From Methylobacter sp. (GTDB lineage Bacteria; Pseudomonadota; Gammaproteobacteria; Methylococcales; Methylomonadaceae), in NCBI GenBank assembly GCA_030684815.1, contig JAUXXQ010000140.1, positions 1 to 64,000 on the forward strand: DNA of 64,000 nt, in the 5' to 3' direction. The notes below the pieces were generated by a model that made no database searches, was not told the DNA's origin, and saw only the letters and a program-made list of their open reading frames with translations. The stretch's first letter is position 1, and each line of letters begins with the position of its first letter. The position numbers were made by a program, and so were the translations under genes. This document shows, one piece after another, positions 1 to 64,000 of this stretch.

Positions 1-222
1 AGACCTTCCAGGTTTTTACTGGAGCCGCTCCCGACGGCTCCAGCACTTCCGCCATCCATGGCAGTCGTACTGGAGCCGCTCCCGACGGCTCCAGCACTTC
101 CGCCATCCATGGCAGTCGTACTGGAGCCGCTCCCGACGGCTCCAGCACTTCCGCCATCCATGGCAGTCGTAAAACCTGGAAGGTCTACTTCGTCATGTTT
201 GTCCCGCTTTAAATGGGAAGCC
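1..222. repeat. Palindrome-bounded repeat element with a triplicated 51-bp core
   Basis: The element starts at the window edge with AGACCTTCCAGGTTTT and closes with the reverse complement AAAACCTGGAAGGTCT (about 171-186). The right arm continues outward to about 222 through a segment ending GTCCCGCTTTAAATGGGAAG. Between the arms a 51-bp unit is repeated three times without visible change (17-67, 68-118, 119-169). Each unit holds an internal GGAGCCG/CGGCTCC stem. A single-unit copy of the same element is at about 5225-5375. Because 51 is 17 codons, the array stays open in one frame and reads as a 17-residue repeat, but I see no start signal or protein family and do not call a gene. The left end lies outside the window. 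Confidence 0.85.
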
Positions 223-238
223 TTAAAAATAATGGATT

Positions 239-365
239 AGAACGCGGAGGGCACTGATAAAACGGATAACCACTGATTAAAGGCACAGCCTATTTTAAAA
301 AATCCGTGTAAATCTGTCTGATTTGTGTTTTCCGCGTTTTATTTCTTTTTTCGCTGAGTTGTTGC
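239..365. repeat. Dispersed MITE-like repeat, left end lost (family A)
   Basis: The stretch carries the family core (cggataaccactgatta, then aaatccgtgtaaatctgtc) and the right terminus TTTCGCTGAG followed by a degraded tgttgc. It matches copies at 3115-3297, 19921-20069, 32648-32789 and 35390-35551. The left inverted repeat is missing because the element abuts the repeat at 1-222. Bases 366-458 hold only the leader of the next gene, so 1-458 has no convincing gene. Confidence 0.75.
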
Positions 366-458
366 GTTAGATGTATTCATGCGTTGCCGCAACAAAAAAC
401 CGGCAGGGATGCCCTTTACTGTTCTTGAAAAAGACCCCCTCACTTTATGGAGATCACT

Positions 459-866
459 ATGTATAAACGATTACTGTTAATTATGTTCGGCTTAACCGGC
501 AGCCTGATAATGATGGCCGGTACGGCTCAAGCCGAACAAAATACCGCACTCTATTTGGCGGCAGAGTCGGAATTGGAAAATACCGAACTTAATGCCCGCG
601 ACAAGGACAGCACCACCTTAACGCCGATAGATCAAAAGGAAAACAAGGCTGATATTGACATCACCGCTGCCATACGTAAAAAAATCATTAGGGATAAGCA
701 CTTATCGGTCAATGCGCAGAATGTAAAAATCATTACCCGTAATGGGGTGGTGACCTTGCGCGGCCCTGTTAATACTAAAAAAGAAAGCAAGAGAATACAA
801 AAAATCGCCAAGAAAATACGCGGTGTTGTACGTATAGATAACCAACTTGAAATTAAAGCGCCATAA
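459..866 (+). CDS. Periplasmic BON-domain protein
   Basis: A 135-residue exported protein. Residues 1-25 form a signal peptide (Lys/Arg N-terminus, hydrophobic core, cleavage near AQA-E). Residues about 64-133 form one BON domain, recognisable by the alternating charged helix, a central NGVVTLRG strand-turn-glycine motif and a closing VVRIDNQLEI strand. BON domains bind phospholipid or other envelope surfaces; single-domain OsmY-like proteins are usually stress induced. The start at 459 is preferred over an in-frame ATG at 447 because GGAG sits six bases before 459 and the signal peptide then begins with MYKR. Seventeen bases downstream begins a stress-type glycine-zipper protein, and the two may be co-transcribed. 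The domain is clear; the substrate is unknown. Confidence 0.85.
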   Translation: MYKRLLLIMFGLTGSLIMMAGTAQAEQNTALYLAAESELENTELNARDKDSTTLTPIDQKENKADIDITAAIRKKIIRDKHLSVNAQNVKIITRNGVVTLRGPVNTKKESKRIQKIAKKIRGVVRIDNQLEIKAP

Positions 867-883
867 CGGCGAAGGATAATGTC

Positions 884-1399
884 ATGACCAAAGCAGTTTT
901 TTGTATTACCCAAAATATCGATCAAGCAGAGGTTATTGTTAATAACCTGATGTCCGCAGGTTTTTCAACCAATGATATATCGGTGCTGTTTCCCGACAAA
1001 TCCACAACCAAGGATTTTGCCCATGAAAAAAACACTAAAGCGCCTGAAGGCGCGGCGATTGGCGGCAGCGTAGGTTTGGGCACGGGCGCTGTCATCGGCT
1101 TGTTGGCCGGGATTGGTGCGCTGGCTATTCCTGGCGTAGGCCCGTTAATCGCGGCAGGCCCTATTATGGGTGCGCTAAGCGGCGCGGCTGTCGGTGCAGC
1201 TACCGGCGGCTTGGCGGGTGGTTTAATCGGTTTGGGTATTCCAGAGTATGAAGCCAAACGCTATGAAGGAAAAATCCAGGGCGGCAATGCCTTGATTTCA
1301 GTGCATACGACCAGCAGCGATGCAGTGGCTAAAGTGAAAGAAATCTTCGAACAGGCTCATGCCGAAGATATTTCCTCAACTGGGGAAGCGTCGGTTTAA
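884..1399 (+). CDS. Stress-type protein with glycine-zipper segment (YflT/GSP17M-like)
   Basis: A protein of 171 residues. The first 40 or so (TKAVFCITQNIDQAEVIVNN) resemble the N-terminal alpha/beta fold of the heat-induced YflT/general stress protein 17M family, in which a short domain recognises or modulates membrane stress. Residues about 55-120 are very rich in Gly and Ala (GAAIGGSVGLGTGAVIGLLAG and similar), a glycine zipper likely to form a membrane-inserted helical hairpin. The C-terminal 45 residues return to a soluble alpha/beta pattern (GGNALISVHTTSSDAVAKV). It follows the BON protein at 17 bases and precedes another membrane protein, so the group looks like an envelope stress cluster. 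Exact role unknown. Confidence 0.75.
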   Translation: MTKAVFCITQNIDQAEVIVNNLMSAGFSTNDISVLFPDKSTTKDFAHEKNTKAPEGAAIGGSVGLGTGAVIGLLAGIGALAIPGVGPLIAAGPIMGALSGAAVGAATGGLAGGLIGLGIPEYEAKRYEGKIQGGNALISVHTTSSDAVAKVKEIFEQAHAEDISSTGEASV

Positions 1400-1495
1400 T
1401 AGGATTTAATCAGAGAACAAGGCGTCTGCGCTCAGCAAATGAGGGCGGCGACTTGTCCAGGCATTTATCACTAGCTAATTTTTTGGAGTCTTCTC

Positions 1496-2377
1496 ATGGC
1501 TTTTTCTAACATATCCGGCGCGGATGACAGTACCCTCTATCAGACCCAGGCCAGCGCCGCGTCGTGGGGAGCCATTATCGCCGGAGCCGCTGCTGCTGCC
1601 GCTTTGGCGCTCATTCTGTTGATGCTGGGAACGGGGCTTGGCTTGTCTTCAGTATCACCCTGGGCGTACAGCGGCGTTAGCGCTACGACCTTCGGTGTAT
1701 CGACGATCTTATGGTTGACCTTCACCCAACTAGTTGCTTCCGGCATAGGCGGGTATGTGGCCGGGAGGCTTCGGACGCGATGGCTTGCAGTGGATCCAGA
1801 CGAGGTCTATTTTCGTGACACCGTACACGGTTTTTTGTCGTGGGCGGTTGCTGCGCTTGCAACCGCCGCGTTATTGACATCGGTGATAAGCGCTATTGTC
1901 AGCGGCGGTGTTCAGGTTGGGGCGACCGTGGCTGGACAGACTGTGGCCAACAGCGACTCACTAGGTTACTTCGTGGATTCGCTGTTTCGTAAGAATAATG
2001 TAGACGAAAGCGCTGTTGCGCCAGGACGGAATCTTGAGCCCACGACTGCCGGATTCGTACCCGAAGTGACGCTGATTTTTGCCCATGCCATGCGTACCGC
2101 TGAGGCCCTGCCTGCACAAGACATTCGCTATGTCGCTCGACTGGTCTCAGCGTACACCGGTTTGTCTCAATCGGAGGCGGAGCAGCGAGTCATTGAGACT
2201 TCTGTCCGTGCGCAGACCCACTTGCGTAATGCCGAAATTGCAGCCAAAGAAACGGCTGACAAAGGACGGGAAACCTCTGCTTATGCGGCATTGTGGCTGT
2301 TCATTTCGTTGCTTATTGGCGCCTTCGTTGCCAGCTTCATGGCCACCGTCGGCGGCCAGCAACGTGATCTTTCATGA
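1496..2377 (+). CDS. Multi-pass membrane protein of unknown function
   Basis: A 293-residue protein with four likely transmembrane segments: about 24-50 (Ala-rich, with AAAAAALALILLMLGTGLGL), 62-90, 112-138 and 262-285. The loop between segments three and four (about 140-260) is long and soluble, with a helical Ala/Glu-rich second half (AQTHLRNAEIAAKETADKG). GGYVAGRLRTRW after the second segment suggests a cytoplasmic positive loop. Similar proteins occur beside BON and glycine-zipper proteins in proteobacteria and are annotated only as hypothetical membrane proteins. TTGGAGTC lies ahead of the ATG at 1496. A 24-residue membrane peptide gene follows 32 bases downstream. No enzymatic motif was found. 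Confidence 0.8.
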   Translation: MAFSNISGADDSTLYQTQASAASWGAIIAGAAAAAALALILLMLGTGLGLSSVSPWAYSGVSATTFGVSTILWLTFTQLVASGIGGYVAGRLRTRWLAVDPDEVYFRDTVHGFLSWAVAALATAALLTSVISAIVSGGVQVGATVAGQTVANSDSLGYFVDSLFRKNNVDESAVAPGRNLEPTTAGFVPEVTLIFAHAMRTAEALPAQDIRYVARLVSAYTGLSQSEAEQRVIETSVRAQTHLRNAEIAAKETADKGRETSAYAALWLFISLLIGAFVASFMATVGGQQRDLS

Positions 2378-2409
2378 ACTCACCTTTTAACCTGCTCAGG
2401 AGATAAATC

Positions 2410-2484
2410 ATGCGTTCAATACTGTTGTACCTTATCGGCATCCCCATCCCGATCATCATTCTGATCGCGTTGTTCGTCCGCTAA
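2410..2484 (+). CDS. 24-residue single-span membrane peptide
   Basis: A very short gene, ATG at 2410 and TAA at 2482-2484, encoding 24 residues: MRSILLYL, then GIPIPIIILIALFVR. A strong AGGAG (2397-2402) sits eight bases before the ATG, the best reason to accept it. The product is one hydrophobic helix with Arg at position 2 and Arg as the last residue, containing an unusual GIPIP kink. Short peptides with ILLYL and GIPIPII cores are, as far as I recall, widespread in proteobacteria next to stress and envelope genes. It lies 32 bases after the four-span membrane protein, so translation from the same transcript is likely. A hairpin at 2499-2529 follows directly. Confidence 0.7.
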   Translation: MRSILLYLIGIPIPIIILIALFVR

Positions 2485-2498
2485 GATGTTGCAAGTCA

Positions 2499-2529
2499 GG
2501 CCTTCCAGGTTTTAAAAAACTGGAAGGTC
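2499..2529. terminator. Hairpin from the CCTTCCAG palindrome, probable terminator
   Basis: CCTTCCAG and CTGGAAGG pair across an AT-rich loop (gttttaaaaaa). It is the minimal form of the palindromic arms found at 1-186 and 5271-5352. Its position 15 bases after the 24-residue peptide gene fits a terminator, although a U-tract is present only in the loop. Confidence 0.5.
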
Positions 2530-2584
2530 GGCTATGGCCAACCTGCTTCAATTTTGGCGCAGGTCAATTTTAAGGAGCTCCACT

Positions 2585-3112
2585 ATGCTTACCACTGTAC
2601 CTGATGTTATTTTCAATACCCGTGTCCGTGACGAAAGTATCGGCGGCGAAAATCCGTTTCGCTGGCAGGATGTCAGCACCGACGCTATTTTCAAGGGCAA
2701 AAAAATCGTGGTTTTGGCTTTGCCCGGCGCTTTTACCCCGACCTGTTCAAACAAGCATTTGCCGGGTTATGAGGCGCATTATCAGCAACTGCTTGATCAG
2801 GGCATTGATGAAGTCTATTGCCTGAGTGTTAATGATGCTTTTGTGATGTTTCAATGGGGCAAGTATCTTGATGTCACTGATGTAAAAATGTTGCCCGACG
2901 GCAACGGCGACTTTACCCGTGCCATGGGTATGCTGGTGAAAAAGGAAAATATCGGATTTGGCAGCCGCTCATGGCGTTATTCGATGATTGTCGAGGACAA
3001 AAAGATTATCAAGCTATTTAGCGAACCCGGCCAAATGGACAATTGCCCTGATGACCCGTTTACCGTCAGCGGCGTTGATACGCTGTTGGCCTATTTGCAG
3101 CAGCACAAATAA
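2585..3112 (+). CDS. Peroxiredoxin, Prx5 type, glutathione-linked
   Basis: Reduces hydrogen peroxide and organic peroxides with thiols. The 175-residue product has the Prx5 signature LPGAFTPTCSNKHLPGY with peroxidatic Cys54, its Pro and Thr partners two and three residues earlier, and a later Cys154 in the MDNCPDDPF context. In related bacterial proteins this domain is often fused to a C-terminal glutaredoxin; here no such domain follows, and the protein ends after the peroxiredoxin fold. The start at 2585 is chosen because TAAGGAG precedes it by eight bases; an in-frame ATG at 2534 would add 17 residues that look like part of a repeat. Glutathione reductase is encoded 220 bases downstream, which suggests glutathione as the reductant (inference). 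Confidence 0.9.
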   Translation: MLTTVPDVIFNTRVRDESIGGENPFRWQDVSTDAIFKGKKIVVLALPGAFTPTCSNKHLPGYEAHYQQLLDQGIDEVYCLSVNDAFVMFQWGKYLDVTDVKMLPDGNGDFTRAMGMLVKKENIGFGSRSWRYSMIVEDKKIIKLFSEPGQMDNCPDDPFTVSGVDTLLAYLQQHK

Positions 3113-3114
3113 TA

Positions 3115-3297
3115 ATTGCTCAGCGAAAAAAATAGAACTCGGCAATTGCTCCTGCATCGCCTAAAGCGCCTAATTTTGGTGCTCTACCTCCTGCATCCAT
3201 GCAGTCGGTGGATTAAACGGATTATCACTGATAAAAGCACAACATATTTTAACCATCCCGTGTAAATCCGTCTCATCTGTGCTATCCGTGTTCTATT
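3115..3297. repeat. Family A repeat, interrupted and lacking its right end
   Basis: The left terminus TTGCTCAGCGAAA and the subterminal aaatagaactcgg match the family, then about 60 bases of unrelated sequence (about 3145-3205) interrupt it. The core resumes at aaacggattatcactga and runs to ccgtgttctattt. The inserted piece ends tgcatccatgcagtcg, which resembles the end of the 51-bp unit at 17-67, so one repeat seems to have landed in another. Confidence 0.7.
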
Positions 3298-3331
3298 TGC
3301 CCCCCTTTTTTTATTCTTACGAGAACTGCCA

Positions 3332-4678
3332 ATGACCCACTATGACTATGACCTGTTCGTAATTGGCGCAGGCTCCGGCGGCGTGCGTGCCGCCAATATG
3401 GCGGCAGGTCTGGGCGTTAACGTTGCCATTGCCGAGCAGCGCCATATAGGCGGCACTTGCGTCAACGTCGGTTGTGTGCCGAAAAAACTGCTGGTTTATG
3501 CGGCACAATTTCAAGAGCAATTCCAAGCAGCTGAAGGTTTTGGCTGGACACTAGAACCGCCCTCATTTGACTGGACTAGCCTGATCGTCAGCAAAAATCA
3601 GGAGATAAAACGGCTGCAGGCGATTTATCGCAGCCGTTTGCAACAATCGGGTGTCCGTGTCATCACGGGGCGGGCCAAGGTGCTTGATGCGCATACTGTC
3701 GCCGTCGATACGGTGCAATACACCGCCGAACGCATAGTGGTTGCGACCGGCGGCTGGCCGTCTGTACCCAATATTCCCGGCAAACAACACGTTGTCACCT
3801 CGGACGACATGTTTTTTCTTGAGCAATTGCCCAAGCGCATCATTATTGTCGGCGGCGGTTACATCGCCGTGGAATTTGCCGGGATTCTGCACGGCTTGGG
3901 TGTTGATACCACCCTTTGTCATCGTGGCGACAAGTTACTTCGGGGCTTTGATGAGGATGTTCGCGATTTCCTCGCTGTTAATATGGCGAGAAAAGGCATT
4001 AGCATTTTGTTTAATACCGATATTGAAGCGATAGAAAGAGCCGATGATGCGTTTGCCGTCCGGCTTTTTGACGGCACTAAGATGACCGTCGATCTGGTGT
4101 TATACGCCACTGGCAGAACACCGAATTCAACCGGTTTTGGACTGGAAGCCGTAGGCATCGAATTGGACGGTGACGGCGCCATTAAAGTGAATGACGACTA
4201 TCAAACCAATGTGCCGTCAATTTATGCGCTAGGTGATGTGACTAATCGGGTTAACTTGACACCGGTTGCCATCGCCGAAAGCATGGCTCTGGTCAACAAT
4301 TTGTATGCCAAGCAGCCGCGCCCGGTTGATTATGACAATATCCCCACCGCTGTTTTTAGCCAGCCGAATATTGCCAGCGTCGGCCTGACCGAAGCGCAGG
4401 CGCGTGAACAATACCCGGACATCGACATTTACCAAACCCGGTTTACACCGATGAAAAGCGCCCTTTCAGGCCAGGATGAAAAAACGTTGATGAAAATGAT
4501 TGTGGTGCGCAGCACTGATAGGGTGGTGGGTTTGCACATGGTGGGCCCTGATGCGCCTGAAATTATCCAAGGCATGGCGGTTGCGGTTCGGGCCGGTGCC
4601 ACCAAAGCCCTCTTTGATTCAACAATCGGCATCCATCCGACTGCCGCCGAAGAATTTGTTAGCTTACCTTTAATCTGA
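3332..4678 (+). CDS. gor: Glutathione-disulfide reductase
   Basis: Flavoprotein that regenerates reduced glutathione with NADPH in the cytoplasm. The 448-residue length is normal for the family. Order of features: FAD-binding GAGSGGVRAAN near residue 12; redox-active pair Cys43 and Cys48 in GGTCVNVGCVPKK; NADPH-binding GGGYIAVEF near 172; second FAD contact ALGDVTN near 300; C-terminal dimerisation domain ending in the catalytic HPTAAEE (His435). The CVNVGC spacing and the HPTAAEE ending are those of glutathione or trypanothione reductases rather than dihydrolipoamide dehydrogenase. A peroxiredoxin without its own glutaredoxin domain lies upstream, making a plausible peroxide-defence pair. 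A family A repeat fills the gap, so they may have separate promoters. Confidence 0.93.
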   Translation: MTHYDYDLFVIGAGSGGVRAANMAAGLGVNVAIAEQRHIGGTCVNVGCVPKKLLVYAAQFQEQFQAAEGFGWTLEPPSFDWTSLIVSKNQEIKRLQAIYRSRLQQSGVRVITGRAKVLDAHTVAVDTVQYTAERIVVATGGWPSVPNIPGKQHVVTSDDMFFLEQLPKRIIIVGGGYIAVEFAGILHGLGVDTTLCHRGDKLLRGFDEDVRDFLAVNMARKGISILFNTDIEAIERADDAFAVRLFDGTKMTVDLVLYATGRTPNSTGFGLEAVGIELDGDGAIKVNDDYQTNVPSIYALGDVTNRVNLTPVAIAESMALVNNLYAKQPRPVDYDNIPTAVFSQPNIASVGLTEAQAREQYPDIDIYQTRFTPMKSALSGQDEKTLMKMIVVRSTDRVVGLHMVGPDAPEIIQGMAVAVRAGATKALFDSTIGIHPTAAEEFVSLPLI

Positions 4679-4727
4679 CCATTAAGCTTAGCCTTACCGT
4701 CACCGAGCATCGCGCTTAATCTTGGCT

Positions 4728-5015
4728 TTATTTTGGGTTTTGTTTGGCGGGCTTCCGTCTGTTAAAAAACAATAAGGCTTTTGTGTTGGCAATTTCTTTT
4801 TGAATTTCTGCGATTGCATCCGCCTGTTGCCCACTAAAATAATTCAACAGACTTATTCCGTCTAACGCTTCATGGACATTAAGGAATGAAAATTTATTAA
4901 CTTGTACAAAAAGGAACGCATTAGGATTGGTCTCTGGCTTTACAGGCGGGCTTCCCATTTGAAGTGAGACAAGCATGTCGAAGTAGACCTTCCAGGTTGC
5001 ACGACTGCCTTGCAT
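4728..5015 (-). CDS. Doubtful small ORF, possible gene remnant
   Basis: An open frame of 95 codons. Its first 25 or so residues come from repeat sequence (the CCTTCCAGG arm and the cttcccatttgaag segment). The remaining 65 (with NKFSFLNVHEALDGISLL and a helical QQADAIAEIQKEIANTK stretch) look protein-like but match no family I know. It may be the C-terminal relic of a helical protein cut by repeat insertion. No ribosome site was seen, so a working gene is unlikely. Confidence 0.2.
   Translation of the reverse strand: MQGSRATWKVYFDMLVSLQMGSPPVKPETNPNAFLFVQVNKFSFLNVHEALDGISLLNYFSGQQADAIAEIQKEIANTKALLFFNRRKPAKQNPK
4946..5000. repeat. Half copy of the CCTTCCAGG palindromic element
   Basis: GGCTTCCCATTTGAAG, then gagacaagcatgtcgaagt and AGACCTTCCAGGTT reproduce the left arm of the element at 5225-5375 and the complement of the right arm at 165-222. 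The opposite arm is missing; sequence switches to the repeat at 5013-5068. Confidence 0.65.
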
Positions 5016-5068
5016 TGGAGTCCAATAGCTTTAGCTATTGGCGTTAAAACAGATAAAGCTGTTTTACT
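5013..5068. repeat. Double-palindrome repeat (family B)
   Basis: Two adjacent hairpins: CCAATAGC/GCTATTGG and AAAACAG/CTGTTTT. The whole 56-base unit is repeated in the opposite orientation at 19821-19876 with only a few changes (for example agataaagct here against agctttagct there). Confidence 0.8.
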
Positions 5069-5073
5069 TACAA

Positions 5074-5223
5074 CTTATGGCTACCCACCTAAGCCGGGAC
5101 AATTGACAAATAACCGGGAACGCCGAGCCCTAGCTCGGCAGCATCGATCATTGAGGGTACTCGCCAAGCTGGGGCTTGGCGTTCCCAGCCGATTGCTTAA
5201 AACTATCCCGGCTTAAGTGGGTA
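5074..5223. repeat. Inverted-repeat-bounded element
   Basis: Bounded by GGCTACCCACCTAAGCCGGG at the left and its near-complement CCCGGCTTAAGTGGGTAGCC at the right. Inside, GGGAACGCC and GGCGTTCCC form a second inverted pair, with GAGCCCTAGCTCGG as a further hairpin. No coding signal. The gap between gor and the response regulator (4679-5485) is almost entirely such repeats. Confidence 0.7.
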
Positions 5224-5224
5224 G

Positions 5225-5375
5225 CCCAGTTCGATCCCCCAATTTAAAGCGGGACAAGCATGCCGAAGTAGACCTTCCAGGTTTTTACTGGAGCCGCTCC
5301 CGACGGCTCCAGCACTTCCGCCATCCATGGCAGTCGTAAAACCTGGAAGGTCTGTCCCGCGTTAAGTTGATAGCC
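5225..5375. repeat. Complete single-unit copy of the CCTTCCAGG palindromic element
   Basis: Left arm: tttaaagcgggacaagcatg, then AGACCTTCCAGGTTTT. Core: one 51-bp unit (5286-5336) identical in pattern to the three at 17-169. Right arm: AAAACCTGGAAGGTCT, then TGTCCCGCGTTAAG. The right arm lacks the acttcgtcatgtt piece present at 187-199. Bases 5376-5485 show nothing recognisable. Confidence 0.8.
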
Positions 5376-5485
5376 TACAGGCGCAATTGTTCAAGTTGTT
5401 TTATTTTCATTCCTAAGGCATGGCCAGCGCTTCAACGATGCGTGCTAAAGGGTGGGCAACATCACCTTAGGTTTAAATCATTTCC

Positions 5486-6334
5486 CTAATTGCTAGACGT
5501 TTCATCACCGGCGCATATCGTGTCGGTCACGTCTTTGCCGATGCCACGGTAGCCGGTAAAGCGGCCGGAAGGGTCGAACATCGGTTCGCCGCTGACCATT
5601 AAGTATTGATGTGAATTATCGGGATTAGTCCGGCGGTAGACAAAATCGAGGAACGGGCGTCTGGATGCTAGGTTCGCTTCCAGTATTTTCCGTTCAGTTT
5701 CATCCCAACGGGCACCATCGTCATCCCTGATTTTGCCCAAAGCGTCATCAACCCGTATGCCCAGCATTTCCAGCACCGGGCCGAAAATTTTGGTGAAATG
5801 GCCGTTTTCATCCTGCTCCCAATACCAATCGGATGACAATTCGGTCAGGCGGCGAAAACGCGCTTCGCTTTCACGCAATTCGGCTGTGCGTGTCAGCACG
5901 GTTTGTTCGAGGAGTTGGTTGTGCTGTTCGAGTTTTTTGTACAACAGCCGCACTTCCAGCATGTTATGAATCCGCGTTTGCACTTCAATCAGGTCGAACG
6001 GTTTGCTGATAAAGTCTTTCGCGCCAGCGGCCAGTGCCCGTAATTTGTGCCCCGGTTGGGCGGTGATGACCAGCACCGGCAGGTAGCTGTCGGTTTCGAT
6101 GTCTTTAAGCGCTTCCATGACCTCAAAGCCGTCCATGCCGGGCATTTGCAGGTCGAGCAAAATCAGGTCGAAAGGGGTTTCGCGGTGCAGCCTGCAAACG
6201 GCGTAGGGGTCTTTGGTTGAGGTGATGCAGGCATAACCGGTATCGGTCAATATTTCTTCGAGTAACTGCACATTGGCTTGCTGGTCATCGACAATCAAAA
6301 TGCTGGCGTTGTGGATTTCTTGCTCGCTAATCAT
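5486..6334 (-). CDS. Response regulator with REC and PAS domains
   Basis: A 282-residue signalling protein. Residues about 10-130 are a receiver domain: acidic pair DD at 16-17, phospho-acceptor Asp61 in LILLDLQMPGMDG, and the conserved Lys in ISKPF. A short coiled coil (about 131-160, KLEQHNQLLEQTVLTRTAEL) leads to a PAS domain (about 160-272) with DWYWEQDENGHF and GYRGIGKDVTD motifs. No DNA-binding, GGDEF, EAL or kinase output follows, so the PAS domain is the end of the chain and the protein may act by protein contact. It overlaps the hybrid kinase upstream by four bases (ATGA), which implies translational coupling and a shared pathway with the kinase and the KaiC-like ATPase. Confidence 0.88.
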   Translation of the reverse strand: MISEQEIHNASILIVDDQQANVQLLEEILTDTGYACITSTKDPYAVCRLHRETPFDLILLDLQMPGMDGFEVMEALKDIETDSYLPVLVITAQPGHKLRALAAGAKDFISKPFDLIEVQTRIHNMLEVRLLYKKLEQHNQLLEQTVLTRTAELRESEARFRRLTELSSDWYWEQDENGHFTKIFGPVLEMLGIRVDDALGKIRDDDGARWDETERKILEANLASRRPFLDFVYRRTNPDNSHQYLMVSGEPMFDPSGRFTGYRGIGKDVTDTICAGDETSSN

Positions 6335-7938
6335 TGTATTTGCTCGCTTTCATCGTTATTGGCTCGTTCTGTTTCAGAAAATTTTAGGGTGTCGGTCAAG
6401 GCGATCATGAATTCATTAATTTTGATGGGTTTGGTCAGATAGCGGAAAAATCCGGCTTGCAGGCCTTTTTCAATATCGCGGGGTATGGCATTGGCACTGA
6501 GGGCAATGATAGGAATATGCGCGGTTATCGGATCTTTGCGTAAGATTTTCAGTGCTTGTATGCCGCTAATGCCCGGCAGGTTGATGTCCATTAAGATGAT
6601 GTCGGGCAGATGCTCACGCGCTAGCGCTACGCCATGGTTACCGTCGCGTGCGCTGAGCATGCGTAACTGCGGATGCTCTTCGATGATTTGCTCGACCAGC
6701 ATCAGGTTAGCCGGATTGTCCTCGACATAGAGCAAGATGCGCAGTTCCTTATTATGGTGCGCCAGCGGCTTCAGTTCTGCGGGTATGACCTGTTCACCGG
6801 CTTGCTGCGTATAGTGGTCGCGGAGTAGTTCAATCCAGAATTCGCTGCCGACATCAACCTCGCTTTCCACGCCGATGCTGCCACCCATCAGCTCCACCAG
6901 TTGCTTGGTCACGACCAAGCCGATGCCGGTGCCTTCCTCAACGCCGGTTTCTTGGCCCAGGCGATTGAACGGCTGGAACAGCTGAGCCATTTTTGTAGGC
7001 GATAAGCCTGCGCCGTTGTCCTTGATAGTGATGCGTATGCGTTCTGGCGTTGCGCTGCATTTGACCTCGACCGTGCCCAGTTCGCAGTTGTACTTGATCG
7101 CGTTGGACAACAGGTTGATCAGCACTTGTTTGACCCGTGTGCGGTCGGCATTGGCAAACCAGCTGTTGTCGAAGGCGATAAAGTTCAATGCTATGCTGCG
7201 TTGTTGTGCCTGTGGTTCGATCATGGCCTGACATTCGTGCATCACTTCAATCAGCGACACCGGTTCCTGTGATAGCGACAGCTTACCGGACTCAATGACG
7301 GCCAGGTCAAGGATTTCGTTAATCAAATCGAGCAGATACCAGCCCGCCTTGGTAATCTGATGTAACCTTGCCAGCTGGATCGGTGTGGGTGAGCCCATTT
7401 CCAATAATTGGGCAAAGCCAAGAATGGCATTGAGCGGGGTGCGCAGTTCATGGCTCATGCTGGACAGGAAATCGGACTTGGCAAGATTGGCTTTTTCCGC
7501 CACCACTTTGGCCTTTTGTAATTGAGCCTTAGCCATTTGCACTTGTTCGGCCAGTTCTTGTGCTTCAAGGATGGCCATGACCAGGTGGGCATTAGCTTGC
7601 TGCAAAATAATGATGTGATTGTCGGAGGCTATCTGTAGCGTTTCTGCCGTGTGTTTTTCCAGCTCGCGGAACGTGGCATCGCCTTCGCGCAGATCCATCG
7701 CGTCTTCGCGTAAATCGGCTGCGGTGCCACGCAAATACGCCGCTTTTTCCCGTGCTGTGACCAAATTCTCGCGGATTAAAACGGCTGCTTCATCGTCGAT
7801 GACCGCCCATTCGCGGCGCTTGATGTTTTTTTCAAAAATTTCCCGTAATTTTACGTGATCCCAAATTGACATGTCCAATTGGCCGGGGTCATCAGTATTG
7901 GTTGTGCTTTTAGGGTCAGGATTGTCCACGGCCGCCAC
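6331..7938 (-). CDS. Hybrid histidine kinase with C-terminal receiver
   Basis: Soluble kinase of about 535 residues with no membrane segment. Residues 40-150 are a charged coiled coil with repeated LRE motifs. HisKA follows with His163 in SSMSHELRTPLN. The ATPase domain (about 270-385) has NLLSNAIKYN, DNGAGLSP and GTGIGLVVTKQLVELMGG. A receiver at about 410-530 carries Asp451 in LMDINLPG and Lys in LTKPIK. GTG at 7938 or GTG at 7929 starts the gene; GGAAGG is eight bases before 7929, so the shorter form is favoured. It overlaps the end of the KaiC-like gene and the start of the REC-PAS gene. A cytoplasmic kinase so coupled may read the state of the KaiC-like ATPase (inference). Confidence 0.9.
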   Translation of the reverse strand: MAAVDNPDPKSTTNTDDPGQLDMSIWDHVKLREIFEKNIKRREWAVIDDEAAVLIRENLVTAREKAAYLRGTAADLREDAMDLREGDATFRELEKHTAETLQIASDNHIIILQQANAHLVMAILEAQELAEQVQMAKAQLQKAKVVAEKANLAKSDFLSSMSHELRTPLNAILGFAQLLEMGSPTPIQLARLHQITKAGWYLLDLINEILDLAVIESGKLSLSQEPVSLIEVMHECQAMIEPQAQQRSIALNFIAFDNSWFANADRTRVKQVLINLLSNAIKYNCELGTVEVKCSATPERIRITIKDNGAGLSPTKMAQLFQPFNRLGQETGVEEGTGIGLVVTKQLVELMGGSIGVESEVDVGSEFWIELLRDHYTQQAGEQVIPAELKPLAHHNKELRILLYVEDNPANLMLVEQIIEEHPQLRMLSARDGNHGVALAREHLPDIILMDINLPGISGIQALKILRKDPITAHIPIIALSANAIPRDIEKGLQAGFFRYLTKPIKINEFMIALTDTLKFSETERANNDESEQIQ

Positions 7939-9406
7939 CTTCCATAACGGGTTTGAACATCGGGTTGCCGGTCATGATGCCCGCGTAATCCGACAAGGTT
8001 TCGCCAATGATGATGCCGTCTTCGGTAATGTCAAATAAGCGGATGTCCTTGTCGTGTTCACTGCCACGCACTTTGATGACCGAGAAAGCGCGTTTTAATT
8101 GGCCGGCGATTTCGATGTAGCGTTGTACGATAATGGCGTCAGCGAGAAAAGCGCTACCAAACGGGCTAAAACGCAAGTCGGTGTAGCGGTCTTCCAGTTC
8201 CGAGGTCATGAGAATGGTCACGCCCATATCGGTCAGCTCGGCAACCATGCGGTACAAGGAGCCGCGAAAATCTTCGCTAAATTCCGGTGCCAGCGCCAGC
8301 TCGAATCCAGACAGGGAATCAATCACGACGCGCTTTGCCTGCATCTTATTAATCATTTCGATTAAATCATGCAAGGTTTCGTCAATCGACAAGTCCAGCG
8401 AGCGGGTATCAATCACGCCGATTTGTCCCGACTGAACTAGCGGATACAAGCGCTTATTGCCGATCAATTGACTGGGGCTTTTTTCAAAGGCCGCAATCAC
8501 GCCGGGCTCGCCGCGACGGACGCCTTCGGCGAGAAATTCGGTCGCCAAAATGGTTTTGCCCGAACCGGAGGGGCCGACCACCAGCAATGAATAACCCACC
8601 GGCAAGCCGCCGCCGAGCATGTCGTCGAGACCGGCGATGCCCATAGCCACGCGTTCGACGCCCGTGGATGCTTTGAAGGTCTCAGTCGCTGCACCTTGTT
8701 TGACGATGGCGCGAGGGAACACCCGGATGCCTTCATCATTAATGCGGAAAGTATGCAAACCGGAGGCCTGTGCTTGACCGCGCATTTTCACTACTTGCAT
8801 TTTGCGCATCATGGAGTTGCGGTGCAAATTCTGCGACAGCCATAAGATGCCGTCCGCCACGGTAAACACCGGACTGGATTCGGCTTCCGGCAACAAATAT
8901 TCACCGATTAAAAAGGTGGTCGCCTGCCAGCTGGTCATTTGCATGCCGAGTTGTTGCACAAACTGCTGTAGCTGTGACGCGCCTTGTTCTTTCTGTTGTG
9001 CGGACTGCACCACGGAACGGAACGAATCGACAAAGACCAAGCTGGGCGAATAGGCTTTGACTTCTTCGGTAATACGCGACAAGGCGCGGTCAAAATCGCC
9101 TTCGAGCAGGTCGGCAGACAAATTGACGAAGCGGATGGCGTTGTTGACTTTATCAATGTCGAAAAACGGAAACTGCTGTTGATAACGGAGCATTTTCAAC
9201 GCCGGTTCGCCCAGTACGGTGAAAAACAGCGCCCGGTTATCGGGGCTTGCCAGCGCGAACATAATCTGGTGCGCGAGTGTGGTTTTACCACTGCCCGGTG
9301 TGCCGGCAATCAGGTTAAACGAGAATTCCGGCAAGCCGCCGCCAAGCAAGTTGTCCAAACCCGGCACACCCGTTTTCAGGCGACGTATAGTTACTTTTTC
9401 AGTCAA
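7916..9406 (-). CDS. KaiC-like double RecA-domain ATPase
   Basis: A 496-residue protein with two tandem KaiC domains. Walker A motifs are GTPGSGKTT (35-43) and GPSGSGKTI (279-287); Walker B strands are LVFVDS and VVIDSLSG. The KaiC-type C-terminal RGSEHDKDIR motif is present. Against Synechococcus KaiC recalled from memory, the paired catalytic Glu positions read GE in domain one and EK in domain two, and the Ser431-Thr432 phosphosites align with Ala419-Phe420, so a clock-type phosphorylation cycle is unlikely. No kaiA or kaiB lies in the window. The start is TTG at 9406, because AAGGAG stands seven bases before it; it lies inside the stop of the upstream gene. Likely a signalling ATPase working with the downstream kinase and regulator. 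Confidence 0.88.
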   Translation of the reverse strand: MTEKVTIRRLKTGVPGLDNLLGGGLPEFSFNLIAGTPGSGKTTLAHQIMFALASPDNRALFFTVLGEPALKMLRYQQQFPFFDIDKVNNAIRFVNLSADLLEGDFDRALSRITEEVKAYSPSLVFVDSFRSVVQSAQQKEQGASQLQQFVQQLGMQMTSWQATTFLIGEYLLPEAESSPVFTVADGILWLSQNLHRNSMMRKMQVVKMRGQAQASGLHTFRINDEGIRVFPRAIVKQGAATETFKASTGVERVAMGIAGLDDMLGGGLPVGYSLLVVGPSGSGKTILATEFLAEGVRRGEPGVIAAFEKSPSQLIGNKRLYPLVQSGQIGVIDTRSLDLSIDETLHDLIEMINKMQAKRVVIDSLSGFELALAPEFSEDFRGSLYRMVAELTDMGVTILMTSELEDRYTDLRFSPFGSAFLADAIIVQRYIEIAGQLKRAFSVIKVRGSEHDKDIRLFDITEDGIIIGETLSDYAGIMTGNPMFKPVMEGGGRGQS

Positions 9407-9980
9407 TTTTGAACTCCTTGCCGGACTTGTCCGAAGCGTCAACGCCCCAGGCCGAGCGTAAAATACGGGTCGTTAGCAGTTCGCCAATTAACGAGACCAG
9501 AATGTCGGTAAAAGTCATGAGCAGCAGATGGTTGGCTTCGCTGGCTTGCGCAGGCGTTTGTTGTTCTAAGCAGGTTTTTAAGGGCGCAAAGCGTTGACTA
9601 GATGATAACGGTGAAACGGTCGCGAGCCAGGGATAGATTGACTGGGTCAGGAAGACACTGCGTGCATACAGCGAATCAAAACCGCTTTCGCCGATAATCG
9701 AAATGATTTGGGTCGCCATTTGTGTCCATAAGTCAAGCGCGGCATCGGCAACGTTTTCACTGTGCTGTGCCGTGAGGCTTTTAATGATCTGGTGTCGCAG
9801 TAAGCTACTGGTTGCCATAAAAAATATCAATGAGGTCGCTATAACGACGCGGGTGAAATGACTGCTGTTGCAATGAGGCATCAGTATAGAACTTTTTTTG
9901 GGTGACATGCTGCATATAGTTTCACTCTGGTTGCAAGTTTTATCTGTTGGGGTGTTTGTTGCGGGAGTGGCCACTGGCAA
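9399..9980 (-). CDS. Unknown small protein coupled to the KaiC-like gene
   Basis: An open frame of up to 193 residues, from a TTG at 9980. Internal ATG codons 24, 33 and 55 residues in are possible starts, none with a strong ribosome site; the start is unsettled. Residues from about 55 (MATSSLLRHQIIK) look like a compact helical protein with Ser/Leu-rich amphipathic helices and two hydrophobic stretches (TQMATQIISIIGESG, LLLMTFTDILVSLIGELL). The stop codon overlaps the TTG start of the KaiC-like gene, and this gene's last codons hold its AAGGAG ribosome site, so they are translationally coupled. It may be a partner or regulator of the ATPase. No family was recognised. Confidence 0.6.
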   Translation of the reverse strand: MPVATPATNTPTDKTCNQSETICSMSPKKSSILMPHCNSSHFTRVVIATSLIFFMATSSLLRHQIIKSLTAQHSENVADAALDLWTQMATQIISIIGESGFDSLYARSVFLTQSIYPWLATVSPLSSSQRFAPLKTCLEQQTPAQASEANHLLLMTFTDILVSLIGELLTTRILRSAWGVDASDKSGKEFKID

Positions 9981-10000
9981 CGGAGACCATGCTGTTTAAA

Positions 10001-10735
10001 TTAAATAATAGTGTCCACGTCACGGAGTAAACGCTGAAATTCTTTTTTGACTACGTTGTAGCATTCGCAAGTGAGCTGTTCCAGTCCAGTCCTATCAAGT
10101 ACCGTGATATGGCCACGGCGATAGCTAATCAATCCGGCGCGCTGCAGGTTGCCAGCGGCTTCGGTGATGCCTTCGCGGCGCACCCCGATCATGCCGGCAA
10201 TCAGCTCCTGGGTCATGATCAGTTCATTTGAAGGCAAGCGGTCAAGGGTTAACAGCAGCCAGCGGCACAGTTGTTGTTCCACCGAATGATGCCGGTTGCA
10301 GACTGCCGTTTGCGACATTTGTGTCATTAACGCCTGAGTGTAACGCAGCAGCAAGCGCATCATCGGTCCGGCGCGGTTAAATTCAGCCATCATTAACGTC
10401 CCTTTCAGCCGGTAACCCTGTCCGGCCGTCTGCACGGTAGCCAAGTTGGGCATGTTATTGCCGCCCATGAACAGCGAAATACCGAGCACCCCTTCATTGC
10501 CGACCCCGGCAATTTCGGCGGAAGCGCCATTCTCCATGACATGGTGTATCGACACGATGGCTGAGGTTGGAAAATAGACATAAGACAATTGACCGCCGGA
10601 CTCGTAGAGCACATCGCCGAGCCGCATCGAGATCGGTTCCAGGGCGGGCAATAGGCGTGCGAAGACGTCTACAGGCAACGCAGCAAGCAGATGGTTTTGT
10701 TTGGGGCCAGGTGGGGCAGAGGCAATGGCGGTCAT
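10001..10735 (-). CDS. Crp/Fnr-family transcription regulator
   Basis: A 244-residue regulator. Residues about 20-140 form a cyclic-nucleotide-binding-like beta barrel (RLGDVLYESGG, IVSIHHVMENG, EIAGVGNEGVLG). The dimerisation helix follows (MMRLLLRYTQALMTQMSQ), then a winged helix at about 170-235 with the recognition region QELIAGMIGVRREGITEAAG. The Arg and Ser residues that bind cAMP in Crp are not evident, and there is no Fnr-type Cys cluster at the N-terminus, so the ligand is unknown. The start at 10735 gives the expected length. It lies upstream of the KaiC group, 20 bases before the longest form of the unknown small gene, and could be transcribed with it. Confidence 0.88.
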   Translation of the reverse strand: MTAIASAPPGPKQNHLLAALPVDVFARLLPALEPISMRLGDVLYESGGQLSYVYFPTSAIVSIHHVMENGASAEIAGVGNEGVLGISLFMGGNNMPNLATVQTAGQGYRLKGTLMMAEFNRAGPMMRLLLRYTQALMTQMSQTAVCNRHHSVEQQLCRWLLLTLDRLPSNELIMTQELIAGMIGVRREGITEAAGNLQRAGLISYRRGHITVLDRTGLEQLTCECYNVVKKEFQRLLRDVDTII

Positions 10736-11122
10736 TTGATTGTCTCGGAAGAGGGCGGACTGTCAGGTAAACATTAAAAAATGGGCTCAACAATGTGGAT
10801 CGATCAAGACAGTAAGTGCTTATTGCGAGTGCCGTTATAACACGATAGCCCAATTTCGCCTCACTTATGTTCGCTAGCGCACTGTGATGATTTGCAGGAA
10901 GGTGTTTAATCGACTGCAATAGCCCTAAAAAAACGTTTCTTTTTCAATTAATTTCCGGTTGCGGCTTAGTCAATGCAGGCATTGTTGCAGCCGCAATGGC
11001 TTTCCTTTTACTCAATTACATTAACCCTTGTTGGCAATTGGCTCAGTAACAATAGCTAAAGCCGCAATGCCCCATCGTTGCAACAATTAAGTCAACCGCC
11101 CATTTATACAGGATTCGACATC
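10736..11122. other. Intergenic region between divergent genes
   Basis: About 390 bases separate the Crp/Fnr gene (leftward) from the DUF4398-type lipoprotein gene (rightward). The stretch around 10920-11060 is AT-rich and should hold both promoters. I saw no repeat, RNA gene or clear -35/-10 pair. Confidence 0.5.
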
Positions 11123-11515
11123 ATGAAAAATTCATATCGCTTCAGGCAGATCCAACTCATCCGTGGCATCGGTTTGACTGTGGCAGTCGCCGCAGTCACC
11201 GTCGGCTGCGCAAGCCTCCCGCCGCCTACCGAACAAATGGCCATGTCCAAACTGACGGTGAGCAATGCCGGCAGCGCCGGAGGCAGTGAGTTTGCGCCGT
11301 TGCAGCTTAAATCGGCGCTGGACAAGATGGATGCGGCGGAACGCGCCATGGCTAAGGAAGATTATCTAAACGCCCGGCAACTGGCGGAACAAGCGCAAGT
11401 CGATGCTGAATTGGCCTCCGTGATGGCGCGCTCAGCCAAGGCACAGAAAGCAGCAGGCGCACTGCGTGAAGGCATTCGTGTGTTGCGCCAGGAAATCGAC
11501 CGTAACGCCCAGTAA
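11123..11515 (+). CDS. DUF4398-type lipoprotein
   Basis: A 130-residue envelope protein. The basic N-terminus and hydrophobic segment end in a lipobox-like VTVGC, predicting cleavage before Cys at about residue 31 and lipid anchoring. The mature part is an Ala-rich antiparallel helical hairpin: LDKMDAAERAMAKEDYLNAR then QLAEQAQVDAELASVMARS. This is the DUF4398 pattern, often found immediately before an OmpA-type lipoprotein as here. The start at 11123 is favoured over 11078 because the signal sequence then begins MKNSYRFR and a purine-rich AGGA lies before it. The downstream OmpA gene starts about 20 bases after the stop, so both probably form one unit in cell-envelope maintenance. Confidence 0.82.
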   Translation: MKNSYRFRQIQLIRGIGLTVAVAAVTVGCASLPPPTEQMAMSKLTVSNAGSAGGSEFAPLQLKSALDKMDAAERAMAKEDYLNARQLAEQAQVDAELASVMARSAKAQKAAGALREGIRVLRQEIDRNAQ

Positions 11516-11534
11516 CCATCCTATGGAATTTATC

Positions 11535-12419
11535 ATGCAAAATAAACGCTATTTACCGCTTACCCTGATCACTGCGGCGATTGTTTCCGGCTGCAGTGCC
11601 GTGCCGACCCAATCTTTGCTGGACGCGCGCAGCCGTTACAGCGAAGTCCGCACCAACCCCGAAGTTGCTAATTTGGCAGCGCTGGAATTAAAGCGGGCCG
11701 GCGATTCGCTGAATAAGGCCGAGTACGCTTTAAGCGAGGATGAAGATGACAACGTCATTGATCATTTGGCCTACATTGCCCGGCAGCAAACTGAAATTGC
11801 CTTGGTGACAGCGCAAAAAAAGACCGCTGAAATGGCCGTCACCACTGCCGGTGCCAAACGTGACCAAGTCCGCCTTGAGGCCAGAACGGCTGAAGCTGAT
11901 GAGGCTAATTATCAGGTGGAACTGCTGAAAGAAAACGCCAATTGGCAAGCCACCGAATTGGCCGTTGCCAACGCCAATGCCGCACGTGACCAAGAGCTGA
12001 TTGCGCAACAAGACCTGCTGCTGCAAGAGCTGAATGCCAAGAAAACCGAACGCGGACTGATGATTACTTTGGGCGACGTGTTATTTAGCACCGGTAAGGC
12101 GCAGCTGAAATCCGGCGGTGTGCGCAATGTGTATAAGCTGGCCGATTTTCTCAACAAATATCCAAGCTACAAGGTTTTAGTCGAAGGCCATACCGATAGC
12201 GTCGGTAGTGACGGGAATAACCAGGTGTTGTCCGAGCGCCGTGCTAATGCGGTACGCGCTGTGTTGGTGGAAGCCGGTATTGCCAATGCGCGTATCGGTA
12301 CCCGGGGTTATGGCGAGGGCTTTCCTGTTGCCAGCAATAACAACGCAGGCGGTCGTCAATTGAACCGGCGTGTGGAAATTATCCTGTCCGATGTGGACGG
12401 CAATATCGTGCCACGCTAA
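11535..12419 (+). CDS. OmpA-family lipoprotein with DUF4398-like helical region
   Basis: A protein of about 294 residues that links the outer membrane to peptidoglycan. The lipobox IVSGC predicts lipidation at about residue 20. Residues 25-150 are helical and similar in style to the previous gene (AALELKRAGDSLNKAEYAL), with a coiled-coil run of Ala/Glu. The OmpA C-terminal domain follows from TLGDVLFSTGKAQL: VEGHTDSVGSDGNNQVLSER carries the peptidoglycan-binding Asp and the Arg lies in NRRVEI. ATG at 11535 is chosen, since the signal then begins MQNKR; an ATG at 11523 is in frame and also possible. It overlaps nothing and lies 71 bases before the giant RTX gene, which might use it as an outer-membrane neighbour. 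Confidence 0.88.
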   Translation: MQNKRYLPLTLITAAIVSGCSAVPTQSLLDARSRYSEVRTNPEVANLAALELKRAGDSLNKAEYALSEDEDDNVIDHLAYIARQQTEIALVTAQKKTAEMAVTTAGAKRDQVRLEARTAEADEANYQVELLKENANWQATELAVANANAARDQELIAQQDLLLQELNAKKTERGLMITLGDVLFSTGKAQLKSGGVRNVYKLADFLNKYPSYKVLVEGHTDSVGSDGNNQVLSERRANAVRAVLVEAGIANARIGTRGYGEGFPVASNNNAGGRQLNRRVEIILSDVDGNIVPR

Positions 12420-12490
12420 ATGTACCTAAGTTAGATACGGGCTTACAACCCTATTATTAAAAGGCAGCCATGCCTTAACGAGAAACTATT

Positions 12491-15400
12491 ATGACCATTA
12501 CCGCACAGCAACAAAAACAAGTTTTACAGATCGGACAAGCGATGTTTAATGCAGCGCCGGGCGCAAATTATCTGTCCGAGTTTAGCGCTTATTTGTCATT
12601 CGGCTCTTCAATAGCCGATTTGGCCCAAAGCTTGTCGGGTACCGAGGCGTTTTTGGGTAAAACCTATTATGACTGCGTTAGCACCGCCGACTTTGCCAAT
12701 GCCTTTGTCAACGAACTGGCTGGTAACCATGCGTCCGCCGCAGACAAATTATGGGCGACGAATTACATTATCGACAGAATGTCAGCTGGGCTTACCCAGA
12801 GCGGCATCATCTCAGAACTGACGCAGGCGCTTTCTGCGGTTCACCCGGACGATGCCAGTTGGGGCGTTGCCGCGACGCAATACAATATCCGTATTGCAAC
12901 AAAAATTGTTGATAATCTGATCGGCGATTCCACCAGCGCAGCGGCTAAAACCGACGCCATCGACTATATTGTTTGGGGAATGGCAAACGGAAAAAATACA
13001 GGCCAGATGATTGAGTGGGCCATTACCGCCCTTGATGGCGCGGATCATGCTGATGGCGTTTGGGGCAATGCGGCAGTCCTGTTCGACAACCGCATTGACG
13101 TGTCCCATTATTACTCTGTCGACAAGGCCGGCACTGCTGTCGACGTCGGCACTTTGCAACAGGTTCTGGCACCGGTTACCACGAACGTTGGCAGTATTGC
13201 CATTGCTAAAAATCAATTTGAAAGCCTGTTGGCCGGTGTTGCCCAGGATGGCTATCTTGCTGGCGCCACGTTGTTTATTGACCTGAACGGCGATCGTGTC
13301 CGAAGCCTTGACGAAGTTCAAGTGACCACGGATAGCCACGGCAATTTTACTTTTCCGTCCGGTGCCTTTGGTCAGATTGTTGCGACCGGCGGTACCGACA
13401 TTACCACGCTGCTACCGTTTAACGGCGCATTTACCGCGCCGGCCGGAGCGACCGTGGTCGGCCCGCTAACGACGTTGTTACAGGTTTTCATCGAGCAAGG
13501 GCAGGGCATTGCCACGGCTGAACTCATCCTGGCCAAAGCGCTGGGGGCTGATGCCAGCCGCTTTGATTTCATTCATTTTGATCCGGTGCCTACTGCGTTG
13601 AATGTTAATGCGTCCGTTGGCGAGCAGGCGCTAGGTTTGCAACTACGCGCCGCCGCCGCCAAGGTTGCCAATTTAATGGTGGCAGCAGGCCGCACGCTAC
13701 AAGGTGCAGCCGGTGGCGAAGACAAGCTTTATCTGATTAGCGCCGAACAAGCGGTTTTAAAAGCACTGGCCAACGCCATTAATGCCGATAGCGATGGCGT
13801 CATCAACTTTAGCGACCAAGCGATGTTGAGAAGCATTTTAATCGATAGCGCTACGTTGCTGTGCCACAATTCAAACATGATGGCCGCAACTGGCAAAATC
13901 GCTGCTATGGCAAGCGACTTCGCAGCCATCATGGCGGTGTCCGCAACTCATATTGATAATGCCATCGCTGCTGGTGGTGATATTGCCGCGATACTGGTCA
14001 ATATTGCCCAAGCCGAAGTGGTGGCCCAGGGCATTATGTCTGAACAGCTGTTGGTTGCTGCGGAAACCGGTAATTTAAGCTCCCTTCTGCCCGGATTTAC
14101 CGACGATGCTTTCGATGCCAAAACCGATCGGGCGATTATTGGCGATATTGATCCCAACAGTAGCGTCGATGATGCAGCCATAGCCGCGAGTAATGCGGTG
14201 GCGGCAACACTAACACCAACGCCAACAGACACCACCGCGCCCGTGATGGTTTCGGCGCTCGTTTCTACCGATGGCACTAAGCTGGTCATCACCTATTCGG
14301 AGCCGCTAACAGGCACGGCCGAAGCGGGTGACTATGGCGTTACCCTGAGTTCAGGTAACCTCACCTCAGCAACATCAGCGACCATTGGCACTGGCATTGA
14401 TGCGAACAAAGTGACGCTGGACTTGTCGCTCGCTATCCTTAGCACCACTACAGTGAGCAATCTGATCTATACCGCTACAGAGGGCACACCGAATTCAATT
14501 AAGGATGCGGCCACTGTACCCAACAATGCACCCACGCAAACCTTATCTACGGTGACCAACGGCTCGACCTTGACTGCCGCACCTGCCGATACCACCCCCC
14601 CCACGATGCTTTCGGCGGCAGTCTCCGCCGATGGCACTAAGCTGGTCATTACCTACTCCGAACCGTTGACCGGTACGGCTGAAGCGGGCGATTACGCGCT
14701 GACCTTGAGTTCGGGCAGTGCGACAGTAACCGCTGCCGTTATTGGTACCGGCGCAAATGCCAATAAAGTCACCTTGACCTTATCGGATACCATCAATAGC
14801 ACCACCACCGTGAGTAATCTGGCTTATGACGCAGCGGCGGGCACCGCCAATTCAATCAAGGATACAGCTACTGTGCCCAACAATGCGCCGTCGCAAATCT
14901 TGGCGACAGTGGTTAACAGCTCAACCGTGACTGTTGTGCCTACTGACACCACCCCACCCGTGATGGTTTCGGCGGCAGTTTCCGCTGATGGCAATAGCTT
15001 AGTCATTACCTATTCTGAACCGTTGACCGGTAGCGCTGAAGCGGGTGATTACGCATTTACCCTCAGTTCGGGTGCTGTTACAGCAACCGCCGCCGCCATT
15101 GGCATTGGTGTCAATGCCAACAAAGTCACTTTGACGCTGTCGAACACCATTAACAGCGGTGTTACAGTGAGCAATCTGGTTTATAACGCTGAGGCGGGCG
15201 TTGTCAATTCAATCAAGGATGCGGCCAGTCCGGCAAATAATGCCGTTACGCAAACCTTGGCAACGGTGACCAATAGTTCAACTGTAGTTTCAGGCGGTTC
15301 TACCCCTATTCTATTGACTACCTCTAACGATACGGCGGTTGGAACGGAAGGCAATGATACTTTTAACGCGACTTATGATGGCGGTATAGCGACAGATACA

Positions 15401-16537
15401 TTAAGCGCCGGTGACAGTGTCAATGGTCTTGGCGGTATTGATACGCTGAACATCGACCATTTTGCCGATGTTGCCATTACCCCGCCTGACTCGCTGTGGA
15501 CGGGGATTAGCAATATCGAAAAAGTGGTGCTTAATACAACAGGTAATGGCGCCCAAACGATTACCACGGGCGCTAATTTCCAAGCGGCCTTCGGTGCCAA
15601 TGGTGTCGATTTTAAAACAACGACATCGGGTACCGGTGCCATTACCATGAATCTGAGTACTTTTACCGGCACGGCGGTTCTGACAACGACATCGACTGCC
15701 GGTGCGCAGGTTATTGTGACCGGCTCTGGCGTGACCTCTGTTACTGCAGTCTCCGATGCCGGTGCTTTGGATATCAAAGGCGTGGGTCTTGCCACGGTAA
15801 TAGCCACCACTACCGGTGCCGGTGCGCAGACCATTGGCGATGCCGGTGGCAGTGGCGCCAATTTGACGTCTGTCCATGCCACCGCCAGTTCAGGTACGCA
15901 AACTATTATCAGCACCAGTACCGCGAATGCAACGGTAACCGCACTATCGTCTTCGGGCATACAGCTGATTACCACAGGGGCGGGCAACGATACCATTACC
16001 GCAACGTCAGCGGCTGGCACCACCAACACCATTAGCGCCGGTGCAGGCAACGATACCATTGTGGCGGGGTTGGGTAATGACTTGATTACCGGCGGCACTG
16101 GCGCGGATCAAATGACCGGGGGTGGTGGTGTTAATACCTTTGCATTCGGCAGTAACGGTTCGATTATCGGTACGTCGATGGATATCATCACCGACTTTAA
16201 CTTCGGCGGTGCGGATATCCTGACCTTTGGCGGCGCTACAACGGTTTTGGCTGTCGACAATACGGCGCTGGTTGCAGGTTCGAACGTGCAAACCACGGCA
16301 GGCGGTGTGATTGTTTTCCATGCTAATGACAATACGTTAGCACTGAAGATTGCTGCCATCCAAGCAGATATTCAACTCGATGTGGCGGGCTCAATCGGGA
16401 TGTTTGTTGACAGCGGCAACACCTATGTTTATTACGCAGGCACTGCGGCCGGCAATGCCGATGACCAGCTGATTCAGTTGAGTGGCGTTGATACCTTGGT
16501 AACCATTACCGGCGGCGCAACGACAAGCATCGCTTAA
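12491..16537 (+). CDS. Giant RTX exoprotein with tandem SWM-type repeats
   Basis: A 1348-residue acidic, Ala/Thr/Gly-rich protein with no N-terminal signal peptide and almost no Cys, typical of type I secretion cargo. Residues 1-200 are helical, of the kind seen at the start of S-layer-like type I proteins. A calcium-loop-like DLNGDRVRSLDE occurs near 265. Three tandem domains of about 120 residues (about 579-698, 699-818, 819-936) share MVSA, LVITYSEPLTG, AEAGDY and NKVTL motifs, resembling SwmB-type repeats. Residues 960-1180 are Thr/Gly-rich beta repeats. Near 1185-1215, AGAGNDTIVAGLGNDLITGG is the RTX nonapeptide, followed by a C-terminal export region. Likely a surface-layer or adhesion protein. 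A small hairpin (AAGGCA/TGCCTT) lies just before the start. No type I transporter genes are in the window. Confidence 0.85.
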   Translation: MTITAQQQKQVLQIGQAMFNAAPGANYLSEFSAYLSFGSSIADLAQSLSGTEAFLGKTYYDCVSTADFANAFVNELAGNHASAADKLWATNYIIDRMSAGLTQSGIISELTQALSAVHPDDASWGVAATQYNIRIATKIVDNLIGDSTSAAAKTDAIDYIVWGMANGKNTGQMIEWAITALDGADHADGVWGNAAVLFDNRIDVSHYYSVDKAGTAVDVGTLQQVLAPVTTNVGSIAIAKNQFESLLAGVAQDGYLAGATLFIDLNGDRVRSLDEVQVTTDSHGNFTFPSGAFGQIVATGGTDITTLLPFNGAFTAPAGATVVGPLTTLLQVFIEQGQGIATAELILAKALGADASRFDFIHFDPVPTALNVNASVGEQALGLQLRAAAAKVANLMVAAGRTLQGAAGGEDKLYLISAEQAVLKALANAINADSDGVINFSDQAMLRSILIDSATLLCHNSNMMAATGKIAAMASDFAAIMAVSATHIDNAIAAGGDIAAILVNIAQAEVVAQGIMSEQLLVAAETGNLSSLLPGFTDDAFDAKTDRAIIGDIDPNSSVDDAAIAASNAVAATLTPTPTDTTAPVMVSALVSTDGTKLVITYSEPLTGTAEAGDYGVTLSSGNLTSATSATIGTGIDANKVTLDLSLAILSTTTVSNLIYTATEGTPNSIKDAATVPNNAPTQTLSTVTNGSTLTAAPADTTPPTMLSAAVSADGTKLVITYSEPLTGTAEAGDYALTLSSGSATVTAAVIGTGANANKVTLTLSDTINSTTTVSNLAYDAAAGTANSIKDTATVPNNAPSQILATVVNSSTVTVVPTDTTPPVMVSAAVSADGNSLVITYSEPLTGSAEAGDYAFTLSSGAVTATAAAIGIGVNANKVTLTLSNTINSGVTVSNLVYNAEAGVVNSIKDAASPANNAVTQTLATVTNSSTVVSGGSTPILLTTSNDTAVGTEGNDTFNATYDGGIATDTLSAGDSVNGLGGIDTLNIDHFADVAITPPDSLWTGISNIEKVVLNTTGNGAQTITTGANFQAAFGANGVDFKTTTSGTGAITMNLSTFTGTAVLTTTSTAGAQVIVTGSGVTSVTAVSDAGALDIKGVGLATVIATTTGAGAQTIGDAGGSGANLTSVHATASSGTQTIISTSTANATVTALSSSGIQLITTGAGNDTITATSAAGTTNTISAGAGNDTIVAGLGNDLITGGTGADQMTGGGGVNTFAFGSNGSIIGTSMDIITDFNFGGADILTFGGATTVLAVDNTALVAGSNVQTTAGGVIVFHANDNTLALKIAAIQADIQLDVAGSIGMFVDSGNTYVYYAGTAAGNADDQLIQLSGVDTLVTITGGATTSIA

Positions 16538-16610
16538 TGTTAAGGGCTATCGGTTTTAAGGCTGATAGTTCCAGCATCAAACCTAAACACTGAAAAGTAT
16601 TTGGCGGATT

Positions 16611-16673
16611 CACCACGAAGGCCACGGAGATCACGAAGTTTTATTCTTCGTGATCTCCGTGGCCTTCGTGGTG
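16611..16673. terminator. Perfect 28-bp hairpin between convergent genes
   Basis: The left arm (16611-16638, CACCACGAAGGCC...) pairs without mismatch to the right arm (16646-16673) across the loop ttttatt. It lies between the convergent RTX and TlpA-like genes and could end both transcripts. The CACGAAGG-type sequence belongs to a repeat class common in bacterial intergenic regions; a looser relative is at 57933-57990. Confidence 0.8.
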
Positions 16674-16682
16674 ATAATCTTT

Positions 16683-17198
16683 TCAATTCAGCAATGGCGT
16701 AATCATGTTCGCTAGCTGTTCTTTGTCAAATTCGCCCGGATGCCGGTGGATGATTTGCCCTTGTTTATCGACAACGACCGTGTAGGGTACGGCATCAACG
16801 CGGTTGCCCAGTTGGCGGGCCAGGGCTATGCCGTTATTGCCGCCAAGTAAAATCGGGTAATTGATTGGATGTTCAGCGAGGTATTCGATGACCGGTTTTT
16901 GGTCTTCCAAAGCGATGCCGATAAATTGTACGCCTTGATCGTTATAGCGCTGTTGCAGGGCGATAAAATCGGGGATTTCTTTGCGGCAAGGCGGGCACCA
17001 CGTCGCCCAGAAATTAATCACTAACACTTTACCCCGCCATTCGGAAATGCTGCGTTGATGGCCGATCAGGTCGGGTAGGCTAAATTCGGGTAAAGGGCTG
17101 GGTTCATTGTTATCGGCGTTTAACGACAACTGGCGAACACTGATGCCTAAAGCCAACGCAATCAGCGCGGCGAGGATAATGAGGGCGGTTTGTTTCAT
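16683..17198 (-). CDS. TlpA/ResA-like membrane-anchored thiol-disulfide protein
   Basis: A 171-residue protein. Residues 1-23 form one uncleaved or weakly cleaved hydrophobic helix (ALIILAALIALALGI). The periplasmic thioredoxin fold follows: PEFSLPDLIGHQ, then VINFWATWCPPCRKEIPDF with the CPPC active site near residue 71, and a cis-Pro in DAVPYTVVVD. CPPC and the WATWC context are typical of TlpA, ResA and CcmG-like reductants that keep periplasmic thiols, such as apocytochrome c, reduced. The gene overlaps the dsbD gene by four bases (ATGA), so DsbD is the likely electron donor, and cutA is the first gene of the same operon. Confidence 0.88.
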   Translation of the reverse strand: MKQTALIILAALIALALGISVRQLSLNADNNEPSPLPEFSLPDLIGHQRSISEWRGKVLVINFWATWCPPCRKEIPDFIALQQRYNDQGVQFIGIALEDQKPVIEYLAEHPINYPILLGGNNGIALARQLGNRVDAVPYTVVVDKQGQIIHRHPGEFDKEQLANMITPLLN

Positions 17199-19468
17199 GG
17201 TTTTATACGTTGCAGTGATTTAAGAAAAGTGTCGGCATCTTGATAACCGATGACACGGTTGGCGGTTTTTTCCTGATTATCTGCGCTGAAAAACAAAATC
17301 GCAGGCGGCCCGATCAACTTGAATTTTGCCAGCAAGGCTTTGTCGTCAGAGGTATTGTCGGTGACATCGACTTGCAGCAGGACAAAGTTGTTGAGCGCCT
17401 GTTTAACGCGTGGGTCGCTAAAGGTGTAGGCGTCCATTTCTTTACACGAGATGCACCAGTCGGCGTAAAAGTCGAGCATGACCATTTGATTATTGGCGTT
17501 GGTTTGTTTAATCCGATTGTCCAGCGCCGCTGAACTGACTCTTTCAAAGACTAAACCTTGGGGTTCTGCGGCTTGCGCGGTGGTCAAGCCGAGGCCTTGC
17601 AAGGGCTTTAGCGGGTTGCTGTTACCCAGACTAAAACCAATCAGCAATAACAGGCCGTAAGCCAGCATCATTAAGCCTAAGCCTTTCCATAATTTGCGCC
17701 AGCCGCTGCTGTTTTCAGGTAGCGGATCGACCGCGCTGAGATAAATGGCGGGGAATATCAGCAACATGGCCCACAGCAGCATAATCACTTCGCCCGGCAA
17801 AATGCGGCTGAGCATCCACACCGCAACCGCCAGCATGATCACGCCGAACACGGCTTTGGTGGAATTTAGCCAGTTGCCGGCTTTGGGCAATAATTTTCCG
17901 GCGGATGCGCCCAACAGCAGCAAGGGTACGCCCATGCCCAAGCCCAACATAAATAAGGCGCTGCCGCCTAATATTACGTCGCCGGTCTGGCCGATAAAAA
18001 TCAGCGCGCCAGCTAAGGGTGCGGCGACGCAAGGGCCGACGATCAGCGATGACAATGCGCCCATGATGGCAGCGCCCAACAGCGAGCCGTCGCGGTGTAT
18101 TTCGCTGGAATTATGCAGTTTGGCTTGTAACGATTTGGGCAGTTCCAGATGATAAAAGCCGAACATCGACAGCGACAGCAACACGAAAATGCCGCTGAAC
18201 AGGGCGATAATCCAGGGTTGCTGAAACGTGGTTTGCAGGTTGCTGCCAAACAGCGCGGCGAGGATGCCGAATAGGGTGTAAGTCAGCGCCGAGGCGACCA
18301 CGTAACTGAGCGACAACAAAAAGGCGCGGCCGGTGGTGATGCGGTTGCCGTGGCCGACGATAATGCCGGATAAGATCGGGATCATCGGGAAAATGCACGG
18401 GGTCAGTGACAGCAGCAGGCCGAAACCGAAAAAGCTGAGTAAGGTGAGCGGGAAGCTGTCTTGATGCAGAGATTGTACGATTTGATCTTGTTCGGAAAGT
18501 TCAGTGCTGTCCATGCCGGTCGGTGGCGCCACGCTTGTTTGCATAGCCACCGGCAGCGCCAAATCGACATTTTTGCTCATTGGCGGGTAACACACGCCAC
18601 GGTCGGCGCAGCCCTGATATTTGGCTTGCAGGGTAATCGTTTGCGCGGGCAGGCTGGCACGGATAAGCGGCAGGTCAAAGCCGAGTTCGTTGTGAAAAAC
18701 TTCTACTTGGCCGAATGCTTCATCCTGTTTGGGTGTGCCCCGGGGGATGGTATAAGTGCCGATTTCTACGCCGTTGGCATTCACTAATTCGAATTGGATT
18801 TTTTCCCGGTACAGGTAATAACCGCCGGCAATTTGCCAGTTCACATGGACGGTCTGCGCGTCTTTGACATTGGCAAAAAACTGGAAAGCCTGCTCCGGCG
18901 GCAGCAGTTCGTCTTCAAATAAATTCAGTTTCAAGCCTTGAAAACCGCTTAATAGTTGTTTATACCCAGAGGGCATAAGTTTCGTTTGAGCAGACGAGCT
19001 GCTCAACTCAGCTTTAACCGGATCAGCTTTGGCAACTGGCGCGGGCAACGCTAAATCGAACGTGGCTTTTTGCGGCGGATAACAAACGCCTTGGTCGGAG
19101 CAGCCGTGATATTTGACTGACAGTTGCAGCGAAGATGTGCCGTTTTCGATGGCCAAGGCAATCGGCACGGTCAGGGCATGGCGGTAAACCACCACGTCGC
19201 CAAAGTTCTCGTCATGCTTGTTTTCGCCGGGCGGAAAAGCGGGTTCGGCCAGGCGAATGTGTTCGCTGTTGGAGTCAAAACGCATTTTGTCGCGGTACAG
19301 ATAATAGCCGTCGGCAATGTCCCAGGTGATTTCAACCCGGTCGGCACTCAGCGCTTTGGCGGATACTTTAAATGCCTGCTCGGCAGGCAGCAGGTTCTCA
19401 GCGCCCAGCGCGAAGGCCGATGAGCTAAACAGCGACAGTAAGCAGAGAAAAATTATTTTAAATGGCAT
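17195..19468 (-). CDS. dsbD: Thiol:disulfide interchange protein DsbD with duplicated alpha domain
   Basis: Carries electrons from cytoplasmic thioredoxin to periplasmic proteins. At 757 residues it is well above the usual 560-620. A signal peptide is followed by two alpha domains in tandem: about 28-140 with YHGCSDQGVCYPP, and about 195-310 with YQGCADRGVCYPP; each keeps both Cys. The eight-span beta domain (about 340-620) has LTPCIFPMIPIL and GPCVAAPLAG. The gamma thioredoxin domain ends the protein with DFYADWCISCKEM (Cys672, Cys675). The duplication shares motifs such as GYYLYR and explains the extra 170 residues. The gene overlaps cutA by 16 bases upstream and the TlpA-like gene by 4 bases downstream. 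Confidence 0.92.
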   Translation of the reverse strand: MPFKIIFLCLLSLFSSSAFALGAENLLPAEQAFKVSAKALSADRVEITWDIADGYYLYRDKMRFDSNSEHIRLAEPAFPPGENKHDENFGDVVVYRHALTVPIALAIENGTSSLQLSVKYHGCSDQGVCYPPQKATFDLALPAPVAKADPVKAELSSSSAQTKLMPSGYKQLLSGFQGLKLNLFEDELLPPEQAFQFFANVKDAQTVHVNWQIAGGYYLYREKIQFELVNANGVEIGTYTIPRGTPKQDEAFGQVEVFHNELGFDLPLIRASLPAQTITLQAKYQGCADRGVCYPPMSKNVDLALPVAMQTSVAPPTGMDSTELSEQDQIVQSLHQDSFPLTLLSFFGFGLLLSLTPCIFPMIPILSGIIVGHGNRITTGRAFLLSLSYVVASALTYTLFGILAALFGSNLQTTFQQPWIIALFSGIFVLLSLSMFGFYHLELPKSLQAKLHNSSEIHRDGSLLGAAIMGALSSLIVGPCVAAPLAGALIFIGQTGDVILGGSALFMLGLGMGVPLLLLGASAGKLLPKAGNWLNSTKAVFGVIMLAVAVWMLSRILPGEVIMLLWAMLLIFPAIYLSAVDPLPENSSGWRKLWKGLGLMMLAYGLLLLIGFSLGNSNPLKPLQGLGLTTAQAAEPQGLVFERVSSAALDNRIKQTNANNQMVMLDFYADWCISCKEMDAYTFSDPRVKQALNNFVLLQVDVTDNTSDDKALLAKFKLIGPPAILFFSADNQEKTANRVIGYQDADTFLKSLQRIKP

Positions 19469-19776
19469 GAATCTATCCAGTGCAGGTAGTCAGGTAAGCC
19501 GCGCTCAATGTTGACGGCAATTATTTCAGGCAGTTGGTAAGGATGGTGGGTGCGCAACGTGGTTTCGATGGCCTGATAATGGTCTTTATGCGCCTTAATC
19601 AGCAGCAGGTGTTCCTCGGCGGATTCAATTTGCCCCTGCCAGCTATAAACCGAGGTGAGGCCGGGCATAATGTTCACGCAGGCCGCCTGACGGCTTTCAA
19701 CCAATAAGCGGGCGAGTGTGGTCGCGGTATCTTTATCAGGACAGGTGCAGAAAATTATTTGATGGTTGGCAGGCAT
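19453..19776 (-). CDS. cutA: Divalent-cation tolerance protein CutA
   Basis: A 107-residue trimeric PII-like protein, the usual family length. The family pattern is clear: IIFCTCPDKDTATTLARLLV, RQAACVNIMPGLTSVYSWQG with the conserved CVNI strand, EEHLLLIKA and THHPYQLPEIIAVNIERGLPDYLHWI. It was first linked to copper tolerance in E. coli, where cutA precedes dsbD as here; its true molecular role remains unsettled. It overlaps the dsbD start by 16 bases, so the two are surely one transcript with the TlpA-like gene. Confidence 0.92.
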   Translation of the reverse strand: MPANHQIIFCTCPDKDTATTLARLLVESRQAACVNIMPGLTSVYSWQGQIESAEEHLLLIKAHKDHYQAIETTLRTHHPYQLPEIIAVNIERGLPDYLHWIDSCHLK

Positions 19777-19820
19777 GAGATTAAGTAGTCATTCAAAAGT
19801 TTTTTAACAAACAAGTTGGG

Positions 19821-19876
19821 AGTAAAACAGCTTTAGCTGTTTTACCGCCAATAGCTAAAGCTATTGGACTCCAATG
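19821..19876. repeat. Double-palindrome repeat (family B), second copy
   Basis: Holds AAAACAGCTTTAGCTGTTTT and CCAATAGCTAAAGCTATTGG, each a perfect 20-base palindrome, and ends GACTCCAATG. It is the reverse complement of 5013-5068. Together with the family A repeat at 19921-20069 it fills the 380-base gap between cutA and fxsA. Confidence 0.85.
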
Positions 19877-19920
19877 TAAAGATTAAAAGAAATAGGCTTG
19901 CCTACTTACATAAAAACAGG

Positions 19921-20069
19921 ATAACTAAGAAATAGAACTCGGATGGCACAGATTGGACGGATTTACACGGATTTTTTTTAAATAGACCGTGCTTTTAATC
20001 AGTGATTATCCGTTTTATCAGTGCCATCGGTGTTCCATTTAATCATTTTTAGTTGGCTGAGCAGGTTAC
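19921..20069. repeat. Dispersed MITE-like repeat (family A)
   Basis: Carries aagaaatagaactcggatgg, the core cttttaatcagtgattatcc and a right end GCTGAGCAGGTTAC. Its orientation matches the copy at 32648-32789 and is opposite to 35390-35551. The left terminus (ATAACTAAG) is degraded. Flanks AAAACAGG and AAATCGGG agree at six of eight positions, a possible eroded target duplication. Confidence 0.75.
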
Positions 20070-20159
20070 AAATCGGGAACGACGGATATTATCCTAGAAA
20101 TTAAGCCAAATTGCCCTTATATTGTCATAACGACAATGATTACAATATGAGCGCTTTAG

Positions 20160-20597
20160 ATGAAAAAAATTCAAATACTATTTCTGGTTATTCTGATTGT
20201 CCCATTTGCGGAGATTTATTTACTGTTGCAAATAGGCGGCATTGTCGGCGTATTTCCAACCATTTTTCTGGTGGTGTTTACCGCCGCGTTGGGTACTTGG
20301 CTATTGAGGCAGCAGGGTTTTGCAACCTTTCAGCGTTTTCAGGCAAATTTGGCGCAAGGCGTGATTCCGGCTTATGAAATGATCGAAGGCCCGATTATTT
20401 TGGTCGGCGGGGTGTTATTACTGACGCCCGGTTTTATTACCGACATGATCGGTTTTGCCTGTTTAATTCCCTCACTACGCAGAAGAATTGCCCAATATGT
20501 GATTGAAAATCAGCTGGTTCAGGCTGGCGCGCCTTTTCAGCAGGCGGCAACGGCAGATAAGAATGTGTTGGAAGGGGAGTTTCGTAAGGAGGAGTAA
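20160..20597 (+). CDS. fxsA: FxsA-family membrane protein
   Basis: A 145-residue inner-membrane protein. Three hydrophobic segments occupy about 5-25, 28-48 and 77-97, with the family signatures PFAEIYLLLQIGG, GTWLLRQQGF and EMIEGPIILVGGVLLLTPGFITD. The tail is soluble and Gln/Ala-rich. In E. coli FxsA overproduction relieves phage T7 exclusion by F plasmids; the native function is unclear. The length is usual. Upstream lie repeats and no recognisable partner. A shared hairpin at 20621-20663 separates it from the convergent DUF2892 gene. Confidence 0.9.
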   Translation: MKKIQILFLVILIVPFAEIYLLLQIGGIVGVFPTIFLVVFTAALGTWLLRQQGFATFQRFQANLAQGVIPAYEMIEGPIILVGGVLLLTPGFITDMIGFACLIPSLRRRIAQYVIENQLVQAGAPFQQAATADKNVLEGEFRKEE

Positions 20598-20620
20598 GGC
20601 AAGGTAAAATATTTAAGGTA

Positions 20621-20663
20621 AAAGGCGCAAGACTAAATTCCGGTTTTTGTCTTGTGCCTTTTT
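20621..20663. terminator. Bidirectional terminator
   Basis: AAAGGCGCAAGAC pairs with GTCTTGTGCCTTT (one G:T) across a 15-base loop and is followed by a T-run. It lies between the convergent fxsA and DUF2892 genes, 23 bases after the former. Confidence 0.75.
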
Positions 20664-20666
20664 AGT

Positions 20667-20924
20667 TTAGCCTTCTGAAGAATTGCTTTCTGAAGAGCTG
20701 CTTTCAGTTCCGCAGGTGTTTTTGTTAAGCCCTGAGTAAACCGGACACCAGCCGGAATAACCGGTGGCAACCAAAACCAGACCCACTAATAACAAAAGCA
20801 CTTCACCGCCGGGAACGAACAGCGAAATAAGCAGCAGTGCCGATCCCCCGTACAAGCGGTATTTCTTTTCCTGTTCGCCAACATTGTGTTCAAACTTAAG
20901 CATACGTTTAAAATCAAAATTCAT
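20667..20924 (-). CDS. DUF2892-type small membrane protein
   Basis: An 85-residue protein. It opens MNFDFKRMLKFEHNVGEQEKKYRLYGG, then has two closely spaced hydrophobic helices (ALLLISLFVPGG, VLLLLVGLVLVATGYSG) and a Cys pair in WCPVYSGLNKNTCG. This is the DUF2892 (YgaP C-terminal-like) fold, which often follows rhodanese domains. The last 15 residues are Ser/Glu-rich. Proteins of this type are frequently stand-alone with unknown function. It is transcribed toward fxsA and away from uvrD. Confidence 0.8.
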   Translation of the reverse strand: MNFDFKRMLKFEHNVGEQEKKYRLYGGSALLLISLFVPGGEVLLLLVGLVLVATGYSGWCPVYSGLNKNTCGTESSSSESNSSEG

Positions 20925-21064
20925 CTTAAAATCCTCTGTGTGTAGTTATTATTATCTTTGACAAAGCAACGGTTCAGTTCGTCATTATTGAACCTGATGC
21001 AATATACACAGCTCCAAAAAATGTGCAAGCGAAAAAAAACGCCAATCAGCAGGTACCTTAGTTA

Positions 21065-23242
21065 ATGGATGTTACATCAATAATCGACCCCTTAAACGAC
21101 GCCCAGCGTCAGGCCGTTACTGCGCCCTCTCACGCCATGCTGGTGTTGGCTGGCGCCGGTAGCGGAAAAACCCGCGTTTTAGTGCATCGCATCGCCTGGC
21201 AGATTCAGGTCGAAGGCGTATCCGCGCACAGCATTCTGGCGGTCACTTTTACCAACAAGGCGGCCAGGGAAATGCGCGGCAGGATTGAAGATTTGCTGAA
21301 AATGTCCGCACAATCGATGTGGATAGGCACTTTTCACGGCGTCGCGCACCGTTTGTTAAGGCGCCACGCCAGGCAGGCCAAATTGCCGGAAACCTTTCAG
21401 GTGATGGATTCCGGCGATCAATTGCGGGTGATCAAACGGCTGCTGGCGGCGCTGAATCTCGATGCCGACAAATGGCCGCCGCGCCAGGTGCAATGGCATA
21501 TCAACGCGCAAAAAGACGAAGGCATCCGCGCCCGGCATACGCTGGAAACCCACGATCTTTATCAGCGCCAAATGCTGACCATTTATAAAGCCTACGAGGA
21601 ATTGTGCGACCGCTCTGGCTTGGTCGATTTTGCCGAGTTGTTGCTGCGTGCGCATGAATTGCTGCGCGACAACCCCGATGTGCTGGAGCATTATCAGCAG
21701 CGTTTCCGGCAGGTTCATGTTGACGAATTTCAGGACACCAACACCATACAATATGCCTGGTTGCGGCTGTTGACTGACGGCCGGGACAACATCTTTGTCG
21801 TGGGCGATGACGACCAGTCCATTTACGGCTGGCGCGGTGCGAAAATTGAAAATATCTACAGTTTTCAACGCCATTATCCCAATCATCAGGTTATCAAACT
21901 GGAACAAAATTACCGCTCCACCGGCCATATCCTGAAAGCCGCCAACAAAGTAATCAGCGCCAATGACGGCCGCATGGGCAAGGAATTATGGACGGAGGCC
22001 GGTGACGGCGAGCTAATTTCATTGTACGCGGCCTTTAACGAACAGGACGAAGCGCATTTTGTCGTCGATCGCATCAGGGCGTGGGTGAACGAGGGCGGCC
22101 TGCGCAGTGATGTCGCCATTTTGTACCGCTCCAACGCCCAATCCCGGCAGTTTGAAGAACGCTTGATGACCACCGGCACGCCGTACCGGGTTTATGGCGG
22201 CCTGCGCTTTTTTGAACGGATGGAAATTAAAAACGCACTGGCCTATTTGCGGCTGATGTCCAACCGCCATGACGATGCCTCGTTTGAGCGGGTCATCAAC
22301 ACGCCAACGCGCGGCATCGGCACCAAAACCATCGACGATATTCGCAGCATAGCGCGGCAGCAGGACTTGTCCTTATGGGCGTCGGCCATCGTGCTGATAA
22401 ATCAGCGCAGTTTGTCGGCGCGGGCAAGCAATGCCCTAATCGGCTTTATGGAATTGATTAAACGTTTTGCCGCCGAATCGGAAGGGCTGGAACTGTATGA
22501 AAAGGTCAAGCTGGTGGTTGAAAAAAGCGGCCTGAAAGAATTGTACCAAAAAGATAAGGCCGACAAAGGCGAAGAAAAAGTAGAAAACCTGGAAGAGCTG
22601 GTCAACGCGGCGCGACTATTTGATGCGACCGTGATTGGCGCCCAGGAAGATGAAGAACCCTTGGGCGAACTGGATATGTTTTTGGCTCATGCGGCGTTGG
22701 AATCCGGCGACATGCAGGGCGATGATTTTGACGATTGTGTGCAGCTGATGACGCTGCATTCGGCCAAGGGGCTGGAGTTCAAATTGGTGTTTTTGGTCGG
22801 CATGGAAGAAGGTTTGTTCCCGTCGCAGCAATCGGTCGATGATGTCGGGCGGCTGGAAGAAGAGCGCCGACTTTGTTACGTCGGCATCACCCGCGCCATG
22901 CAGCAACTGTATCTGACTTATGCCGAATCACGGCGTTTGTATGGCCGCGAAACCTACCCCCGGCCATCGCGCTTTCTGCGCGAAATTCCGGCCGAACATA
23001 TTCAGGAAGTCAGGATGCGCGCCGCCGTTACCCGCCCGGTAAGCTCGGTCAAGGCGAAAACGCCGTCGTTGCAAATACCGGGGAAATACAAGCCGGGACA
23101 GCGCGTCAGTCACGCCAAATTCGGCGAAGGCGTAGTGTTGCAAATGGAAGGCGAAGGCGTGCAGGAGCGCGTGCAAATCAACTTCAAGCAGGTCGGCAGC
23201 AAATGGCTGATATTGGCTTATGTACAATTGGAGGTGTTGTAG
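21065..23242 (+). CDS. uvrD: DNA helicase II (UvrD), SF1A
   Basis: Unwinds DNA 3' to 5' in nucleotide excision and mismatch repair. The 725-residue length is normal. Ordered motifs: Q motif LNDAQRQAV; Walker A AGAGSGKTRVLVHR (about 31-44); Ia TFTNKAAREMR; II VDEFQDTN; III GDDDQSIYGWRGA; IV LEQNYRST; V VQLMTLHSAKGLEF; VI EERRLCYVGITRA. The C-terminal region has the Tudor-like GQRVSHAKFGEGVV motif that contacts RNA polymerase and UvrB. UvrD is preferred to Rep because of the C-terminal extension. It stands alone, with its own upstream region of about 140 bases; the hicAB pair begins 75 bases downstream. Confidence 0.94.
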   Translation: MDVTSIIDPLNDAQRQAVTAPSHAMLVLAGAGSGKTRVLVHRIAWQIQVEGVSAHSILAVTFTNKAAREMRGRIEDLLKMSAQSMWIGTFHGVAHRLLRRHARQAKLPETFQVMDSGDQLRVIKRLLAALNLDADKWPPRQVQWHINAQKDEGIRARHTLETHDLYQRQMLTIYKAYEELCDRSGLVDFAELLLRAHELLRDNPDVLEHYQQRFRQVHVDEFQDTNTIQYAWLRLLTDGRDNIFVVGDDDQSIYGWRGAKIENIYSFQRHYPNHQVIKLEQNYRSTGHILKAANKVISANDGRMGKELWTEAGDGELISLYAAFNEQDEAHFVVDRIRAWVNEGGLRSDVAILYRSNAQSRQFEERLMTTGTPYRVYGGLRFFERMEIKNALAYLRLMSNRHDDASFERVINTPTRGIGTKTIDDIRSIARQQDLSLWASAIVLINQRSLSARASNALIGFMELIKRFAAESEGLELYEKVKLVVEKSGLKELYQKDKADKGEEKVENLEELVNAARLFDATVIGAQEDEEPLGELDMFLAHAALESGDMQGDDFDDCVQLMTLHSAKGLEFKLVFLVGMEEGLFPSQQSVDDVGRLEEERRLCYVGITRAMQQLYLTYAESRRLYGRETYPRPSRFLREIPAEHIQEVRMRAAVTRPVSSVKAKTPSLQIPGKYKPGQRVSHAKFGEGVVLQMEGEGVQERVQINFKQVGSKWLILAYVQLEVL

Positions 23243-23302
23243 GTGGCGCTTCCTGCGGAGGGCTAGCAACCAAGCCCAACAATTTTGACCCAGACTAAAG
23301 TA

Positions 23303-23313
23303 TGTATAATACA
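23303..23313 (+). promoter_or_regulatory. Palindromic -10 region/operator candidate ahead of hicA
   Basis: TGTATAATACA is a perfect odd-centred palindrome (TGTAT/ATACA) that contains the -10-like TATAAT at 23305-23310. TTGACC lies upstream at 23285-23290 but at only 14 bases spacing. The -10 ends eight bases before the hicA ATG, so the transcript would be almost leaderless. Overlap of palindrome and -10 suits self-repression by HicB. Confidence 0.45.
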
Positions 23314-23317
23314 CACC

Positions 23318-23500
23318 ATGAATAGCGCGGAACTCATCAAGCGCTTACAAAATGACGGATGGATGCTGCGAGGTGTTAAAGGTTGGCATCATGTGTTTAC
23401 ACACCCAGCCAAGCCGGGCCATATCAGTGTACCGCACCCGCGCAAGAATTTGGGGGTCGGGCTGGTAAACAAACTATTGAAACAGGCGGATTTGAAATGA
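23318..23500 (+). CDS. hicA: HicA-type toxin, mRNA interferase
   Basis: A 60-residue basic protein of the double-stranded RNA-binding-like HicA fold, which cleaves mRNA when released from its antitoxin. Diagnostic: ELIKRLQNDGWMLRGVKGWHH, with the family Gly-Trp turn and catalytic His in GWHHVF, and then SVPHPRKNLGVGLVNKLLKQ. The start is ATG 23318; an earlier in-frame ATG would add residues that lie in the promoter. The stop overlaps the HicB start (ATGA), the usual toxin-first order. This is a solitary pair between uvrD and fba, with no phage genes around it. Confidence 0.92.
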   Translation: MNSAELIKRLQNDGWMLRGVKGWHHVFTHPAKPGHISVPHPRKNLGVGLVNKLLKQADLK

Positions 23501-23907
23501 GATACCCGATTGCAATTGAATCAGGCGATGAAACCCATGCGTATGGCGTCGTTGTGCCCGATCTGCCGGGCTGCTTTTCGGCAGGCGATAGTTTGGATGA
23601 GGCTATCGGCAACGCTAGGGAAGCCATCGAATTGTGGATGGAATCGGTTATTGAGGACGACGAGTCTATTCCAGAAGCCGCCCCCATTGCCAAACATCAG
23701 GCTGATCCTGAGTTTGTCGGCTGGATTTGGGCAGTCGTGGATGTGGACTTATCCAAATTGTCGGGCAAAGCTAGGCGTGTGAATATCACCTTGCCGGAGT
23801 TGGTTTTGACCGCTATCGATCAAGCAGCGACCCGTTTTGGCGACAGCCGTTCCGGCCTGTTAGCGAAAGCTGCGCTGGAATATGTAGAACGACACCCGTC
23901 GGTTTGA
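23497..23907 (+). CDS. hicB: HicB-type antitoxin
   Basis: A 136-residue partner of HicA. Residues 1-65 form the degenerate RNase H-like domain (YGVVVPDLPGCFSAGDSLDEA and NAREAIELWMES) that blocks the toxin. Residues about 85-136 look like a ribbon-helix-helix DNA-binding region (VNITLPELVLTAIDQAATRFGDSRSGLL), so it can repress its own promoter at the palindrome ahead of hicA. It starts at 23497, overlapping the hicA stop. Complete and normal in length. Confidence 0.92.
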   Translation: MRYPIAIESGDETHAYGVVVPDLPGCFSAGDSLDEAIGNAREAIELWMESVIEDDESIPEAAPIAKHQADPEFVGWIWAVVDVDLSKLSGKARRVNITLPELVLTAIDQAATRFGDSRSGLLAKAALEYVERHPSV

Positions 23908-24216
23908 TACACCGACAGCGCCTACTTTGACGGTTCGGTTTCAACGGTTAAAACTTATCGTATTAAACAACATGAAAGCAGGCATGATTGGCTTTCGCCC
24001 AAATGAAATAATATGCCCCGCCTATTGGCAAAAGCAGCGCTGAAATGGACAAAACAGCCGCAGCTCACATCCAAACCCGAAAAGTGCAAGGGTAGCCTAT
24101 TGCATGAACACTCTTTATAATATGCACACGGTAGCATTGGCTTGTTAATTAGATTTCAACCCCAATGGCTTTCGTCTTCATCCCCTCAACGTAACAGATT
24201 GAAACAGGAACTCTTA
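23908..24216. other. Leader region upstream of the aldolase gene
   Basis: About 310 bases without a gene. TATAAT at 24116-24121 is a possible -10 element, but no good -35 is placed correctly upstream. I see no repeat or riboswitch pattern. Confidence 0.4.
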
Positions 24217-25296
24217 ATGTCACAGAAAATTTTAGATGTAGTAAAACCCGGCGTTGTCACTGGCGATGACGTACAAAAAATATTTGCAATCTGCAAAGAA
24301 AATAATTTTGCTTTGCCTGCGGTCAATGTCATTAACACCGATTCGATTAATGCAGCGTTAGAAGCGGCGGCGAAAGTAAAATCGGCTATCGTAATCCAGT
24401 TTTCCAATGGCGGCGCGGCATTTGTTGCCGGTAAAGGCTTGAAAGCGGAAGGCCAAACACCGGCTATTTTAGGCGCTATCTCGGGCGCTCAACACGTACA
24501 CGCGATGGCTGAAGCTTACGGCGTACCGGTTATTTTGCACACCGACCATGCGGCTAAAAAATTGCTGCCTTGGATCGACGGCTTGTTAGATGCTGGTGAA
24601 AAGCATTTTGCCGCAACCGGAAAACCTTTATTCAGCTCGCACATGCTGGATTTGTCTGAAGAAAGTCTGCAAGAAAACATCGAAATTTGTGGCCAATATC
24701 TGGCGCGCATGTCCAAAATGGGCATGACCTTGGAAATCGAATTAGGCTGCACTGGTGGCGAAGAAGACGGCGTTGACAACAGCGATATGGATCATTCCAT
24801 GCTGTACACCCAGCCTGAAGATGTGGCCTATGCTTATGACGAGTTAAGTAAAATAAGCCATCGTTTCACGATTGCGGCTTCATTCGGCAACGTACACGGC
24901 GTTTACAAACCAGGCAACGTTAAATTGACGCCGAGCATTTTGGCTAATTCGCAAAAACACGTTTCTGAAAAATTCGGCGTGCCAAGCAATACGCTGAACT
25001 TCGTATTCCACGGCGGATCAGGCTCCTCTGCTTCAGAAATTAAGGAATCTATCAGCTACGGCGTGATCAAGATGAACATCGATACCGATACCCAATGGGC
25101 AACTTGGGAAGGTATCATGAACTACTACAAACAAAACGAAGGTTATTTGCAAGGCCAAATCGGCAACCCGGACGGTGACGATAAACCTAACAAAAAATAC
25201 TACGATCCACGCGTTTGGCAACGTGCCGGTGAAGTCGGCATGGTGACTCGTTTGGAACAAGCGTTTCAGGAATTGAACGCGGTTAATTCGCTGTAA
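24217..25296 (+). CDS. fbaA: Fructose-bisphosphate aldolase, class II
   Basis: Zinc-dependent aldolase that interconverts fructose 1,6-bisphosphate and two triose phosphates in glycolysis, gluconeogenesis and the ribulose monophosphate cycle. The 359-residue length equals E. coli FbaA. Zinc and catalytic residues are visible: HTDHAAKK (His and catalytic Asp near 109-110), ELGCTGGEEDGVDN (Glu and phosphate-loop region), SFGNVHGVYKPGN (His) and VFHGGSGSS (His, phosphate binding); NMDT is represented by KMNIDTDTQWA. The start at 24217 follows AGGAACTCTT; the in-frame ATG at 24142 would add residues not found in the family. Followed by a strong terminator, so monocistronic. Confidence 0.95.
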   Translation: MSQKILDVVKPGVVTGDDVQKIFAICKENNFALPAVNVINTDSINAALEAAAKVKSAIVIQFSNGGAAFVAGKGLKAEGQTPAILGAISGAQHVHAMAEAYGVPVILHTDHAAKKLLPWIDGLLDAGEKHFAATGKPLFSSHMLDLSEESLQENIEICGQYLARMSKMGMTLEIELGCTGGEEDGVDNSDMDHSMLYTQPEDVAYAYDELSKISHRFTIAASFGNVHGVYKPGNVKLTPSILANSQKHVSEKFGVPSNTLNFVFHGGSGSSASEIKESISYGVIKMNIDTDTQWATWEGIMNYYKQNEGYLQGQIGNPDGDDKPNKKYYDPRVWQRAGEVGMVTRLEQAFQELNAVNSL

Positions 25297-25311
25297 ACCG
25301 ATTCGCTAACT

Positions 25312-25347
25312 AAAAAAGGCCGATGCTGAACCATCGGCCTTTTTTTT
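25312..25347 (+). terminator. Rho-independent terminator of fbaA
   Basis: AAAGGCCGATG and CATCGGCCTTT form an 11-bp stem with a six-base loop, followed by eight T. It starts about 16 bases after the stop codon. Confidence 0.92.
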
Positions 25348-25633
25348 GCGCCCGATATGCGGGAAAACCGCCTGCGTGTTTTCGTGTTTTAATGGGGCAG
25401 GATTGCTCTTTAGTGGCTACCCAATCTACGCGGGACAGATGAGGTTTTTAAAACCTTACAGGCCATTTTGCCCCGGCTCAAGTTGTTGGTCTTGTTTTCG
25501 TGCGTTTGGTATCTTTCGTAGGCAATTAATGTAGGTATATTCTTTAATCGGACAAGCGCTGAGGCAACAACACATGACGAATAACCCACTAATATAGTAG
25601 ACTATCGCAACATCACCTTACGGCTTAAGCACC
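25348..25633. other. Intergenic region with a fragment of a repeat boundary
   Basis: Contains ggctacccaatctacgcggg at about 25432-25452, which resembles the ends of the repeats at 5074 and 5223 and the edge at 5353-5375. No complete element or gene was recognised. The remainder should hold the ubiG promoter. Confidence 0.4.
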
Positions 25634-26341
25634 ATGACAGCATCAAATAACGTACACGCGCACGAAATCCATAAATTCGGCTCCATGGCCGAACGCTGGT
25701 GGGATCTTCAAGGCGAATTTAAAACCCTGCACGACATTAACCCGCTCCGCATTCAGTTTATCCAGCGTTATGCGGATATGGCCGGTAAACGTATCGTTGA
25801 TGTCGGCTGTGGCGGCGGTATTTTAACCGAAGGTCTGGCCAAACACGGCGCGGACGCTTTAGGCATCGACCTGAGTGAAGACCTGATTGACATTGCCGAC
25901 CTGCATGGGCTGGAGTCCGGCGTTAATGCGCATTATCAAAAAATCAGCGCCGAAGACTTGGCTGCAGAACAACCGGAAAGCTTCGACCATGTGACCTGCA
26001 TGGAAATGCTCGAACACGTGCCCGATCCCGGCTCAATCATTTCCGCCTGCGCCAAAATGGTCAAACCCGGCGGCATGGTGTTTTTCTCAACGCTAAACCG
26101 CAAACCTAAAGCCTATTTGCTGGCTATTTTTGCCGCTGAATATGTGCTGAAAATGCTGCCTAAAGGTACCCATGATTTTAAGACCTTTATCAAGCCGTCG
26201 GAACTGTGCCAGGCGGCGCGCGCTGCAGGCCTTGAGTTGCAAGGCATGGTCGGCATTGAATACAACCCGTTCAGCAAGCAGTTCAGTCTGGGTAAAGATA
26301 TAGACGTCAATTATATCGCCGCCTTTAAGCGTCCCGATTAA
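25634..26341 (+). CDS. ubiG: Ubiquinone biosynthesis O-methyltransferase
   Basis: Performs both O-methylations in ubiquinone synthesis with S-adenosylmethionine. A 235-residue class I methyltransferase: motif I VDVGCGGGILTEGLAKHGA at about 55-73, acidic post-I GIDLSE, motif II DHVTCMEMLEHV and motif III VKPGGMVFFSTLNR. The N-terminal EIHKFGSMAERWWDLQGEFKTLH and NPLR are specific to UbiG. The next gene, gph, starts two bases after the stop and an SDR gene follows with overlap, the same order as in many gammaproteobacteria. Complete, normal length. Confidence 0.95.
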   Translation: MTASNNVHAHEIHKFGSMAERWWDLQGEFKTLHDINPLRIQFIQRYADMAGKRIVDVGCGGGILTEGLAKHGADALGIDLSEDLIDIADLHGLESGVNAHYQKISAEDLAAEQPESFDHVTCMEMLEHVPDPGSIISACAKMVKPGGMVFFSTLNRKPKAYLLAIFAAEYVLKMLPKGTHDFKTFIKPSELCQAARAAGLELQGMVGIEYNPFSKQFSLGKDIDVNYIAAFKRPD

Positions 26342-26342
26342 C

Positions 26343-27020
26343 ATGGCCGCCGATTTCACCTTAGCCTGCGTATTGTTCGATTTGGACGGCACTTTGGTCG
26401 ATACCGCGCCGGATTTGCTTTCATGCCTGAACCGGGCGCTTAATATCCACGGCTTTGCAGCGGCGGCGACTGAGGCCGTCAAGCCGTTTATTTCCTACGG
26501 TGCGGCGGCGATGATCAACGCCAGTCAGCCGACGCTTGACGAGGCGTTAAAGGCGGAGATTTTGGACGCCATGCTCAATCATTATCAGCATAATATCGCC
26601 GAACACACGGTTTTCTTTGCGGGTATGGCCGACACGCTGGCGGCGATTGAAGCGCAAGGGCTGAAATGGGGCGTAGTCACCAATAAGCGTAAGCGTTTCA
26701 CCGATCCGCTGATGACTGCGTTAAAACTAACCGAACGTGCGGCTTGTATCGTTAGCGGCGACACCACGGCGAACCCCAAACCGCACCCGGAACCGATGCT
26801 GTTGGCGTGCAAACAGGCCGACGTCGACCCGAAACAGTGCGTCTATATTGGCGATGCTTTACATGACATTAGCGCCGGAAAGAACGCACAGATGAAAACC
26901 CTGGCCGCTGTGTACGGCTACCTTAAACCCGGTGATGCGCCGGAAACCTGGGGCGCCGATGCGTTAATCGAGTCGCCCAAGCACTTGTCAATCTGGATAG
27001 CTGAACAGTCATGCCGCTAA
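26343..27020 (+). CDS. gph: Phosphoglycolate phosphatase (HAD family)
   Basis: Removes the phosphate from 2-phosphoglycolate, salvage of oxidative DNA repair or Rubisco side products. The 225-residue HAD hydrolase has motif I LFDLDGTLVDT (nucleophile and acid/base Asp near 13 and 15), motif II VVTNK, and motif III/IV KPHPEP with IGDALHDISAGKNA. A helical cap lies at about 20-90. The family is broad, so substrate is judged from the ubiG neighbour, which is the usual place for gph in gammaproteobacteria. It overlaps the SDR gene by ten bases and is surely co-translated. Confidence 0.88.
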   Translation: MAADFTLACVLFDLDGTLVDTAPDLLSCLNRALNIHGFAAAATEAVKPFISYGAAAMINASQPTLDEALKAEILDAMLNHYQHNIAEHTVFFAGMADTLAAIEAQGLKWGVVTNKRKRFTDPLMTALKLTERAACIVSGDTTANPKPHPEPMLLACKQADVDPKQCVYIGDALHDISAGKNAQMKTLAAVYGYLKPGDAPETWGADALIESPKHLSIWIAEQSCR

Positions 27021-27739
27021 CAAATCATGTCATTTTAATCACCGGCGCCGGTGGCGGCTTAGGTAGCGAAGCTGCTTTGGCCTTGGCCAAACACGGCGCG
27101 CACATCATTTTGCTGGATAAAAATATTGCCAAACTGGAAGCGGTTTACGATGCGATTCTGGCGATCAAAGCGCCCGAACCCATCATGTATCCGTTCGATT
27201 TGGCCGGTGCCAATGAAAACGAATATCAGGAATTGGCCGACAAAATTGACAAGGAATACGGTTCGTTGCAGGGCATTTTGCATTCGGCAGTCGAGTTTAG
27301 CGCCTTTTCGCCAATTGCCACGCATAAGACTAAGGACTGGGGGCATACGTTGAATGTCAATTTGAATGCGCCTTTTTTGTTGTGCCGGGTATTGTTGCCG
27401 GTTCTGCAAAAGAGCGAATACGCCTCCATTGTGTTTACTTCCGATTCTTCGGCTAGAAAAGCCCCGGCTTATGCCGGCGCTTACGGCGTGTCGAAAATAG
27501 CGCTGGAAGGCTTGGCCAAAATACTGGCCGAAGAACACGAAGCGTCCGGTAAAATCCGCGTCAATACCTTGATACCGGGGCCGGTTGATTCGCCGTTAAG
27601 AAAACGCGCCTATCCGGCGGAAGATAAAAGCAAGTTGCCGACGATGAAATCACTGGCGCCCATTTATCAGTATTTATTCGGTGCAGAAAGCATTGGCATC
27701 ACCGGCCAGGCTATCGATGCCCGAACCTTCTATTTATAA
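27011..27739 (+). CDS. Short-chain dehydrogenase, YciK type
   Basis: A 242-residue NAD(P)-dependent oxidoreductase. Cofactor loop ITGAGGGLGSEAAL (about 10-23), HSAVEFSAF replacing the usual NNAG strand region, catalytic Ser in TSDSSARKAPAYAG, and active YGVSKIAL (Tyr, Lys) near 158-165. IPGPVDSPLRKR follows. YciK-like proteins are usually encoded after ubiG and gph, exactly as here; the substrate is unknown. It overlaps gph by ten bases. sufT begins 11 bases after the stop. Confidence 0.86.
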   Translation: MPLTNHVILITGAGGGLGSEAALALAKHGAHIILLDKNIAKLEAVYDAILAIKAPEPIMYPFDLAGANENEYQELADKIDKEYGSLQGILHSAVEFSAFSPIATHKTKDWGHTLNVNLNAPFLLCRVLLPVLQKSEYASIVFTSDSSARKAPAYAGAYGVSKIALEGLAKILAEEHEASGKIRVNTLIPGPVDSPLRKRAYPAEDKSKLPTMKSLAPIYQYLFGAESIGITGQAIDARTFYL

Positions 27740-27749
27740 CCGAATTATT

Positions 27750-28298
27750 ATGGCAGAAAGAGAAGATGTTGTTTTAACCCGTGATGTCAACATTGTCACC
27801 ATTCCCGACGGAAATACCGGCATTTTAAGTCAAGGCCAGATTGTCACCATCCATCAGGCACTGGGCGATAACTATACCGTGGTTACCGAACACGGACACA
27901 TGGTGCGCATTGCCGGAGTCGATGCCGATGCGCTGGGCAAGGAGCCGCATACGCTGCAGACCTTGGTGTCGGAGACCGATACAGCGGCAGTGGAAAAAAA
28001 TTGCTGGGAAGTGATGAAGACTGTTTATGACCCCGAAATTCCAGTCAATATTGTCGATCTCGGCCTGGTGTACCAGTGCAAAGTGACGCAGGTTGATGAC
28101 GGGCTGAACGACGTTCATGTGATGATGACGCTGACTGCGCCGGGTTGCGGCATGGGGCCGGTCATTCAAAGCGACGTGGAAAAATGTATCCGCGCCTTGC
28201 CCGGTGTCGACCGCGTTAATGTCGAAGTGGTGCTTGACCCGCCTTGGTCGCGGGAGATGATGTCGGAAGTGGCCCAATTGCAGTTGGGGCTGTATTAA
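27750..28298 (+). CDS. sufT: SufT-like iron-sulfur cluster maturation protein
   Basis: A 182-residue protein. An N-terminal beta domain of about 75 residues (VLTRDVNIVTIPDGNTGIL, GDNYTVVTEHGHMVRI) precedes a MIP18/DUF59 domain with the family core EVMKTVYDPEIPVNIVDLGL and the Cys-bearing loop TAPGCGMGPVIQ. This two-part layout is that of SufT, which helps mature iron-sulfur proteins, rather than the short PaaD type. The start at 27750 (MAEREDV) is used; an upstream in-frame start would lie inside the SDR gene. Not next to suf genes here; it follows the ubiG-gph-SDR cluster. Confidence 0.85.
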   Translation: MAEREDVVLTRDVNIVTIPDGNTGILSQGQIVTIHQALGDNYTVVTEHGHMVRIAGVDADALGKEPHTLQTLVSETDTAAVEKNCWEVMKTVYDPEIPVNIVDLGLVYQCKVTQVDDGLNDVHVMMTLTAPGCGMGPVIQSDVEKCIRALPGVDRVNVEVVLDPPWSREMMSEVAQLQLGLY

Positions 28299-28318
28299 CG
28301 CTTTCTGGCGAAAACACT

Positions 28319-28960
28319 ATGGCCAGGCTTAAAGATATTAATTTGCAAGTCGGTACACGCCTACAATTAACCCTGCCGCATGGCGCCGTTTATTACACTG
28401 AATTTATCGGTTATGTCGACGGCGAATATCTGATCATAAAAACGCCGTTCGAAAATGGGCTGTCGGTACAGATGACAGTCGATCAGTCAGTTACCCTGCG
28501 GATACTGTCGAGGGTGGATGTGGTCACTTTGAACTGCACGATAAAAACCATTTTTAGGTCGCCGTATTATTATATGCACCTGAGTTTCCCTAAAGACGTC
28601 AAGGTTATGACTTTTCGCGATGCCGCCCGGGCCAAGGTGAATTTGCCGGTGAACGTTAATGGCGTTGCCGGGGCTGGCGTCATTACCAACATCAGCGTTA
28701 CCGGTGCGGGCATTATCGCCGATAAGGTGCTGGGTGAGCTGAATGAAGAGGCGTCACTCTCCTTCGATTTTCCGATAAAACCAACCAACCAGAATGCGCA
28801 TGTCGATACCAGTGCAACCATTCGCAGCATCCAACAATTGCCCAGTAAGAAAAAAGACGCTCCAGCTAAAGTGGCGCACGGCGTTCTGTTTCATGACCTT
28901 GAACCGACCAGCCAAGTGATGCTGCTAAATCTGGTTTATGAGTCTATGAACAGGTTATAG
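28319..28960 (+). CDS. PilZ-domain protein with YcgR-like N-terminal domain
   Basis: A 213-residue cytoplasmic protein. Residues about 8-95 are a YcgR_2-like beta barrel (INLQVGTRLQLTLPHGAVYY and GYVDGEYLIIKTPFENGL). The PilZ domain starts near 98 with FRDAARAKVNLPV, which supplies an RxxxR c-di-GMP contact, followed by ITNISVTGAGI in place of the usual D/NxSxxG. YcgR-like proteins act as c-di-GMP-dependent brakes on flagella or as effectors of surface behaviour; the target here is unknown. It starts 20 bases after sufT. A hairpin after it is shared with a convergent gene. Confidence 0.85.
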   Translation: MARLKDINLQVGTRLQLTLPHGAVYYTEFIGYVDGEYLIIKTPFENGLSVQMTVDQSVTLRILSRVDVVTLNCTIKTIFRSPYYYMHLSFPKDVKVMTFRDAARAKVNLPVNVNGVAGAGVITNISVTGAGIIADKVLGELNEEASLSFDFPIKPTNQNAHVDTSATIRSIQQLPSKKKDAPAKVAHGVLFHDLEPTSQVMLLNLVYESMNRL

Positions 28961-28971
28961 GGTAATTTCCG

Positions 28972-29009
28972 GCGCAGGGCACAAGGTTCCATTTTTCGTG
29001 CCCCTGCGC
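28972..29009. terminator. Bidirectional hairpin
   Basis: GCGCAGGGCAC pairs with GTGCCCCTGCGC (one bulge) over a loop holding aaggttcc and a TTTTT run. It separates the PilZ gene and the convergent secreted-protein gene. Confidence 0.7.
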
Positions 29010-29021
29010 GCTTCCTAAGGT

Positions 29022-29651
29022 TTATTGGGTTACATAGGTGTATTGCACTGAATAAGGCACTGTCATGGACATGGGGCTGGTTATTGTCAAGATTGCATCG
29101 ATCAGGCCGTTTGTGCCGTTGAATGAGCAAGTGGTAATTTGCCATGTGCCTGTAAACCCTTCTACGGACTGTTGAAATTGGTTATAGACTTCATCAGAGC
29201 AGAATTCGTTTTGGGTTTCAGGTTTGGGGACGTTGTCGACTCGGATGGGCGGAAGGGTGTTGCCTAATGCCGTTACAACGATATCCAGTGCGTGATTTCC
29301 GGCTTCGCCGCTATCAACGCTAATGCCATCTAAGCTCACAACAACGAAGTTTAAGCCGGTCAAACTTATCCGCGAATAAAGTACGCCATCGACGGTGACC
29401 TGAGGAAGGTATAAGGCGTTGGCGGCAAGATTGAATTCGATGTCGCTGCCCACTGCCGGATCGTCGGTGGCAATAGTCCCAAAAGAGGTTATCCGCACAA
29501 CGACATTTTCGAAACGGGTATTGTCGCTGACCTGTACGGCAGGCAATGTCAGCAGGTTATCTTGTGTCGTGAAGCTTGCCGTTTGGGCGAAAGCCGGGTT
29601 GATAAAGGTGTGGCTGATAAATAAGGCGAGGATTAAAAAAAAGCGGTTCAT
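29022..29651 (-). CDS. Secreted protein of unknown function
   Basis: A 209-residue protein with a clear signal peptide (about 22 residues, cleavage after AFA). The mature part is beta-rich: repeated short strands with Val/Thr and turns (LLTLPAVQVSDNTRFENVVV, YLPQVTVDGVLYSRISLTG, GLNFVVVSLDGISVDSG). Two Cys occur in the last third (EFCSDEV, ITTCSFNG) and may form a disulfide. The phrase pattern LTLPAVQVSDN followed by VVRITSFG is reminiscent of matrix or adhesion proteins in aquatic gammaproteobacteria, but I recognise no defined family. It is single and convergent with the PilZ gene. Confidence 0.65.
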   Translation of the reverse strand: MNRFFLILALFISHTFINPAFAQTASFTTQDNLLTLPAVQVSDNTRFENVVVRITSFGTIATDDPAVGSDIEFNLAANALYLPQVTVDGVLYSRISLTGLNFVVVSLDGISVDSGEAGNHALDIVVTALGNTLPPIRVDNVPKPETQNEFCSDEVYNQFQQSVEGFTGTWQITTCSFNGTNGLIDAILTITSPMSMTVPYSVQYTYVTQ

Positions 29652-29855
29652 GTTAGGCTCCTTTGTAAAGGAAAAAAATTAATGGAACAATAGCCGCCGC
29701 TATCATAACAAGCTGTGTGTTTAGAGTCTATTGGCCGTAACAAAGCCGTTTCCTTCTGCTATAAAGTGAAAAAACTTGATAAATTTCAAGCCTCAATTAA
29801 ACTCCCGGGCACTTTCTTTTAGGGTTGGCCTGTTGGGCTAAAAATAAGGTACTCA

Positions 29856-30716
29856 ATGTCCTACGAAACAATTCCGCACGAATATGGGTCAGCCTGGGCT
29901 GATTACGAATTGCTTGATGCCGGTGACGGCAACAAGCTGGAACGTTGGGGTGCGGTTGTCACCATCCGGCCCGACATTCAAGCCGATTTCAAGCCTGCAT
30001 GGCCTTGGGCGCAGTGGCAATCTACGGCGCATTGGCAGTTTGAAGAGCAGTCATCACGGTCAGGCCGCTGGATCGCCATTAAGCCGGATGCGCCTGGGCA
30101 ATGGCCCATCACCTACGGCAATTTAAGGTTCGTGTTGAAATTGACCCAGTTCAAACATTTGGGGTTATTCCCCGAGCAGCAGGCAAATTGGCGTTTTATT
30201 AAGGAACACGTTGGTGTCGGGCACAAAATATTAAATTTATTTGCTTACACCGGCGCCGCCTCATTGGTTGCCCGCGACAGCGGTGCCGAGGTGGTGCATG
30301 TGGATTCGGTCAAACAGATGCTGACATGGGCAAATGAAAATCGGGAACTTAGCCACCTTTCCGACATCAAATGGGTGCTTGAGGATGCGTTAAAATTTGC
30401 CCGGCGCGAACTGAAGCGGGGTAAGGGCTACGATGGCATTATTATGGATCCGCCAGCCTGGGGCTTAGGCGCTAAAGGCGAACAATGGAAGCTGGAAAAC
30501 CACCTGTCTGAGCTTATTGAAACCGCGCATGGGTTGATGAACCCGGGGGCTTTTCTAGTTGTCAATACCTATTCGCCAAAAGTCGAACCGGCAGATTTGG
30601 CAACATTGGCTGGGCAATATTTTGCCGCCAAGCGCATGGATATAAAACAACTCTGGCTGCCGACAAAAACCGGTAAGGCTTTGTATTGCGGGAATTTATT
30701 GCGGGCGATTAAGTAG
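29856..30716 (+). CDS. Class I SAM-dependent methyltransferase (RlmI-related)
   Basis: A 286-residue methyltransferase. The first 110 residues form an accessory beta-rich region with AWADYELLDAGDGNKLERWG. The catalytic core has motif I LNLFAYTGAASL (about 127-138), acidic VVHVDSVKQML, and the N6/C5-type active motif IIMDPPAWG near 196. DPPAWG and FAYTG are shared with RlmI/RlmK rRNA methyltransferases (PF10672 type), but the N-terminal PUA domain of RlmI is absent and the target is uncertain. AAGG lies about eight bases before the ATG. Single gene; 450 bases without a gene follow. Confidence 0.8.
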   Translation: MSYETIPHEYGSAWADYELLDAGDGNKLERWGAVVTIRPDIQADFKPAWPWAQWQSTAHWQFEEQSSRSGRWIAIKPDAPGQWPITYGNLRFVLKLTQFKHLGLFPEQQANWRFIKEHVGVGHKILNLFAYTGAASLVARDSGAEVVHVDSVKQMLTWANENRELSHLSDIKWVLEDALKFARRELKRGKGYDGIIMDPPAWGLGAKGEQWKLENHLSELIETAHGLMNPGAFLVVNTYSPKVEPADLATLAGQYFAAKRMDIKQLWLPTKTGKALYCGNLLRAIK

Positions 30717-31166
30717 CGTCTTGGGTTGTAATTAAAACCGGCATGAATCCCCTGTTGTTGGTAGTTAAACATCAGTAAAAACAATCTGTTAAGTTAATTT
30801 TGTGACCGGCAGAATAAGCGGCAAAAATTCACCATAAATAATGAAATGTGCTTTTAAAAACAATTTTTTATCACTGTAGAAGATCGGCATGTCGTTATCC
30901 ATGGAAGCACGGTGCTGTCAAGCTTGATTCATGGAAACGCCGAAAGGCGCGGTGTCGCTGCATTTTGGCAGTGACTCGCTGGAGCTGTTATTTCCACGAT
31001 TATTCACAGAAAACTAGGCTTTTATCGCTGTCCTATCGCGCTTTACAGGCCCAATCACTAGCTCATTTGCGCATCCAAAACTGCATCCTGCATCAAACTC
31101 TGCGATAATAACGCGCAGAAATCGGCCTAAATGGCCGGTGACACTTATCCAATCAACAACGTAGCT
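30717..31166. other. Gene-free region upstream of zwf
   Basis: About 450 bases. I see a short G+C hairpin (gaaacgccgaaaggcgc near 30936) but no complete repeat, RNA gene or protein-like frame. An open frame at 30848-31108 has no ribosome site and Cys/Arg/His-rich composition typical of chance. Confidence 0.4.
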
Positions 31167-32636
31167 ATGAACGAAACAACAACATTTAAACCGTGTGACC
31201 TGGTCATTTTTGGCGCTTTGGGCGATTTATCCCGGCGCAAATTGCTTATTTCCCTGTATCGGCTCGAAAAAGCGGATTTGATTGAAGCCGATACCCGCAT
31301 TACCGGTATCGATCAATACGAAAACGATAATGCGCAATTTGTTGAGATTATTCATAACAGCTTGCAGGAATTTTTAAACGAACCGCTTGATGAAGAAGTT
31401 TGGGCGCGGTTTTCGGCGCGCTTTGCCTATCTGAAAATCGACTTGACCCAGCTGGACCAATACCAGTTGTTGAATACGGTGATCAGCGGGCAAGACCGGG
31501 TGATGGTGAATTATTTTGCGGTGTCGCCTTTTTTGTTTACCAATATTTGCCAAGGGCTGGCCCAATGCGGGGTGTTAAACGCGGAATCTCGCATGGTGAT
31601 GGAAAAACCGATTGGTCACGACCTGCAATCGTCAAAAGCGATTAACGATGCGGTCGCCGAGGTGTTCAACGAAGATCAGGTTTACCGTATCGACCATTAT
31701 CTGGGCAAGGAAACGGTGCTTAACTTATTGGCGCTGCGTTTTGCCAATTCCATTTTTACCACCAACTGGAATCACAATACTATTGATCATATCCAGATTA
31801 CGGTGGCCGAGGAAGTGGGTATTGAAGGGCGTTGGGATTATTTCGATAAGACCGGCCAGTTGCGCGATATGCTGCAAAACCACTTGCTGCAGATTCTGAC
31901 CTTTGTTGCGATGGAGCCGCCGGTTAATCTGGAGGCGCATAGTATACACAATGAAAAAATAAAAGTGCTGGCGGCCTTGCGGCCGATTACCAAAGAAAAC
32001 GCCGACATCAAAACTGTGCGCGGGCTGTATTCTGCGGGCGCGATTAAAGGCGTAGCGGTGCCGGGTTATCTGGAAGAGGAGGGCGCCAATACCCAAAGCA
32101 CCACGGAAAGTTTTGTCGCGTTGAAAGTGGCGGTGGATAACTGGCGCTGGGCCGGCGTGCCGTTTTATTTGCGTACCGGCAAACGCATGAAATACAAGCG
32201 CACCGAAATCGTGGTGAACTTCAAGCAATTGCCGCATAACATTTTTAAAGAGAGTTTTGAGGACTTGCCGTCAAACAAGCTGATTATTCATTTGCAGCCG
32301 AATGAGGGCGTGGAAATCCAGGTGCTCAATAAAATACCGGGCATTGATGAAAATATTAAGCTGCAAAAAACCAAGCTCGACTTGAGTTTTTCCGAGACGT
32401 TCAAGAACAGCAAAATTTTCGGCGGCTATGAAAAATTGGTGCTGGAAGCGATGCGCGGCAATCCCACTTTGTTCCTGAGCCGCGAGGAAATTGAGCAGGC
32501 CTGGACCTGGATTGACTCGATACAGGATGCCTGGGCGCACACCAATACCGCGCCGGTGCCTTATCCCGCCGGCACCTGGGGGCCTGATGCCGCCGACGAA
32601 TTAATTGCCAGAGACGGCAGGACTTGGGAAGAATAA
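31167..32636 (+). CDS. zwf: Glucose-6-phosphate dehydrogenase
   Basis: Oxidises glucose 6-phosphate to 6-phosphogluconolactone, feeding the Entner-Doudoroff and oxidative pentose phosphate routes. The 489-residue product carries the NADP fingerprint IFGALGDLSRRKLL near residue 15, the substrate motif RIDHYLGKETV with catalytic His, and VMEKPIG. The in-frame ATG at 31131 would add 12 residues; 31167 gives the length of E. coli Zwf (491). No pgl follows; edd and eda are the next genes, with a repeat between zwf and edd. A full Entner-Doudoroff branch is therefore encoded here except for the lactonase. Confidence 0.94.
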   Translation: MNETTTFKPCDLVIFGALGDLSRRKLLISLYRLEKADLIEADTRITGIDQYENDNAQFVEIIHNSLQEFLNEPLDEEVWARFSARFAYLKIDLTQLDQYQLLNTVISGQDRVMVNYFAVSPFLFTNICQGLAQCGVLNAESRMVMEKPIGHDLQSSKAINDAVAEVFNEDQVYRIDHYLGKETVLNLLALRFANSIFTTNWNHNTIDHIQITVAEEVGIEGRWDYFDKTGQLRDMLQNHLLQILTFVAMEPPVNLEAHSIHNEKIKVLAALRPITKENADIKTVRGLYSAGAIKGVAVPGYLEEEGANTQSTTESFVALKVAVDNWRWAGVPFYLRTGKRMKYKRTEIVVNFKQLPHNIFKESFEDLPSNKLIIHLQPNEGVEIQVLNKIPGIDENIKLQKTKLDLSFSETFKNSKIFGGYEKLVLEAMRGNPTLFLSREEIEQAWTWIDSIQDAWAHTNTAPVPYPAGTWGPDAADELIARDGRTWEE

Positions 32637-32647
32637 AAACAATTATT

Positions 32648-32789
32648 GTAACTACTCAGCGAAAGAAGAAATAGAACACGGATAGGACGGATTTTTTAAA
32701 ATAGACTGTGCTTTTAATCAGTGATTATCCGTTTAACCCGTGTCATCCGTGTTCCGTTTTATGATTGTTACCCGTTGCTGAGTAATTAC
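32648..32789. mobile_element. MITE-like element, family A, with 8-bp target duplication
   Basis: Bounded by GTAACTACTCAGCGAAA at the left and GCTGAGTAATTAC at the right, 142 bp long. It is flanked directly by CAATTATT on both sides (32640-32647 and 32790-32797), an exact 8-bp duplication. The inside has the near-palindromic family core and codes for nothing. It sits 11 bases after zwf and 30 before edd. Confidence 0.85.
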
Positions 32790-32818
32790 CAATTATTAAT
32801 GAGCTAAAAGGAATCTTT

Positions 32819-34639
32819 ATGCACCCTGTATTAGAAAAAGTCACCAACGAGATTATTGAACGCAGCCGCGAAACGCGCACTGCTTATTTGGCGCGTATTG
32901 ATGCGGCGGTGAAAAACGAGCCGCACCGTGCCGAGCTGGCTTGCGGTAATTTGGCTCATGCCTTTGCCGCTTGCGGTGCCGGTGAAAAAAGCGATTTGAC
33001 CGGCCATAAAAAAGCCAATATTGCGATTATTTCTGCTTATAACGATATGCTGTCGGCGCATGAACCGTACAAAGATGCGCCCGCGTTGATCAAGGCGGCG
33101 ATCAAGGAAGCGGGTGGCGTCGCCCAGTTTGCAGGCGGCGTACCGGCGATGTGCGATGGTGTCACCCAGGGCCGCCCCGGCATGGAATTGTCGTTGTTCA
33201 GCCGTGATGTGATTGCGATGTCAACCGCCATTGGTTTAAGCCACAACATGTTTGACGGCGCGTTATATTTGGGGGTTTGCGACAAGATTGTGCCGGGTTT
33301 GTTAATCGGCGCGTTGAGTTTCGGCCATTTGCCCGCCGTGTTCGTACCGGCAGGGCCTATGCCCAGTGGCTTGGCCAACAAGGAAAAAGTACGTATCCGC
33401 CAGCTTTATGCGGAAGGCAAAATCGGCCGTAAGGAACTGCTGGAATCCGAATCGGCGTCCTATCACAGCGCAGGTACCTGCACCTTTTACGGCACCGCCA
33501 ACAGCAACCAGATGATGGTTGAAATCATGGGGCTGCATTTGCCGGGCAGTTCCTTCATCAACCCTTACACGCCGTTGCGCGATGAGCTAACCAAAGCTGC
33601 CGCCAGACAGGTGCTGAAATTTACTGCATTGGGCGATGATTTCCGCCCGATTGGCCGGATGATTGACGAAAAAGCGATAGTGAATGCGATTGTCGGCCTA
33701 TTGGCAACCGGCGGTTCCACTAACCACACTATCCATTTGGTCGCGATTGCACGGGCGGCGGGTATTATCATCAACTGGGACGATTTTGACACCTTGTCCA
33801 GAGCGGTGCCGTCGTTGACGCGCATTTATCCGAACGGCCAGGCCGACATCAACCATTTCCAGGCTGCAGGCGGCATGGGCGTGTTAATCGCCGAGCTGTT
33901 GCAGAACGGCCTGTTGCATGGGGACATTTTGACGGTCGCCGACCGGCCCGGCATGAGCCAGTATCATCAGGAACCCAAACTGGTCGACGGCCAGCTGGTT
34001 TGGCAGCCTTGCCCTGAAGCCTCGCTGGACGTGGAGGTTATCAGTTCTGTCGCCAAACCTTTTGCCGTCGGCGGCGGATTGCATGTGATGCACGGCAATT
34101 TGGGGCGAGGCATCTCCAAAGTGTCTGCGGTGGCGGAACAGCACCAGATCGTTGAAGCGCCTGCGATGGTGTTTGATGATCAGGATGACGTGGTAGCGGC
34201 CTTCAAACGTGGCGAAATGAACAAAGATGTCATTGTCGTGTTGCGTTTTCAAGGGCCAAAATCCAACGGTATGCCCGAATTGCACAAGTTGACGCCGCCG
34301 CTGGGCGTGTTGCAGGACAAGGGTTTTAAGGTGGCGCTGGTAACTGACGGCCGGATGTCCGGCGCTTCGGGCAAAGTGCCGTCGGCCATCCATATGTGCC
34401 CAGAATGTGAAGAGGGCGGGCCGCTAGCGAAAGTGCATGACGGCGACATTATTCATCTGAATACCCAAACCGGCGAGGTCAACGTGTTGGTCGATGCTGC
34501 TGAATTTGCCGCCAGAATTCCGGCTGCCAATAGCGCTAAAGGCCATCATTTCGGCATGGGGCGCGAATTGTTCGGTGGTTTCCGTCTGGGCGCATCTTCT
34601 GCTGAAACCGGCGCCAGCAACCTGTTTCCCGTCGATTAA
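32819..34639 (+). CDS. edd: Phosphogluconate dehydratase
   Basis: First Entner-Doudoroff-specific enzyme: dehydrates 6-phosphogluconate to KDPG using an iron-sulfur cluster. The 606-residue size is normal for the IlvD/Edd family. Diagnostic stretches: [37 protein letters not shown] with a cluster Cys, [17 protein letters not shown] with the next Cys, [14 protein letters not shown], and [18 protein letters not shown]. The RMSGAS region and [13 protein letters not shown] are Edd-like rather than IlvD-like. eda follows 26 bases downstream in the same direction, so edd-eda is an operon; the MITE at 32648 lies just upstream and may have changed its leader. Confidence 0.95.
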
Positions 34640-34665
34640 TAAAACTATAACAATTTGGTAATACC

Positions 34666-35316
34666 ATGACTCAACATAACTGGAAAATCCAACCTCATAT
34701 TATTTTAAATACCTGCCCGGTAATGCCGGTGATGGTGATACAAAATCTGGATGATGCCGTACCTCTGGCGCAGGCCTTGGTTGCGGGCGGCATTAAGGTG
34801 CTGGAAATCACTTTGCGCACCCCGGTAGCATTGGATGCGATCAGGCTAATTAGCCAGCAAGTCGAAGGTGCGATTGTTGGCGCAGGCACCATTACTACGC
34901 CGGAACAATTACAAGCGGCGGAAGAGGCGGGCGCAGTGTTTGCGATTAGCCCAGGGCTCACGCCGAAGTTGTTGGCGGCAGCCCAAGCCGGAAATATTGC
35001 GCTAATACCGGGCATAGCGACGTTGTCGGAGCTGATGATGGGCATGGAATACGGCCTGGATCATTTCAAATTCTTCCCGGCGGAAGCGGCGGGCGGCATA
35101 CCGATGCTAAAATCTATTGCAGGGCCCGTCCCGCAGGTGACTTTTTGCCCGACCGGCGGCATTTCACCGGAAAATTACAACAATTACTTGGCCTTATCTA
35201 ATGTCGCCTGCGTTGGTGGTTCATGGCTGGCGCCTACGGATGTGGTGCAGGCAAAAAACTGGGCCAAGGTGACTGAATTGGCCAAACAGGCGATAGACAG
35301 GGCGGTTTCGGCTTGA
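34666..35316 (+). CDS. eda: KDPG/KHG aldolase
   Basis: Cleaves 2-keto-3-deoxy-6-phosphogluconate to pyruvate and glyceraldehyde 3-phosphate. A 216-residue class I aldolase: [20 protein letters not shown] at the N-terminus, catalytic Glu in KVLEITLRT, phosphate loop VGAGTI, and Schiff-base Lys in [13 protein letters not shown], then [11 protein letters not shown]. Normal length. Second gene of the edd-eda operon. A family A element follows in the gap to gltA. Confidence 0.95.
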
Positions 35317-35389
35317 TGATTTAGCAAAGCCGCATAAATATTTTCCGAATTTTGTTGCTTTAGAAGAAAGCGCCCTTTAAAGACTGACC

Positions 35390-35551
35390 GTAACTACTCA
35401 GGAAGCGTTAAAAATGACTAAATTGAACTCGGATAACACTGATTAAACGGATAATCACTGATTAAAAGTACAGCCCATTTTAAAAAAATCTGTGTAAATC
35501 TGTCCTATCCGTTTCATCCGTGTTCTATTTATACTTTCGCTGAGTAGTTAC
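35390..35551. mobile_element. MITE-like element, family A, with near-perfect target duplication
   Basis: A 162-bp element with perfect 12-base terminal repeats: GTAACTACTCAG (35390-35401) and CTGAGTAGTTAC (35540-35551). The flanks GACTGACC (35382-35389) and GACTGATC (35552-35559) match at seven of eight positions. The core is in the opposite orientation to the copy at 32648. The rest of the 330-base eda-gltA gap shows nothing else. Confidence 0.88.
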
Positions 35552-35647
35552 GACTGATCACACAAAAGGCATGGTAAACTGCGGTTTTTTTGATTTACCG
35601 CGTCTTTTGACGATGCTACAAATCCTGTTACAAAACTGAGAAAAACT

Positions 35648-36949
35648 ATGACTAAACTGCGCAGTGTTACCTTAAATGAGAAAACTCAATTGTTGTCTGA
35701 GTTGCCTGTTTTATCTGGAACTATTGGCCCCGATGTAGTCGATATCCAATCTCTGTATCAACAGACCGGCATGTTCACCTATGACCCCGGCTTTACTTCA
35801 ACCGCCAGTTGCAGCTCATCGATAACCTATATCGACGGCGAAAAAGGGGTGCTGCTGTATCGCGGTTACCCTATCGAGCAACTTGCAGAACATTGCACTT
35901 TCCTGGAAGTTTGTTATTTGTTGCTGAACGGCGAATTACCCAGCACCGACGAAATAGAGACGTTTGAAAATAAAGTGACCCTGCACACGATGGTGCATGA
36001 CCAGTTGACTAATTTCTTTAAAGGCTTCCGCCGCGATGCCCATCCGATGGCTATTATGGTGGCTGCGGTCGGTGCGCTGTCGGCGTTTTATCATGATGCG
36101 CTGGACATCAATTCCAAAAAAGACCGCGACCTGAGCGCCATCCGTTTGATTGCCAAAGTGCCGACCATCGTGGCGATGTGCCATAAATACAGCACTGGAT
36201 TGCCGTTTATGTATCCGCAAAACAAGTTGAGCTATGTGGAAAACTTTATGCGCATGATGCAGGGCACGCCTTGCGACGACTTCGTGCCCAACCCGACATT
36301 GGTCAGGGCGCTGGACAGGATACTGATCCTTCATGCCGACCATGAACAAAATGCGTCGACCTCAACCGTCCGTTTGGCGGGTTCCAGCGGTGCTAATCCC
36401 TATGCCTGCATTACTGCCGGAATTGCTTGTCTTTGGGGCGCGGCCCATGGCGGTGCCAATGAGGCGGTATTGGCGATGTTGGAAGAGATAGGCGATGTGT
36501 CCAATATTGCCAAATTTATCAACAAGGCCAAAGATAAAAGCGACCCGTTCAGGCTGATGGGCTTTGGTCATCGGGTGTATAAAAATTATGACCCGCGCGC
36601 TAAATTAATGCGCGAAACCTGTCATGAGGTGCTGACAGAGCTGGGTTTGCATGATGACAAGCTGTTTAAACTGGCGCTGGAGCTGGAGCGTATTGCCCTT
36701 GAAGACGACTATTTTGTCGAGAAAAAACTCTACCCGAATGTGGATTATTATTCCGGCATCGTACTGCATGCTTTAGGCATACCCAGCAACATGTTTACCG
36801 CCATGTTCGCGATGGGGCGGACGGTCGGCTGGATTGCCCATTGGGATGAAATGATAGCCGATCCGGAGCAAAGGATAGGGCGCCCTAGGCAGCTTTATAC
36901 CGGCGCAACCCCGCGTGATGTGCCGCCGCAGCATATAAAACGGGGCTGA
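35648..36949 (+). CDS. gltA: Citrate synthase
   Basis: Condenses acetyl-CoA and oxaloacetate. The 433-residue product is of the hexameric, Gram-negative type (about 427 in E. coli). Landmarks: [15 protein letters not shown], catalytic His in [22 protein letters not shown] context (near 228), the second His in [15 protein letters not shown], and Asp/Arg region [16 protein letters not shown]. The C-terminal [14 protein letters not shown] is conserved. Preceded by a MITE; probably monocistronic, with a hairpin shared with the downstream convergent gene. Confidence 0.95.
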
Positions 36950-36970
36950 TGGTTTAGTTATTTAGGAAAG

Positions 36971-37006
36971 GCAGGGGTTACGAAAATCATTCTTTGTGCC
37001 CCCTGC
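36971..37006. terminator. Hairpin between gltA and the convergent esterase
   Basis: GCAGGGG pairs with CCCCTGC across a 22-base loop; no long T-run is seen, so termination is only likely from position. Confidence 0.45.
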
Positions 37007-37025
37007 TGTCGTTAGTGCGTTGGTG

Positions 37026-37697
37026 TCATTTAAAAATCAAGTTAATGAAAGCTGAAATGTGTTCGATTTCTTCGACGCATAGGCTGTGTTCCATCAGGTA
37101 GTCGTGCCATTCAACGTTATAGCCCATTGCCTGCAGCGCGTCAGAAGCGGCTTTGCCTGCCTCGACTGCTACGATGGGATCTATAATGCCATGGGCGATA
37201 AATATCGGTAGCGACTGGTTGGCCGCTGACCGCTCGTTTTTTAATTGTTCAATTGTTGGCAAATAAGTCGACAAGGCAACAATGCCGGCCAAGGGCAGCG
37301 GGTATTTTAATCCGGTATGCAGCGCAATGACGCCGCCTTGGGAAAATCCGGCCAATAAAATATTTTCCGGGGCAATACCTTTAGCAACTTCTTTTTGTAT
37401 CAGCGATTCAATCAGCTCGGCAGATTGGTTAATGTCATCTGTATTAACCTCGTGTTCCTCGGTCATCGATAAAATGTCGTACCAGGAACGCATCGGCGTG
37501 CCGCCATTGATGGTGACTGGCTGGACAGGTGCATTAGGGAAAATAAAACGGATATTGGCTCTAGCCGTTAACTGTAATTCAGGGGCAAGGTTTTCAAAAT
37601 CATGGCCGTCGGCGCCCAAGCCATGCAACCATATTATGGAATAAAGGTGCTTTGCTTTTGCGGGTATTTCGATGGTGCTCAGTGGTTCAAGGCTCAT
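37026..37697 (-). CDS. Carboxylesterase/phospholipase, Abhydrolase_2 type
   Basis: A 223-residue soluble serine hydrolase. The fold motifs are HGLGADGHDFENL (oxyanion region near 25), nucleophile elbow GFSQGGVIAL (Ser near 119), acid in FIAHGIIDPIVAV and His in WHDYLMEHSLCVEE. This matches the short carboxylesterase/acyl-protein thioesterase family, whose members cleave small acyl esters; natural substrate unknown. SYPMEHSVC in the family reads DYLMEHSLC here. Single gene, convergent with gltA and divergent from glgP. Confidence 0.9.
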   Translation of the reverse strand: MSLEPLSTIEIPAKAKHLYSIIWLHGLGADGHDFENLAPELQLTARANIRFIFPNAPVQPVTINGGTPMRSWYDILSMTEEHEVNTDDINQSAELIESLIQKEVAKGIAPENILLAGFSQGGVIALHTGLKYPLPLAGIVALSTYLPTIEQLKNERSAANQSLPIFIAHGIIDPIVAVEAGKAASDALQAMGYNVEWHDYLMEHSLCVEEIEHISAFINLIFK

Positions 37698-37907
37698 AAA
37701 TGCTCCAGGATAAATAAAAAATATTCGTTTGGCAGTAACCGCAAGGCCAAAGGTGCTCTAAAGTTGCAGGCTTGGCTTATTTTACCAGTCAAACTCAAAT
37801 CGGCGTCATCAGCGTTTTATTTTTTAACGGCCAACAGAATATTTTTGGTTTAATAACAAAAACTGGTTAACATCCATTTCATTATCAACTTCACTCCCCT
37901 TAAAAAT

Positions 37908-40412
37908 ATGCCACATAAAAGTTTTAAAACCAGCAAACCGAAATCCACCATTACCATACTGCCGAAATTGGGTTTGGAGGAACGCGACTTTGTCGCCGAT
38001 TTTAAGCGCTATTACAGCCACCGCCTAGGCCGCGATGAAAATTGCAGGTCACCGCATTATGCTTATGAAGCCCTGTCAATGGCGATCAGCGACCGGCTGA
38101 TAGAGCGCTGGAAAAAAACCTACAATACCTATAGAAAAACCGATTGTAAGCGCGCCTACTATTTGTCGATGGAATTTTTAATGGGACGCACTTTAAGTAA
38201 TGCCATGTTGAACCTGGGCATCACCGAAGCGGTTGAACAAGCCATGTATGATTTGGGGCTTGAGATTGAAGAATTGATTGATAGTGAGCCCGATGCGGGT
38301 TTGGGCAACGGCGGTTTAGGACGTTTGGCGGCCTGTTTTATCGACAGCTGTGCCACCTTGCAGCTACCGGTGACCGGCTACGGCCTGCGTTATGAATATG
38401 GCATGTTTTCGCAGGATATTGTCAATGGCGAGCAGGTAGAAAAACCGGATCATTGGCTGCGTAACGGCAATGTCTGGGAGATTGAGCGCCCCGAATATAC
38501 ACACCGGATTAAATTTGGCGGGCGCACCAAATCGCATATTGATGAGTTTGGCAATAAGCGAACCAGCTGGGTGGAGACGCAGGACGTACTCGCGGTGCCT
38601 TACGATACGCCGATTCCGGGATACCAGAACGGTACCGTGAATACCTTGCGCTTATGGAAAGCTGCGGCGACCGAAGAGTTTAATTTACAGGAATTTAATG
38701 CCGGGGATTACGCGGAATCGGTCGCGGCAAAGAATACCGCCGAAAATATAACGATGGTGCTGTACCCGAATGACGCCAATGAAAACGGCAAGGCATTGCG
38801 CTTGCGCCAGCAATATTTGTTGGCGTCTGCCAGTTTGCAGGATGTGATCGGCAGCTGGGTCGGCCGCCATGGCAATAATTTTTCCGAGTTTGCCGCCAAG
38901 AATACCTTTCAGTTGAACGATACCCATCCGAGTATCGCGGTTGCCGAATTGATGCGGCTGCTGCTGGATGTTCACGGCGTGGTTTGGGACGAGGCTTGGG
39001 CGATTACCCGCAAGACCATGGCCTACACCAACCACACCTTGTTGCCGGAGGCGTTGGAGCGGTGGTCGGTTAACCTGTTCAAGCAGTTGTTACCAAGGTT
39101 GATGGAAATTATTTTCGATATTAATGCCCATTTTATGGCCGAAGTGTCGGCACACTGGCCGGGCGACACCGACCGGCTAAGTCGCATGTCGATTATTGAA
39201 GAAGGTTATGAGCAACATGTCAGGATGGCTTATTTGGCTATTGTCGGCAGCTATTCGGTTAATGGCGTTGCCGCGCTGCATTCAAAATTGTTGCAACAAG
39301 GTTTGTTCCGTGATTTTTACGAGTTCTGGCCGGAAAAATTCAATAATAAAACCAATGGTGTGACGCCACGCCGTTGGCTGGCGGCATGTAACCCCGAATT
39401 GGCCGAACTGATCACGGCAACCATAGGCGATGGCTGGTTGACCGACTTGTCGTTGTTAAATAAGCTGAAACCTTATGCCGAAGATAAGGCGTTCCGTCAA
39501 CAATGGCATGACATCAAGCAGAGCGCCAAGCAAAAACTGATTGATTACAAGAAGCTTGAACACGATGTTGATTTTAATGTTGACGCTATTTTTGACGTGC
39601 AGGTGAAACGCGTCCATGAATATAAACGGCAGTTGTTAAATGTATTGCATGTGATTCATCTGTATGACCGCATTAAGCGCGGCGACACGGGGAACTGGAC
39701 AGACCGTTGTGTATTGATCGGCGGCAAGGCCGCACCGGGCTATTACATGGCAAAAAAGATCATCAAGCTGATCAATAATGTGTCCAGTGTCATTAATTCC
39801 GACCCCGATGTGGGCAGAAAATTGAAGCTGGTGTTTTTGCCGAATTACCGGGTTTCCGCGATGGAAAAAATCTGTCCGGGCGCTGATCTTTCCGAGCAAA
39901 TTTCCACTGCCGGCAAAGAAGCCTCCGGCACCGGCAATATGAAGTTTATGATGAACGGCGCGATGACCATTGGCACGCTCGACGGTGCCAATATTGAAAT
40001 CCGCGAAGAAGTCGGCGATGAAAATTTCTTCCTGTTCGGTTTGACTGAAGGGCAGGTTGAAGATATGAGCCGTCATTACGACCCTAATGCCATCATTGAT
40101 CAGGATGAGGATTTGCAACGGGTGATGAGGCTGCTTGAGTGCGGGCATTTTAACCAATTTGAGCCGGGGCTGTTTGACGACATTATGGCCTCAATCAGAA
40201 GCCCTCAAGACCCTTGGATGACCGCTGCCGATTTCCGTAGCTTTATCGATGCGCAAAAACGGGTGGAGGCGGCTTATCAGGACCGGGATCTTTGGACTAA
40301 AATGAGCATTTTGAACTGTGCCGCCAGCGGCAAATTTTCTACCGACCGGACTATCACCGATTATAACAACGAGATCTGGAAGCTGGCGCCCGTCAAAATT
40401 AATGACAAATAA
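37908..40412 (+). CDS. glgP: Glycogen/maltodextrin phosphorylase
   Basis: Releases glucose 1-phosphate from storage glycogen using pyridoxal phosphate. The 834-residue length is typical. Landmarks: YLSMEFLMGRTLSNAMLNLG near 85, NGGLGRLAACF near 127, LNDTHPSIAVAELMRLL, VHEYKRQLLN and the PLP-binding Lys in EASGTGNMKFMMNGA near 680. No glgA, glgB or glgC lies nearby. The start at 37908 lies about 20 bases after a purine-poor leader; no strong ribosome site is apparent. trmL follows at nine bases and may be co-transcribed. Confidence 0.94.
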   Translation: MPHKSFKTSKPKSTITILPKLGLEERDFVADFKRYYSHRLGRDENCRSPHYAYEALSMAISDRLIERWKKTYNTYRKTDCKRAYYLSMEFLMGRTLSNAMLNLGITEAVEQAMYDLGLEIEELIDSEPDAGLGNGGLGRLAACFIDSCATLQLPVTGYGLRYEYGMFSQDIVNGEQVEKPDHWLRNGNVWEIERPEYTHRIKFGGRTKSHIDEFGNKRTSWVETQDVLAVPYDTPIPGYQNGTVNTLRLWKAAATEEFNLQEFNAGDYAESVAAKNTAENITMVLYPNDANENGKALRLRQQYLLASASLQDVIGSWVGRHGNNFSEFAAKNTFQLNDTHPSIAVAELMRLLLDVHGVVWDEAWAITRKTMAYTNHTLLPEALERWSVNLFKQLLPRLMEIIFDINAHFMAEVSAHWPGDTDRLSRMSIIEEGYEQHVRMAYLAIVGSYSVNGVAALHSKLLQQGLFRDFYEFWPEKFNNKTNGVTPRRWLAACNPELAELITATIGDGWLTDLSLLNKLKPYAEDKAFRQQWHDIKQSAKQKLIDYKKLEHDVDFNVDAIFDVQVKRVHEYKRQLLNVLHVIHLYDRIKRGDTGNWTDRCVLIGGKAAPGYYMAKKIIKLINNVSSVINSDPDVGRKLKLVFLPNYRVSAMEKICPGADLSEQISTAGKEASGTGNMKFMMNGAMTIGTLDGANIEIREEVGDENFFLFGLTEGQVEDMSRHYDPNAIIDQDEDLQRVMRLLECGHFNQFEPGLFDDIMASIRSPQDPWMTAADFRSFIDAQKRVEAAYQDRDLWTKMSILNCAASGKFSTDRTITDYNNEIWKLAPVKINDK

Positions 40413-40421
40413 GCGTTGAAC

Positions 40422-40892
40422 ATGTTGCATATTGTTTTATACGAGCCTGAAATTCCCGCTAACACCGGGAATATCATCCGCTTATGTGCAAATGCAGGGA
40501 TGCACTTGCATCTGATCAAGCCCTTGGGTTTTGATTTGGATGACAAGAAATTGCGCCGGGCAGGGCTGGATTATCATGAATGGGTAGCGGTCAAAGAGCA
40601 TGACTCATTGGCCGATTTTACCAGCAGCATTAAGCCGGGGCGGCTATTTGCCCTGAGTACCAAAGGCAGGAAGCTTTACAGTGAGGTGAGTTTTCAGTCT
40701 GGGGATGCGTTGCTGTTCGGCCCCGAAACGCGAGGCTTGCCTGCGGAGGTGTTGGCTGAGTTAGGTGCTGAACAGTGCGTGTATTTGCCGATGCAGGCCG
40801 CCAGCCGCAGCCTGAACTTGTCCAATACCGTGGCTATCGTTTTGTACGAGGCATGGCGGCAGTTGGATTTTTCGGGGGCGGTGATTAAATAA
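40422..40892 (+). CDS. trmL: tRNA (cytidine(34)-2'-O)-methyltransferase
   Basis: Methylates the ribose of wobble C or cmnm5U in leucine tRNAs. A 156-residue SPOUT enzyme: [20 protein letters not shown] at the N-terminus (NTGN and Arg), [16 protein letters not shown], the knot strand [11 protein letters not shown] and [19 protein letters not shown] with the conserved Arg-Ser-Leu-Asn-Leu-Ser. The ATG at 40422 gives the classic start [12 protein letters not shown]. It lies nine bases after glgP and ends just before the island boundary. Confidence 0.93.
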
Positions 40893-40904
40893 TCATTTGT
40901 GGTA

Positions 40905-40926
40905 GGAAATAGAACGCGGATGACAC
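40905..40926. repeat. Solo end fragment of the family A repeat at the island edge
   Basis: GAAATAGAACGCGGATGACAC matches the subterminal left part of the family A elements (for example gaaatagaactcggatggcac at 19927). Nothing further of the element is present; the sequence turns directly into the broken excisionase-like gene. Confidence 0.6.
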
Positions 40927-41101
40927 GATTCTCACCATTAAAGAAGTAGCTGCCTACCTCAAGATAAACGAGCGAACAGTTTATAGACTAGCCGCAAGCG
41001 GCGATATTCCTGCGTTTAAGGTAGGTGGTTCTTGGCGCTTCCGCAAAGACACTTTGGAACAGTGAATTGAGCAACAATCAAATCAACGGACAGGCGGATA
41101 G
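40913..41101 (+). pseudogene. Excisionase-like helix-turn-helix protein, start lost and nonsense stop
   Basis: The frame reads TILTIKEVAAYLKINERTVYR, then LAASGDIPAFKVGGSWRFRKD, a textbook MerR/excisionase-type helix-turn-helix of about 55 residues. Two defects: no start codon lies between the in-frame TAG at 40910-40912 and the domain, where a repeat fragment abuts; and TGA at 41063-41065 interrupts the tail, after which the same frame continues IEQQSNQRTGG to TAG at 41099-41101. Homologues usually have Trp at such a TLEQWIE position, so TGG to TGA is likely. The final TAG overlaps the GTG start of the helicase gene by one base (TAGTG), so this was once the first gene of the operon. Probably dead or rudimentary. 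Confidence 0.75.
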
Positions 41102-43737
41102 TGATAACCGATTACCACGCAAAATACTATGCTTACGAGCTAACCCGTCAATGTGCTGGCGGTGATGTTGATAGACTCTCGCAATCGTTATTTGATGCGA
41201 CTGTTGATCTTAACCCGCATCAAATCAACGCGGCATTATTCGCGCTTAATAATCCGTTAAACAAAGGCGTTATTCTTGCTGACGAAGTCGGTTTAGGTAA
41301 AACCATTGAAGCCGGTTTAGTGCTCTGTCAGTACTGGGCAGAACGCAAACGCAATTTGCTGATTATCTGTCCTGCTTCTTTGCGTAAACAATGGGCGCAA
41401 GAGTTGCGCGACAAATTCAATCTGCCTTCGCAAATTCTGGATGCCAACACCTGGCGGCAGTTAAAGAAACAAGGTGTCTACAATCCGTTCAACAATCATT
41501 GCATCAACATTCTGTCTTATCACTTTGCGGCGCGATTAGAAGAATCGTTAGTGATTGAACCTTGGCATCTTGTGGTCATGGATGAAGCGCATAAATTGCG
41601 CAACGCCTATCGTCCCAATAACAAAATGGGGCAAGCGTTAAAACGGGCCTTGTATGGACGTCAAAAATTACTGCTCACGGCAACACCATTACAAAATTCG
41701 CTGTTAGAGCTTTACGGCCTAACAGCATTGTTAGAACGTGAAGACAGTTACGCCTTACCGAAACGTCAACGTCATTTGACAGGACTAATACTGCGCAAAC
41801 TGTTAGCGTCCAGTACCCACGCGGTTCACAACACACTGATTACCATCAACCGCCGTTTGGAAGCGTTAAAAGCAGATCAAGCAGACGACACCGACATTGT
41901 TGCGGAGTTGATTGAAAACGATGATTTGGAAACGGATTATCTGGAAGAGCTGGATACCGACATCATTGACGATACCGAACAGGTCATCGACAAAGAGCAG
42001 CTGAATCAGGAAATCGTTGAACTGACGCTATTGATTGAACAAGCCGAAAAAATCAGCGACGACAGTAAAGCCAAAGCCTTACTCATTGCCTTAAACCAAG
42101 GCTTTGAACAAATGGCGGCAATGGGTGCGCCACGTAAAGCCGTCATCTTTACAGAATCAAAGCGCACTCAGGAATATTTACAACGCTATCTAGCTGCCAA
42201 TCATTACGACGGCCAGTTAGTCACCTTTAGCGGTACAAACAACAGTCCCGAAACCACACTGATCTATCAGCAATGGCTAGCGGAATATCAAGGCACCGAC
42301 AAAATTACCGGTTCACCGCAAATAGATAGAAGAACCGCGCTGATTGACCACTTCCAACAGCATGCGGAAATCATGATTGCCACTGAAGCCGGTGCGGAAG
42401 GTGTCAACCTGCAATTCTGTTCGTTACTCATCAACTACGACTTACCTTGGAATCCGCAACGGGTTGAACAGCGCATTGGCCGTTGCCATCGTTACGGGCA
42501 AAAATTTGATGTCGTCGTTATCAACTTTCTCAATCAAAGCAACTATGCCGATCAACGCGTACTGGAACTATTAACCGATAAATTCCATTTGTTTGATGGT
42601 GTGTTTGGTGCATCCGATGATGTCTTAGGCTCTATTGAATCGGGAATAGATTTTGAAAAACGCATACAAGCGATTTATGAAACCTGTCGCAGTACCGAAC
42701 AAATAGAAGCCGCTTTTGCCACGCTGCAAAAAGAAATGGAAGTGGACATCAGCAAGCAGATGCAAGAAACCCGGCAACAACTGCTGGAAAACTTTGATGA
42801 AGACATTCACGACCTGCTAAAACTTCAGCTGGATCAAGCAGAACAACGCTTGGATAAAATCAGTCGCTGGTTCTGGGCTGTCACGCAACACCAACTCAAA
42901 TCCTACGCGCAGTTTGACGAACAACAGCACCGCTTTCAGCTTCAGCACAATGTCATTAACGAAGCACCGCTAGGCGTCTATCAACTCATTGCACGTAGTC
43001 AAAAACAAAATCCTGCTAGCGTCAATGCGCATGTCTACCGGCTTAACCATCCACTCGGTGAATGGGTTTTGGAGACAGCAAAAAATAAAGTAACACCTTC
43101 AGCACACATTACTTTTGACTATACCGCGCATGGTGCCAAAGTCAGCGTCATTGAATCCTTATTAGGTAAATCGGGTGTATTGAAGCTACAGCTTTTTAGC
43201 ATTGAGGCATTGGATCGTAGCGAAGATCATCTGTTGTTTGCCGCAGTAACCGAAAACGGGCAAATACTGCCTGCTGAGACGGCACAAAAAATAATGCAAT
43301 TACCAGCGTCGGATTGCAAGCCAAGCATCGTCAGCGACAATCAGTAGATTGAGCAATCACTGTCCAATGCGCAAAACGACATCATCAAGTTGGTCAACAA
43401 CCGTAATTTGACGTTCTTTGAAGAAGAAGTCAGCAAACTGGATCACTGGGCGGATGATTTGAAGTTTGGACTCGAGCAAAGTATTAAAGATACCGATCAG
43501 CAAATCAAGGATGTCCGACGTAACGCTAAGATAGCGCCAACGTTGGAAGAAAAATTAGCACTCCAGAAGCAACAGCATGAGTTAGAGCGCACGCGCAATA
43601 AACAGCGTAAAGAGTTATTTGATCGTCAAGATGAAATAGACGAACGGCGGGAGACGTTGATTGGACAGTTAGAAAGCAAGCTCAATCAAAGCACTGCTAT
43701 TGAAGATTTGTTTATTGTTCATTGGAGCCTGAAATAG
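41101..43737 (+). pseudogene. SNF2-family helicase split by an in-frame amber codon
   Basis: The first part (GTG 41101 to TAG 43345-43347) encodes 748 residues of an SF2/SNF2 ATPase: LNPHQINAALFAL, Walker A ADEVGLGKTIEAGLV, Walker B VVMDEAHKLRN, LLTATPLQN, and motif VI PQRVEQRIGRCHRYGQ. The same frame then stays open past the TAG for another 129 codons to 43737, giving a coiled-coil tail (EEEVSKLDHWADDLKFGLEQ, LEEKLALQKQQHELERTRNK) with no ATG near its start. Helicases of this type with site-specific methyltransferase and Res neighbours normally carry that tail in one chain, so a CAG-to-TAG change is likely. The product lacks its last part, or needs read-through. SNF2-like helicases occur in several restriction and DISARM-like systems. 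Confidence 0.8.
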
Positions 43738-43797
43738 TGCGAATATTAAAGGCAATATTAGATCAGCTTCCATTAAGTTTTATAGGCATATATAAAA

Positions 43798-45201
43798 ATG
43801 ACAAAGATTACATTTGAAAATTTAGGGGCGATAGAATTCGGGGAAATAGAAATTTCTCAACTTACTGTGATATGCGGGGAAAATAATACAGGCAAGACCT
43901 ATGTTACTTACCTTGTTTATTGTCTGCTAAAAACCTGGAAGCATTTTGTAGATATTAACCTCAATGGAATACTGCGAGAGTTACATAAAAAAGGTGTCGC
44001 AAAAATTGACCTGCAAGAAAATGTAGCAAGCTCTTGGCAGGAAATTTGTGCTCAAGCGCTTGTAAAGTTTGAGGAGCAATTCCCGGAAATGTTGGCATCA
44101 AATAGCAATTTATTCAGCAAGCTTAAGCTGAGTGTTGACATTCCCTTAGGTACGCAATGGAAAACAAAAAGCTACAAAGATGAATTGCGCAGTAGTACTG
44201 GTAATCTTTTAATAACAATAAATAAACTAGAAAATTCAAGTATTGTAGAGTTTGCTGCCCCTGAGTCAGAATCTTTGGTTTCTCATGCGTTTGGTGATTT
44301 TATTGAAGATAAATTATTAGAGTTAATGCTTCATGAGAGCATACCTAATGTGTTTATTGGGAGCACGGAGCGAACAGGAGCGACCATATTTAGGAAGCAG
44401 TTAAATCTTGCTACCAGTAATCTTGTTGACTTATTAAGCCAAGTTCACAAACAAGGAGCTGATAGCTTAACCCCTCATCAGCTATTTGAAACAGTCTATG
44501 GTAAAAGAGATTACGCGCTAGCGGTAAAACATAATGTTGACTTTATAAATCAGTTGCCGAATACAAGCGCAGAAGAAGGGGAGCTATTAAAGTCATCACC
44601 TAATTTACTTGATATATTTGAAAGAATCGTTGGCGGAACTTATGTAACGAATAATGAAGGTGTTACTCAATTCAAACCTAGAGGTTCAAATCTAAAGCTT
44701 GGTTTGGGAGAAGCTTCTAGCTCCGTTCGTTCACTTCTAATTGTTTGGTATTGGCTAAAGTTTTTTGCAAAGAAAGGCGACATGTTAATGCTAGATGAGC
44801 CGGAATTAAATTTACATCCTTCTAATCAACGGAGATTAGCTAGGTTTATTGCTGCTTTAATTAAAGAAGGTGTTAAGGTTTTTCTTACGACGCACAGTGA
44901 TTATATAATCAAAGAATTTAATACTTTGATTATGCTAAATCAAGACTCTCCGAAAATAGCAGGAATTCTTGATAAACTTAAAGATTACACTTCCGAAGAT
45001 AAGCTTGATGCAAGTTGTGTTGCGGTTTATATGGCAAAAGAAGAATATATTTTGCGTCCAGGTGGAAAAAGAAAAACTAAGGCACGGACACTGGTTAAAG
45101 CTGAAATTAGCAAAACACTGGGAATTGAAGCAATAAGTTTTGATGAAACCATAGATGATATGAATTCTGTGCAGGAGGCTATCTATTATGGCCTTAACTA
45201 A
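43798..45201 (+). CDS. ABC/AAA-type ATPase of a putative defence pair
   Basis: A 467-residue ATPase with an SMC/OLD-like split cassette. Walker A is CGENNTGKTYVTY (about 26-38); a helical middle of 250 residues follows; signature-like LGLGEASSSVRSL; Walker B DMLMLDEPELNLHPSNQ with catalytic Glu; and H-loop FLTTHSDYII. No nuclease or TOPRIM domain was seen in the C-terminal 100 residues. ATPases of this build drive nucleases in Septu, PARIS and Gabija systems. The partner starts inside its last codons (14-base overlap). The DNA is noticeably AT-richer than in neighbouring genes, suggesting a separate origin. It sits 60 bases after the helicase reading frame, with no clear ribosome site. Confidence 0.78.
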   Translation: MTKITFENLGAIEFGEIEISQLTVICGENNTGKTYVTYLVYCLLKTWKHFVDINLNGILRELHKKGVAKIDLQENVASSWQEICAQALVKFEEQFPEMLASNSNLFSKLKLSVDIPLGTQWKTKSYKDELRSSTGNLLITINKLENSSIVEFAAPESESLVSHAFGDFIEDKLLELMLHESIPNVFIGSTERTGATIFRKQLNLATSNLVDLLSQVHKQGADSLTPHQLFETVYGKRDYALAVKHNVDFINQLPNTSAEEGELLKSSPNLLDIFERIVGGTYVTNNEGVTQFKPRGSNLKLGLGEASSSVRSLLIVWYWLKFFAKKGDMLMLDEPELNLHPSNQRRLARFIAALIKEGVKVFLTTHSDYIIKEFNTLIMLNQDSPKIAGILDKLKDYTSEDKLDASCVAVYMAKEEYILRPGGKRKTKARTLVKAEISKTLGIEAISFDETIDDMNSVQEAIYYGLN

Positions 45202-45766
45202 TGGATTAGATGCAATTAAAGCACTAACGAGTTGTTTGCAAGCGGATGGTTCTCAAGTATCGCATGTTATTCTTGAGGAAAAAGACCCAAAGGCAAAGTT
45301 AAAAAAATTAACAATTTCTGATCTGGATTCAAATGTTGTAGTACTAGCCACTGACGAAGGAAGGAAGCGTAATCAAGTAGCTTGTATGTCACCTTTATTT
45401 TCTGATGATGGTAAGTATGATCAAAATAGGGCCTGTGATGCAGTTTTCATCCGAAAGTCAGACGATGGCTATCAAGTTTGCTATGTTGATTTAAAATCAG
45501 ATTCTCCTTCTGGATTTGAAGGTCAATTCAAAAGCACCCAATGTTTTATTGGTTATGTTTGTGCTTTATCTGACAAATTATGCCAACAACCATTAAAGAT
45601 TATTCGTGAGCGATATGTTGTATTTCATACTGACTCAAGCGATGCAAAGCGATATGGAACAAAAACTAGAACTCGTTTCAGCCCTAATGATGCTAATTCG
45701 CCTTCCTCACCTAAAAAGTTTTGCGTTAAAAATGGCGATAGTGTGCGATTTTCGGAATTTTTCTAA
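45188..45766 (+). CDS. PD-(D/E)XK-like nuclease candidate, partner of the ATPase
   Basis: A 192-residue protein of no family I can name. In the middle, RACDAVFIRK and, 11 residues on, VCYVDLKSD form a D...DxK pattern, followed by FKSTQCFIGYV with a helix-borne Lys and Gln; this is the layout of a PD-(D/E)XK nuclease core. The C-terminal 40 residues are basic and Ser/Asn-rich (KRYGTKTRTRFSPND). No HNH or TOPRIM motif is present, which separates it from PtuB and AriB. It overlaps the ATPase gene by 14 bases and the Mod gene by one base (TAATG). An ATPase-regulated nuclease is the simplest reading, but the fold assignment rests on motif spacing only. Confidence 0.5.
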   Translation: MALTNGLDAIKALTSCLQADGSQVSHVILEEKDPKAKLKKLTISDLDSNVVVLATDEGRKRNQVACMSPLFSDDGKYDQNRACDAVFIRKSDDGYQVCYVDLKSDSPSGFEGQFKSTQCFIGYVCALSDKLCQQPLKIIRERYVVFHTDSSDAKRYGTKTRTRFSPNDANSPSSPKKFCVKNGDSVRFSEFF

Positions 45767-47433
45767 TGAGTAAAACTAAACTGGAATTAACCTGGATTGG
45801 CAAGGATAAAAGGCCGAAGCTGGAGCCGCGCATATTATTAGAAGACCCGAGTTTGTCGTATCACGCTAAACATCGCGTCAGTGATAACGATCAGTTTGAT
45901 AATAAGTTGATATTTGGCGATAACCTATTGGCGTTAAAAGCCCTAGAACAGGAATATAGAGGCAAGGTGAAATGTGTCTTTATTGACCCGCCTTATAATA
46001 CCGGTAGCGCCTTTACCCATTATGACGATGGTTTGGAGCATTCCATTTGGTTGTCGTTGATGCGGGATCGTTTGGAGATTATCCGTGAGTTATTGGCGGA
46101 TGATGGTTCGCTGTGGATCACGATTGACGATAATGAAGCCCATTATTTGAAAGTGATGTGTGATGAAATTTTTGGAAGAGCAAATTTCATTGCGAATGTG
46201 ATTTGGCAAAAAAAATTCTCCCCCCAAAATGACGCGAAGTGGATTAGCAATAGCCACGACCACATTCTCTGCTACGCGATTAATAAATCATCCTGGTTTC
46301 CCAATCAATTGCCAAGATCCCAAACTATGGATGATCGCTATAAAAATCCTGATAACGATCCAAAGGGGTCTTGGGCGTCAACTGATATTACTCGTGCGGA
46401 GCACAGGGATAGGGACTATTGGGGGCTAATTACCCCATCAGGAAAAGAAGTGTTTCCTGCAAAAGGAAGAAGTTGGAGTAGGCCGAAAGAGAATATTGAG
46501 AAGTTAAAGGAGCAAGGGCTCTTGTGGTTCGGCCCGAATGGAGATCGCATGCCTCGCCTAAAGAAATATCTAACGGAAATGGATGGCGGATTAACACCTC
46601 AAACCCTTTGGTTTCATGATGAGGTTGGAAACAATCAAGAAGCGAAGCGAGAAATCCTAAAACTAGATTTTGATTCGGTTTTTGATACACCGAAGCCAGA
46701 GCGCCTTCTTTTCCGTGTTTTGCATTTAGCTACCAATCCCGGAGATATTGTCCTAGATTCGTTTGCTGGTTCAGGAACTACTGGAGCAGTTGCTCACAAA
46801 ATGGGGCGTCGCTGGATTATGATTGAACTGGGCGATCATTGCCAAACCCATATCATCCCACGCCTGCAAAAAGTCATAGACGGCGAAGATCAGGGCGGTA
46901 TAAGCAAAGCCGTCAACTGGCAAGGCGGCGGCGGATTTCGTTATTACTCCTTGGCGTCGTCTTTAATGGAACAAGATCGTTGGGGTAACTGGGTGGTGAA
47001 TAAAAATTACAATCCAGCGATGTTGGCTGAAGCCTTATGTAAGCTGGAAGGTTTTACTTATGCGCCGTCTGATTTGCAATGGTGGAATCATGGCTATTCG
47101 TCTGAACAGGATTTTATCTACGTCACCACGCAAAACTTGTCACATCAACAGCTGGAAGAGCTGTCCTTAGAAGTGGGCGGTGATCGCTCCTTGTTAGTCT
47201 GCTGTGCAGCGTTTCGCGGTAAAGTGGATCAGTTTGCTAACCTGACCTTAAAGAAAATTCCCAAGATGGTGTTATCGCGCTGTGAATGGGCGCATGACGA
47301 CTACAGCTTGAATGTGGCGAATTTGCCGCTGGCGGAACCTGAACCTAGTGCTGAACGTCAAGCAAGACCAAGCAAAGCCAGTGCTAGGCAGGTGAATCAT
47401 GCACAAGGTGATCTATTTGGTACAGACGAATGA
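45766..47433 (+). CDS. Type III-like site-specific DNA methyltransferase (Mod)
   Basis: A 555-residue N6-adenine methyltransferase of the beta class. Motif IV CVFIDPPYNTGSAF (near 69) precedes motif I LDSFAGSGTTGAV (near 329), as in Mod subunits; LWITIDDNEAHYLK is the conserved post-IV strand. Between them, residues about 130-310 are the target recognition region, with codon use unlike the two ends, suggesting recent exchange. The C-terminal 150 residues form an accessory region ending in a basic tail. It methylates the recognition sequence and gives Res its specificity. It overlaps its neighbours on both sides (TAATG and ATGA). Res is not adjacent: a zeta-like pair intervenes. Confidence 0.9.
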   Translation: MSKTKLELTWIGKDKRPKLEPRILLEDPSLSYHAKHRVSDNDQFDNKLIFGDNLLALKALEQEYRGKVKCVFIDPPYNTGSAFTHYDDGLEHSIWLSLMRDRLEIIRELLADDGSLWITIDDNEAHYLKVMCDEIFGRANFIANVIWQKKFSPQNDAKWISNSHDHILCYAINKSSWFPNQLPRSQTMDDRYKNPDNDPKGSWASTDITRAEHRDRDYWGLITPSGKEVFPAKGRSWSRPKENIEKLKEQGLLWFGPNGDRMPRLKKYLTEMDGGLTPQTLWFHDEVGNNQEAKREILKLDFDSVFDTPKPERLLFRVLHLATNPGDIVLDSFAGSGTTGAVAHKMGRRWIMIELGDHCQTHIIPRLQKVIDGEDQGGISKAVNWQGGGGFRYYSLASSLMEQDRWGNWVVNKNYNPAMLAEALCKLEGFTYAPSDLQWWNHGYSSEQDFIYVTTQNLSHQQLEELSLEVGGDRSLLVCCAAFRGKVDQFANLTLKKIPKMVLSRCEWAHDDYSLNVANLPLAEPEPSAERQARPSKASARQVNHAQGDLFGTDE

Positions 47434-47948
47434 ATCAAAGAATCCTTATTATTGCGGGACCCAATGGCGCAGGAAAAACGACTTTTGCCCGCGCTTTTTT
47501 ACCGCAGGAAGCGCAATGTCAGCGTTTTATTAATGCGGATTTAATCGCTGCGGGGTTATCACCTTTTGCACCGGAAATTATGGCGATCAAAGCGGGTCGC
47601 TTGATGCTGAAAGAAATTGCAGATTGCGTAATGCATCAACATTCATTTGCCTTTGAAACTACTTTATCTGGATTGGCCTATTTACGGCATATCCAATATT
47701 GGCAAGAACAGGGTTATCAAGTGAGTTTGTATTTTTTGAGCTTGCCTAACGTTGAGGTGGCTATTGAACGAGTTGCCTTTAGAGTGCAACAAGGTGGGCA
47801 TCATATTCCTGAAGTAGTTATTCGGCGTCGATTTACTGCGGGGCTGAATAATTTTGCAAAATACTATCGGCCTATGGTTAACGATTGGGCACTATATGAC
47901 AACGCCGGTGAAGAGCCAGTTTTAAAGGAATGGGGAGAAAATACATGA
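47430..47948 (+). CDS. Zeta-toxin-like P-loop kinase
   Basis: A 172-residue protein. Walker A IIAGPNGAGKTTFARAF lies at about 7-23; FINADLIAAGLSP holds the Asp that binds substrate; SFAFETTLSGLAYL is the FETT motif of zeta-like kinases; FRVQQGGHHIPEVVIRRRF is the lid with Arg residues. Zeta toxins phosphorylate UDP-activated amino sugars and block wall synthesis; the short bacterial homologues are often called just AAA or zeta family proteins, and their toxicity is not always proven. It starts inside the Mod stop (ATGA) and its stop overlaps the 61-residue partner, a toxin-first pair. Its place between mod and res is unusual. Confidence 0.82.
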   Translation: MNQRILIIAGPNGAGKTTFARAFLPQEAQCQRFINADLIAAGLSPFAPEIMAIKAGRLMLKEIADCVMHQHSFAFETTLSGLAYLRHIQYWQEQGYQVSLYFLSLPNVEVAIERVAFRVQQGGHHIPEVVIRRRFTAGLNNFAKYYRPMVNDWALYDNAGEEPVLKEWGENT

Positions 47949-48130
47949 ATGCATCCGAATTGGAAAAGGCTAAAAATCCAGACTTGATTGCGTCTGTTAT
48001 AGCGATGAAACGTGCTGCTGAGTTGGCAAGACAAACCGCCATTGCAACTAATACCGGAATTGTGATTGTTAAGGATGGCAAGTTGTGCAGGGTGTCTGCT
48101 GAAGAATTGAAGTTGCGGGTTAATCCATGA
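47945..48130 (+). CDS. Small partner of the zeta-like kinase, possible antitoxin
   Basis: A 61-residue protein. Its first 40 residues are helical and start MNASELEKAKNPDLIASVIA, then AMKRAAELARQTAIATNTG, followed by a short beta pair IVIVKDGKLCRVSAEEL. Small proteins with an AMKRAA..LARQ..A helix followed by IV..DG.. are frequent partners of short zeta-like kinases. Start at 47945 overlaps the kinase stop by four bases; its own stop overlaps the Res start by four (ATGA). Antitoxin function is inferred from position and size. Confidence 0.65.
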   Translation: MNASELEKAKNPDLIASVIAMKRAAELARQTAIATNTGIVIVKDGKLCRVSAEELKLRVNP

Positions 48131-50811
48131 GTCAGAAAGTCTTACAAACCGTGTCTGGACGCTTGAGCTTACGCGCGCCGCAACGGGAATCATTGGAAGC
48201 GTTACAACAAGCGATTGCTGCGACACCGGACATATTGCATCCGAAACGGGATACTGTGGCCATACTGGACATTCTAAAATCTGAATTTCCAAAACTTTCG
48301 GATTTTGAACGCGAGTTTCCATCATTGTGTTTTGCTTTGGCAACCGGTGTGGGTAAAACCCGCTTGATGGGTGCTTTCATCAGCTATTTGCATCTGGCGC
48401 ATGACATCAGCAATTTTTTTGTTTTAGCGCCCAATTTAACCATCTACAACAAGCTAATCGCGGACTTTACACCTAATACACCCAAGTATGTGTTTAAAGG
48501 CATTGCGGAGTTTGCGGTTAATTCACCGAAAATCATTACTGGCGACGACTATGAAGTGAAAGGTCGTGCGCTGGATGTCTTTGCGTCTATTTCCATCAAC
48601 ATTTTTAACATTTCCAAAATCAATTCAGAGGTGCGTGGTGGTAAAGCCCCTCGCATCAAACGCTTATCCGAATATTTAGGTGATAGCTATTTCAATTATT
48701 TGGCGCAGTTGCCGGATTTAGTGCTGTTGATGGATGAGTCGCATCGTTACCGTGCTGATGCGGGTGTACGTGCGTTGAATGAATTAAAGCCGTTATTGGG
48801 TTTGGAACTGACTGCAACGCCGTTTACCGAATCCAACAAAGGGCCAGTACCGTTTAAAAATGTGGTTGTTGACTATCCGTTAGCGCGAGCGATGGACGAT
48901 GGTTTTGTTAAAGAGCCTGCTGTAGTTACGCAACGCAACTTTGATCCTTCGCAGCATTCCGCAGCGGATATTGAGCGTATCAAACTGATGGACGGTATTC
49001 GTTTGCATGAAGCGACTAAAGTTGAACTGCTGACTTATGCGCACGAAAATGATTTGGCAGTGGTTAAGCCGTTTATGTTAGTGATTGCCAGAGACACGAC
49101 ACACGCAGCGCAATTGTTAGAGTTGATGGAATCGTTGGCGTTTTTTGATGGCCGCTATCAAGGCAAAATTATTCAGGTGGATAGCAGTAAATCCGGTGCG
49201 GCTGAGGAGGAAATGATTTCCAGGTTATTGGCGGTAGAAAGTCATGACGAACCGACTGAAATTGTTATCCACGTCAACATGCTTAAAGAAGGTTGGGACG
49301 TTACCAACTTGTATACGATAGTGCCGTTACGTGCCGCTAATGCCAGAACTTTGATAGAGCAATCTATCGGCCGTGGCCTTCGTTTACCGTATGGTAAGCG
49401 TACCGGTGTTGCTGCGGTAGATAGATTGAATATCGTTGCGCACGATCGATTTCAGCAGATTGTGGATGAAGCGAATAATCCGGAAAATCCTTTGCGTTTG
49501 AAACAAGTGATACTGGATGCGCCTTCATCGGATGACAAAACTGAAAGCGTGTCTGTCAGTTCTAATCTGGACAACTTGATCAGCGGTAAACAGCAAAGCC
49601 TTACTTATCCATCAACTGAAAATAAATCACCTGTATTCAACGGCATTGCCGAACAAACTGTTGCACAATTTGCTATTGCTGAATTAAACAAGCTGCAACA
49701 CGCGCCTCAAACAGTGGCGACTAGCAAAGCCTTATTCAAGACGGAAGTGCAGCAATCAGTGATACAGGCGGTAACTGAACAGTTGGCAAGCGGACAACAA
49801 TTGCTGTTTGATTTGGAAAATCCGCTTGATGTCGCTGACATTGTGGCTAAAACGACTGAATTATTGGTGCAGCATACGATAGATATTCCGCGTGTGATCG
49901 TCGTACCGAAAGGCGAAGTCAGTTATGGCTATAAAGCCTTTACGCTGGATTTAAGCGGTTTGAATCTTCAACCATCAGAACGCGACATAATGATTCAGAG
50001 CCTGCAAACCAACGAGCAGGTTTTCATGGTTTCTCAGATTGGTTTAACGGAAGACAGGCCGGAAAACTACATCGTTCATGCGCTGATTGATTATGACGAC
50101 ATAAGCTACGATGACCATGCTGATTTGTTGTACGACTTATCGAGCCAAGTGGTGCAGCATCTCAAAGATAAGACGTTGTCTGATGAAGAAATCAACAATG
50201 TACTAAGCAACCATCGCCCGCTAATTGCCAAAGTCATCTACACGCAAATGGCTGCGCACTTTTGGGAAAAAGCCGATTCCTATGAGGTAGAGGTACGTAG
50301 CGGCTTTACACCGTTAAAGAGTTGCGCGTACACCATTGCAGCCGGACAAGCTGTTAATTCTTATCGCGATACCGTCACCGAGAAAGTAAAAATCAAACAG
50401 ATGCTGTTTGGTGGTTTCAGCAAGTGCCTATATCCCTTACAGAAGTTTGATTCCGATACCGAACGTCGCTTTGCTGTGATCTTAGAGCGCGATGTGCAGA
50501 AGTGGTTTAAGCCTGCAAAAGGTCAATTTAAAATTTACTATCGTGATGGTGTAGAGCATCCTGAATATGTGCCTGACTTTGTTGCTGAAATCAACGATTG
50601 CGTACTAATGGTAGAAACCAAGTCGCAAGCGGAAATGACCGATGCCATCGTACAAGCAAAAGCCGATGCCGCTTCTAAATGGTGTCAAAATGCTAGCGAG
50701 TACTTATTGAAAAACGGCGGTAAACCATGGAAATATTTGTTAATCCCGCATGATGAGGTTAAAGAAAATTTTCAGATTGGGGATTATTTGAAGAAGTTTG
50801 AAAAAACCTGA
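48127..50811 (+). CDS. Type III-like restriction subunit Res, SF2 helicase-nuclease
   Basis: A 894-residue ATP-dependent endonuclease subunit. Helicase motifs: LATGVGKTRLMGAFI (Walker A near 76), LLMDESHRYRAD (DESH box), LELTATPFTES, HVNMLKEGWDVTNLYTIVPL and IEQSIGRGLRLPYGKR (motif VI). A long helical linker precedes the C-terminal nuclease core EYVPDFVAEINDCVLMVETK, a PD...ExK arrangement near 815. It would cut unmodified DNA after translocation when complexed with Mod. Its start overlaps the small partner gene by four bases, so expression of Res depends on translation of the kinase pair. The operon ends here, 28 bases from the gpsA stop. Confidence 0.9.
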   Translation: MSQKVLQTVSGRLSLRAPQRESLEALQQAIAATPDILHPKRDTVAILDILKSEFPKLSDFEREFPSLCFALATGVGKTRLMGAFISYLHLAHDISNFFVLAPNLTIYNKLIADFTPNTPKYVFKGIAEFAVNSPKIITGDDYEVKGRALDVFASISINIFNISKINSEVRGGKAPRIKRLSEYLGDSYFNYLAQLPDLVLLMDESHRYRADAGVRALNELKPLLGLELTATPFTESNKGPVPFKNVVVDYPLARAMDDGFVKEPAVVTQRNFDPSQHSAADIERIKLMDGIRLHEATKVELLTYAHENDLAVVKPFMLVIARDTTHAAQLLELMESLAFFDGRYQGKIIQVDSSKSGAAEEEMISRLLAVESHDEPTEIVIHVNMLKEGWDVTNLYTIVPLRAANARTLIEQSIGRGLRLPYGKRTGVAAVDRLNIVAHDRFQQIVDEANNPENPLRLKQVILDAPSSDDKTESVSVSSNLDNLISGKQQSLTYPSTENKSPVFNGIAEQTVAQFAIAELNKLQHAPQTVATSKALFKTEVQQSVIQAVTEQLASGQQLLFDLENPLDVADIVAKTTELLVQHTIDIPRVIVVPKGEVSYGYKAFTLDLSGLNLQPSERDIMIQSLQTNEQVFMVSQIGLTEDRPENYIVHALIDYDDISYDDHADLLYDLSSQVVQHLKDKTLSDEEINNVLSNHRPLIAKVIYTQMAAHFWEKADSYEVEVRSGFTPLKSCAYTIAAGQAVNSYRDTVTEKVKIKQMLFGGFSKCLYPLQKFDSDTERRFAVILERDVQKWFKPAKGQFKIYYRDGVEHPEYVPDFVAEINDCVLMVETKSQAEMTDAIVQAKADAASKWCQNASEYLLKNGGKPWKYLLIPHDEVKENFQIGDYLKKFEKT

Positions 50812-50838
50812 TTATCACTGTTAATTTATGATTCTAAA

Positions 50839-51837
50839 TTACGACTCCGCTTTTTGTTCCCGCGCCAATAGATTTTGTACAGCGGCTAGCGGGGCCAAGC
50901 CTTCGTATAAAACCTTGTAGGTTTGTTCGGTGATGGGCATGTCTACGCCGTATTTTTTGGCTAATAAAAAGGTTTCTTTAGCGGCGGAAACGCCTTCTAT
51001 TTCTTGGGCGATTTCTGCTGTCGCGATTATCGGGTCTTTGCCTTGTCCTAAGGCTAAACCGAAACGCCGGTTTCTGGACTGGTTGTCGGTACAGGTCAAA
51101 ATAAGGTCGCCCAAACCGGCCAGTCCCATGAAGGTTTCCTGTTTGCCGCCCAGCTTGACACCGAGACGAATCATTTCGTTCAATCCACGCGTAATCAGTG
51201 CGGCACGGGTGTTTGCGCCAAAGCCAAGGCCGTCGGCAATACCGGCGGCTATCGCCATGACATTTTTGACGGCACCGCCGACTTCAACGCCAATCAGGTC
51301 GGGGTTGGTGTAAGTCCGAAAACGTGCGCTGTGCAGGATGTCGGCTAAGAGGTTGGCAAAATTCGGCTGGAATGAGGCGATGGTGATGGCGGTCGGCAGT
51401 TCTGCCGCGACTTCTCTGGCAAAGCTGGGCCCTGAAAGCAAGGCGGCCGGGGTTTCTGCGGAAAAAATATCGGCAACCACTTCATGCAGCAAGGAGCCGT
51501 TATCGGGATTAAAGCCTTTGGTTGCCCAAGCTATTTGTACGTCATCGGACAAATACGGTTTGAGCTGGAGCAAGGTGTCCTTAAATGCGTGGCTGGGTAC
51601 GGAAACTAAGATCAGCTTACAAAAGCGGCCAATCTCGGTTAAGTCGGAAGTTACCGTCAGCAGTTCGGGGAAGGTGGGGCCGGGCAAATAGCGTTTGTTT
51701 TCCCGGTCTTGCGCCAGCGCGGCGATATGTTGCGGATTATGTCCCCATAACAGCGTCTGGCAGCCATTTCTGGCCGCCAGAATTGCCAGCGCTGTCCCCC
51801 AAGAACCTGCGCCCAGGACGGCGATTTTTTTATTCAT
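50839..51837 (-). CDS. gpsA: Glycerol-3-phosphate dehydrogenase [NAD(P)+]
   Basis: Supplies sn-glycerol 3-phosphate for phospholipid synthesis by reducing dihydroxyacetone phosphate. The 332-residue product has the cofactor loop VLGAGSWGTALA (about 5-16), KGFNPDNGSLLHEV, LSGPSFAREVA, catalytic Lys in VGGAVKNVMAIAAG and the AALITRGLNEM segment. Normal length. It is the last gene of the row ArsR, rhodanese, secB, gpsA, a conserved gammaproteobacterial order. It converges with the island operon, whose end lies 28 bases away. Confidence 0.94.
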   Translation of the reverse strand: MNKKIAVLGAGSWGTALAILAARNGCQTLLWGHNPQHIAALAQDRENKRYLPGPTFPELLTVTSDLTEIGRFCKLILVSVPSHAFKDTLLQLKPYLSDDVQIAWATKGFNPDNGSLLHEVVADIFSAETPAALLSGPSFAREVAAELPTAITIASFQPNFANLLADILHSARFRTYTNPDLIGVEVGGAVKNVMAIAAGIADGLGFGANTRAALITRGLNEMIRLGVKLGGKQETFMGLAGLGDLILTCTDNQSRNRRFGLALGQGKDPIIATAEIAQEIEGVSAAKETFLLAKKYGVDMPITEQTYKVLYEGLAPLAAVQNLLAREQKAES

Positions 51838-51868
51838 CCATTGAATCCTTGGGTAAGCTCAGGACTGC

Positions 51869-52336
51869 TTAGTTGATGGCATCGGAACCGGGTGCCTGTT
51901 GTACTTGTTGCAGGTGTTGCGCGTATAAGGCGTCAAAATTGACTGGGGCTAACAGCATTTGCGGAAAGCCGCCTTTGGTGACGAGGTCGGAAATGGCTTC
52001 GCGTGCGTAAGGGAACAAAATGTTGGGGCAAAAACTGCCGAGCATAGGGCCCATTTCCGCGTCGTTAAAGCCGCCGAGCAAGAAAATACCGGCTTGGTTG
52101 ACTTCGACCAGATAGGCTGTCACATCGCCGTTTTTGACGGTGATGGTGACGGTCAGGGCGACCTCGAACATTGAGTTTTCCAGAGGCAATACATGGGTTC
52201 CTAGGTTAAAGTCGACGCTAGGTTCCCATTTTTCGGTGAATACTTTGGGCGAGTTCGGGGTCTCGAAAGACATATCTTTCGTATAAATCTTTTGGATGGA
52301 AAATTGTTTTTCTACTGCGTTGATTTCTTCGCTCAT
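51869..52336 (-). CDS. secB: Protein-export chaperone SecB
   Basis: Tetrameric cytoplasmic chaperone that keeps preproteins unfolded and delivers them to SecA. The 155-residue length equals that of E. coli. Family stretches: FSIQKIYTKDMSFETPNSPKVF, VALTVTI, GIFLLGGF and CPNILFPYAREAISDLVTKGGFP, plus NFDALYAQ near the end. Between rhodanese and gpsA genes, as in enterobacteria except that grxC is missing here. 31 bases from gpsA. Confidence 0.95.
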   Translation of the reverse strand: MSEEINAVEKQFSIQKIYTKDMSFETPNSPKVFTEKWEPSVDFNLGTHVLPLENSMFEVALTVTITVKNGDVTAYLVEVNQAGIFLLGGFNDAEMGPMLGSFCPNILFPYAREAISDLVTKGGFPQMLLAPVNFDALYAQHLQQVQQAPGSDAIN

Positions 52337-52376
52337 GATGACTTTTTTATGATGTAGGTTGATGGAAATTAAGGTT

Positions 52377-52820
52377 TTAGTGTTTTTGCTTGCCGGCTGA
52401 TTTGATCGGCAATTTATAATCGGTTTCCCAGGCTTGCATACCGCCGGTAATAACGAAAACCTGTTCGAATCCGGCTTTGGTTAATAGCTTGCCGGCTGAG
52501 GCAGAACGGGTGCCGGTTTGGCAGGCGATCAGAATCGGCTTGTTTTTGTGTGCTTCAAGTTTGGGCAAGTGGGTGGCCAGGTTGCCCAGCGGGGTATTGA
52601 TGGCATTTTCAATATGGCCTTTAAGAAAATCGTCCGCTTCGCGCACATCAATCACGACGGTGTCGCTGTCGTTCATTTTGGCGACCGCCAACAACGGCGA
52701 AATGGAGCCGAATTTTTTCAGGGCAACATCGAACAGTTCTTGGATTAATAGGTAGGTAACGACGGCCAGGGCAAGGGATAAGATGTAGTGGTTTAAAATA
52801 AATTCTAGATAACGATCCAT
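52377..52820 (-). CDS. Membrane-anchored rhodanese (YibN type)
   Basis: A 147-residue protein. One transmembrane helix at about 12-30 (YILSLALAVVTYLLIQELF) is followed by a rhodanese domain: VVIDVREADDFLKGHIENAIN, then the active loop ACQTGTRSASAGKLL with Cys near 106. Rhodaneses transfer sulfane sulfur; YibN-like proteins have recently been linked to membrane protein insertion, though this was not shown here. Its place upstream of secB fits. 40 bases separate it from secB. Confidence 0.9.
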   Translation of the reverse strand: MDRYLEFILNHYILSLALAVVTYLLIQELFDVALKKFGSISPLLAVAKMNDSDTVVIDVREADDFLKGHIENAINTPLGNLATHLPKLEAHKNKPILIACQTGTRSASAGKLLTKAGFEQVFVITGGMQAWETDYKLPIKSAGKQKH

Positions 52821-52853
52821 GGGTAGGTGTGTAAAATTAAGTGGAAGGATGAA

Positions 52854-53168
52854 TTAAGTGTTGGGGCAAAAGATGTCCCGCATCATTTTAATCAGTTGCA
52901 GCATACGGGTATCGTCGATAAAGTAATAAACACGGTTCGCCTGTTTTTTGGAGCCGAGAATATTTTTCTTTTTAAGAATGGCCAGGTGCTGGGAAATGTT
53001 GCTTTGGCTGGTGCCAACCTGATCGACAATGTCTTGTACGCAGACTGAATCACTGCCGAGGATGCACAATATTTTTAAGCGCAATGGATGTGACATGGCT
53101 TTTAAGCAATGCGCAGCCTTGGCTATATTGGCGTCGTCTGTATTTATGTGCGGCTCTTTAATTTCCAT
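52854..53168 (-). CDS. ArsR-family transcription regulator
   Basis: A 104-residue winged-helix repressor. Helix-turn-helix: KILCILGSDSVCVQDIVDQV, then SQSNISQHLAILKKKNILGSKK with the recognition helix SNISQHLAIL, and the wing NRVYYFIDD. The leading KAMSHPLRLKIL is family-wide. One Cys in the SVCVQD helix and one at CPNT near the C-terminus could bind metal or thiol reactants, but no ArsR ELCVCD motif is present. Thirty-three bases before the rhodanese gene, so it may control that gene or the whole row. Confidence 0.9.
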   Translation of the reverse strand: MEIKEPHINTDDANIAKAAHCLKAMSHPLRLKILCILGSDSVCVQDIVDQVGTSQSNISQHLAILKKKNILGSKKQANRVYYFIDDTRMLQLIKMMRDIFCPNT

Positions 53169-53634
53169 AGGTCTGTTTAATGTTTCTAGTTTTTGAATTT
53201 GATTAGAAAGAACCTAATGAATAATTATTTATACAACTTTTGTCAACGTGTATTAATATAATGATCGATAATGACTATTTAATTTAGGTGGTTTGGTGCA
53301 AACCAGCCTACAAAAAAACAGTAAATCTGGCAAAATAATACATCACTACGGCCATTTTGGGTAATGTTTCAATCCACGTTCGACCTCATCCGTCGAACGA
53401 CAACCACATTTGACGGATAGAGGTCTGTGGCTTAACCCTCTGCGTGAACGAAGAGGTTACTGTTGACGATACTGCGATAACGCAGGGTGGTCAAATTTTA
53501 AAAAAGCGTTATAAGGGGTCAGGTTTCAACCAGCAAGATAAAAAGATGAAGAATAAAATGCTATGCCAAGGCATTTATTTTGCAGGAAAATTAATGGCAC
53601 AAAAATTTTTTAATATCAGAAAATAGAGATAACT
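53169..53634. other. Gene-free region between divergent ArsR and gpmI genes
   Basis: About 466 bases. Around 53366-53490 it contains four consecutive possible hairpins: the CRISPR-like unit; CCACA/TGTGG (about 53404-53430); AACC-TCT/AGAGGTT (about 53434-53458); and CTGCG/CGCAG (about 53471-53484). A frame at 53444-53626 runs through the later ones and has no ribosome site, so I do not call it. Confidence 0.5.
53366..53401. repeat. Single CRISPR-like repeat unit
   Basis: Thirty-six bases begin GTTTCAATCCACG, the motif that typically ends (in complement) type I-C-like repeats, then carry a perfect 8-bp stem CGTTCGAC/GTCGAACG around loop ctcatcc and finish GAC. No second copy, no spacers and no cas genes are seen in the window. 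Confidence 0.4.
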
Positions 53635-55179
53635 ATGTTGAATCGGCCAAAGCCTGTGGTATTGCTGATCCTTGATGGGTTCGGTTACACCGTGGACAAA
53701 GAATACAATGCCATTGCCATGGCGAATACCCCTTGTTGGGACACCTTGCAACAAGATTGCCCTATGACGTTGCTGAGCTGTTCCGGCGCTTCCGTCGGCT
53801 TGCCGGGCGGGCAAATGGGTAACTCTGAAGTCGGTCATGTGCATATTGGCACCGGCCGTTATGTGCCCCAGGATTTTTCCAAGGTTAATGATGCCATCGT
53901 TGACGGCAGTTTTTATACTAATCCGGTGCTGTGCCGCGCTGTCGATTTGGCCAAGGAAAAAAATAAAGCGCTGCATATTATGGGCTTGTTGTCGCCCGGC
54001 GGCGTACACAGCCATGAAGAACAGATTATGGCGATGGTCGAGTTGGCGGCAAAACGCGGTCTCGACAAGATTTATCTACATGCCTTTTTGGATGGCCGCG
54101 ATGTGCCGCCCCAAAGCGCAAAGGCCTCGCTGGAATTGCTGGATGCCAAATTTGCGGCCTTAGGTGTCGGCCGTATCGCTTCGATTGTCGGTCGTTTTTA
54201 TGCGATGGATAGGGATAACCGCTGGGATAGGGTCAAGCAGGGCTATGATCTGATTACCAAAGGCGAGGCGGCATTTACTGTGGCTTCGGCGCTGGACGGT
54301 TTGGCGGCGGCTTATGAGCGTGGCGAAACCGATGAGTTTGTGTTGCCGACCGCTGTTTTGGATGCCGAACAGCGCGTTGCAACGCTTGATCCGGAAGATT
54401 CTGTGGTATTTATGAATTTCCGGGCAGACCGCGCCCGCGAGATTTCTCTGGCGATCACCTCGCCAGCGTTCGATGCCTTTGATAGGGGGCGTGCGCCGCA
54501 CTCCGGTTATTATTGTACGCTGACCGAATACCAGCAGGATTTCGATTATGACGTGGCTTTTCCGCCGACCGATCTGAAAAACTGTTTGGGCGAGTATTTG
54601 TCCGCATTGGGTATGAGCCAATTGCGGCTGGCAGAAACTGAAAAATACGCCCATGTCACCTTTTTCCTGAATGGCGGACAAGATACCGCTTTTCCTGGAG
54701 AAGACCGGATATTGGTGCCATCACCCCAAGTCAGAACCTACGATTTGCAGCCGGAAATGAATGCGGCGGAAGTCACAGACCATTTGGTCGCGGCCATTAC
54801 CGGCGGCAAATACGATGTCATCATCTGTAATTACGCCAATTGCGATATGGTCGGCCATACCGGCATCGTTGATGCGTCTATTTTGGCGGTAGAGGCTGTG
54901 GATGCGTCATTGCAGCGTATTGTCGACGCCTTGCATTCGGTCGGTGGACAAATGTTGATAACCGCCGATCACGGCAATATTGAGCAAATGGTTGATAAAT
55001 CAACCGGACAGCCGCATACCGCACATACCACGAACCCTGTGCCTTTGGTTTATGTCGGTGGCGATAAGCCATTGGACGAGGGCGGCAGTTTGTCGGATTT
55101 GGCGCCAACCGTATTGGCCATGTTGGGCGTTGAGCAGCCTGTTGAAATGACCGGGCGGTCACTGATCAAGTTTGCTTAA
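53635..55179 (+). CDS. gpmI: 2,3-bisphosphoglycerate-independent phosphoglycerate mutase
   Basis: Interconverts 3- and 2-phosphoglycerate with two manganese ions. The 514-residue length fits the family. VLLILDGFGY (metal Asp near 15), GGQMGNSEVGHVHIGTGR with the phosphoserine in NSEVG (near 65), HDGRD-like FLDGRDVPP, NFRADRAREIS, NYANCDMVGHTG and TADHGNIEQM with HTTNPVPLV supply the ligands. It leads a row gpmI-envC-ctpA, spaced by 8 and 85 bases, the standard gammaproteobacterial order. Confidence 0.95.
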   Translation: MLNRPKPVVLLILDGFGYTVDKEYNAIAMANTPCWDTLQQDCPMTLLSCSGASVGLPGGQMGNSEVGHVHIGTGRYVPQDFSKVNDAIVDGSFYTNPVLCRAVDLAKEKNKALHIMGLLSPGGVHSHEEQIMAMVELAAKRGLDKIYLHAFLDGRDVPPQSAKASLELLDAKFAALGVGRIASIVGRFYAMDRDNRWDRVKQGYDLITKGEAAFTVASALDGLAAAYERGETDEFVLPTAVLDAEQRVATLDPEDSVVFMNFRADRAREISLAITSPAFDAFDRGRAPHSGYYCTLTEYQQDFDYDVAFPPTDLKNCLGEYLSALGMSQLRLAETEKYAHVTFFLNGGQDTAFPGEDRILVPSPQVRTYDLQPEMNAAEVTDHLVAAITGGKYDVIICNYANCDMVGHTGIVDASILAVEAVDASLQRIVDALHSVGGQMLITADHGNIEQMVDKSTGQPHTAHTTNPVPLVYVGGDKPLDEGGSLSDLAPTVLAMLGVEQPVEMTGRSLIKFA

Positions 55180-55187
55180 GGCTGTGG

Positions 55188-56411
55188 ATGAGAAAGAGGC
55201 GGGTTCTTGGTTTTTTATTGGGCGCATTTATCCATCAGGGTCATGCGGAAACCTCGATTAAGGGTGAAGAGCTGACTAAAGTCCAATCCGGCCTTGAAGC
55301 GGCCAACCAAAATATGCAGCGGCTTCAGCTGCAAAAAAATGCGTTAAATGCCCAGTTAAGTGAGGTTGAAACGCTTTATGGCAAGACGGCCGCTTTACTC
55401 AAGAAATTGCAAGGTCAGGTTGAACAAAAACGCCAGAATTTGACCAAGATCCGCCAGGAAATGGCGAGCCTTCAGGCTGAGATGGCGAAGCAGAATAAAG
55501 AAATAGCCGGTCAAATAAAATCAGCCTACGTGATGGGGCAAAAGGAAAAATTGAAACTTTTGCTCAATCAGCAAGATCCCGCATTATCCAGCCGGATGCT
55601 GGTATATTACGATTACCTTAATAAGGCCCGCCTGGAAAAATTAACCAGTATTGCTGAAGCTATGCGGCATCTGGAGCGCTTAGATAGGCAGCAGCAGCAG
55701 GAATCGGAGCTTTTAGAGAAGAGTCTTGAGCAAAAACAGGCCGAGCAAATGGCTGCTGATGATGTGAGAAAACGCAGAGCCAAATTGTTGGTGCAGTTAA
55801 AAAGTGATTTTTCATCAAATGAGCAACAAATAATCCGTCTGAAAGAAAGTGAAAATAAGCTGAAGAACTTGGTGTCTTCATTGCAAAGGTCAACCAGTGA
55901 CTTGAGCTTTGAAGTTGAGCAAGCAAGGAAATTGCACAAGGCTGTCGATGATTCACCCAAAGCTGCGGCAGTTTTGCCCGATGCCGGTAATGAGTTTTCC
56001 AAACCTCAGGGCAAGTTTTCCTCGCTTAAAGGGCAGTTGTCCTGGCCAGTTAAGGGGCGTTTGGGCAATAAGTTTGGCAGCGCCCGCATGGAGAGCGGGG
56101 GAGGTGTTTGGGACGGCGTGTTAATTGAGGCCGACGAAGGCACGGAGATACGTGCGGTTAGCCGGGGGAAAGTGGTTTATTCCGATTGGTTGCGCGGTTA
56201 TGGCTTGTTGACTATTGTTGATCATGGCGAAAGTTATATGTCCCTTTATGCCTTTAATCAAAGTTTATATCGGCAAGTGGGTGAGTGGGTGGATGTTGGC
56301 GAAGTCATCGCTTCCGTTGGTCAAAGCGGTGGCCGTAGCCAGTCCGGGTTGTACTTTGGGATACGCTTTAAAGGCAAGTCGGTTGATCCGCTTGAGTGGT
56401 GCCGGCAGTAA
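55188..56411 (+). CDS. envC: Murein hydrolase activator EnvC
   Basis: A 407-residue periplasmic protein that activates division amidases. A signal peptide (about 22 residues, ending QGHA) leads into a long coiled coil at about 25-255, rich in Gln, Lys and Glu. The C-terminal LytM/M23 domain starts near LSWPVKGRLGNKFG. Its zinc ligands are degenerate: the HxxxD segment reads VWDGVLIEADEG, and the late HxH reads LYFGIRF, so it cannot be a peptidase. This is the state known for EnvC. Eight bases after gpmI, thus co-translated. Confidence 0.92.
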   Translation: MRKRRVLGFLLGAFIHQGHAETSIKGEELTKVQSGLEAANQNMQRLQLQKNALNAQLSEVETLYGKTAALLKKLQGQVEQKRQNLTKIRQEMASLQAEMAKQNKEIAGQIKSAYVMGQKEKLKLLLNQQDPALSSRMLVYYDYLNKARLEKLTSIAEAMRHLERLDRQQQQESELLEKSLEQKQAEQMAADDVRKRRAKLLVQLKSDFSSNEQQIIRLKESENKLKNLVSSLQRSTSDLSFEVEQARKLHKAVDDSPKAAAVLPDAGNEFSKPQGKFSSLKGQLSWPVKGRLGNKFGSARMESGGGVWDGVLIEADEGTEIRAVSRGKVVYSDWLRGYGLLTIVDHGESYMSLYAFNQSLYRQVGEWVDVGEVIASVGQSGGRSQSGLYFGIRFKGKSVDPLEWCRQ

Positions 56412-56496
56412 CGGGTATTAAGCAAGGTAACTAACCGGCCATTCGGCTTTGTTTGGCTATATTTTGGAAAATCAAGTGTTTGGAGTTTTAAGCTAC

Positions 56497-57810
56497 ATGT
56501 TAAAAAAGAAAAATATTTTCATTCTGTCCTTAGGGATTATGTTGGGCGTTTTTATGGGCATCTGCGGCAGCGTTTTGGCCGAGCGGGATAATGGCGCGCT
56601 TTCATCTGATTCCGAAGTCCTGCCTTATGAGGATTTGCGTACCTTTACCGAGATTTTTGGACGTATCAAAAGGGATTATGTTGAGTCGGTTTCGGACAAA
56701 AAATTATTGGAGGATGCAGTCCGTGGCATGTTGAGCGGGCTTGATCCCCATTCCGCTTATTTGGCGGCCGATGAATACCAGGAATTAAAGGAAGGCACAA
56801 CGGGGCAGTTTGGCGGTTTGGGCATCGAGGTTACGATGGAAAACGGCTTCATTAAAGTGGTGTCGCCTATCGATGACACGCCTGCCCAAAGGGCTGGGAT
56901 AAAGGCCGGGGATCTTATTGTCAGGCTGGATGACGAGCCGGTAAAAGGCTTGAGTTTGGCGGACGCAGTGAAGAAAATGCGCGGCGAGCCGGGCAGCAAG
57001 ATTGTGCTCACCGTTGTCCGTGAAGGCATGGAAGCGCCTTTAAGGCTAACGCTAACCCGTGACATCATTAAAGTTAAAAGTGTAAAAAGCCGGATGCTGG
57101 AAAAAGGCTATGGTTATGTGCGTATCAGCAGCTTCCAGTCAGGAACCGGCGAAGGCCTTAAAGAAGCCTTGGCGGCGCTGAAAAAAGAAAATGCAGGCAA
57201 TTTAAAAGGCTTGGTGCTGGATTTAAGGAATAATCCGGGCGGTGTGTTGAATGCCGCAGTTGAAGTGAGTGATGCGTTCATTAAGAGTGGGCTTATTGTT
57301 TATACCGAGGGGCGTATTGAGAATTCGGAAATGCGCTTTAATGCCGCACCTAATGACTTGCTCGACGGCGCACCGATTGTTGTGTTGATTAATGCCGGTT
57401 CGGCGTCGGCTTCGGAGATTGTTGCGGGAGCCTTGCAGGATCAAAAACGTGCGGTGATTATGGGCGAGAAATCGTTTGGTAAAGGCTCGGTGCAAACCAT
57501 CTTGCCAACCAGCGGCGGGGCGGCGGTTAAGCTGACCACGGCCAGATACTACACGCCTTCCGGTCGTTCCATACAGGCAGAAGGCATTGAGCCGGATATT
57601 ACTTTGGCGCGGGTTAAGCTCGAAGCGCTGGAGTCAACCGAATTCAAGCCGGTCAAGGAAGCTGATTTGTCGCATCATTTAGAAAACGGTAAAGGCAAAG
57701 AGAGCAAAAGTGAGGCGAAGGATAAAGAGGACAAGGATGCGCTGGAAAAGGATTATCCTTTGCACCAGGCGCTGACGTTGTTGAAAGGCATCGCTATCAT
57801 GGGAAGATAA
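56497..57810 (+). CDS. ctpA: Carboxyl-terminal processing protease, S41
   Basis: A 437-residue periplasmic serine protease. Signal sequence or anchor at about 6-28 (IFILSLGIMLGVFMGICG). After an N-terminal helical region comes a PDZ domain with GGLGIEVTMENGFIKVVSPI and RAGIKAGDLIVRLDD, then the catalytic domain with Ser in NAGSASASEIVAGAL and Lys in GEKSFGKGSVQT. RSIQAEGIEPDI is conserved. The tail is highly charged (KGKESKSEAKDKEDKD). The ATG at 56497 is favoured over 56449 by the signal sequence and a GGAG 11 bases before. Third gene of the gpmI row; a strong terminator follows. Confidence 0.93.
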   Translation: MLKKKNIFILSLGIMLGVFMGICGSVLAERDNGALSSDSEVLPYEDLRTFTEIFGRIKRDYVESVSDKKLLEDAVRGMLSGLDPHSAYLAADEYQELKEGTTGQFGGLGIEVTMENGFIKVVSPIDDTPAQRAGIKAGDLIVRLDDEPVKGLSLADAVKKMRGEPGSKIVLTVVREGMEAPLRLTLTRDIIKVKSVKSRMLEKGYGYVRISSFQSGTGEGLKEALAALKKENAGNLKGLVLDLRNNPGGVLNAAVEVSDAFIKSGLIVYTEGRIENSEMRFNAAPNDLLDGAPIVVLINAGSASASEIVAGALQDQKRAVIMGEKSFGKGSVQTILPTSGGAAVKLTTARYYTPSGRSIQAEGIEPDITLARVKLEALESTEFKPVKEADLSHHLENGKGKESKSEAKDKEDKDALEKDYPLHQALTLLKGIAIMGR

Positions 57811-57832
57811 GCCGTAGGCTATAGCGAAACTG

Positions 57833-57888
57833 AAAACCCGGATTTTGGCAGGCAGAAGATGTTTGCCGGAATCCGGGTTTTTTTTTGG
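57833..57888 (+). terminator. Rho-independent terminator of gpmI-envC-ctpA
   Basis: AAAACCCGGATT pairs with AATCCGGGTTTT, with an inner GGCA/TGCC stem, and is followed by a run of T. It begins about 22 bases after the ctpA stop. Confidence 0.9.
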
Positions 57889-57932
57889 TTGTTTTTAAAG
57901 CCGAAAAAAGAGGGGGGCGGTAGAAAAATAGG

Positions 57933-57990
57933 GCCCACGAAAATCACAAAAGGCACGAAAATTTCGTGCCTTTTCGCGTCTTTCGTGGGC
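57933..57990. repeat. Long imperfect hairpin with CACGAAA motifs
   Basis: GCCCACGAAA...GGCACGAAA is mirrored by TTTCGTGCC...TTTCGTGGGC with few mismatches in the middle. It is of the same class as the perfect hairpin at 16611-16673 and lies between the convergent ctpA and DUF934 genes. Confidence 0.75.
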
Positions 57991-58005
57991 AATTATTCGG
58001 ACTGC

Positions 58006-58458
58006 CTAACAGATGGATTTTTGATAATTAACGCTAAAATCATTCAACGTGGACAGTGCCGCAGGCAGGTCTTCGCTTTTCTCAAGGCTGAAAGCATTGA
58101 CGCCGACGCGTGATAAATAATACACCTGGTCTGCCATGAGCTTGCCGGTTGCCCGGATTTCGCCTTGATAGTGATAACGGCCCCTGAGCAGCCAGGCATG
58201 GGAAAAAATCCGGCCATCAGCAAAGGCTGGGAAATCCAGTTCAATTAAAGCAAGGTCTTTTAAATCGGCGGCAAGTTCGTCGACCGAATCGGCGGGGCCA
58301 ATCCTCACGCCGACTTTGCCGTTAGCTTTAAGCAATTGTGCGCGGTCTTTTTTCCAACGGGCCAATGATATAGTGATGTTGCCGTTTTCCAGTTCGGCTT
58401 CGTCGGCAACATAATGCCAGCTGTCATCAACAATCTGTTTGTCCTTAATGATCTGCAT
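58006..58458 (-). CDS. DUF934 protein, sulfite-reductase partner
   Basis: A 150-residue cytoplasmic protein of the DUF934 family: VGVRIGPADSVDELAADL, IELDFPAFADGRIFSHAWLLR with FADGRxxS, and RATGKLMADQVYYLSRVGVNAF. The family is nearly always encoded right after a CysI-type sulfite or nitrite reductase, suggesting a role in assimilatory sulfur metabolism; no activity is known. Start at 58458 is set by AAGGAG eight bases upstream. It overlaps the reductase gene by 14 bases. Confidence 0.9.
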   Translation of the reverse strand: MQIIKDKQIVDDSWHYVADEAELENGNITISLARWKKDRAQLLKANGKVGVRIGPADSVDELAADLKDLALIELDFPAFADGRIFSHAWLLRGRYHYQGEIRATGKLMADQVYYLSRVGVNAFSLEKSEDLPAALSTLNDFSVNYQKSIC

Positions 58459-60097
58459 AGACTTGCTCCTTGAAAGGGGTGATGCCAACGCGCTTGACCG
58501 TGTCCAGAAAAGACTCGCCTTCCAGGCGTTGGTTGAGATAAACCGCCAGTATCGTGGTGACAGCTTGGGTGACTTGATCCTTGGCAATGGAAGGGCCGAG
58601 CCGTTCGCCGATAGCCGCTTCGTTTTCCGAAGAGCCGCCCAGCGTCAGTTGATACCATTCAACGCCTTTTTTATCGACGCCCAGTATGCCGATATGGCCG
58701 ACGCTTTGGTGCGCGCAGCCGTTCATGCATCCGGACATGTTGATTTTTACGTCGCCGATGTCATGCAGATAGTCCAGGTCATCCAGTGCGTCATTGATTT
58801 CCTTGCTGATGCCAATGGTGCCGGCATTGGCCAGCGAGCAAAAATCGAGACCGGGGCAGCAAATGATGTCGGTTGCGGTGCCGTTATTCGGCGTCGCCAG
58901 TTTCAGTGCATCGAGTTGTTGCCACAACGGGAACAGCTCGGCCTGTTTGACATCGGCAAGAATCAGGTTCTGCCGATGCGTGCTCCTGATTTCGCCAAAG
59001 CTGTAGCGGTCGGCCAAATCGGCAACGGCGTCGAGTTGGGTATCGGTCATGTCGCCCGGCGGCGAATCCGGCGCTTTTAACGAGACAAAGACGGCACGGT
59101 AACCGGTGATTTTATGCGCGGTGGTGTTATATTTTGCCCACGTAGCAAAGGCTTTATTGTCAGCCACATGTTGCGTAAAGCTGGCATCTTGCGCGGCATT
59201 GGCCTCATAAGCCGGGGGTGCAAATTGGGCTTTGATGGCGTCAATGCGTCCGGCATCAAGTTCCAGATTATCGCGGATTAACAGCCATTCGTTTTCGACC
59301 AATTCGGCGAATTTTTCCAGGCCGGATTCTTTGACCAGAATTTTAATGCGCGCTTTGTATTTGTTGTCGCGGCGGCCAAACAGGTTGTAAATGCGCAGTA
59401 TGGCTTCCAAATAAGACAGCAGGTGTTTCTTTTCCAAATACGGTCTGATCACCTGGCCGATAATCGGCGTGCGTCCTAAACCGCCGCCGACCAGCACTTT
59501 AAAGCCGATTTCGCCGGCCTCGTTTGTCACCAGATGCAGGCCGATGTCGTGAAATTGGGTGGCGGCGCGGTCATGTTTGGCGCCGCTGACTGCAATCTTG
59601 AATTTACGCGGCAAGTAGGCGAATTCAGGGTGCAACGTCGTCCATTGGCGGATAATTTCGCAGTAAGGGCGCGGGTCTTCAATTTCGTCAACACAGACGC
59701 CGGCCAGATGGTCTGACGAGGTGTTCCTCAGGCAATTGCCGCTGGTTTGTATCGCGTGCATTTGTACGCTGGCCAATTCTTCGAGGATGTCAGGCACTTT
59801 TTCCAGTTGCGGCCAGTTAAATTGGACATTTTGCCGGGTGGTAAAATGACAATAATTTTTGTCGTAAGTGCGCGCAATATGGGCGAGCTTTCGGAACTGT
59901 TTGGAATTGAACAGGCCGTAAGGGCCGGCTATCCGCAGCATCGGGGCGTGAGTCTGAATATAGAGACCATTCATCAGGCGCAAGGCACGGAATTGGTCGT
60001 CTGAAATGTCGCCTTTTAAATAGCTTTCGGTTTGCCGTCTAAATTGGGCTACCCGCTGTTCAATGAGGGTTTGGTCGTTGTCGTTATACTGATACAT
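58445..60097 (-). CDS. Ferredoxin-type sulfite/nitrite reductase (CysI-like)
   Basis: A 550-residue siroheme and [4Fe-4S] enzyme that makes sulfide (or ammonia) by six-electron reduction. It contains two ferredoxin-like halves: HFTTRQNVQFNWPQLE, TSGNCLRNTSSDHLAG in the first, then CCPGLDFCSLANAG and MSGCMNGCAHQ, the four-Cys cluster and siroheme motif. Because DUF934 follows and cysteine synthesis is common in its relatives, sulfite is the likelier substrate. The gene starts at 60097, divergent from nhaD across 149 bases. Confidence 0.88.
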   Translation of the reverse strand: MYQYNDNDQTLIEQRVAQFRRQTESYLKGDISDDQFRALRLMNGLYIQTHAPMLRIAGPYGLFNSKQFRKLAHIARTYDKNYCHFTTRQNVQFNWPQLEKVPDILEELASVQMHAIQTSGNCLRNTSSDHLAGVCVDEIEDPRPYCEIIRQWTTLHPEFAYLPRKFKIAVSGAKHDRAATQFHDIGLHLVTNEAGEIGFKVLVGGGLGRTPIIGQVIRPYLEKKHLLSYLEAILRIYNLFGRRDNKYKARIKILVKESGLEKFAELVENEWLLIRDNLELDAGRIDAIKAQFAPPAYEANAAQDASFTQHVADNKAFATWAKYNTTAHKITGYRAVFVSLKAPDSPPGDMTDTQLDAVADLADRYSFGEIRSTHRQNLILADVKQAELFPLWQQLDALKLATPNNGTATDIICCPGLDFCSLANAGTIGISKEINDALDDLDYLHDIGDVKINMSGCMNGCAHQSVGHIGILGVDKKGVEWYQLTLGGSSENEAAIGERLGPSIAKDQVTQAVTTILAVYLNQRLEGESFLDTVKRVGITPFKEQVYADH

Positions 60098-60246
60098 AAA
60101 TGAGCACTTAGTACCTGTTCAAGGCGGATAATTACGGCCAATAATCATATACCGTAGGCCATAAAATGACAAAGGTTATTGTATGATGCTACTATTGCCG
60201 GTTAAATTTTTTGGTATTTTTGGTGTTATAAAACAAGGGGGTTATT

Positions 60247-61608
60247 TTGGTGCGGTCATTGTTTGTTATCTTATTGATGCTGTTGTTGCCTGAAGCGGCA
60301 ATGGCGGGCGGTTTTGAAAGTTTGGGGCTGACGGGGACGGAACGGGGCATTTATACCGTTCTGATTTTCATTATCGCCTATGGCTTTGTTATGGCGGAAG
60401 AATTTACTCATTTAAGCAAGTCCAAGCCGGTTATTCTGGCTGCGGGCATTATTTGGGCGAATGCGGCTGTTTTGGCGGCGCAGGCGGGCGTTTCTGCTGA
60501 AGATATGCACGAGGCTTTCGAATACAATTTGAAAGAATATGCGGAGTTGATGTTATTCCTGCTGGTGGCCATGACGTATATCAATTCAATGGCCGAGCGC
60601 AATGTGTTTGAGGCTTTGCGTTCCTGGTTGGTGAGAAAGCAGTTCGGTTATCGCAAACTGTTTTTGATTACCGGTGTGATTACGTTTTTCTTGTCGGCAG
60701 TCGCGGATAACTTGACGGCGGCTTTATTGGTCGGCGCGGTGGTCATGGCGGTGGGTGCGGATAACCCAAAATTTGTCAGTATCGGCTTTGTCAATTTAGT
60801 CGTCGCTGCCAATGCGGGCGGTGCATTTTGTCCTTTTGGCGATATTACAACATTAATGGTTTGGCAGGCGGGTTATGCCGAATTCTTTGATTTTTTCAAG
60901 TTGTTTATCCCATCGATGGTGAACTATGCGGTACCGGCAGCCGTGATGTATTTTGCCGTGCCTGATGAGCAGCCTAAAGCGTCCGATGAAGCGGCTGTAC
61001 AGTTAAAACCGGGGGCGGAGGTGGTTTGCGGGTTATTTTTGTTGACTATCGTCACCGCAGTCAGTTTTAAGCAGATGCTGCATTTGCCGCCGTTTATGGG
61101 CATGATGGTCGGCCTTTCTGTGTTGATGCTGTATGGCTACCGTTTAAAAACAGTTTTTAGTGTTGAAGGCGATGACCATTTCGATATTTTCGACAAAGTG
61201 CGTCATGCTGAATGGGATACCTTGTTGTTTTTCTTCGGTGTGGTATTTGCAGTCGGCGGTTTAGGCTATATCGGTTATCTTGAGTTGTTGTCAGGCGCTA
61301 TGTATGACGGTTTGGGCGCGACCACAGCGAATATTTTAGTCGGTGTGATTTCGGCGATTGTCGATAACATTCCCGTCATGTTTGCGGTGTTGAACATGAA
61401 TCTGGATATGGATTTGTATCAATGGTTATTGGTGACCTTGACGGCCGGTGTCGGCGGTTCGATGCTGTCGGTCGGTTCGGCAGCGGGCGTGGCCTTGATG
61501 GGGCAGTCTGACCATAAATACACATTTTTTAGCCACTTGAAATGGACGCCTGCGATTGCCGGTGGTTATGTGGCGAGTATTGTTGTGCATTATCTGGTTA
61601 ATGGTTAA
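60247..61608 (+). CDS. nhaD: Na+/H+ antiporter NhaD
   Basis: A 453-residue ion transporter with about 12 membrane segments. Signal-like MLLLPEAAMAGG start, then EEFTHLSKSKPVILAAGIIWAN, LTAALLVGAVV preceded by AVADN, VVAANAGGAFCPFGDITTLMVW and a mirrored AIVDNIPVMFAV, the two DN motifs expected in the IT superfamily. NhaD exports sodium or lithium in alkaline conditions, common in halotolerant and marine bacteria. Start is TTG 60247 or GTG 60250; AAGGGGG lies five to eight bases upstream. Confidence 0.92.
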   Translation: MVRSLFVILLMLLLPEAAMAGGFESLGLTGTERGIYTVLIFIIAYGFVMAEEFTHLSKSKPVILAAGIIWANAAVLAAQAGVSAEDMHEAFEYNLKEYAELMLFLLVAMTYINSMAERNVFEALRSWLVRKQFGYRKLFLITGVITFFLSAVADNLTAALLVGAVVMAVGADNPKFVSIGFVNLVVAANAGGAFCPFGDITTLMVWQAGYAEFFDFFKLFIPSMVNYAVPAAVMYFAVPDEQPKASDEAAVQLKPGAEVVCGLFLLTIVTAVSFKQMLHLPPFMGMMVGLSVLMLYGYRLKTVFSVEGDDHFDIFDKVRHAEWDTLLFFFGVVFAVGGLGYIGYLELLSGAMYDGLGATTANILVGVISAIVDNIPVMFAVLNMNLDMDLYQWLLVTLTAGVGGSMLSVGSAAGVALMGQSDHKYTFFSHLKWTPAIAGGYVASIVVHYLVNG

Positions 61609-61654
61609 CCTGCTTGAGGTGCTGCAGGGGTAGTGCGGCGCTGTTGTTTTCGAT

Positions 61655-61687
61655 AAGGCTGGACAAAGGATGTCCGGCCTTTTTTAT
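61655..61687 (+). terminator. Rho-independent terminator of nhaD
   Basis: AAGGCTGGACA pairs with TGTCCGGCCTT (one G:T-type mismatch) across five bases and ends in six T. Confidence 0.88.
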
Positions 61688-61824
61688 GGGTGGTTGGCCA
61701 CGGCTGAGTATGATATTTTCTGATTTTTCTTACTATGATTTTCCGGCCATTTTTACATTTGAGTTCACATGGGGGCATAAAATTTTACAACTTAGCGGTA
61801 TCGTAGCGTGTCTGGGGGTAAGCT

Positions 61825-63087
61825 GTGGCGAATAATAGCCCTATTAAGCACGTGCTATTCAATAAGCGTATGCTGATTTGTGTTTTCACTGGTTTTAGTT
61901 CAGGTTTGCCGTTGTATATTCTGATTAGCTTGCTGCCTGCGTGGCTGCGCTCAGAAGGGGTGGATTTAAAGGCCATCGGCTTGTTCGCACTGATTCAACT
62001 GCCGTTTACCTGGAAGTTTCTTTGGGCGCCGTTATTTGACCGCTATATTCCGCCGCTGGGCCGCCGTCGAGGCTGGCTTTTTATTTCACAAATGGCTTTG
62101 TTGCTGTCTGTTCCGGCGTTTGGCTTGCTGCATCCTGAGCTGGATTTATGGGCGATTGCTTATTTGGCGGTTGCTGTGGCATTTTTTAGTGCGTCGCAAG
62201 ATGTGGTGGTGGATGCCTATCGGCGCGAATTATTGCTGGACAATGAGCTGGGATTGGGCAACGCGGTGCATGTTAATGCTTACAAAATTGCCAGTTTAAT
62301 ACCGGGGTCTTTGTCGCTTATTTTGGCCGACTTTTTGCCATGGAACTATGTGTTTTTTGTGACGGCTTTATTCATGTTGCCGGGTATTGCCATGACGCTT
62401 TTTGTCAGTGAGCCTGCGCTTAGAACGGGCGCGCCGAAAACACTCAGGGCGGCTGTGGTTGAGCCGTTCCAGGAATTTATCGGCCGCAATGGCTTAACAT
62501 CAGCGCTGTTAATCCTGGGTTTTATTTTTTTCTACAAATTGGGCGACAGTATGGCCACTGCGTTGGCCACGCCGTTTTATCTTGATATGGGCTTTAGCAA
62601 AACAGAAATTGGCTTGGTCGCCAAAAATGCCGGCTTGTGGCCGAGTGTCATCGGCGGCTTGCTCGGCGGGATTTGGATGATAAAGCTCGGCATTAACCGC
62701 GCTTTGTGGATTTTTGGTTTGGTACAGATTGTTTCTATTTTGGGTTTTGTCTGGCTTGCCATTGTCGGCCACAGCCTGCTTTGGCTGGGCATTGTCATTA
62801 GTATCGAGGCTTTGGGGATGGGCTTGGGTACTGCGGCCTTTGTCGCGTTTATTGCTTACACTACGCATCCTTTGTACACAGCAACCCAGTTTGCCTTATT
62901 TACTAGCTTGGCAGCAGTGCCGCGCACTTTTGCCAATGCGGCTACCGGTTATTTGGTGGAATGGCTCGGCTGGGAACATTTTTTTCTGTTTTGTTTTGTG
63001 ATTGCGATTCCGGGCATGTTGTTTTTATTTAAAGTGGCGCCGTGGAATGGCCAACAGACAGTTGTCTCTTCGCGTGACATTCAATAA
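61825..63087 (+). CDS. AmpG-like muropeptide/MFS transporter
   Basis: A 420-residue major facilitator with 12 predicted spans. AmpG-like stretches: GFSSGLPLYILISLLPAWLR, LFALIQLPFTWKFLWAPLFDR, SASQDVVVDAYRRELL, AYKIASLIPGSL, YKLGDSMATALATPFYLDMGF and GGIWM. AmpG imports anhydromuropeptides for wall recycling and beta-lactamase control; family members may carry other solutes. Start GTG at 61825 with a G-run before it. Its stop overlaps the convergent deaminase gene by seven bases. Confidence 0.88.
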   Translation: MANNSPIKHVLFNKRMLICVFTGFSSGLPLYILISLLPAWLRSEGVDLKAIGLFALIQLPFTWKFLWAPLFDRYIPPLGRRRGWLFISQMALLLSVPAFGLLHPELDLWAIAYLAVAVAFFSASQDVVVDAYRRELLLDNELGLGNAVHVNAYKIASLIPGSLSLILADFLPWNYVFFVTALFMLPGIAMTLFVSEPALRTGAPKTLRAAVVEPFQEFIGRNGLTSALLILGFIFFYKLGDSMATALATPFYLDMGFSKTEIGLVAKNAGLWPSVIGGLLGGIWMIKLGINRALWIFGLVQIVSILGFVWLAIVGHSLLWLGIVISIEALGMGLGTAAFVAFIAYTTHPLYTATQFALFTSLAAVPRTFANAATGYLVEWLGWEHFFLFCFVIAIPGMLFLFKVAPWNGQQTVVSSRDIQ

Positions 63088-63548
63088 AGCGCCTTGTCGC
63101 TTTTTTCGGCCCAGGCCGTAAATGGCTGCAGCGCATTGGGAAGGCTTAAATGTAGCATGGCGATACGGCGCTGATGCGGCAACACCGAAATTTCATCGTA
63201 AATGAAACTGTCGTCAAAGTTGGCGGCGGCGGCATCATGGCGGCTGCAGGCGAAATAAACTTTAGCCAGCCGCGCCCAATAAATGGCACCTAAACACATC
63301 GGGCAAGGCTCGCAACTGGAATAAAGGATGCAGTCTTGCAGCTGGAAATCACTGAGTTTTTGACAAGCCAAACGTATCGCCATGATTTCCGCATGGGCTG
63401 TCGGATCCAGATTGCGGGTGACTTGGTTGCCGCTGGCGGCAACCAGCCGGTTGTCTTTGACGATGACCGCGCCATAAGGGCCGCCTTGGCCGGTGCGGAC
63501 ATTTTCTAAAGCCAGGTCAATGGCCTGCTGCAAATATTCCTCGTGCAT
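63081..63548 (-). CDS. Nucleoside/guanine deaminase (GuaD-like)
   Basis: A 155-residue cytidine-deaminase-fold zinc enzyme. Zinc ligands: HAEIMAI (His, catalytic Glu) and SSCEPCPMCLGAIYW (two Cys). The SRHDAAAANFDDSFIYDEI region is GuaD-type rather than TadA-type, so guanine to xanthine conversion is the likely reaction. It directly follows metA on the minus strand, with its start at 63548 abutting the metA stop at 63549, so the two are probably co-transcribed. Confidence 0.85.
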   Translation of the reverse strand: MHEEYLQQAIDLALENVRTGQGGPYGAVIVKDNRLVAASGNQVTRNLDPTAHAEIMAIRLACQKLSDFQLQDCILYSSCEPCPMCLGAIYWARLAKVYFACSRHDAAAANFDDSFIYDEISVLPHQRRIAMLHLSLPNALQPFTAWAEKSDKALY

Positions 63549-64000
63549 CTACAAACCTAAGGGGTTGTTGGGGTCAATGCCGTCCATAAATGGCAGGCCG
63601 CGCTCCTGGTGGGTCAGTTGGTATATTTTGCCCAGCCAGTTGTTGAATACCGCTTTCGCGGTGTCGCCCCAAGTGTTGTCGATATGTTCCAGAACTAGGC
63701 TTTCCGGAAATTCCGCCAGCCTTTGCCCGTTTTGTCTGGCAGCCCTAACCTGTTGCTCATAGCCGGTTAAAACCTGTTTCACTCTGTCATTAAAATAGTT
63801 TTCAGGGAAGGGCGGATAGCTGTTTATTTCGGCACGGTAGAAACGCAGGACTTCGCGCTTGTATTCTTTTAGCAGGCTGATGTCGTCATATTCGGGATGA
63901 CCCTGGAAAAACACGATGCGAAAACCATCGGGACTGACTGCCAGATGTACCCCGGCTTCTTGGCTGGCGGCCAATACTTTAACGCCGTGCAGCTCCATAT
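63549..64000 (-). CDS. metA: Homoserine O-succinyltransferase, C-terminal part (cut by window edge)
   Basis: The last 149 codons in the window, open to the right edge. VFFQGHPEYDDISLLKEYKRE holds the catalytic His and Glu (GHPEYD) of the MetA/HTS family, and DRVKQVLTGYEQQ with NNWLGKIYQLT is its C-terminus. MetA acylates homoserine at the start of methionine synthesis; the acyl donor cannot be told from this part. The ATG at 63998 is not a start but an internal Met, since the family has about 200 residues before the GHPEYD region. Confidence 0.88.
   Translation of the reverse strand, partial: MELHGVKVLAASQEAGVHLAVSPDGFRIVFFQGHPEYDDISLLKEYKREVLRFYRAEINSYPPFPENYFNDRVKQVLTGYEQQVRAARQNGQRLAEFPESLVLEHIDNTWGDTAKAVFNNWLGKIYQLTHQERGLPFMDGIDPNNPLGL

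Follow-up and report, generated by a model that had tools for sequence, protein, structure and literature searches.

The island analysed here, in Methylobacter sp., is a type III-like restriction-modification (RM) operon whose SNF2 helicase, Mod and Res genes make up a scaffold that accepts insertions at two points: slot 1 between SNF2 and Mod, and slot 2 between Mod and Res. The cargo of these two fixed positions is exchangeable and slot-specific across related loci. In the window, which is the whole 64,000-nt stretch of contig JAUXXQ010000140.1 (assembly GCA_030684815.1), slot 1 holds a PD-T4-4 pair and slot 2 a zeta-toxin-like kinase with a 61-aa partner. We hold, with moderate confidence, that both pairs are likely autonomous second-line defences acting when restriction fails.

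Organization of the island

The whole insertion (40893-50838, unstranded) lies between trmL (40416-40892) and gpsA (50839-51837). Similarity of the flanking DNA to relatives ends at 40889-40902 and resumes at 50840, and the two genes are spaced about 100-200 bp apart in the genomes G105, G095 and G104. The genes for the ATPase, the PD-(D/E)XK-like protein, Mod, the zeta-like kinase, the 61-aa partner and Res are all open frames on the + strand, and their order and successive overlaps of 14, 1, 4, 4 and 4 bases are those of the original prediction. That prediction also placed a SNF2-like helicase at the operon head; the gene is present in the same direction but is broken. Neither this damage nor the two-slot rule had been noticed.

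The SNF2 gene (41101-43347, + strand) lacks about 73 codons near 41717, corresponding to a deletion of 219 bp relative to L019 and L165 and 216 bp relative to L016, and its frame from 41101 is interrupted by an in-frame amber stop (TAG, 43345-43347). Behind the stop, the same frame continues from 43348 to 43740 (+ strand) with a C-terminal coiled coil, weakly matching the end of DrmD models (E 1.3e-4 in PADLOC, 0.012 in NCBIfam). No second close SNF2 match was found in the genome, the next best having an E-value of 3.2e-17. The remnant of an excisionase-type HTH gene (40913-41100, + strand) precedes SNF2; its frame contains a TGA at 41063, and none of the usual start codons is present near where it begins. 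An open HTH gene of the same kind precedes SNF2 in L011, while in L016 and L165 it is recognisable, by eye, by its tail only.

A PADLOC run on the operon proteins, as originally suggested, matched MTase_III, REase_III and PD-T4-4. Mod (45766-47433, + strand) is a type III-like adenine methyltransferase (MTase_III, E 7.6e-231; Pfam N6_N4_Mtase, PF01555). Res (48127-50811, + strand) is a helicase with a C-terminal PD-(D/E)XK motif identified by eye (REase_III, E 1.1e-203; Pfam ResIII, PF04851), and it aligns with the EcoP15I Res structure 4zcf (E 8.5e-6). An N6-adenine Mod and a ResIII-helicase Res thus share one operon, as in type III RM systems. Res scores 29.1 bits against a cut-off of 564 for the NCBIfam type III endonuclease equivalog (PRK15483); since this makes it a distant branch, we use the name type III-like.

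In slot 1, the first gene (43798-45201, + strand) encodes an OLD-type ABC ATPase (PD-T4-4_A, E 8.9e-163; Pfam AAA_15), whose P-loop and DEPELNLHP stretch are invariant across 7 aligned sequences. The second (45188-45766, + strand) encodes a PD-(D/E)XK-type nuclease (PD-T4-4_B, E 5.4e-42) and overlaps the ATPase gene by 14 bases and Mod by 1. Residues E31, D84, D/E101 and K103 of the nuclease are kept in all 55 aligned sequences; we take these residues and the two ATPase motifs to have their familiar roles. The predicted nuclease structure (pLDDT 89) gave weak structural matches, McrBC and BsmI foremost. Adjacent and each matching its own PADLOC model, the two proteins are, judged by sequence, a match to the PD-T4-4 defence system, hence not new. 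PARIS was considered and rejected: all six PADLOC hits for the second gene belong to PD-T4-4_B and PDC-M47B, none being the TOPRIM protein AriB, and the AriA model (3.5e-29) fits the ATPase less well than PD-T4-4_A.

In slot 2, the zeta-toxin-like kinase (47430-47948, + strand) scores 36.0 bits with Pfam Zeta_toxin, above the cut-off of 22.3 that assigns it to Zeta/PezT, and has at least 8000 relatives in a homology search. Its 61-aa partner, a likely antitoxin (47945-48130, + strand), overlaps Res by 4 bases and also adjoins Res in L016, L019, L045, L247 and L250. In a check for an epsilon or PezA antitoxin, no Pfam or PADLOC family matched the partner, its model had no Foldseek match at E 0.001, and the pair corresponded to no defence model in PADLOC. 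As first proposed, the inner pairs are two distinct modules inside a SNF2-Mod-Res operon, one of them matching the PD-T4-4 phage-defence pair, and none of the libraries searched names a system with the combined layout.

Two insertion points in a shared scaffold

The operon was compared across 85 loci (the window, 4 plasmids and 80 genomes, the latter being the best 80 of 575 Mod relatives), so that the counts describe the clade sampled. SNF2 lies upstream on the same strand in 57 of the 84 other loci found via Mod, Res lies downstream of Mod in 80 of the 84, and 122 of 127 cargo ORFs of at least 100 aa are co-directional with Mod; the arrangement is therefore more than chance. Cargo genes are simple ORF calls, named after cluster representatives.

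Slot 1 is loaded, with a SNF2-Mod gap of at least 597 bp, in 52 of the 58 loci with SNF2 upstream (window included). Slot 2 is loaded, with a gap of at least 319 bp, in 34 of the 80 loci with a measured Mod-Res gap, four of the 85 loci having no Res match and L055, with an odd one, being left out. The last slot-1 gene overlaps Mod or stops no more than 30 bp away in 46 of 52 loci, and 21 of 32 loci have a final slot-2 gene that reaches into the start of Res. Homologous operons with the inner genes absent or scattered had been named as evidence against the original prediction: the inner genes do change, but their positions stay fixed. None of the six loci with an empty slot 1 has a loaded slot 2 (Fisher p 0.016), a dependence that a view of purely independent riders does not predict.

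Cargo specificity and exchange

Slot 1 receives AIPR, its commonest cargo (13 loci), Septu, IetAS, and OLD-type and SMC-like ATPases (all but one), and slot 2 receives RhuM, YhcG (9/11), zeta, PIN and HEPN-MNT. AbiU/AIPR, HEC-01A, Septu, IetAS, AbiD or PD-T4-4 is carried by 24 of the 52 loaded slot-1 loci, and the PADLOC candidates YhcG (PDC-S02) or RhuM (PDC-S05) by 15 of the 34 loaded slot-2 loci; the cargo has no name in 2 of the 52 and 8 of the 34. Among the 19 named families found in at least two loci (86 placements), 16 are single-slot and only 4 placements are in the minority position. With unnamed sequence clusters of at least 100 aa, 18 of 20 are single-slot. In both cases none of 10,000 label shuffles was as extreme, a test that is inflated by the kinship of the loci. 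The KilA-N cluster (4 loci) contains two short pieces.

Exchange is visible between close relatives. Only 8 of 29 pairs with Res identity of at least 75% have a slot-1 family in common, and the window, L016 and L019, whose Res are the three nearest, carry three different slot-1 cargos; the operon of L019 (Methylobacter psychrophilus), in which SNF2 is open, holds AIPR and a zeta pair. Similarity of the window DNA to L016 and L019 breaks off at the end of SNF2 (43714 and 43735) and picks up again where Mod begins (45766 and 45765), and breaks relative to operons with other cargo coincide with gene borders. Between L247 and L016, slot 1 and the first 0.4 kb of Mod are 92% alike, against 72-82% for the flanks. 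On a Res tree of 52 of the 58 SNF2 loci, those with a short or missing Res being left out, we counted 36 changes for slot 1, 19 for slot 2 and 11 for slot 2 loaded or empty; these are raw counts, inflated by composite labels. Each position is likely a slot for exchangeable back-up defences.

Probably autonomous modules and alternative explanations

The inner pairs are probably autonomous back-up modules riding on the operon, because both also occur outside it: the PD-T4-4 pair in L162 and the zeta gene with its partner in L181 have no Mod or Res nearby, and neither do a zeta-like gene and the small gene behind it on four plasmids. Mod would methylate host DNA and Res would cut unmodified DNA. 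The PD-T4-4 ATPase would sense infection and turn on its nuclease, as has been suggested for its relative WonAB, and the zeta kinase would be a toxin held by the 61-aa partner, whose loss would free it. The overlaps may couple translation of cargo, Mod and Res, and a docked module, expressed with the operon, would therefore need no promoter of its own. New modules could enter by recombination via the conserved ends of SNF2, Mod and Res; they would then ride on the operon and back restriction up, stopping phage growth when it fails. The cargo might also sense the restriction enzyme's state directly, which this explanation does not require. We advance only tentatively the bolder idea that SNF2-Mod-Res is a general docking rack, with sensor-effector ATPase systems in slot 1 and small toxin-type modules in slot 2, cassettes being swapped via conserved gene ends and translational coupling linking each cartridge to the amounts of Mod and Res; whatever impairs restriction would then free the cartridge.

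The original prediction saw the pairs as guard or abortive-infection units for the case of blocked or lost restriction. As guards of this restriction system, the cargo would watch Mod or Res and kill or arrest the cell upon phage inhibition of restriction or operon loss, in the style of PrrC-EcoprrI; PMC12707154 reviews PrrC and PARIS as guardians. Modules inside the operon with 4-base overlaps and a slot 2 loaded only where slot 1 is loaded fit such wiring, as does the full-length AAA_13 protein in slot 1 of L033, AAA_13 being a Pfam family that we take to include PrrC. However, unrelated families swap at high Res identity and the same pairs exist without Mod or Res nearby; the guard proposal is not supported and we judge it unlikely.

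We give still less credence to a second alternative, in which the modules, and most of all the zeta pair, serve to keep the island from being lost and matter little for phages. Plasmids often carry zeta-like genes (545 records), and 4 of 7 further places checked, each of the 4 on a plasmid, have a small overlapping gene behind zeta, although homology to the window's partner is not implied. Toxin-antitoxin families (zeta, PIN, HEPN-MNT, DUF4258/DUF2283) are frequent in slot 2, and the system is mobile: 5 of the 23 genomes examined from the genus have a Res of at least 81% identity, and in G094, G097 and G099 the system is located elsewhere than the trmL-gpsA site. Against this, named defence families are present in 24 of the 52 loaded slot-1 loci, and loss is tolerated, since L048 has lost its zeta gene, with a scar in its place, and the partner occurs without zeta in L016, L247 and L250. 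The zeta pair taken singly may be a simple addiction module only.

The broken SNF2 and HTH genes may mean that the island is on its way out; SNF2 is likewise fragmented in L247, and Mod is truncated in L160, to 67-69 aa, and in L161 as well. The ratio of unique nonsynonymous to synonymous changes in the window SNF2 (17/89) exceeds those of two intact relatives (3/54 and 5/64), but is below the third (13/53) and about equal to those of the window Mod (8/44) and Res (15/87). A recently arrived operon already breaking down, with the inner pairs as leftovers, is highly improbable given that the other six genes are open and that SNF2 looks dispensable, because 9 of the 50 loci having 10 kb of upstream sequence have none there.

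Comparison with known systems

The pair in slot 1 resembles PD-T4-4 and WonAB as an ATPase with a PD-(D/E)XK-type nuclease, both PADLOC parts being matched. WonAB of Vibrio cholerae is related to PD-T4-4 and is reported to act by abortive infection (PMC12137116), and ATPase-nuclease pairs have a back-up role elsewhere (PMC12137116, PMC12839542). The E. coli PD-T4-4 was discovered in an ICE-like element (PMC9519451), whereas the window pair lies inside a type III-like RM operon and overlaps Mod.

Embedded back-up effectors are already known from BREX and BREX-related core loci (PMC12839542, 2026), namely OLD-ABC ATPase pairs, PIN, HEPN-MNT and Schlafen effectors; the BREX-related core is made up of a DUF499 ATPase, an N6-MTase and a helicase. 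In both cases such effectors lie inside or next to a defence operon built on modification; the window scaffold differs in consisting of SNF2, a type III-like Mod and Res, its two positions are fixed and its cargo is specific to the slot, and the DUF499 ATPase (DUF499/Hma) is absent from the Pfam matches of its eight proteins. PrrC, whose gene is nested in the EcoprrI type I operon (PMC12707154), offers the likeness of a toxin-like gene inside an RM operon, but the present operon is type III-like with two slots, its ATPase belongs to AAA_15 and not AAA_13, and guard wiring is a feature of PrrC.

SNF2 and AIPR, here the commonest slot-1 cargo, were placed in RM operons by Iyer 2008 (PMC2292703), a paper centred on MORC ATPases; the portions of it available to us describe no two-slot rule, and our literature search found no published account of a two-slot SNF2-Mod-Res operon. 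The best NCBIfam model for SNF2 is DrmD_b, a likeness to DISARM. DISARM was rejected: the score is under the curated cut-off (548.7 of 950 bits for the broken copy, 629.5-698.4 for five intact relatives), and DrmA, DrmB and DrmC are not among the PADLOC matches listed for the other seven proteins (for the ATPase and Mod, the best 25). Being a helicase, SNF2 does give a cross-match to DrmA.

The comparison turns a single odd operon into a testable rule, its two addressable positions predicting where new defence genes hide. Because cargo swaps exist between operons with Res more than 80% identical, they offer a natural way to test whether nested toxins act as guards of restriction or just travel with it. 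The unnamed cargo supplies new anti-phage candidates, such as the 527-aa protein of L012, the DUF6119 protein of L017 and the 493-aa protein of L043.

A restriction scaffold with two cargo slots

The island is built on a type III-like restriction scaffold (SNF2, Mod and Res) with two slots, changing cargo and overlapping genes, and the gene list and overlaps of the original prediction were reproduced exactly when the window was re-checked. A scan with a Mod alignment provided 80 loci, the best 80 of 575, and the window and four plasmid loci brought the measured set to 85. SNF2 lies upstream of Mod in 58 of the 85, at a distance below 100 bp in 6 and of at least 597 bp in 52. The Mod-Res gap, measured in 80 loci, was at most 181 bp in 46 and at least 319 bp in 34. 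Of the 55 loci in which SNF2, Mod and Res are all present, 26 have cargo in both slots, 23 only in slot 1 (SNF2-Mod), none only in slot 2 (Mod-Res) and 6 in neither; no locus with an empty slot 1 had cargo in slot 2 (0/6, Fisher p 0.016). No description of a two-slot SNF2-Mod-Res operon was found in titles and abstracts, nor any of zeta in such operons, among the openly accessible papers listed, which makes absence weak evidence in both cases.

Cargo families and their slots

Cargo ORFs of at least 100 aa run in the same direction as Mod (122/127). In 46 of 52 loci, at most 30 bp separate the final slot-1 gene from Mod, or the two genes overlap; at slot 2, the final gene runs into the start of Res in 21 of 32, and 11 of these overlaps measure four bases. 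The commoner slot-1 families were AIPR/AbiU (13), LmuB-like ATPase (7), DUF2130 (6), HEC-01A ATPase (5) and HTH-M78 peptidase (5), followed by SMC/Ppl-like (4), KilA-N (4) and AAA_13 (3); YhcG, Septu, IetAS, AlbA_2, BRO and an unnamed 527-aa family occurred twice each, and single cases included PD-T4-4, AbiD, Fic and PLD. Passages of an earlier paper already describe AIPR inside restriction-modification operons (PMC2292703). Slot 2 held YhcG (9), RhuM (8), zeta (3), PIN (2) and DUF4258/DUF2283 (2), with HEPN-MNT, Fic, SMC-like and a second Mod once each. Sixteen of the 19 repeated families were confined to one slot, an outcome as extreme as this appearing in 0 of 10,000 shuffles, and 18 of 20 unnamed clusters of at least 100 aa behaved likewise.

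The second Mod gene in slot 2 is full-length (L021:11631-13256) and possibly represents a spare specificity. On a Salmonella IncFIB plasmid (L011), the operon reads HTH-SNF2-IS256-AbiD-small gene-Mod-Res; its Mod has near-identical counterparts on more than 10 Salmonella plasmids among the matches listed, and a macrolide resistance gene lies nearby in the record.

Exchange of cargo between related operons

In the Res tree, the rows nearest the window are L016 and L019 (Methylobacter psychrophilus), and slot 1 of these three contains PD-T4-4 in the window, M78 in L016 and AIPR in L019. DNA similarity between the window and either relative stops at the end of SNF2 and resumes at the Mod start codon. 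With L165, whose slot-2 cargo is different, similarity is lost where Mod ends (47420) and resumes at Res (48126). Between L247 and L016, identity is 92% across slot 1 and the initial 0.4 kb of Mod, compared with 72-82% on either side, the signature of a transferred cassette.

Relatives of the window's combination

When the other 84 loci were searched, the ATPase matched only in L048, from a betaproteobacterial genome, and zeta only in L019 and L045, so none of them carries both. L048 has the PD-T4-4 pair upstream of Mod (35% and 31%) and no SNF2 within 10 kb, and its 92-bp Mod-Res gap contains a zeta scar, the first 18 codons with the P-loop at their end (L048:11620-11760); pair and scar together suggest two or more occurrences of the combination. 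Another PD-T4-4 relative (43%) occupies slot 1 of L165, after an open SNF2, and in L162 the gene after the pair encodes an unfused AlbA_2 protein. L160 and L161 are rearranged operons, in which the gene directly upstream of Res (L160:9274-10494) joins the first 22 residues of the 61-aa partner to an AlbA_2/HATPase protein, Mod is shortened to 67-69 residues, and GmrSD is encoded upstream of the PD-T4-4 pair.

The partner is also kept before Res without zeta, preceded by a PIN gene in L016 and L247 and by DUF559 in L250. In L016 (12615-12857), where the PIN gene is found at zeta's position, about ten residues are inserted behind residue 9 of the partner. On Synechocystis pSYSG (L013), a zeta-like gene and a small partner follow hsdS and nucleotidyltransferase genes and precede DUF4433 and macro-domain genes, possibly another restriction-modification operon with nested toxin modules.

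Broken SNF2 and HTH genes

The SNF2 frame of the window is interrupted by a TAG stop at 43345, then resumes in the same frame and runs to 43740. DNA comparison near 41717 further revealed the absence of 219 bp relative to L019 and L165, and of 216 bp relative to L016. No second close SNF2 match was found in the window's genome. The upstream HTH gene lacks a usual start codon and contains an internal stop (41063), whose sequence context resembles that of the SNF2 stop, probably by coincidence. Counts of unique nonsynonymous/synonymous changes along the branch of the window (SNF2 17/89, Mod 8/44, Res 15/87; intact SNF2 relatives 3/54, 13/53 and 5/64) gave no clear sign of relaxed selection on SNF2, so either the gene broke recently or what is left of it still matters. 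The operon layout appears not to depend on SNF2: of 50 loci that offer 10 kb of sequence upstream, 9 lack it, in L160 GmrSD occupies its position, and in G099, a genome of the same genus, it is fragmented.

Proposed mechanism

Mod and Res would carry out restriction, and the overlaps would couple translation of the genes. By analogy with WonAB, for which passages of PMC12137116 report abortive infection, PD-T4-4 may sense infection and activate its nuclease, and zeta would be a toxin restrained by the 61-aa partner. Cargo wired to watch Mod or Res is disfavored, because each pair also occurs away from these genes (PD-T4-4 in L162, zeta in L181). We therefore prefer an autonomous back-up, although the nested loading of the slots counts against it. 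Passages of PMC12839542 already present the embedded back-up idea for BREX and BREX-related systems.

Insertion site and mobility

The island fills the whole trmL-gpsA interval, which measures about 100-200 bp in three other genomes of the genus (G105, G095 and G104) and contains a 6-kb insert of other content in G099. Between the window and G099, identity is 97% for the trmL protein and 96% for gpsA DNA, whereas the Res proteins share 81% and are encoded at different sites, which indicates that the system moves independently of the host genes. At the far border of the G099 insert (L246, contig C71), 29 bp of the gpsA 3' end are duplicated in an attachment-site-like manner.
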